Positions 1 to 27,985 of a DNA stretch of 27,985 bases are shown piece by piece. The stretch comes from a virus, in the IMG/VR virus record IMGVR_UViG_3300045125_000044, positions 1 to 27,985 of that record; one strand, written 5' to 3'. Numbering within the stretch: position 1 is the stretch's first letter; every line of letters starts with the position of its first letter. The notes beneath the pieces were generated by a model that saw only the letters and a program-made list of their open reading frames with translations, made no database searches and was not told the origin of the DNA. The position numbers and the translations under genes are program-made.

Positions 1-168
1 ACAGGCGTTGCGTGCGTAAAGTTGGGCCGTAAATTCATTGGCATTGAGATCGAGCGCAGTACTTCGACATTGCCTGCGCGCATTGAGGAAGCGTGGAAAC
101 AGCCACGCCTGTTCGACGAGCCAAAGCCTAAAACGGTTCAGTTGGGATTGTTGGAGGACAAGCCATGA
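1..168 (+). CDS. DNA methyltransferase, C-terminal fragment
   Basis: This is the end of a gene cut by the left edge of the window. The visible start, TGVACVKLGRKFIGIEIE, followed in a shifted frame by YFDIACA and then RIEEAWKQPRLF, is the C-terminal signature of phage-type N6-adenine/N4-cytosine DNA methyltransferases, where the SAM-binding strand sits near a GxxxVACxxLGRxFIGIE segment. The catalytic motif lies outside the window, so the modified base cannot be stated. Two small deletions (one base near 58, two bases near 83) appear to have garbled about eight residues while leaving the frame restored. The stop overlaps the next start as ATGA, so it heads a plus-strand operon. In phages such enzymes usually act as orphan methylases that protect the DNA from host restriction; that role is inferred here. 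Confidence 0.8.
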   Translation, partial: TGVACVKLGRKFIGIEIERSTSTLPARIEEAWKQPRLFDEPKPKTVQLGLLEDKP

Positions 169-384
169 CCCCCAAGACAAAGCTTATAATCTACGCGAAT
201 ACGCAAGGGCGCGCCTGGGCAGAACAAACACGCCGCGACTGCGCTATGCTGCTCTCAGACGCAGCCGACACTATCGAGCGCCAGGCCGCGCGGATCGCGG
301 GAGTTGGAGGAGAAGATCGCCGCCACTGGAGCAAACCCCATGACCGACCTATGGACAATACCAACTCCCCGGCGCTCCGTCTGA
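165..384 (+). CDS. Small conserved phage protein with C-terminal coiled coil
   Basis: A short protein of about 72 residues starts on the ATGA overlap with the methyltransferase. It reads MTPKTKLIIYANTQGRAWAE, then a helix DAADTIERQAARIA. After one extra base in the GCGGGAG stretch near 300 it continues as ELEEKIAATGANP, which joins the helix into a plausible coiled coil. In that frame the next stop is at 382-384. Function unknown. It resembles the small helical proteins that often lie between early phage genes, but no family can be named. The tail beyond about residue 58 is uncertain because it overlaps the next gene. Confidence 0.55.
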
Positions 385-650
385 TAGCGGCGCTAGAAAA
401 TGACGTACTGCTACGCGGACAATGGACCGACGGCCACGAGAGGGCTTGTGCGCTTGCGTGGATGAGCCGTGAGGTACGTGACGCGGAAGAAGCGTCCGCC
501 TGTCCTGCCAGCCTCATGCCCCAGTGGGCCGCTGAGGTCATTCCGTGGATGGACGACGCGCCAAGTGCAGAGGCATGGCCAGGACTGATGCGGCGTCTTG
601 GCGGCCTGATCGACCGTGCAACGCCTAGGTCTGGTCGCGACGTCTCCTAG
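351..650 (+). CDS. Conserved hypothetical protein, 99 aa
   Basis: An open frame of 99 codons. A Shine-Dalgarno-like GGAG near 328 fits better with an ATG at 340, so a one-base error may hide a slightly earlier start. The protein has a strongly patterned core: GQWTDGHERACALAWMSREV, a DAEEASACPASLMPQW segment, then VIPWMDDAPSAEAWPGLMRR. The pairing of an ASACPASxMPxW motif with a downstream PWxDDxxSxEAWPxxxRR motif is a pattern I have seen in small proteins of alphaproteobacterial phages and prophages, but I know no function for it. No membrane segment or signal peptide. It overlaps the preceding gene by about 30 bases. Confidence 0.6.
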   Translation: MDNTNSPALRLIAALENDVLLRGQWTDGHERACALAWMSREVRDAEEASACPASLMPQWAAEVIPWMDDAPSAEAWPGLMRRLGGLIDRATPRSGRDVS

Positions 651-670
651 CGACGTGGTGTCGTATCTCC

Positions 671-1097
671 GTGGCTGAGGCTGTTCAGCACACAACTGAA
701 GCTAATGTTACAGCAGCGTGTGATCGGGTAATAGCCCTGCTTGATCGGTGCCGTAGCGGGCGACGAGCCAACCGATAACGAGTGGGGTGGGCGGAGGCGG
801 CGGCGTGGGGCGGCGAGGGCTGCGTGGGCGGCGGCGGAGGCGTGGGCGGCTGCGCGGGCGGCGGCAGAGGCGGCGGGCGTGGGCTGCGCGGGCGGCGGCG
901 GAGGCGTGGGCGGCTGCGCGGGCGGCGAGAGGCGGCGGAGGCGGGCTGGCAGGGCGGCGGAGGCGGCGGAGGCGGCGTGGGCGTCGAAGGCGTGGGCGTC
1001 GAAGACGGCGGGAGGGGCGGCTGCATCCGACCGTATGGCAACTGCGATGCTCGACGCACTAGAAGCAGAGATTGAGCGGGTGGAGCAAGCACGATGA
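671..1097 (+). CDS. Ala/Trp/Arg-rich repetitive protein
   Basis: The likely product starts at GTG 671 (VAEAVQHTTEANVTAACDRV, then IALLDRC) and ends in a normal helical tail, MATAMLDALEAEIERVEQAR, stopping at 1095-1097 in an ATGA overlap with the next gene. Between these lies a tract of repeated AWAAARAAAEAAW-like units, with Trp spaced every 7-8 residues among Ala, Arg and Glu. The tract is readable only by moving between frames, so indels in the GGC-rich DNA are likely. The repeats would form a long amphipathic helix. Similar AWAAARAA arrays occur in short phage proteins of unknown role. Alternative starts at 741 or in other frames give Gly-rich products, which look like shadows. Confidence 0.55.
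785..1015 (+). repeat. GGC-rich low-complexity tract with ~64-bp direct repeat
   Basis: Almost pure GGC/GCG/GAG composition over about 230 bases. A segment beginning GGAGGCGTGGGCGGCTGCGC at 836 recurs at 900, giving a spacing of 64 bases (63, or 21 codons, if one base is an indel error). The tract lies inside the Ala/Trp-rich gene and encodes its heptad-like array. The composition makes it prone both to sequencing indels and to real slippage. Confidence 0.8.
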
Positions 1098-1520
1098 CTG
1101 ACCCGACCGAATTAGACATAGCTTTTGCTCGCTATCAAAAAGCACTGAATAATTGGCTAAATTTTTCCAACTGGGTTTCCGACGAAAAAGCCACTTTTTG
1201 GCTCTAGCCAAAGACGAAGCGGAAGCCGCATATCGCGCGCTCTTGCCTGCGACGGCGCGCCCTAAGCTGAATCCGTCAAGACCGCAAAATCGTGGCTGCG
1301 CTACGCTATGGAGCGCGTGAAAGAACAATCAACCGTTACGCTGACAGACGATGAGGCGCTTGCCCTGATGGGCGTTCCGCATCTTCGCATCGGGTCGCTT
1401 GTCCTATGCGCCGCTCCGAAGGGCAAAACATGGATCGGAGCCCATGACGGAGAGGGCGGCGAGTTTCTGAGTGCCGACGTTGAGCGCGCCTTGGCAGCAT
1501 TTTACCCGGGAGAATTTCTG
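1094..1520 (+). CDS. Hypothetical protein, two frame segments
   Basis: It starts at ATG 1094 in the ATGA overlap with the preceding gene: MTDPTELDIAFARYQKAL, a helical N-terminus, then WVSDEKATF. A shift near 1195 continues as ALAKDEAEAAYRALLPATAR. Another shift near 1280 brings in AKSWLRYAMERVKEQSTVTL and a compact C-terminal domain with TDDEALALMGVPHLRIGSLV, TWIGAHDGEGGEF and ALAAFYPGEF. In the sequence as given this last frame runs straight into the next gene. Losing one T of the TTT at 1515-1517 would create the common TGATG stop/start. About 140 residues; function unrecognised. Confidence 0.5.
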
Positions 1521-1779
1521 ATGTCGGAAGCTCAGATCGCCGCACTGGAGCAAGCGCGCGTGACCCGCGCCTGGCTTACCACCGCCCTGTTGGCGGCCCT
1601 CTGCGTGGCGCTCTGGTTCTTCGTGGCGCTGGGCGTGGCGATGGAGGGTGCAGCCGCTGACCCGCATCCACCTCGCCGCCGTGATCGTCCTGATGGTATT
1701 CGTCTGGTGGGTCGGCGCCGTGACGATCGTCACTTTCCTAATCGACCTTGCCGCTCCCAAACAAGGACCGGATGCCTGA
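1521..1779 (+). CDS. Small membrane protein, two predicted helices
   Basis: Starts MSEAQIAALEQARVTRAW, then a hydrophobic helix AWLTTALLAALCVALWFFVA. A one-base shift near 1640 leads to a second helix, HLAAVIVLMVFVWWVGAVTI, followed by VTFLIDLAAPKQGPDA and a TGA at 1777-1779. The result is an 85-residue protein with a short cytoplasmic-looking N-terminus and a helical hairpin. It is the last gene of the plus-strand cluster, and its 3' end overlaps the opposing 46-residue membrane gene by 42 bases. A holin or antiholin role is possible from size and topology, but nothing proves it. Confidence 0.55.
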
Positions 1780-1878
1780 CCAAACCTTGTTGAGGAACCA
1801 CTTGGTCGGCGCGGCGAAAAACAAAACAGTGACGACTGCCGCGAGGTAGGTAATTACGTCAACGCCGAAGAAATTCAT
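1738..1878 (-). CDS. 46-residue single-helix membrane protein, holin candidate
   Basis: This short gene is intact. ATG at 1876-1878 is preceded by GGAGCGAGAA, a good ribosome-binding site. The product has one membrane helix, VITYLAAVVTVLFFAAP, followed by a basic, amphipathic tail (TKWFLNKVWSGIRSLFGSGK). It is the last gene of the minus-strand lysis block, just beyond the spanin pair. Its size and position suit a small holin or lysis-associated peptide, but many small phage membrane proteins look alike. Its last 42 bases overlap antiparallel with the end of the plus-strand membrane gene. Confidence 0.6.
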   Translation of the reverse strand: MNFFGVDVITYLAAVVTVLFFAAPTKWFLNKVWSGIRSLFGSGKVD

Positions 1879-1928
1879 TTCTCGCTCCGCAGAAAACAAC
1901 CCAAGCCGCATCGGCGGCCACCACGTAG

Positions 1929-2099
1929 TTAATCAGCCTCGACCGTGCGAGGAGCGTGATATCTGCGCCGGACGCAGAGCCCCGGCAAACAGTCGGCGCG
2001 CGTCACTAGGTCCGCATCCCTCAGAAGATCGCTAGTCTGAGAAGATGCGGGCGGCGACGGGTGCTGGCACGCCATCAGCATCAGACACCCGAGGAGCAT
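1929..2099 (-). CDS. Rz1: Rz1-like outer-membrane spanin lipoprotein
   Basis: In the frame offset from the Rz-like gene, the sequence MLLGCLMLMAC followed by QHPSPPASSQTSDLL forms a lipobox (LMAC) after a hydrophobic stretch, then a short Pro/Ser-rich mature part ending ...PRTVEAD and TAA. The signal peptide is too short if translation starts at ATG 2097. The in-register residues TKLLLP lie just upstream in the Rz frame, so a one-base error probably splits a longer signal such as TKLLLPAAMLLGCLMLMAC. The gene begins inside Rz and runs past its end, a known spanin arrangement. O-spanins join with Rz to fuse the inner and outer membranes during lysis of Gram-negative hosts. Confidence 0.6.
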   Translation of the reverse strand: MLLGCLMLMACQHPSPPASSQTSDLLRDADLVTRADCLPGLCVRRRYHAPRTVEAD

Positions 2100-2345
2100 C
2101 GCGGCGGGGAAGCAATAGCTTCGTCAGCGGAAGCTCTTGACCCGCTTTCCACAGCCGACGAATTGCTTGGACAGTTTCAAGTTGTGCCTCCCTCTCCCTT
2201 GCAGCCGCCCGCTCACGCTCTTCGCGGCGGACTTGTCTTTCTCGCGCTCCACATACCACTTGCCGGCCAGAATGCCCAGCGCCAGGACGATCAGCCAGTC
2301 CGGCAGACGACGCAACCAGTCCATAAACCTGTCCACAATCGTCAT
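2032..2345 (-). CDS. Rz: Rz-like inner-membrane spanin
   Basis: Starts at ATG 2343-2345, overlapping the endolysin stop as ATGA. The N-terminus MTIVDRFMDWLRRLPDW is followed by one membrane helix (WLIVLALGILAGKWYV) and a charged, coiled-coil periplasmic part. A frame change near 2240 joins VEREKDKSAA to ERERAAAREREAQLETVQAI, then RRLWKAGQELPL, ending at 2032. The unshifted frame stops at 2124. The N-in single anchor plus coiled coil, the place immediately after a lysozyme gene, and the lipoprotein gene overlapping the 3' end together make an i-spanin the best reading. About 103 residues, shorter than lambda Rz (153). Confidence 0.65.
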
Positions 2346-3372
2346 TTCAACGGCCTCGTCGCCTTGAGCTGGCCCCACTTCTGCAGCGCCTCGCCGATGC
2401 ACATGACCAAGAAGCCGGCCATCAGCTCGGCGATCACCGGGTCCGAAGCGCCCGTCAGCAGCGCATTGGACCCCGTCCACGTCAGCGCCAGGCGGCCGGC
2501 GACGATCAGGAACAAGCCCCAGAAGCGCCGGGAAAGGAGCATAGACTTGGCGCTCGCCCACGCCGCATCCGGGCCCATAGGCCGCTGCGTTGACCGCCTT
2601 TGCCTGCGCCTCGACGGGCGGGGCTGGCGGTGGTGGTGGGGGCGGCGGCGGTGGAGGAGCTGGCGGCAGTGGAGGTTTGACCGGCTCCGGCTTGGGCGGC
2701 GGCTCAACCACCACCGCAACTGGCGGCGGTGTCGGAGCGGCCGGAATGATCGGCGGCGCTCGGGAACGCCAGCGCGGATCTGCGTCGTGGTGAGATCCTG
2801 CCTTGCTCTCTGGAGGACTTCCTCCAGCGTCGTCGTTTTCGCGAAGTCGATGAAGCCCTTATCGTCCGCCGTCAGTTGAATGAGGTGCGGCGCCGTCGCC
2901 CCCTCCCATGGCAACCCGGACCACATGCACGCCTCGGCCAGGCGGCGGCGGTAAAGCCCGCGCAGGGGCTTGCCTCCGGCACGGCACGCGCGGGGAAATT
3001 CAAGCAGCGCGCCCGGCATAATCGCGTGGCCTTCAGCTTCGCTAACAGCGTCTCTAGGATGCGGCCAAGGTTGTAAACGTAAGACACCAGCGCGTCGAGA
3101 CTGGCCCTGTGTCAGCGGGACCTCGGGTATCTCTCTCCGCACGATCGCTGCGTGCTCTTCCAGCTCGGCCTTCAGGCGCTTGTTGGCCTCAGCGATTGAG
3201 ATTGTATCGCCGGGTTTGACGTCATCCGTGAACCCGTAACCAATGGTCCAGATGCCAGCCGGGCACTGATACGCCACGGGCCTGAACGCCTCGAAGTGGC
3301 GCACCAGCCGGTCGCAATCCTCAGAGACCAGCAGGCTTTCGGAAGCCTTGCGCGGGGTATCTCAATTGCCAT
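2342..3372 (-). CDS. GH24 endolysin with Pro-rich linker and C-terminal membrane helices
   Basis: A muramidase that cuts the N-acetylmuramic acid to N-acetylglucosamine bonds of peptidoglycan. From ATG 3370-3372 the frame shifts after MAIEIPR into RHFEAFRPVAYQCPAGIW, then TIGYGF. This is the GH24 catalytic arrangement E-(8 residues)-C-(5 residues)-T, with Cys at the usual Asp position. A second shift near 3110 carries the domain on through YVYNLGRIL and FPRACRAGGKPLRGLYRRR, with FIDFAKTTTLEEVLQRAR closing it. Next comes a frame with many prolines (EPPPKPEPVKPPLPPAPP and more), then KSMLLSRRFWGLFLIVAG, a first hydrophobic helix, and a second around IAELMAGFLVMCIGEALQ. It ends at 2342, coupled to Rz. 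About 340 residues, against about 150-170 for a simple GH24 endolysin. Confidence 0.8.
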
Positions 3373-4344
3373 CGCCGTCTCCGTCCGGTTTCACGCCTGT
3401 TTTCTGCGCCTCGCTGGCATAGGTGATCAGCCGCCGCATCTTCGCCTTGGCCGAATGCGCGTCCGCCCGCAGCTCCGACCTCTTGTGCCTTGATCCGCTT
3501 CGACATGGCAATCTGAACACTCAGCAGGGCTTGCGCGCCGACCGATCCGCAAAGCTCCAGCAGGATGACCCAGAACAATGCGAACGCATCCCGGAAGGCA
3601 ATCCCGTCCCAACCCTGAATGTAGCGGTCTGGGAAGCGGAAAACGGCTGGCAGGCCAGGATCGCCGACCGCTTCAGCCGAGTGGCGGTTGTGCGGGCCGT
3701 CAGGCGCTCGCCTCCAATCGCCGCGATTTGTTCGTCAAGCGCCGAGAGCTTTTGTCTGGCGTCGGTTTCGTAACTGGCGATCTGCGCCTCGAACTCGCGA
3801 AGGTTGTCATTGCCCGCGATCCCGTCGCTCAGGACCAAGCGCATACTCTCACGGGCGCCGGCCACCAGCCGGTCACGGTCAGCGCGGATCGCGTCCTTTT
3901 CCCTGTCAATCCTGGCCAGGCGGGTGTCGGCGCTGGATCGGTCACCGTCTCAGTTTGCTGCACGCTGGCGGTCTTTCGGTAATGGTAGTCGGACCCTCGG
4001 TCACGAAGCCCAGCGCGGCGACACAGCACGCCAGGAACGCCGTGCCCATATCCCGCGCAGCGTGGCTGTCGCGGTGTGCGGAAGCTTCTGGGCTTTCATC
4101 CAGACGATCGCCAAGCCCCGAAAATTACGAACGTCCTGAACACTACACCCGCGCTCTGGAATGTCAGCTCCATCCCCGGCGGCGCCGGGCCACGGTAAAA
4201 ACTCGCGTCCCATATGTAGAGCGTGGCGCACGCCATGACGATCGCGCCCCACAGCGCCGTCAATGCGATCGTGCTGATGGTGAATGCCGGCATATGATCC
4301 CGCACCCATCGGCCAGCCGTAATCAAGTCATCTCGTAAACTCAT
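3362..4344 (-). CDS. Multi-helix membrane protein with internal coiled coil
   Basis: Starts MSLRDDLITAGRWVRDHMPA with ATG 4342-4344, overlapping the previous stop. The first helix is FTISTIALTALWGAIVMACA; a segment near GVVFRTFVIFGLGDRLDESP crosses a frame change near 4110. A second helix, MGTAFLACCVAALGFVTEG, follows, then a long soluble helical region (RESMRLVLSDGIAGNDNLRE, FEAQIASYETDARQKLSALD). After another shift comes a C-terminal helix, ALFWVILLELCGSVGAQALL, and a charged tail ending in GDGDGN at 3362. Three or four frame changes interrupt it. About 325 residues. No family is recognised. Its position directly upstream of the endolysin suggests a lysis, anti-lysis or envelope role, which is inference only. 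Confidence 0.55.
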
Positions 4345-4700
4345 ACGCCCATCACCCATCCAATGAGGTCCGGCGACTTGACCGCGAGCGCCCAAGCGCC
4401 ACGCCGCCAGCAGAAGCAGATGCGGCGGCATCCTGTTCAGCATCCGTTGCGATGCTGGGCAGAGCTGCCTGCCTGCTGGGCCACCACGTCGGACAGCGCC
4501 TTAAGCGCCCGCTCGACGTCGCCGATCGACGCCTGAACCGCGCGATAGCGGTCCTGGCGCTCATGTGCTCATTGGATATCACGCGTGGCCAAATGCGTGA
4601 CATCCTGCCCGGTCTGCCTGTCGCGAAGATCCTGGCGCAGCAAATCCAGCTCGCGCAGCGAGGCCTTTTGATCGAGCTGTAACCTAACCAGATCATCCAC
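4341..4700 (-). CDS. Small coiled-coil protein with hydrophobic C-terminus
   Basis: Likely start GTG 4698-4700 (VDDLVRLQLDQKASLREL, then DLLRQDLRDRQTGQDVTHLA). The same frame continues after a single in-frame TGA at 4569-4571 with ERQDRYRAVQASIGDVERAL and KALSDVVAQQAGSS, a clear two-part coiled coil. The tail needs two more frame changes near 4440-4400 to read DAAASASAGGVALG and then SPDLIGWVMGV, whose TGA overlaps the next ATG. The in-frame stop is probably a sequencing error. The first gene of the minus-strand lysis block, about 118 residues. Function unknown; a small regulatory membrane protein is one possibility. Confidence 0.5.
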
Positions 4701-4739
4701 CGCGAAGCCCCAGACCAGCAAAACCCTTACCGTAATGCG

Positions 4740-4800
4740 CTTCTAGGGTCTATCAGCGTATTATCACGCAATTGTGATTGGATAAATGGAAAACAGGCGT
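4740..4800. promoter_or_regulatory. Divergent control region with operator-like palindrome
   Basis: The sequence TTATCACGCAATTGTGAT contains ATCAC-N6-GTGAT (4763-4778), a 5-base inverted repeat of the size recognised by phage CI/Cro-type or other helix-turn-helix repressors. A degenerate half-site, TATCAGCG, precedes it at 4751. It is AT-rich compared with its surroundings and lies between the minus-strand lysis block (starting at 4700) and the lone plus-strand membrane gene (4953). A hexamer TTATCA with TAAATG 16 bases on, and GATAAT on the opposite strand, could be promoter elements, but neither is strong. Confidence 0.4.
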
Positions 4801-4952
4801 TCTAGCGCCTGCTTCGGTTAATGACTTGGAAGGCTTTTGTGCGTATCTTGCACATACCGGATGCGGAAACGCAGAGACCGGATTGACAATCAAAGGCCAC
4901 CAGCAAGGGTCAACACCCCTGCCAGCGGCCACACTGAGAAGGACCCTCAGCT

Positions 4953-5444
4953 ATGTACTATGATACACAAAGCCGCGCCATTTGGGCAAGCAATTGTTTA
5001 ATGTGGCTCGCAATCGGGTTTGGCTGTTTGCCTTGGTGGCCAGATGCGCTCGCGCTTGGTAGCATCGCAGAACACCCGATTGACTGGATCGTCGCAGCGG
5101 CCCTCACGGCTGCGCTGATCTCGGTAAGCATGATCCTCAGCGGATGCGTTACACGTTTCGCCGAGGCGGTAGAAAAGCACTACTGGTTGACCGTCAGCCT
5201 CACCATCGTCCTCGGCCTTGTGCTGGTGGCGATCGAGGCCGGGATGACCCACCACAGTCTCGCCTGGCTGGATGCCAGGAAGGATCTGGCCCCTGACTGG
5301 GCGCTATGGGTTATCAGCTTCGGACTGTCTGGCTTCAATGTTTTCGCGCTGTATACATTCGGCCGAGACCTGCAAGAAGCAGACCCGTCCCGAGACGTCA
5401 GCCGGGAAACCCTCGCCCTCCGGCGCTGGCAGAAAGCCGCCTGA
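4953..5444 (+). CDS. Four-helix integral membrane protein
   Basis: An intact 163-residue gene. ATG 4953 follows AGAAGGA at 9 bases, a strong ribosome-binding site. Predicted helices lie at about residues 11-35 (ASNCLMWLAIGFGCLPWWPD), 46-67 (WIVAAALTAALISVSMILSG), 77-97 (YWLTVSLTIVLGLVLVAIEA) and 116-137 (WALWVISFGLSGFNVFALYT), with a polar C-terminal tail rich in Arg and Ser. It stands alone on the plus strand, with its own control region upstream and a terminator directly downstream. That is the layout of a phage moron gene, such as one for superinfection exclusion or lysogenic conversion. No family is recognised, so the role is inference from context. Confidence 0.75.
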   Translation: MYYDTQSRAIWASNCLMWLAIGFGCLPWWPDALALGSIAEHPIDWIVAAALTAALISVSMILSGCVTRFAEAVEKHYWLTVSLTIVLGLVLVAIEAGMTHHSLAWLDARKDLAPDWALWVISFGLSGFNVFALYTFGRDLQEADPSRDVSRETLALRRWQKAA

Positions 5445-5464
5445 TCCAATCCGCTGACGAAAGA

Positions 5465-5495
5465 ACCCCGCCGCTAATCCCGGCGGGGTTTTTTA
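5465..5495. terminator. Rho-independent terminator, probably bidirectional
   Basis: A perfect 10-bp stem (AACCCCGCCG / CGGCGGGGTT) with a seven-base loop is followed on the plus strand by a T run (90-95 of the 5400s). On the minus strand the stem is followed by TTCTTT, a weaker tail. It separates the convergent plus-strand membrane gene (stop 5444) from the tailspike gene (stop 5494-5496), and the tailspike stop lies in the T run. Confidence 0.9.
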
Positions 5496-8120
5496 TTCGA
5501 CAATATATACGGCTGGCAGGCCACTGAAGCCTGACGCCCGGTTGAGGTATCAGTGATGTAGCAAATAAATTCCTGCTGCACCGTGTCGCCAATAGTCGGG
5601 CCTCCAACAATACCTGTCCAAGTAGTCGTTGCAGCGGTCGGGCTGTTAGTGGTCAGCGAGCCAGTCGCCCAAAATGTTGCGCTCATATACCCAATCGTAG
5701 GTATAGTTTCCGCTGCCGCCAACCACGGTGACAGTCACCGAGGCGGTTGTTGCCGAGCCGCTACCAACACGAGGAACCTGATGGGGCGAAGTTAGACACC
5801 GTAGCGCCGAAGTTGGCTACACGTACTGAGTTCAGAGTTGCCGTAGTGAAACTTTTCCGTCCGTCGCGAGAGCAAAGATACCATTTGTTTTTGTGGCCGA
5901 TCCGCGTGCAGTACTTGCAAGGCCATACCACAAGACAAGATCAGATGAAGCCCGAACCCAGCTCCATGCCTGACAACATAACTGCCCGCTGTCAGGTCAA
6001 CTAGCTCCCGCCGTCATGTTGCCAAAATCAGCGCTGATAGCCGATAGCGTAAAGCTGACGTGTCAGTTCTCCAGCCGCTCACCGATCCATCCACCAGCCT
6101 GACGCCAGGAAGCGTCAGATTTGTACCGTCAAATGCTGATCGCCCAGACGCCCCGCCAACGCTGAATTTATAGACGCCGGGTCCGTCCTCGCCAAGAAAT
6201 ACGCCGTTGCCGTCGTAGCTTGTACCGCTTGTGATGATCTTGCCGCTGCCTCCAAGCGTCAACGTACCGTTAACCGACAGGCTGCCTGTGTTGGCCGTCA
6301 TGGCGGACAAGCTTGTTACGCTGATCTTCGCTGCCGTGACAGCCTGGCGTCAATTTTATCCGCAGTCACGGCGCTAGCGGCTATTTTAGCAGTCTCAATT
6401 GCACCGGCGGATATCTTGGCCGCAGTAACGGCATTTGCCGCCAGTTCATTGGCCGTGATCGTCCCAACCGCTATTTTTGCCGTCGTTACCGCATTTGCTG
6501 CAAGCTCATCTGTTGAGATAGCCCCAGCGGCGATCTGCCGGCGCAGTGATCGTATCAGAAGCTATCTGCGCGGCTGTAATGGTGTTAGCGGCTATCCGGA
6601 GCAGCCAGCTATACTTAGCGGCTCATTTGCGCCGGCTGTGAATTGTAACGCTTTTGCCATGCTGTCCAGATGCCATCACGGCCTGTTACCAAGCAGGTAT
6701 TTTTGGGGTTGTAATTGCACTTGTTAGCAATCTGAGTTTCAGTGATTGTTCCGGTTATTTTTGCCGCATAGGCGACAGCATCAATCTGAGCGTTTGTAAT
6801 TGTACCGGTAAGGTCTGTTGTAGGTACGGTTTGATATACGCGCTACCATTCCAGCGATACAGGAAGCCATCGGTCGTATTGAACACGCTGTTGGTACTGC
6901 TTAACTCCCGGCACACTTGAGACAAGTGTCACGGGCTCAATGCTGGCGGCGAACTTGGCGGTATTGATCGCAGCATCCGCGATCTGCGCCTGCACGATCT
7001 GCCGGTGATATCCACGGCAGGAACTGCCGTTGTCCAGCTTGTCCCCGTGTACCTGTAAAGCTTGTCATCTGTCGTAAGAAAAACCAATCGGCCCTCAAAC
7101 AGGCTTGTTACTGGCAGACTGGCGACAATTTCATACCCGGTGCGGACTTTGGAAACGCTGAAACTGCGGACATAGTCAACGCCTTCAAAAGAAGTCGTGA
7201 TGACAAGAGATCCTATGTCAGCGTCCATCGCGGTTACTCTAAAGCAACCCTTTGGCTTTCCGGCGACTGGAGTATCTGCCGCCGTGTTAATGGTTCCTGT
7301 TACGCCTGATCCCGCAACAGCAAACGTAGCCGTTGCCGTTTCATTCGCCGCGCCTTTGAATACAGTTACTTGACCGTCAACGTCAGAAAAGCTCGGAACG
7401 GTTCCATCAGCATATGCAAATACAGCAGCCGCAGCCTTGCTGAGATTGACCACGACTGCATCTGTTCCAGAACCAGACGATCCATCGGTTCCGTCGCGAA
7501 TAATTGACACAACATTTTTGCTGCACAAGCGCGCCAAAGTCATTTGACCGGTAAAGCTGACAGCGAACAAAAACTGTTCCTATCGGGATTGTGTAAGCTT
7601 TTACACTTTCATCGCTCGAGCTGATATACTGCGTAACGTAGTTTACGCCGTCATTGCTTGTTCCAATGATAAACCTGCCAGCATAAGCCAGACGCGAACC
7701 GACGCCGTCATCCTGAAACGCTGAAAAAGTAATCGGCGGACGGACTAAAGCTTCCGTCAGCAAGCAAGCGAACAACTGACACAGACGCTTGCAGAACAAA
7801 ACCAAATCCGCCAGCATAATTTGTAATCGCAAAGTTCAAATCACTATAAACAAGCTGTCCATCTTTATCTTTGATAACGATGGAGTATGGCAGTTGCGAA
7901 GCAATGATATTTGACGGGCGCGCCTTCGCGGCTCGGATAGCCGGCAATCGTTCTTATCGGTTGAACAGCCGTAGTTGTTGCGCTGCTGTCCCAGTAGACC
8001 GTGATGGGGTTTGTCTCGGGGTTTTGTATCAGGCTGGCCAATATAGATATACCCATCATCAAGCACTTGCCCCGACCGATCGTAAAACAACAGAAACGGC
8101 TGAGTGACGACAACGCTCAT
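5494..8120 (-). CDS. Tailspike/tail fiber with P22-type head-binding domain
   Basis: Starts at ATG 8118-8120 with GAGG nine bases upstream. The N-terminus MSVVVTQPFLLFYDRSGQVL, then DDGYIYIGQPDTNPETNP and AVQPIRTIAGYPSR, is the head-binding domain that attaches P22-family tailspikes to the tail. It is followed by a beta-rich region (7400-7950), a domain with EGRLVFLTTDDKLYRYTG and TSWTTAVPAVDITG, repeats of ITANELAANAVTAAKI type (6330-6660), and a C-terminal part with SLSVNGTLTLGGSGKIITSG and LVLWYGLASTARG. A final TASVTVTVVGGSGNYTYDW domain ends LPAVYIVE. The ITAAKI and WYG segments resemble lambda J-like tip proteins and long-tail fibers. At least six frame changes; about 870 residues. Likely the main receptor-binding protein. 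No catalytic depolymerase motif is visible. Confidence 0.75.
6330..6660 (-). repeat. ITAxKIAAxAITAxELAANAVTA-type coding repeats
   Basis: On the minus strand the tailspike reads successive short units such as STDELAANAVTTAKI, AVGTITANELAANAVTAAKI and SAGAIETAKIAASAVTADKI. This degenerate repeat of about 9-10 residues is typical of the hinge or shaft part of phage tail fibers and J-like proteins. Frame changes break it near 6345, 6540 and 6650. Confidence 0.65.
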
Positions 8121-8129
8121 TCTGTGGCC

Positions 8130-10766
8130 TCACGTCCCATTCGCGGCTGTACTTGTGACTGTCTGTCGCCTGTGCCAATTCCGGTTCCGATGCCGAGCGC
8201 TCAGGGCCGTCCGCAACCATCTATCGGGGTTATCGATCCCCGACAACCTGGCCCAATTCCTGAACGCATCGCTGTTCTTCGCAGCGTTGAATATGCGCTG
8301 ATTGACGGCCTGCTTGGTCGAGATGTTAATTACAAGTTGCTGCCATTCTGGCGAGGCAAACAACTCTCCGGCTGCGTTCAGGACTTTCTTGTTTCCCTGC
8401 GTTAAGACGCTTGTCAGCATGGCGCTCGTCGCCCGGCAACGGGTCCGGGCCATTGCTCCACCTGGCCACTGTTGCCGATCCCATGACAGCCTGTCTTCCC
8501 AGAGGAGAGCGAAGGACTTCTCTAATCAATCCCTCAGCCATCATTCCCTGAACAAGCGCCTGGTTAGCCTTGCCGGTTGTCATGACCTGCGCGCGTGCGT
8601 CTGTGATGCGCTTTGATATCTCATAAAGATCCCGCAGGAACTTGTCTCCTCCGGTCCGAGCGTCGTCGCCACGGTCTTGTAAATTTCCGAATTGCCGCCG
8701 GAGCCCCTGATAGAGGTTGACGTATTTGGAGAACCCGAAGCCGTTGGTTTTCTCCTCGCGTGCTGCGCCGGCAATGGCGCTGGCGACTGCGCGTTTCCTG
8801 AGATCCTCGGGCAGAGAGCGGACGACGCGATTAAAGCCCGTAATGTCGCCCTTGGCGCCGCTCTGGATCGTTGACACCAGTTTGCGGGCAATGGACCCGT
8901 TCCGCTCGTCACCGAACAGGCTGACAATCCCGTCCTCCAGCGCCTTGCGTTTTGCTACGATCTGGCTTGCTACCCGAAGGTCCGCGCGCAGGGCATCCCC
9001 GCCAACCTGCTGCGCGTAGGACAGTTGATCTTCGCTCAACGCGCCATAAAGACGCTTCAGGATGCCACTGTTGACGTCCTTGTAGGGACCGCTCGCGCGC
9101 TGCAATGCCTGGCCGACATCATTCTTCATGCGCATCAGGGCAGTATATGTCACCGGTTTCTCACGCCCCGGAGACGCCATGTCCATGAGTTCGCGCTCAA
9201 GGGATGTCAGTTTTGAAGTATCACCTCCAAGATCGCTCACAACGCTGTCAATCAAACGGCGGGAGTTGACCATATCGACGGTGGGGGCGACACCAGCTTT
9301 GGAAGGAAAAGCTGCTGCGGTTGCTTTAGCCATGCGCTCTGCTTCCGCAGCCTCACGCGCAGCCTTTCCCGGACTAATAGCCTCCGCTGCTTTTAGCCAT
9401 GCGCTCTGCTTCCGCAGCCTCACGCGCAGCCTTTCCCGGACTAATAGCCTCCGCTGCTTTAGCCATGCGCTTCTGCTTCCGCATCAAAAGCGGCTTTGGG
9501 AGGAGGGTGAAGCGCGAGTAGCGCTAGCTGCCGGCGCTTCCGCCCTAAGAAGTTTTGCATTTATCCGCGCATACATCTCGTCTGCTTGCTTTTGCAGATC
9601 CCTTTGCGTGGTGTTCATCGACTGCAAGACAGTGTCGGAAATTTCTGCAAGATCGGGCGATCCATCTATCATCGCCATCGCCTCGTCCGCCTGCGTGGCG
9701 GCGCGCTCAACTGCATCCGTCCACGCAGCGCTTGCCACCGTTCCCGGCATTGAGCGTGTCAGTCCGATCGCTTCCTTGAGTTGCGTATGGTCGATCAGGA
9801 CATCCGGCGGGAGATCAATTCCGAGACGACTTGCGGCGGCGGGGCTTCGGGGTTGATCGCCGCAGCTTTGGCCAGCCGATCAACCGCCTGCTGGCTTCCC
9901 ATGCCGCCACGGGCTGCAAGGTTTGCGTCCCTTGCAACGTCTTCGTAAGTCATCGGAATGCGCTCACGATGGGCGCTTGGCCCCACGGGAACGCGAAGCG
10001 TGACGTTTGTCTGATTTCCGAAATCCTGTTCCAGCATTGCGCGCGATGCCGGGCCGCCAGGGCCAAATCCACGCAACCCGCCGATCATGGATGTCCCCAT
10101 GCCTCCGGCAAGACCGCCCAGCAAGGCCCGGCGCCGATCTGCACAAGCGGAGAAGCGCCTTCCTGACGCATCTTTTCAGCCGCGGCGGCTCCGGCTGCGC
10201 CTGCTACAGTCTGGGCCACTGGAGCTTCTGCTGCGACTTGGGCAACACGCTGCGTTAGTGTTCCCGGCGCTGCCCAGCCGCTACGCTGCGAGCCAGACCC
10301 ACGCCACCAAGCGCCCCAGCAGCGCCAGCGGTTGTCTTCTCGGCCAGTTGTCCGGCTTCTGTTTGCGGGCGCGGCATTCCGGCTGCGTCCATAAGGGCGT
10401 TAAGGGCGTCTGTCGGCTTGGTTAGTTGCGTTCCGAAAAGAGCATTGACGCCGTCAACCAGTGGATCACCTACGAACTGGGACAGGGCCATGGCGCTAAC
10501 GCCAGCCGCGGCGCCGGGAAGTCCGCCGCCAACCGCAGCCCCTCCAAGACCGGCGCTGAGATATGGCGTCACGCCACGGCTAACACCCGCCAGAACGTCA
10601 GTTGCCGTTTCAACGCGGTCCCATGGTGGAGCCCGTCTGCTGCTGGTTGTTGAGCCGCTTCCCTTTCAGCGATCCTGCGAGCAGCGATCTGCAACGCTTC
10701 GTCAGGTGATCCGGCGCGGACCACCATGATGGAACCATCACTGAGCCTGACGTCATATTCTTCCAT
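8130..10766 (-). CDS. Large DNA-ejection protein (P22 gp16-like position)
   Basis: Starts MEEYDVRLSDGSIMVVRAGS at ATG 10764-10766, a short N-terminal domain of the DGSxxxVxAxSPDEAL type. Glycine/alanine-rich hydrophobic segments follow (YLSAGLGGAAVGGGLPGAAA; AGLAGGLAGGMGTSMIGGLR), suited to crossing a membrane. The rest is helical: RSMPGTVASAAWTDAVERAA, a repeated EAERMAKAAEAISPGKAARE block, and a long domain to FRNWARLSGIDNPDRWLRTA. About 870 residues with five or six frame changes. It is the last and largest of three consecutive ejection-type genes, matching the order gp7-gp20-gp16 in P22. Such proteins leave the virion with the DNA and form the channel through the envelope. The match is by position and composition, not by a recognised motif. 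Confidence 0.65.
9324..9483 (-). repeat. 66-bp tandem coding repeat in ejection protein
   Basis: A 66-base unit (22 codons, EAERMAKAAEAISPGKAARE plus two residues) occurs twice almost without change, with AGCCATGCGCTCTGCTTCCG at 9328 and 9395 and a partial third copy from 9461. The first spacing is 67 because of one extra T (TTTT against TTT), which breaks the frame there. The third copy has an extra T in GCGCTTCTGC. The repeat extends an alpha-helical coil. Confidence 0.85.
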
Positions 10767-10769
10767 GGA

Positions 10770-12219
10770 TCACTCTGACGTTGGGCGCTGCCTAGCGCGT
10801 GGTGTGGCCTGCAATGGAACTACTGAACCTCTTGAGCCGCCTGCTGCGCCCATGCGCGTTTTGGCCTCGACATGAGCAAGCCGATCTCCGACCGTGCTGC
10901 CTGGAATGCTGAGGAAGCGAGCCTGTTCGTTGAGATATGTGCAAGCTTTTCCTGAGCCGCTTTCGTCCAGAACCCACTTTCTGAGATTAGGCGGCCGTCA
11001 AATTCGCTGGCAGCGCCGTAGCAAGCGCAGGTTGAGTTCCCCCTCGCTCAGAGCGCCGAAGGTGACTGATCCGATGACATCCAAGCCGAGACGCGACTGA
11101 AGGTTGCGCAGTTCTATCGTTGAGGCATCCCAAGCCGGAAGGGCTGACTCAATAACACCCGTCGAAGCGCCACGATCGATTGCTTCAACAACCTGATCCA
11201 GATTTCCGATGTTCCTTTGAACATTGCTGAGAGCCGCAAGGCTTCCTTGGCTTCTCCTTCTGGCCAAGCGTGGCGCCTGCTCTGGCTCCGGCTCGCCGCC
11301 CCTGAAGTTCGGTTCCAATCCTGTTGGCTTCTGCAATGACCCGCTGCGCTTCATCACCCTCAACAATTTGGCCTTGCGGGTTGCGGACAATGCGAGTTCC
11401 ATCCTTCATCGCGGCGATAAAGGTTCCGTCATCAAGTATCTTGGATGATTGCACCTCGCTGCCAGCTGAGCTTTGCGCTTGCTGCTCATATGCAATCTTG
11501 TTTACTTCAGCCCTGTCTCTTGCGATCTGTAGGCCCTGAGACGCTGAAGCTCTAGGTCGCCTTTTTTCAGCCTCCATTGGAGCGTTTGCGAGCTTTTTGT
11601 ATGTTTTCAAGCACATTATCGTACATACCTTTTTCCGGCTCGAAATCTGAAGCGCCAAGCATAAGAGTTGCTTTAAGGAGTGTCCGGCCTTCTTCCGTTC
11701 CCATCTGGTCAAGGAATATCTTGGCGGCGTTGGCGCTTCTCCGATCGCCGCTGTTCAATGCCGCTTCATATTGCGCTTTCCAGGTCGGCCTTAGCGACAT
11801 CATTCTGATCCAATTCAAGGGCCGCAAGTGGTCGTGTCAGGTTTCCGAACGCAAATCCTCGCTTTGCGTCATTCGACATTTTGGAAAGCATTTCTTCGCC
11901 AAAAGTTTCCCACCCTCGGCGTTAACAGCTTTGACCATTGCCACGTCTTTAGGAGTTATCGTCCCGGCTGCAACCTTGTCGTAAAAGTCAGCCATGACCA
12001 TTTGCACGCGCTCGGCGTTCGCCATCTCCTGCTGAACTCAGGGCAAGCCTCGCCTGCGCTTCCTGCATCTGGAGCGCAAACAACTGTGCTTTGCTGTTGC
12101 TCCTGCCTCGCCTGCTGGGCGGCCGATCGCTCCTGCTGAAGGATCTGCGCGCCAGCGCCGTAGCCCTGAAGGGCGGCCTGGAATGGGTTGATGACGTCCA
12201 TTTGGTAATTTATCGCCAT
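10770..12219 (-). CDS. DNA-ejection/transfer protein (P22 gp20-like position)
   Basis: Starts MAINYQMDVINPFQAALQGY at ATG 12217-12219, followed by a Gln-rich helix (GAGAQILQQERSAAQQARQE), an N-terminal layout typical of phage DNA-transfer proteins. Frame changes then connect MVMADFYDKVAAGTITPKDV, ANAAKIFLDQMGTEEGRTLL, LDDGTFIAAMKDGTRIVRNP, and a conserved-looking C-terminus with NLDQVVEAIDRGASTGVIES, LRNLQSRLGLDVIGSVTFGA, LSEGELNLAL and AKTRMGAAGG. The probable stop is TGA 10770-10772, four bases before the next start. About 480 residues. The segment LGLDVIGSVTFGALSEGELN is the strongest family-like signal. A virion protein ejected ahead of the DNA is the likely role. Confidence 0.65.
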
Positions 12220-12220
12220 G

Positions 12221-13077
12221 TCAGATCCCGACGGCCGGCCCGTTACAACAGGCTGTCCGTAAGCAAAGGCAGACGCATCCGTGCCCGGCCCCATATACGC
12301 GAGAAGCGACGGGTCATAGACCGACTGCGTGGCGCCGGCCATGTTGCTGGAACCGCCAAACCCGCCAAACAGACCGCGTCCGGCCGCAAAACCAATCGAT
12401 CCTGCAATGTTGCCCCACATGTTCGCATTCGCCTGGCCGCGCGCCAGAGCCAGTTGGAGCCGCAATGTCGCCGCGGTTCATGGCGCCGCGGCTGCGAAAA
12501 TCGCTGCGCCCTCGCTGGCCATAAAGCTGGCCGTGCCTGCTGGCCAAAGGCCTGCGCCTCCGGCGGCCTGACCGGCTGCGGACGCCTGGCCAATGGCTGT
12601 CAGGCCGCCCAAGGCGCTGGTATTGTTGATTGATCGGAGGCTTGACAGGACTTCAGGCCAGGTTCTTGGCCAGCGAGGCTTGGACATTGCCGCCCCTCGG
12701 GCCACCCGTGGCGGCTGCTGACTGGAGAATGGCCTCCTCGCCCTGCCGGGTCAGCGCCGCGAACTCCGGCCCCCCTCGATGGTGGCGCGAATGGCCGCCT
12801 GCTGGGCCTCTGGGCCGGACACGCCGGCAAGATCAAGCTGACGGGCCAGAGCGCCGCCGCCAGCCTCGACATAGGGCCGGAAGAGCTTCTGGATGGCGTC
12901 GAACTGCCGCCGCTGTTCCTCCATGGCAAGGCGCGTTGCTTCGCTGCGGCCCAGGTTGCCTGCTCGGGTGGATTGCGTCTGGGCGGCTGCGGCGGTCTTG
13001 GCGGCGCTTTTCTGCGCTTTGGACGCCATCGCACCGCCAATGATGCTAGACCCTACAAGAGCGAGGAGACCCCACAT
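12221..13077 (-). CDS. DNA-ejection protein (P22 gp7-like position)
   Basis: Starts MWGLLALVGSSIIGGAMASK at ATG 13075-13077, in a TAATG overlap with the previous stop. A short hydrophobic leader is followed by an Ala/Gln-rich helix (KSAAKTAAAAQTQSTRAGNL), then RRQFDAIQKLFRPYVEAGGG and, after a frame change near 12770, FAALTRQGEEAILQSAA. Further on are QRLGGLTAIGQASAAGQAAG and NMWGNIAGSIGFAAGRGLFG. The order of leader, LFRPYVEAGxxAL, EExIxxSAAATGGxRGGN and GxxxGQASAAGQ matches the N-terminal ejection proteins seen in many P22-like phages. About 285 residues with four or more frame changes. The end is placed at TGA 12221-12223, assuming one missing base in GGGCCGG. Confidence 0.65.
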
Positions 13078-13474
13078 TAGTCATACTCCTCCTCTTTCTC
13101 GATCTCTTCCCAGCTCTTGCAGACCGGCCCGCGTTGCAGGCGAACTCGTGCTCCTCGCAATACCCGCGCGGGCCGCCCATTTCGTCGTAGGGCGTGATCC
13201 TGATGGCTTCGAGCATGGCCTGCGTGGTCTCGCAATTCTTCCAGTATTCGCAATTTGCGCACATCCGGCGCCGAGGCTTCGTCCGGCTCAATGCCCCAAG
13301 CGCGGGCCATCTGATCGTAAAGGGTTTATTAGACCCCTTCACGATGCTGGGCGCCTCAGGACCATAGCCCCATTCCTCGATGGTCATCTGCCGGTTCAGG
13401 TCGTGCTCACGCTGCGTCAACTCGGGCTCTGGGATGCCGCCCATCAGGCCAAGCGTAAAATCCTCATACTTCAT
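13077..13474 (-). CDS. Cysteine-rich virion-region protein
   Basis: Starts MKYEDFTLGLMGGIPEPELT at 13472-13474 in a TGATG overlap with the gene upstream. A frame change near 13320-13270 joins PFTIDQMARAWGIEPDEA to a cysteine cluster, CANCEYWKNCETTQAMLEA, then GGPRGYCEEHEFACNAGR. The pattern C-x2-C-x6-C and, further on, C-x6-C suggests binding of zinc or another metal. It ends EEIEKEEEYD at TAA 13077-13079, overlapping the next ATG. About 131 residues. The place between head-closure and ejection genes hints at a virion or assembly role, but no family is recognised. Confidence 0.6.
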
Positions 13475-13808
13475 CAGGATATCTCCACGGCCGACACCGC
13501 AGGGTTAACGTAGTTGACGCCGACGCGATAGTGGAAATGAAGCTGCCAGCTCCGAGAACCTGCCCGACCAGCTCGGGGCGGAGATAGGTCTCGTCGGGGA
13601 CAACGGTCTTGGTATCGATGATCAAGTTAGAGTTTCCAGCCGACCCGCTGACCGTGACCAGGTTGACGCTGAAAGTCGCGTTGCTGGCGCCCGTGTTGGT
13701 GACCGTCGCCTTGTCGATGATGGCTTTGACCGCCGTGGCCGTATACTGGCTGGTCTGGCTGCTTTCCATTTGCTTGGGCGGGACAAGGACTTTTGCGATC
13801 ACGGCCAT
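13474..13808 (-). CDS. Small beta-rich structural-type protein
   Basis: Starts MAVIAKVLVPPKQMESSQTS at 13806-13808, then QYTATAVKAIIDKATVTNTG, NATFSVNLVTVSG and PDETYLRPELVGQVLGAG. One frame change near 13500 changes the last residues from CRPWRYPDEV to a form ending VSAVEIS and TGA 13474-13476. The alternating hydrophobic pattern with Thr/Ser/Asn suggests a beta-sandwich. This type of protein often sits next to the following gene in podovirus virion clusters. A decoration or tail-accessory role is likely but unproven. About 110 residues. Confidence 0.6.
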
Positions 13809-13811
13809 GGC

Positions 13812-14612
13812 TTACCCCTTGATATTGTTTGTAACAGTTACGATTACCGCTGGGAACGGCTGGAACTGGGGCGGCTGCGGCGAACTGCATAATCTGGACG
13901 CCCGTATCGTTCACCGCCCACTTATATTCAATGTAATCGCCCGCTTTGAGGTCGAATATGTAATTCCAGGCGGCCACCGCCTCGGAGTTGTTCCCCTCGA
14001 TCCGAAGCCGCGTTGCCGCTGCTGGCGACATCCGTACCATTTTTTGCATACCATAAATAGAATAGGCCCTTGCCTCCGGTGGTCTTATCGATCTGGATTG
14101 AGTGCTGGAAGTCATAGACCCTGGCCTGGTCAACCGTGATCTGCGTCGCTGGCGATCCGGCTAGGTGAGACCCGAAGCCAAGTCCGTATTGGAAGAAGCT
14201 GACGCTGTAAGCCAGTATTGATCGCCGCCGCCGTCTGCGTGTTGAGGTCATAGAAGCTCCGTAAGACAGGCGCTTAACCGGCACAATCGGCGGCGCCAGC
14301 GCCAGCCATTGCACCGCATCCCCAATCCTGCCTAGGGAGGCGATTGCAGAACTGCGCAAGGGCCGTGGCCGTCATCCGCCTGGATAACCCGCTGGGCGAG
14401 TTCGCCGAGCAATGGCCGTCAACACCTCGGCCTGATCCTGCGCCGCGCCAAGGGCCAGCGTATTGGCCTCGATGGCTACATTGAGCGAGACAATATCCGC
14501 AGGGTCAACTCGCCGCCACGCGAAACAGCCGCTCAATTGATCTTATCGCTTCGGGGTCATCCCCAACGAAGGCGGCGATCTGGTTGCGGGTCAGGGGTTT
14601 CGGATCTGCCAT
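13812..14612 (-). CDS. Virion protein with C-terminal jelly-roll-like domain
   Basis: ATG 14610-14612 overlaps the gp10-like stop as TAATG. The N-terminal part (MADPKPLTRNQIAAFVGDDP, EAIRSIERLFRVA) is helical. After frame changes near 14510, 14400 and 14270 the C-terminal domain reads VPVKRLSYGA, VYDFQHSIQIDKTTGGKGLF, YLWYAKNGTDV, RLRIEGNNSEAVAAWNYIFD and LKAGDYIEYKWAVNDTGVQI. The VYxFQxSxQ / GxGxLFxWxxxNGTxV / GDYxExxW pattern recalls C1q/TNF-like jelly rolls, which phages use as fiber or head-tail tips; this fold is an inference. About 266 residues. Stop TAA 13812-13814. Confidence 0.6.
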
Positions 14613-16116
14613 TACCAGGCCAGCGGCTCGAGCCGCGCCTCAAGCCAGGCGAAACTCAGGAAAGCGTCACTGTCGCCGGAGAACCGCTGGATACGCCAGT
14701 TTCGCATTGCGCCCTGCTGCATCCAGACCAGCCGCTTGGCGCGGTTGCCGATCCGTTCCGGCGCGGATAAACTTCTGCTGACTGTAAGTCACACCATCAT
14801 CTGAATACTGCGTGGAGATCGTCGGATCGATCCCCAGCGCAACCCGACCCGTCAGCGCCACCAGTTCAAGGTCATGGACGATGACCCCTCGTCCTTCGTT
14901 GTAGATGATTGGCGTTGAGAATGACCATCCAACTTTCTGGTCCCAGTGTCGCGAAGTGTTGTCCGTGAGATATCCGAAAAGAGGAGACTGCGTGTCAGCA
15001 GTGTTCCATCGCTCGTAACAGTAAACCAATTTGCTGGATCGATATTCACCTAGTCCGCTGAGACTTGAAGTCAAAATATGCCAAACAGGTTGTTGCATCG
15101 CTCTGCTGACCATGGCATCGTAAACAAGCGTCTGATCAGGAAGGTGGATAAGAAGTTGCTGACAATCGCGATCAAGGCGCGTCTCCATGAAGGCGTTAGC
15201 TAGCTGCGCTTCCGTGTATCCTTGCAGGATGATATCCACCTCGCGCGTAGATATCTTCTGGCTGACGCCATTCGCGCCAAGCCAGACGGCGTTGGCCTCG
15301 CCGTAATCCAGACCCGACAAAAGCAATCTGGTCGATGAATGCGCAGTTGGCGTTGACCCCCACGCTTCCCCGGTGATCTGCGCGCCTTGAATACGCTCGA
15401 ACGGAAAACCGCTGGTTCCGACGTTCTGGAACACTTCGATGGTGTGGCGGTTGACCGCATACACTTCATTCCGCAGCTTTATCAGCCCGACGACAGGGTC
15501 AGGATCGATCTCGCTTGAGCCATACTTGAGAGGATCAACAGCGAAAGGATTGTTCAGCTCGGTGATGACGAGAAATTCGCCATCGGTTGTCATGAAGTAG
15601 CCATCCACCCAGACCACATCCACCACGGTCCCAAGGTCCGGGTCGGTCACCTGCGCCAACGTTGTTCCATCGTAGAGATAAAGCTTCCCATCCGCCGCGA
15701 TGGCTGAGATAATCGAAGCTATAAACCATTATAGCTCGATCCGTGCCGGTGATGGTTCCAATCGTCGTCACCACGCCGGTTGCGCTGATGCTGACCAGGC
15801 TGGTTCCCATCACCCGATACAGAATGTTATTCCACTCCACCCCGCCACGATCAAGGCCAGGACCAATTCCACGATTATTGTTGGTTGATCGTCCGTTTAT
15901 ATAACTGCCATTTCGCGTCAGGATTTCTGATCCGTCGCGCGCAATAATTGTCGGAGTTGTCACCTCATACTCAGTCACTATACCATCCGCCGGGCGCAGA
16001 TATCCCGAGCTGATCCCCTGCGGCTGGGAAATCGGCGCCAGATTGCGCGGGTAAGCAACGCGAAAGTCAGCGTTGCTATCCGAAAACACTCCGACAGAAT
16101 AGGTATCTGAGCCAAT
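14612..16116 (-). CDS. Packaged-DNA stabilisation protein, P22 gp10-like
   Basis: This tail-hub protein seals the portal-gp4 channel after packaging. Two large frame segments join near 15700. The first begins VGVFSDSNADFRVAYPRNLA and has SSGYLRPADGIVTEYEV and NILYRVMGTSLVSISATG. The second has DVVWVDGYFMTTDGEFLVIT, AVNRHTIEVFQNVGTSGFPF, VWLGANGVSQKISTREVDII, CQQLLIHLPDQTLVYDAM and SRHWDQKVGWSF. The motif LLIHLPxxTLVYDA and the order of repeated beta-propeller-like segments match P22 gp10. A shift near 14740 leads to the C-terminal DAFLSFAWLEARLEPLAW and TAA 14612-14614. The start is unclear: KIGSDTYSVG lies upstream in frame, but no ATG is visible. About 500 residues (P22 gp10: 472). Confidence 0.8.
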
Positions 16117-16118
16117 TT

Positions 16119-16349
16119 TTACTGCTTTCCAGCAACAATGGCTGCGTTAATCGGCGCAAGATCGTATCCGGCCCACCAATCATTCGTGAGCATCTGCTCA
16201 AGGTGGAGGACGTTGCGGGCAAGCATGTCGAGGTCATCCGCATCCTGCGTCGGGACGAGCGCGTTGATAAGGGCTACGCTGTCCAGGAGGGCGCTGTAGT
16301 GGCGGGCAATTTGCTCGGCGCTGGGCGGTTCGACGACAAAATCAGGCAT
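16119..16349 (-). CDS. Small fiber-associated protein, 76 aa
   Basis: Intact from ATG 16347-16349 to TAA 16119-16121, directly after the S74 fiber stop. MPDFVVEPPSAEQIARHYSA, then a helical part, DLDMLARNVLHLEQMLTNDW, and WAGYDLAPINAAIVAGKQ. The NVxHLExMLxxDxWxGxDLxPxxxAI pattern is common in small proteins encoded next to phage fibers and receptor-binding proteins. A fiber-assembly or capping role is an inference from position. Confidence 0.7.
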   Translation of the reverse strand: MPDFVVEPPSAEQIARHYSALLDSVALINALVPTQDADDLDMLARNVLHLEQMLTNDWWAGYDLAPINAAIVAGKQ

Positions 16350-16350
16350 G

Positions 16351-18440
16351 TTAATTTCCTTCCAGTTGTTTAACGCGAACAGACAATTCCTTAATGGAAT
16401 TAACCAGATACCAGATCAGCGGATCTGTGCTTACCGACAGGACGCCGGTGCTGTTCTCAGTGACGCAAGCAGGCAGGACCTGTTGGATTTCCTGCGCGAT
16501 GACGCCGATCTGCACGCCTTGGCGGTCGATATGCCGCCGACTGCGGCAGGTCCGTGATTTCCTCGGGCGCGCGGTACTCGAACGTCCTGACGTTGAGCGC
16601 TTCGATAGTGGCAAGCCCACCGCCAAAATCCGAGATGTTTTTCTTGATCCTTGCGTCGGAGGTTGTTTCCAAGTCGTCACGTTCTTTTCGTTGTACGCGC
16701 CATTGGTGCCGCCGATAAAAGCAGTGTCGTTGCCTTTGCCGGTGAGGCCCTCGCCCACAACAGTCTGATCGTTGCCGCCTGCTGCGCTGGGGTCGGAGTT
16801 TGCTCCAATAATGGTGTTGCGCGCACCGGTCGTAATGACGTCGCCAGCAACACGTCCGCAGCCACGTTATTAAATCCTGTGGTGTTTGCGCCGAGAGCAA
16901 ACTGGCCAACAGCAACGTTCTCGCCACCAGTTGTATTAGCTACAAGCGCAGTTTCTCCAACCGCTACGTTGTTTGAGGCAGTTGTGTTTGCCTGAAGAGC
17001 ATTTCGCCCAACCGCAGTATTAGTACCGCCCGTTGTGTTGTTTTGAAGCGTTTGAAAGCCAAGGGCAGTGTTATTAGAACCCGATGTGTTAACTTGGAGC
17101 GCTGTAAAACCAACAGCTGTCAAAGCCGTACCAGTGTTGTTGGCGACGGTTGAAGAGCCTTGCGCTGCGCCAAAACCGACAGCGGTATTGTTAGCGGTAT
17201 TGTAGTACAGCAAAGCATACCGGCCTGCTGCCGTGTTATTTGAGGCTGTTGTGTTGGAAAAGAGTGCTGCTCCACCAATAGCGGTGTTGTCGGATCCAGT
17301 TGTGTTTGCCTGCAACGCGCTTACGCCAAGAGCGGAGTTAGTTGTGCCCGTTGTATTGCTAGCAAGCGCGCTATTGCCAACCGCTGTTCCGCTGCCTCCA
17401 GACGTGTTGGCTTGAAGCGCTGCGTAACCAACAGCCGTCAGACCTGTAACCCGTGTTGTTGGCGACAGTCGTTGATCCTCGCGCGGCTTCGTAGCCAACA
17501 GCGACGTTGTTGGAAGTGTTGTAATAAAGAAGCGCGCTTGCCCCAACCGCGCTGTTGCTGCTGGCCGTGGTGTTACTTTGAAGCGCGGAAATTCCAACAG
17601 CAGTGTTGTTGATGCCCGTTGTGTTGGAAAGAAGTGAGTTGCCGCCTAAAGCGCTGTTGCTACCGCCTGTTGTGTTTGCGTTAAGAGAGTACGCGCCAAT
17701 AGCTGTGTTGGTGGAACCAGACGTATTATTAATGAGCGTGTTAATTCCGACTGCGGTAAGCGTAGTACCCGTGTTGTTAGCTACGGTTGTTGAGCCTCGC
17801 GCGGCTTGAAAACCAACAGCAACGTTGTTGTCGGTATCAAAATACCTAAGCGCGTTGGACCCAAACGCAGCGTTGTTGCCAGTGGTTGTAGCAGAAGCCA
17901 GCGCGTTTACGCCAAGCGCAGAGTTATTGCCACCTGTGGTTATGCCGGCTCCTGCAAGCGTACCAACAGCTGTGTTGCTGCCGCCTGTGGTATCTGCGGC
18001 CAAGGCGTTCCAACCGACAGCTGTGTTGCTAGAACCCGTCAGGCTGGCGCTGTTCAGCGTTTGCACACCCAGCGCCGTGTTAGAGGTTACAGCCGTCTGG
18101 CCGCCTCGCCCGATTGTAAGCGTGTCAATGGATGCGCGCGTCGAGAACGTCTGCACGCCGCTCCATGTCGCTGCACCGGCCACAGTCCCTGACAGCGTGG
18201 GAGATGACAGCGTCTTGTTGCTGAGAGTGTCGCTGCTGGAGATCGTCGGGACAGCTACGCCAACCGCCGTCACCGCGCCCGCTTTGGTCACTTTAAACTG
18301 ACTAACACCGCCAACCTGGAGGTCAATGAGGCGGAGCCAGCGGCACTCGCCGTGTCCGTAACGTTCATGCCAATGGCGGTGAAAGTCGTTCCGCCAGAGT
18401 TCCATGTGTCCGTTAACGCATAAATGTTCTGCGTCGCCAC
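16351..18440 (-). CDS. Repetitive tail fiber with C-terminal peptidase S74 chaperone
   Basis: The likely start is GTG 18438-18440 with GAGG eight bases upstream. N-terminus VATQNIYALTDTWNSGGTTF, then LIDLQVGGVSQFKVTKAGAV and LSNKTLSSPTLSGTVAGAAT, a collar-like segment common to such fibers. A long array of NTTGxxNTAVGxxALxx repeats (16860-18070) follows, then the S74 domain: TTSDARIKKNISDFGGGLAT, NVRTFEYR, and after one shift GVQIGVIAQEIQQVLPACVT with PLIWYLVNSIKELSVRVKQL at the end. The SDxRxK motif holds the Ser (codon 16658-16660) and the Lys five residues on that make up the self-cleaving dyad in endosialidase-type chaperones. S74 domains trimerise fibers, then cut themselves off. About 700 residues with at least five frame changes. 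Confidence 0.85.
16860..18070 (-). repeat. Nested fiber repeats: 51-bp units within 318-bp super-repeats
   Basis: The protein unit is about 17 residues, for example NTTGGTNTAVGRNALQA, NTTASNNVAVGETALVA and NTTGGENVAVGQFALGA. Superimposed is a longer block holding ALLYYNTxNNVAVGxxAARG and STTVANNTG, which recurs with landmark bases at 17143, 17462 and 17780, spacings of 319 and 318 bases. One inserted A near 17450 (CTGTAACCCG against GTAGTACCCG) accounts for the extra base, so the true period is probably 318, or 106 codons. Confidence 0.85.
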
Positions 18441-18442
18441 TC

Positions 18443-18572
18443 TTACTGCCTCGCTATCACAATTGAAGCGTCACGGGTCGCTATGTAATCGCCCGCCCGC
18501 GTGATGATTTCCTTTTTGCTCCGAGAGCGGAGCGCCGGCCCTGAGCCTCGATCTGTCGCGAAACCGCTGCAT
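18443..18572 (-). CDS. Small protein upstream of the fiber gene
   Basis: ATG 18570-18572 follows the previous stop directly (TAAATG): MQRFRDRSRLRAGAPLS, then, after one frame change near 18515, KKEIITRAGDYIATRDASIV and IARQ with TAA 18443-18445. About 42 residues. The unit ITRAGDYIATRD is mildly repetitive. The stop lies three bases before the fiber GTG start, so the genes are probably coupled. Not recognised; small size and the frame change keep confidence low. Confidence 0.4.
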
Positions 18573-18872
18573 TTAGAAACCCTCGCCCGGTATGATGTGA
18601 GCCGTAGAGGTCGCCGCCGCCTCGCATACATATGCCACATGCGTATGATCTTGCGGTTTGCTGATAGACACCTGAGAGAGTGGCAGGAGCAGATAATCAG
18701 CCGTCGTCGCTGTCAGTCCTGACAGACCCGTGCGAACGTACACATTCGCCGCGCCGGTATTGGTGACGACAATGCTTTTCGCGCCGAACCCGCAGGCCGA
18801 ACTTGCCGACGTGGCCGAAACGCTGACGGATACCCCCTGCCCGTAAGCTGGTCCAAATGTCTGGTCGATCAT
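18573..18872 (-). CDS. Small structural-type protein, 99 aa
   Basis: An intact gene from ATG 18870-18872: MIDQTFGPAYGQGVSVSVSA, CGFGAKSIVVTNTGAANVYV, TGLSGLTATTADYLLLPLSQ, VSISKPQDHTHVAYVC and a C-terminal IIPGEGF. This layout (VSVSATSAS, a VxNTGxxxxYVR strand, SISKPxDxTHxAYx, xxPGEGF) is a recurrent small beta protein of podovirus virion clusters, with no proven function that I know. One of the few undamaged genes in the region, so its start and length are reliable. Confidence 0.75.
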   Translation of the reverse strand: MIDQTFGPAYGQGVSVSVSATSASSACGFGAKSIVVTNTGAANVYVRTGLSGLTATTADYLLLPLSQVSISKPQDHTHVAYVCEAAATSTAHIIPGEGF

Positions 18873-18875
18873 TGC

Positions 18876-19383
18876 TTACCCCTGCAGCCAGGTTTGAAAT
18901 TTGGGATGCTCAAGCGCCTGAAGGCGCAATAGCTGTTCTTCATTCATCGGGATGTGGCCGACCAGCATATTCCTCAGCGAAGCGAACTCAGCCAGAAGCC
19001 TTGCCTTAAGCTCGATCAGGCTTTCATCCGGTTGCGCTTCGGCCATCACCTCGGGCGGCGGGACTGACGGATCTGCTGCCGGCGCCGAGGGTCAGTTGGC
19101 GGACCAGCTCCTCAAGCTGGGCGATGCGCTCACGCAGGAGGTTGGCTTCGGATGCGATTGGCGCTGCTTCCTGTGGCGCCGCTTCCTGCTTGGCATATTT
19201 TTCCGGCTGAGGCGGGATATCAATACGTTCGCCACGGATCACGGCCCGCACTTGAGACCGCCACAAACGCCACTCCGAGGAGATCGCCAGCCCTTCGTCA
19301 GCCGCTTTCGCGTCGACATGATCGACCGCAACAAGCGTGCGCCAGGCTTCGGCTTTAATTTGTCCGTGTTGCTCTTCGTTCAT
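18876..19383 (-). CDS. Tail-assembly-chaperone-like protein
   Basis: Starts MNEEQHGQIKAEAWRTLVAV at 19381-19383 (ATGA overlap) and continues DEGLAISSEWRLWRSQVRAV, then a Pro/Gln-rich linker and a coiled coil (ASEANLLRERIAQLEELVRQ). A frame change near 19085 leads to PPEVMAEAQPDESLIELKAR, LLAEFASLRNMLVG and HPKFQTWLQG, stop TAA 18876-18878. The EWRLWRSQVRAVIRG segment resembles the WxxWRxxLRxI motif of fiber-assembly chaperones placed next to fibers. This is a loose resemblance. About 169 residues, the last part similar in style to its own start (MNEEQ occurs twice). Confidence 0.5.
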
Positions 19384-20109
19384 GATGGCGTCACCGATGC
19401 TGATCCGTCCGCAACATACCATGGAGCCGCCGTAGCCGATCCACTGGCAACCATAATTCTGTTATTCGTAGTGTCGTAAACCACTTTACTGGCTACTTTG
19501 TTAACCGTGTTAATAGCATTTGCGAGCGCAGCTATGGACGCCGCAGAAACCGTCTGAATAACAAGCCCTCCAGACAGGTTTTGTTGAGCCGTAAATGTTT
19601 GCGCGGTTGAAAGTGATGCAAAATCGCTATCATTGTTGTCGTCAAGCCGATACCAGGTTGCCGCCAACGTATTAAATTTAAAGCGTAAAGCGCCATACTG
19701 ACTAAGAGACGCCGGGCGCCGACGATCGGTTGCGCCATTGCCGTTGAGCGTCAGCGCCGCGACGGACTGCGTCGAGGTGACAATGATCTCCTGGTTGTCT
19801 GTAAGGTTCGCCAGCGCCGGAAAGACGATCGTTCCAGCTGCATACCCGGCCAGCGGGGTCAGGGATCAGCCAGCGGTTGCTGTTATTGCTGGTCAGGGTG
19901 ACGGTAAATCCAGTGGCGATAGGAGAAGCATACTGCGCCACGAACTGAGCTTGCCCGATAAGATTTGGAAACGTCAGATTGTTTTGCAAATAATCCTGCA
20001 ATGTGCTCACGCTCGTCTTGCGCGTGTCACCATTGTTCGTCTTCCAGAGCGGCAGAAGGTCGCCTGCGTTAATCGTGTCAGTTGAACTGAGCTGGTTGAT
20101 GTCCGCCAC
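19380..20109 (-). CDS. Virion protein of unknown function, fiber-like beta region
   Basis: Starts at GTG 20107-20109 (read as Met): MADINQLSSTDTINAGDLLP, LWKTNNGDTRKTSVSTLQDY, then FVAQYASPIATGFTVTLTSN and WLI. After a shift near 19860 it reads PLAGYAAGTIVFPALANLTD and LTLNGNGATDRRRP, and after another near 19705, TWYRLDDNNDSDFASLSTAQ and ISIA-type helical turns, ending ADGSASVTPS at 19380. LSSxDTxxxGDLLPLWxxxNGDTRK is a recurring N-terminal motif in P22-like virion proteins and may be a docking segment. About 243 residues. Possibly a head or vertex fiber; function not established. Confidence 0.6.
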
Positions 20110-20111
20110 GC

Positions 20112-20602
20112 TCAGCTCTCCATTTCGAGAATATCATCCGGCCCGGTCGTCAGGCCGCGCTCCTCCGGCAATAGGAACGGATCACCATTCAAACGCCAGT
20201 ACTTCGTTCCAGCTCCAGCCGGTATAGCCTCTTCGTCAATGCGCTTTTCAAGCGTGTTCGTGCGGCGGTTCAGAAGCGCCATATAAGCGCCCCGAGCTGT
20301 GGCCTTGGTGTCCGGCGAGACTGACTTGCCAAACAGCGGCGCGAGGCGGATGGCCAGGCCGGAAACCATGGCCTCGATCGCCTCGTCAGTGACGCCAGTT
20401 TCCTGATCGAGATCCGACCCCGCCGGACTGTCTGGCAATGGATAGCCAAGCCCTCAGGCCGCGGCTGTTCCATGTCGCCATCATGTTATCAAGACGGCGC
20501 AGCCCGGCTTGAAGCTGCTCGGGCTGGAGGTCGAACACGTAGTTCGCCAACCCGATTTCCTCGAAGGCGTTAGGTCACAACCTGGCGCTTCGTCCAACTC
20601 AC
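20112..20602 (-). CDS. Head-to-tail adaptor, P22 gp4-like
   Basis: This small protein extends the portal and starts the tail. The start is GTG 20600-20602, overlapping the previous stop (GTGA): VSWTKRQVVT, then after one base change AFEEIGLANYVFDLQPEQLQ, AGLRRLDNMMATWNSRGLRL. Another change near 20450 leads to LPDSPAGSDLDQETGVTDEA and IEAMVSGLAIRLAPLFGKSV, ending LTTGPDDILEMES. The first helix, EQLQxGLxxLDxMMAxWNxRGxRLGY, and the later xxEAIxxGLAxRLAPxFGKxxS are the hallmarks of the gp4/tail accessory factor family. About 163 residues (P22 gp4: 166). Confidence 0.8.
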
Positions 20603-20889
20603 TTCAGCGCCTCCAGTATCTTGGCGGCCAGTGTTTTATCCGACCATCGCTTATCGACGTTCATCCCGAGTTCGGCCGCCTTGGCAAGCATTTCCTCGCG
20701 TGTCGGTGGCGCTTCGTCCGCATAGGTCTGATCTTCATCCACCGCCGCCAGAATGCGCGTAGACGCAGGCTTTAGAAAGCTTTCGACGGCTTCTGGAAGG
20801 CTTGCAAACCATCCATCCTTCAGCGCGCGCTCAAGAGCGCCTTCGTCGATCGCGACAAGGCTCGAATATGTCGTTCCCGGCGGCCCCAT
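20599..20889 (-). CDS. Hypothetical protein with C-terminal HeH-like helices
   Basis: An intact 96-residue gene: MGPPGTTYSSLVAIDEGALE, RALKDGWFASLPEAVESFLK, then an acidic linker and PTREEMLAKAAELGMNVDKR, WSDKTLAAKILEALK. The final pattern PTRExMLxKAxELGMxxDxRWSDxTLxxKILEAL is like HeH/LEM-type or SAP-like helix-extended-helix segments often found at the ends of small phage structural proteins; this is an inference. Located between the coat-associated genes and the gp4-like adaptor, and overlapping the latter by four bases. Confidence 0.7.
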   Translation of the reverse strand: MGPPGTTYSSLVAIDEGALERALKDGWFASLPEAVESFLKPASTRILAAVDEDQTYADEAPPTREEMLAKAAELGMNVDKRWSDKTLAAKILEALK

Positions 20890-20929
20890 GCGGGTCCGGG
20901 ACAGCGATAAACGAGGACCGGGAACCGGC

Positions 20930-21106
20930 TCACTTGCGCTTTGCCTTCTTCGCGGGAGCCTTGCCAGGCTTGCCGGCCTTCATGGCGGCCGTGCGCGCCG
21001 TGTTAAGGGCGATCGCCACCGCCTGCTTCTGCGGCTTTCCCGCCTTCATCTCGCGCGAAATGTTGGAAGAAACACTCTTTTGCGAATAGCCCTTCTTGAG
21101 TGGCAT
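20930..21106 (-). CDS. Short basic protein, 58 aa
   Basis: Intact and short: ATG 21104-21106 preceded by GGAGG at 5 bases. MPLKKGYSQKSVSSNISREM, KAGKPQKQAVAIALNTARTA and a Lys-rich tail AMKAGKPGKAPAKKAKRK, stop TGA at 20930-20932. The core MPLKKGxSQKxxSxNIxxEMxAGKPxKQAVAIAL is a widespread small phage/plasmid motif. The basic tail may bind DNA, but the role is unknown. Placed in the virion cluster just downstream of a coat-associated protein. Confidence 0.75.
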   Translation of the reverse strand: MPLKKGYSQKSVSSNISREMKAGKPQKQAVAIALNTARTAAMKAGKPGKAPAKKAKRK

Positions 21107-21153
21107 TCATTCCTCCATGCTAAAGGGCGGGCTTGTGACCCGCCCCTCGTCGG

Positions 21154-21796
21154 TTAAGTAATGCGATACGTGACGAACGTGTTGGCTGCGGTTTTCCGCG
21201 TGCGGAAGCGTGCAGCGTTGCCATACAGCAGGCCGGTTGTGGAATGCGCCGAAGCGACCACCATCGTGCCGACAACCGTATGATCGGTGCCAGCAAGGAC
21301 GGTGATCGTATCAGCGGCGGCGGCTGACAGGTTAATCAGCGACCAGTCAAAGTACTCGTTCACATCCCACGAGCCCGCCGCGTCAAGCAGGGTGCCCGTC
21401 GGAAGCGTATAGTTCTGCGTGGCGCCAGCCGTGTGCGTTCCGGTGATGATCTGCGTCAGCAGTTCAGCAGCGGTAAGCGTAACAGTCGTGGTCTTGGCGG
21501 TTGGTGTCGGCTGCGTTCCGTTGGAGGTTCGATCCTGCTTGACGATCGGATCGGTTCCCACTCGTAATACACCGGCAATCCGCCCGCCGCCTCGATGACG
21601 ATCGTGCGCCGCCCGTGTACGTGCCGAAAACAGTCTGGCCGTTGATGACGGTCCCGACAAGGGCTGTCTGGTCGGGGTAGTTAACGTAACCGCTGGTGCG
21701 GTACACGTTCGCCAGGCCTTGCGATGCAACAGCGACTTTCTGCGTAGCCGTCAGAGTGACGGAGACGCGGCCGCCGCCGGAAAGAAAGTTACTCAT
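21154..21796 (-). CDS. Coat-associated structural protein
   Basis: ATG 21794-21796 overlaps the coat stop (ATGA). It reads MSNFLSGGGRVSVTLTATQK, ANVYRTSGYVNYPDQTALVG and TVINGQTVFGTYTGG, then after a shift near 21610 RTSNGTQPTPTAKTTTVTLT, AAELLTQIITGTHTAGATQN, and a conserved-looking end: LLDAAGSWDVNEYFDWSLIN, LSAAAADTITVLAGTDHTVV, ARFRTRKTAANTFVTYRIT. Beta-rich, no membrane segment. Position right after the coat suggests a decoration protein or head fiber; a jelly-roll fold is plausible. About 213 residues with one clear frame change near 21600. Confidence 0.65.
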
Positions 21797-23100
21797 ATCA
21801 ATATCATCCTTCTATCGGTCTGGCTGAACATCATGACGCCGGTCATCATCGGCTGCTTGTTGACGACACCGTAAAGCGTATCGAGGCGGTACTTGGCGCA
21901 CGCATGGTGTTGATGTCATACTGCTTCTGCATCACCAGCCTCGATGCCCTGATCCGTCGATCCGCGCATCACGGCCGCTGCCGGCATCCGCCGGAACCGC
22001 GTAGCGGCCGGGCAGGATTTCGATGCTGTCCTTGAACCAGAACGGGTTCACGAAGTTGGTCGACCGTGTTCAGGAAGGTGATGGCTGCGTTGGAATGCCG
22101 TCGAAGTGAACGTGCAGTTCTGGTACTGGATCTCAGCATCAGATCCGCCCCTGCGCCGAGATGATCGGCGGGGAGCATGACCAGCGTGGTTGCTGACGGA
22201 ACCGAGATAACGCGGAACGTCATCAACTGGCCAGTGTCACCCTTGGTAATCAGGTGAACCGAGTTGCAGTTGGCAATCGTGAACGCATCTCCTGCGGCAA
22301 CGCTTGTCGTCGATGAGATGGTGATCGTCTGGTATCTGTTATCGACGTTCGACGTTTCGCCGGTTGAAGCGGTGTTGGTCGCTTTTGGCACGTAGTAGTT
22401 CGCAGCCGAAGCGCGCGTGTCGATCGTGAGACCGGCGCCGCCAGCAGCAGCCGCTTTGCGGTTCGCATAGTCGAGCTGTAGGTCTCAAATGACGCCACGT
22501 TTCCAACGAAGCCAGCGCGCAGGGCTTGGTCGGAAATGCCATTTCCGAAGCTGCGGGTTGACGCGGCAGGTTTGACGCCATGCCGTTATAGTCGCGGGTG
22601 AAAGCGCAAGATAAGCGGTTTTCCATCTGCACGCCGCGCTCATTCATGATGGCCTCCGCACTGGGCGACGTCATCAAAGCCAGCCGCTGCAGAGGACCGC
22701 TTGACGAACAGCGTGCCCTGGCTTGGCGCGCCACGTTCATGATCGAGACGTTGATGTCGCTGGCAAGCTTCTGCTTGGCGGCATCGCCGAGGCGGCCTTC
22801 CTGCAGCGCATCGCGCAGTTCCGTCGCAGTGAGGACGAACGGCACCGACCGCTGAAAGCCGATCGTGGCTGGCACGCGGTGAGCTGCGTGTAGTCGTCGA
22901 AGTTCGTCGTCATGTCCGTGCCGGAATAGCTGGTAGCTATGTAAGGCTGCGGGCGCCAGAGGACGTTATTTGTGCGCTCCATGAGCGTCTGATCCGGTGT
23001 TGAACACCGCGACGTTGCGCGAGAGGACAAGCGCATCCTGAAATCCTTCGAGAATGTTCTCGAAAGCTACTCGCTCTTCTTTGCTGAAACTGTTGACCAT
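21793..23100 (-). CDS. Major capsid (coat) protein, P22-like
   Basis: The shell protein, HK97 fold. ATG 23098-23100 follows AGGATAGGAAA. Sequence: MVNSFSKEERVAFENILEGF, QDALVLSRNVAVFNTGSD, then (shift near 22995) MERTNNVLWRPQPYIATSYS, and after another shift VPATIGFQRSVPFVLTATEL, RDALQEGRLGDAAKQKLASD, INVSIMNVA. Later parts read AIMNERGVQMENRLSCAFTR, DYNGMASNLA, YQTITISSTTSVAAGDAFTI and NSVHLITKGDTGQLMTFRVI. The R-x-N-N-V-x-W-RPxPYI start, VPFxLTAxEL and the FTIANCNSVHxITK segment match the P22 coat family. At least six frame changes. About 435 residues (P22: 430). Confidence 0.9.
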
Positions 23101-23104
23101 TTTC

Positions 23105-23973
23105 CTATCCTGTTATCGCTTCGCCCGCCTGCCGTTTAGACGCCATTACCTTTGATAATCGCCTCGTCCGCTCGGCTTCGGCGCGAAGCTTGTCGAGTGT
23201 TGAGTTGATAGCTCCCGAGCTGGCACGCGTTACCGCTGACGATTGGCTCGAGGCGCCGCTGATGGTTTCCTGTTCTGAATTTTCAAATTGCCCTCCAGGC
23301 GCGCAACCGCGAAAGCGAAGCTGCACCGGATCGTGAATGGCTGCGAGCTCCGCCGCCTTCTTCGGGCTCCGCCCGGCGCGGCGTAAACCAACAGGGCGGC
23401 TTTCAGGCTCCTGCCAATATCATTCCTTGCTGCGCGACCGAAGATGCATCGGCCACAACGGCTTCTGCATCCTCGAGTTCACCGGGGCCTTCAGGGTCGC
23501 TTTCTCCAGTGGTATATTCAGCGAAGCTTCGCTTGCCACTGGCCTTGGCGCGTCCCGTTCAGCCTTCTTCGCCGCCTGCCTCGCGCTCATGCGCGGCCTC
23601 GGAGACGCTTACCGCTCCTCTAACTTCATCTATCGTAAGCTTCTGCGTTATCGTGGTCAACATCAGCCAGCAGCGTCGGCTTTTTCGTGGAATTGCCGGG
23701 GCTTCCGCGCGCGGGGCCTGTGCCAGCTTGCCGCGTTTGAGTTCAACTTCAGCTTGCTTTCGCCATCTGGCGGTCCCGTCGGCGCCCAGTTCCCTTGACC
23801 CGGTCCGGCGCGCCCTCGCCGGCGCTTCGGGCTTGGGGCTCTTCGCCGGCAATGCTGACTACCAGTCTCGTCCTCGTTCCGGCAGCCAGCGTGGCGTCCC
23901 CGCCTTCAGCTGGCTGGGGCTTCGACTCGCCCCGGTCTCCACTTCCAGGCGTCTGCTGTTCTTCGTCGATCAT
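23105..23973 (-). CDS. Scaffolding protein
   Basis: Guides coat assembly and leaves before or during packaging. Starts MIDEEQQTPGSGDRGESKPQ at 23971-23973, acidic and Pro/Glu-rich. After shifts come KQAEVELKRGKLAQAP, ELRRR-type helical parts and, on the strand opposite 23337-23560, AYALGRSP-like and EKATLK-like segments that are broken up. It ends SGAINSTLDKLRAEAERTRR, LSKVMASKRQAGEAITG, stop TAG 23105-23107. The position between portal and coat, the acidic charged helices, and the LDKLRAEAERTxxLSKVMAxKRQ C-terminus (P22-type coat-binding helices are C-terminal) support the call. About 289 residues; the middle is too scrambled to read with certainty. Confidence 0.65.
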
Positions 23974-23987
23974 CGTAAGCCTTCGTC

Positions 23988-26091
23988 TCAGCTTTCATTG
24001 GGGCCGGCTGGCTGGTCTGCTCGCAACTCTTCAGCGAGCGCCGATAACTGCGGCGCGCTTCCTGGTCAGGATATCTTTGGAAAGCGTTCTCGATCGGCGT
24101 TGGCGCGTCTCCTCGCGCGCGGGCCAGCGCATGTTCCGGTGTCTGCGGCGGCCTTGGAGGCTTTGGCGCGAGGCCTCATCGCCGAGCGCTTTCGGCAAGC
24201 TTGGGCCTGCAGGTCGGGCCGCTGCTGCAACGCGGCAAGCTCTTCCTGCAGCGCGGCGGCTCTCTTCCTCATTCGGCTGATCGACGCCGAGCTTGAGTTC
24301 TCTCTGCGGAAGCATCGCTGAGCGTCCGAAAGCCCCTCGCCTTCCATGTTCATGAGCGCCATGCTGCTGAGCTGATCGCCAGCGTCTCGGGATCCTGCGT
24401 TAACGTCATCATGCCCGTGAGGCAGGCGCACGACAGCCGCCCCGCTTGCTGGAGGAGCTCGGGCCGACGTCCACGATCACATCAAACCGGCTTCTTCCGA
24501 GCCAGATCGCTCCGGCATTCGACCGCGCCTGTTTCTTTATTTAGCAGCATCGGCTTCACAAGCTCCGATGGAACGCACTCGCCGGATGCGCCCATGGCCT
24601 TCATGCGCCGGCCAGGCTCGACGTGATATCTCTTCGCCATCGATAGCCAGAATCTCGCCCGGAGCGCTTCACGGCTTTCGCAAAGCTCGACATGTAGATG
24701 AAGGTCTGCGCCTATCCAGCTCGCCCTGGATCAGCCTCGACCGCCTTGCCTGACATATTCGGCTTCGTAGCTGCTCTGCCGGCCTGCCGGTTGCCGAGAG
24801 TTCCTCCATGTCGTTTTCTCAGTGATCTTGGAGCAGCGCCGCCATGGCAGGCGGGATCTCCGGCGCCCGCGTATAGTCGAGCGGCCCCTGCACCTTGCTC
24901 AGCGCCATCCGCATTCGTGACCGGATTGGACCAGCAAGTAACGGGCACTCGCTTGATCGTTATCCTCGGCCCATTAACAGCTTCATGACCGGCCACCTGC
25001 TCGGCGGTCATGATGGGCTTTTTGCGTCGCGCCGTAGGCGGACAGCTTCGCCCAGCTTTGTGAGTCGCATGTTCTTGAGACGCTGCGCGTCCCTGGCGAA
25101 GGCGCACGTGTCCCTGGCAGCGCTCCGATGTTATCCACGTACTCAGCGCTTGCCGCAATTCGGGACGATCGGGATCGCGATCCGGCGATATAGCCGAAGT
25201 CCTCAAGGATGCGCCCGCCAGACGCTGAAAATCATTTATGCACCCGCTGCTGGCGCTTGATGCGGCGCTGGCGTGTCTCGGCATGGCCGGTGGCGAGGAG
25301 CAGCTCTTGCTCAAGCTCAGGGTCGGCCTCGAAATCCTGCTCCGAATACTTGGCTCTCACCCATCAAGCGACTTGACGTAGCGCAGTCGTCTCGGACTAC
25401 CTGCTCCTTGACGTAATACTCGGCAATCGGGTTCACACCACGTCGGGCGTCGCCCAGTCGAATTGAACGAGCTGGATCGTTTTGGCCAGGCCGCAGGATC
25501 GTCGTCAAACCGCGCCCGGTGAAGCGTCAGCCGTGATGGCTGAGCATTCGCACAGCAGCAACGCGCGTCTTTCTTGTCCTGCCGCTTTGCGTCGAGGTCG
25601 AAAAAAACGCTTGTATCAGCGTCATAGATCGGACCGGAAAGCGATGCGCTGCTGCTCGCTTTCGGGATCGCTCTGTCCTCTGTCGCCTGGTTCGAGACGC
25701 GAGGCGCTGAAACCGCCGCCGACGGCCTCCTCAAAGGCATCGATCGTACGCTTCCTCGGCAGCCGCTATCGGCCTCATCCGCCCGATAAGAGCTCGTCGC
25801 ACGCAGTCCGCCAGCTGGCTGTCGGTCGTGCCATCGCGCGGGACGTAATCCACGGCGATGCGATCGTTGCGGCACTCGCTGATTATCCGCATGACGGACA
25901 GTGCGACTTCGTTCACCTCGAAGCGCGGCCGGCTTTGGCGTACTGCTCGGCTGAGCTGCCTTCCCATTGCGCGCCGGCAATGGAGTGAAAGCGCCGATCC
26001 TCAAGGCATTGGACCCGCTCGTCCTTCGCGGCACGCCTGAATGCGGCCGAAACTCGGCCACCGCCTCGGCGTGGACTTTCGGTGCGCTCAT
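23988..26091 (-). CDS. Portal protein, P22-like
   Basis: The dodecameric DNA gate. Starts MSAPKVHAEAVAEFR at 26089-26091 (overlaps the TerL stop). Diagnostic segments: RPRFEVNEVALSVMRIISEC, RNDRIAVDYVPRDGTTDSQL, LYRADEADSG, PIYDADTSVFFDLDAKRQDK, RFDDDPAAWPK, IAEYYVKEQVVRD, KKPIMTAEQVAGHE, VNPVTNADG and MSGKAVEA. The end holds ALMNMEGEGLSDAQ, EELAALQQRPDLQAQA and ELRADQPAGPNES. The order NKVxxSVxRIIxxxRxxRIxVDxxPRDG, PIYDADTSVFFDxDAKRxDKxDAR and KKPIxxxEQxAGHE follows P22 gp1. This is the most damaged gene: ten or more frame changes. About 700 residues (P22: 725). Confidence 0.85.
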
Positions 26092-27279
26092 CTTTGCCCA
26101 TCGCGCCAAGCGATTTGCAGCCTGACACTATCTTGCCAATGGCATCACGATCGCAATCGAGTTGTTTGCCTTGGCGCTGAACCCGCCAGCCTCGCCGGGC
26201 TCCGCCGCAGGCGCAGCGCAGGCATCGGATCACTTCGGATTATCTTCATCATTCAGAAGGGAAGAACCAGCCCAAGCGCCTACCCAAAGCTTGTCAGTCG
26301 ATTCATGCTGACAACGCGATGACGACAATATCGAATGATTTCAGCCATTCGACGCCTTCCTCCACGACTTCGCCTTTGACCGCCGCTTTCGATCTTCGGA
26401 AGCCATTCTGCGCATATACACGCCCGGCCGGGCGTTATCGGCCACCATTGGCCATTTTTCGGCCTGCGGGATCGGACATGAACAGGCTGGGCACGCCTAC
26501 AATCTCGCAGCCAATCTGATGTTTTAATCCACGAACAGCCGCCGGCCGATGACGCGGCATCGCACAAGCACGATCTACGTACATCCGCGCCAAGCGCGGA
26601 TCGCATTCGGCGGGGTCGAACCCTCGATCCCCCAGCTCTAAAGCACGCGGGCCTCGAATTGCGGACATATTCCCTGAGCCAGATATGGCATATCGAACCG
26701 TTCACGCGATCGCGCCCTGCTGGTATCCCCGGCAACATCCGGGAACCACGAAGATCCCACGATCTTCCTGCACGATCGCATCCGCAGCTGACCCGCGAAG
26801 CAGGATTCCGATCGATCGCCGGAAAGCAAGTTCATAAACAAGAGCCTGCCGCCCGGCTTGCGGATGCATCGGGCGCAACATCGAGCGATCGCTGGGAGGC
26901 GACCTGCGCCTCCTTCAAACCATGCAATTATCAAAAGCCTTCCAAGGACTTGATCCCGGCAGTCCGCCAAGCCCTCGAAGATAATCAGCGACCTCGCCGG
27001 CCCTGATACGCCTGCGGATTCCGAAAGCCGCGCCCAGCCTGATGCCTGATCTGGCTTCGATCGCTTCTTGACGGATTGCTTCAGATCTCTGATCTCTCGT
27101 GCAGGCAGACCACATCCTATCCGGGACGGCGCAAGTATTTGATGACTGATATAGCTGGCGAAGGCGTGAGACTTGCCGGAACCCCGGCCGCCGAAAGCCC
27201 CTTTATAGCGCGCCGGCTGCAGGAAAGGCAGAAACCAGCGCGGGAGTTCAGGCTTCAGGGTCAACGACACGCCACTCAA
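26088..27279 (-). CDS. terL: Terminase large subunit
   Basis: The packaging motor: ATPase and nuclease. Starts MSGVSLTLKPELPRWFLPFL at 27277-27279, with Walker A GGRGSGKS at residues 30-37 and AFASYISHQILAPSRIGCGL after it. Shifted frames bring LREIRDLKQSVKK, LIIFEGLADC, IRKPGGRLLF (the FxWNP region garbled), then DFDPAECDPRLARMYVDRAC near 26590, VPSLFMSDPAGRK, RPGVYMRRM, EEGVEWLKSFDIVVI, NDEDNPK and VIDALRYACEGAR-like residues. EWLKSFDIVVHPRC-type and NxVIDALRYA are standard TerL endings. A Walker B Asp-Glu and the nuclease Asp triad cannot be checked in the damaged reading. About 397 residues, the usual size. Confidence 0.85.
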
Positions 27280-27629
27280 CTTTCACCGGGCCGCCGTCAA
27301 CGCCGCTCAGCTTCCGAGATATTGGTTTCTTTCCAACCTCATGCGCCTGGCCGCCCAGAGCGTGCAGGCCCAGCTTTCGCCCTTCTTCGCGGCCTCGAAT
27401 ATCTTTCCGCCGACCACCGCCCCAGCGCGGGCAGAACCACGATCCCGATCGATCGCGAGCGATATTTCGTGCATCGTATCCAGCCCCATTCGCAAGAATA
27501 CGGGCGATCTGCCTCGTGCGGGGAACAAAAGCCGAACGGGCGACCATCAGGCCGATCTGGCACAGTCCGTCCTCTCCGGCCACGGGGCGCTCTCGCCTTT
27601 TCTAAGCCGGCCCACGGCGCTTTTTCCAT
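27248..27629 (-). CDS. terS: Terminase small subunit
   Basis: Recognises the phage DNA and regulates TerL. Likely ATG 27627-27629, MEKAPWAGLEKARAP. Shifted frames read VARSAFVPRTRQIARILA, MGLDTMHEISLAIDRDRGSA, KIFEAAKKGESWACTLW, then ELSGVDGGPVKVEWRVVDPE, stop TGA 27248-27250. A helix-turn-helix-like N-terminus (MGLDTMHEISLAIDRD), an oligomerisation helix with KGxxWAxxLWxxxxMGWKET, and a LSGVDGGPVKxEW tail match a common TerS type. It overlaps the TerL start by about 30 bases. Four or more frame changes; about 125 residues. Confidence 0.6.
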
Positions 27630-27651
27630 GACGCGCTTTCGCTTCAAAGCA

Positions 27652-27801
27652 TTATTTGCGGTAATGGCCTATAATCAACATGATGCTGCCAGCGACCCCA
27701 TTTACTGGTGGCGATTGCAGAACTACGTCTGGATGCTGCGCTTGCAGAGATTGAGCCATCGCCAGGCGGCCATCAAAAGCCTTATCCTGCGCATAAAGCA
27801 T
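27652..27801 (-). CDS. Short hypothetical ORF upstream of terS
   Basis: A 49-residue open frame from ATG 27799-27801: MLYAQDKAFDGRLAMAQSLQ, AQHPDVVLQSPPVNGVAGSI, MLIIGHYRK. Its codon choice looks like that of its neighbours, and it ends just before terS. No ribosome-binding site is obvious (GGGCGGGAATACGGATC precedes it), and a competing frame with MRRIRLLMAAW is present. Possibly real, possibly a fragment of a longer gene broken by indels. No function can be given. Confidence 0.35.
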   Translation of the reverse strand: MLYAQDKAFDGRLAMAQSLQAQHPDVVLQSPPVNGVAGSIMLIIGHYRK

Positions 27802-27985
27802 GATCCGTATTCCCGCCCTTCATCGTCATCGTGACGCTTCCTATCGCACAGGAATTTCAGCAGAACAAGCATCGTGCAATATCCGGCCTTGAGGAAGTTG
27901 AAGTGGCGCACGAAAACGCGAAAGCGTTTCAATAAATGCGAAAACGGTTAAACACCCAAATTTCATGATAACCGAACGAAGCATA
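27802..27985. other. Right-edge region with small hairpin
   Basis: No gene can be supported. AAACGC-GAAA-GCGTTT (27914-27929) forms a 6-bp stem with a GAAA loop, and a related GCGAAAACG follows at 27938. A plus-strand frame, VTLPIAQEFQQNKHRAISGL then EEVEVAHENAKAFQ (27831-27933), and a minus-strand frame MKFGCLTVFAFIETLSRFRA are both open, so this may be the end of a gene cut by the window edge or the leader of the late operon. Confidence 0.3.

Follow-up and report, generated by a model that had tools for sequence, protein, structure and literature searches.

The DNA analysed here (the window, comprising all 27985 bases of the IMG/VR virus record IMGVR_UViG_3300045125_000044) carries on its minus strand a tail-fiber gene that adjoins a head-closure gene. 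The frame of the fiber gene is broken five times within 2.1 kb (near 18325, 17448, 16850, 16667 and 16533) and, when read through, encodes a protein that begins with a conserved N-terminal end, continues through a linker into the shaft and closes with a conserved end cap followed by a Peptidase_S74 domain. The first-pass annotation had placed the repeats of this fiber at 16860-18070; repeats do lie there, but the gene itself is wider, running from 18440 to 16351. The features of the locus are as follows.

14667..16089 (minus strand): head-closure / tail-stabilisation protein (P22 gp10-like), phrog_578 in two frames
16351..18440 (minus strand): tail-fiber gene, ~690 amino acids as read through, from three-frame translation and segment mapping, PHROG 4636
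18130..18440 (minus strand): conserved N-terminal end of the fiber (TDTWNxxGTTFTxIxxNVTDTASAAGSLLLDLQVGGxSQF), common to 11 relatives
16860..18078 (minus strand): shaft of 23 units, mostly of 17 residues (NTAVGxxALxxNTTGxx), from segmentation, autocorrelation, DNA repeats and the AlphaFold2 model
17506..17823 (minus strand): 106-residue block 1, residues 208-313, one 22-residue unit, four 17-residue units and one 16-residue unit
17187..17505 (minus strand): 106-residue block 2, residues 314-419, spanning the frame break near 17448
16869..17186 (minus strand): 106-residue block 3, residues 420-525, with a final unit of 17 instead of 16 residues
17758..17823 and about 17439..17505 (minus strand): two 22-residue long units, from unit segmentation
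17121..17186 (minus strand): third 22-residue long unit (NxAVGxxAAxGSxTVANNTGxx), presumed exchange point relative to contig L002
16669..16845 (minus strand): shaft end cap upstream of the cleavage site (GDVITTGARNTIIG...NGAYNEKNVTTW), conserved, with invariant columns
16354..16666 (minus strand): Peptidase_S74 chaperone domain, with predicted catalytic Ser591 (codon near 16660) and Lys596

Six stretches of the fiber matched the tail spike family PHROG 4636 (E 1.4e-70), other tail families matched its end, and the annotated relatives include putative tail fibers of Pelagibacter phage HTVC112P and of Roseobacter phages; the NCBIfam profiles yielded nothing useful. One relative, L060, has a T7 tail-fiber N-terminal domain fused to the same type of shaft and an S74 domain. 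This L060 protein (L060:34-5679) is 1882 residues long and has 53 shaft units between the two domains. The P22 gp10-like neighbour of the window fiber matches the 'phage stabilization protein' of MW202867 at 57% and its counterpart in L006 at 75%, and the order of the genes is P22-like and syntenic with L006. Judged by these matches and by its position, the gene product belongs to a P22-like podovirus and is its tail fiber (or a thin tail spike). The N-terminal end of the protein, common to L002, L004, L006, L009, L018, L023, L081, L089, L092, L093 and L095, is likely the virion-attachment part, and its C-terminal 161 residues are 75-86% identical to those of relatives. A scan of bacterial genomes found no relative that would point to a host.

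Elsewhere in the window, a 67-base tandem repeat (9322-9483, 2.4 copies, 96% matching) lies at the upstream end of, and just above, an open reading frame that matches a DNA transfer (ejection) protein family (8326-9423, minus strand); 67 is not a multiple of three, so its copies shift the frame. At 787-1010 there is a tandem array very rich in G (GGCGGCGGC..., with periods from 9 to 64), and an endolysin-like open reading frame (phrog_7, E 1.5e-23) lies at 2342-3304 on the minus strand. Over the window as a whole (1-27985), the fiber, major head protein and head-closure genes are split over at least two frames, which suggests record-wide sequencing indels.

The two-level periodicity proposed in the first-pass annotation, a 17-residue unit within a 106-codon block, is confirmed. 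At the DNA level, three copies of a 113-nt repeat, found at 17130, 17449 and 17767, are spaced 319 and 318 nt apart (the former because a 318-nt block is joined there by an extra base at the frame break, ~17448, between the copies), and 51-nt (17-codon) repeats are also present. Self-identity of the shaft protein (residues 123-528 of the read-through) peaked at lag 106 (0.563) and at lag 17 (0.429), whereas in 2000 shuffles no lag exceeded 0.225. None of 5000 random orderings of the identical shaft units reached the lag-106 value. Segmentation gave unit lengths, in order, of 18, 17, 17, 17, 16, 22, 17x4, 16, 22, 17x4, 16, 22 and 17x4. The 106-residue block is a composite of units and not a separate domain: a constant pair formed by a 16-residue unit (…ALLYYNTxN) and a 22-residue unit (NxAVGxxAARGSTTVANNTGxx) is followed by four ordinary 17-residue units. 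In fibers with the window-type N-terminal end the 22-residue unit is invariably preceded by the 16-residue unit, and in four more distant fibers (L084, L086, L087, L090) a unit with GSxTVANNTG occurs in other surroundings.

Comparison of repeat number between related phages, with relatives taken from viral contigs, revealed counts that differ by whole units. Among fibers sharing the window N-terminal end, the 16+22 pair is absent from L018 and L023, occurs once in L006, L009, L011, L077, L089 and L091-L093, twice in L004, three times in the window and L081, and five times in L002, while the spacing from pair to pair is 89, 106 or 123 residues only (that is, 38+17n). These counts and spacings bear out the earlier suggestion that the shaft changes length in steps. 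The strongest comparison is with L006, which is syntenic with the window (three neighbour genes match at 68%, 52% and 75%) and has its fiber at the same position of the locus in an unbroken frame; by unit sums its shaft measures 175 residues and that of the window 387, a difference of 212, or 2x106. At the sequence level, this is a whole-unit change of length at one locus.

At the C-terminal end, PF13884 matched residues 591-655 of the fiber at 48.3 bits (cut-off 22) and was matched by 9/9 relatives in alignment A1. Ser591 and Lys596 (+5) of the SDARIK motif are invariant in nine relatives, with the spacing of the S74 Ser-Lys catalytic dyad (PMC3742443). The S74 cap claimed in the first-pass annotation is thus well founded in both the family match and the conserved dyad, and the dyad suggests that the fiber would cleave itself before Ser591. 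An unrelated short cap (…GDRYFHDRIRLLERTSDPAKPAEGNMIVWMSDG…DHSAGTLWP) is found in L081, L089, L091, L092, L093 and L095, with a related variant in L077. Fibers with the short cap (GDRYFHDRIRL...AGTLWP) keep the window-type N-terminal end and the 17-residue shaft, 16+22 pairs included, and the S74 domain is therefore not obligatory for this shaft. From these combinations, the N-terminal end, the length of the shaft and the cap seem to be cassettes that can be swapped.

Five frame breaks within 2.1 kb are what might be expected if the breaks or the repeats were artefactual, or if the gene were a decaying pseudogene, an explanation that we consider very improbable. The same block layout lies in unbroken frames in L002, L003, L004 and L081, which come from different samples, and these intact-frame copies in independent contigs rule out the blocks as an assembly artefact. 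The major head and head-closure proteins of the window are each split over two frames too; the splitting of other core genes speaks for sequencing indels along the whole contig and not for decay of the fiber, whose C-terminal dN/dS is about 0.1 and whose protein similarity to relatives is high. Just as improbable is the proposal that the gene gained its blocks by recent tandem duplication within itself and that this actively alters its length. The regular 318-nt spacing and the conserved block layout would suit it, and three blocks there are, but to call them near-copies was generous: they share only 60-66% protein identity and just 60-63% DNA identity, and 62-70% of their synonymous sites have changed, i.e. 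are saturated. Blocks also resemble those of another phage more closely than they resemble one another, window block 2 being 87% identical in amino acids to L002 block 3, above every within-gene pair, and window block 3 being 73% identical to L002 block 5. In the block tree, window block 2 joined L002 block 3 (93/90), and L002 block 4 was joined by the junction region of block 3 (91/84); most other forks were open, and the three window blocks did not group together. The closeness of block 2 to an L002 block and the joins in the tree therefore make the duplications older than the split from L002. As for later change, window residues 336-419 follow L002 units u19-u23 successively at 87-88% identity, and past the 22-residue unit the window matches L002 u32-u35 (62/87 identities vs 48/87 for the units in register), with exactly one 123-residue block skipped and the changeover on the 22-residue unit or beside it. 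In its simplest reading this looks like a single unequal recombination between two long units, with the breakpoint placed from one diverged protein pair (71% vs 55% identity).

The fold of the shaft was addressed with a single-chain AlphaFold2 model of residues 333-528, built from an alignment of 13 window and locus sequences. It predicts a regular beta-solenoid with a strand every 17 residues (pLDDT 81, pTM 0.77), and it is least confident around the 22-residue unit, where a looser or protruding turn may lie. A full-length model of the L006 fiber was poor (pLDDT 57), too weak for use, and its PDB search was uninformative. A match to LbH_EIF2B (E 0.005 with the fiber as a whole and 2e-4 with one segment) fell far under the 54-bit cut-off and was rejected as a chance likeness of two repetitive Gly/Asn sequences. 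The first-pass annotation had suggested that the shaft may adopt a YadA-type left-handed beta-roll, a reading in which a phage tail would carry an adhesin-like head in the form of a parallel beta-roll. In its favour are the similarity of NTAVGxxA to the SVAIGxxA of YadA-head repeats, a sub-threshold PF05658 (YadA_head) match as the best among 24 relatives (L002 fiber, 15 bits vs a cut-off of 25), the presence of UspA1 among the non-significant fold matches of the poor L006 model (E 3.5), and a report of one tail fiber from a marine phage that has both YadA-like and S74 domains (PMC3909814). We nonetheless regard it as unlikely, given that PF05658 had no match in a six-frame search of the window even at E<=10 and none above cut-off in the 24 relatives, that a PDB sequence search with the fiber gave no match, and that Foldseek found no PDB match to the single-chain shaft model at E<=0.001. 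The weak matches of that model (E>=0.9) were mainly parallel beta-helices of the pectate-lyase-like and tailspike kinds, and the 50 PDB matches listed included no YadA-type head (YadA, BpaC, UspA1). The unit, whose Gly is nearly invariant, has a period of 17 with variants of 16 and 22, as against layers of 14 residues, or 15 in UspA1, in the solved rolls (PMC9543794). A whole-protein Pfam scan likewise found no membrane beta-barrel anchor family of trimeric autotransporter adhesins, the C terminus being S74. What remains is a local likeness of NTAVG to SVAIG, and the analogy is weakened.

Drawing on sequence comparison and single-chain prediction, we favour, with a probability of roughly 0.7, an explanation in which the gene encodes a P22-like podovirus fiber with a solenoid shaft that serves as a ruler, an S74 cap, blocks of old origin and later unequal recombination. 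The N-terminal end would bind to the virion and the middle of the fiber would form a beta-solenoid with one turn per 17-residue unit, while the S74 domain would aid trimerisation of the chains and then cut itself off before Ser591. The shaft would act as a ruler whose length differs only by whole units between related phages, the 16+22 pair providing the larger step. Its three blocks would have originated long before the present phage. Repeats would later have recombined unequally with one another and so changed the length, and at least one such exchange would have fallen on the conserved 22-residue unit or beside it. During infection, length may set the reach to the receptor through different surface layers.

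A broader generalisation is offered tentatively and with the odds against it, namely that the 17-residue NTAVG unit represents a kind of beta-solenoid that is widespread in viruses and has no solved representative, that the 22-residue unit (GSxTVANNTG) is both exchange point and protruding turn, and that length and cap are swapped as cassettes (N-terminal end, 38+17n shaft, S74 or other cap). If the unit is such a solenoid, a single crystal structure would account for the shafts of a large number of environmental viruses. What makes the fiber most useful is its quantised length rule together with its swappable cap: phage fibers need to reach and grip their receptor, and relatives whose shafts vary only in whole units between conserved ends offer a clean, naturally occurring series on the function of length. 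The rule itself (16+22 pair, 38+17n spacing, swappable caps) is testable on sequences that are already public.

Among known systems, YadA-type heads (BpaC included) share with the shaft short repeats and an invariant Gly after an Ala-aliphatic pair, and repeats of repeats also occur in the BpaC head (triplets, three-layer repeat expansion; PMC9543794), but the window fiber differs from them in its 17- rather than 14-residue period, in having no profile or fold match, and in ending in S74 and not in a beta-barrel anchor. Resemblance to the shaft model was found among predicted beta-solenoids in BFVD (the FhaB-like protein of Bodo saltans virus and the chlorovirus-glyco-repeat protein of Tenacibaculum phage pT24), whose matches were mostly significant in Foldseek (E 2e-10 to 9e-3, TM to query up to 0.85) and which share the sequence repeats of the shaft at 23-45% identity, although they are predicted models only and stand in another domain context. 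For length variation through repeats in phage tails, a related case from a different type of protein is reported in the crAssphage BACON repeats (PMC6949934). The C-terminal domain agrees with Peptidase_S74 chaperones of the endosialidase type in its place, its above-cut-off match and its Ser/Lys(+5) dyad, and nothing excludes its membership; the difference is that related fibers have the domain replaced by an unrelated short cap. Also close are the PHROG 4636 tail spike proteins and the S74-ended tail fibers of marine phages (Pelagibacter HTVC112P gp48, Roseobacter CRP-1, Prochlorococcus P-SSM2), with which the window fiber shares 17-residue NTAVG-type shaft repeats, which by tblastn cover 74-88% of it at 31-37% identity, and most of which have a C-terminal S74 domain. 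The differences are the paired 16+22 units at 38+17n spacing and the N-terminal end of the window fiber, both of which this analysis encountered in no more than some of the environmental contigs.
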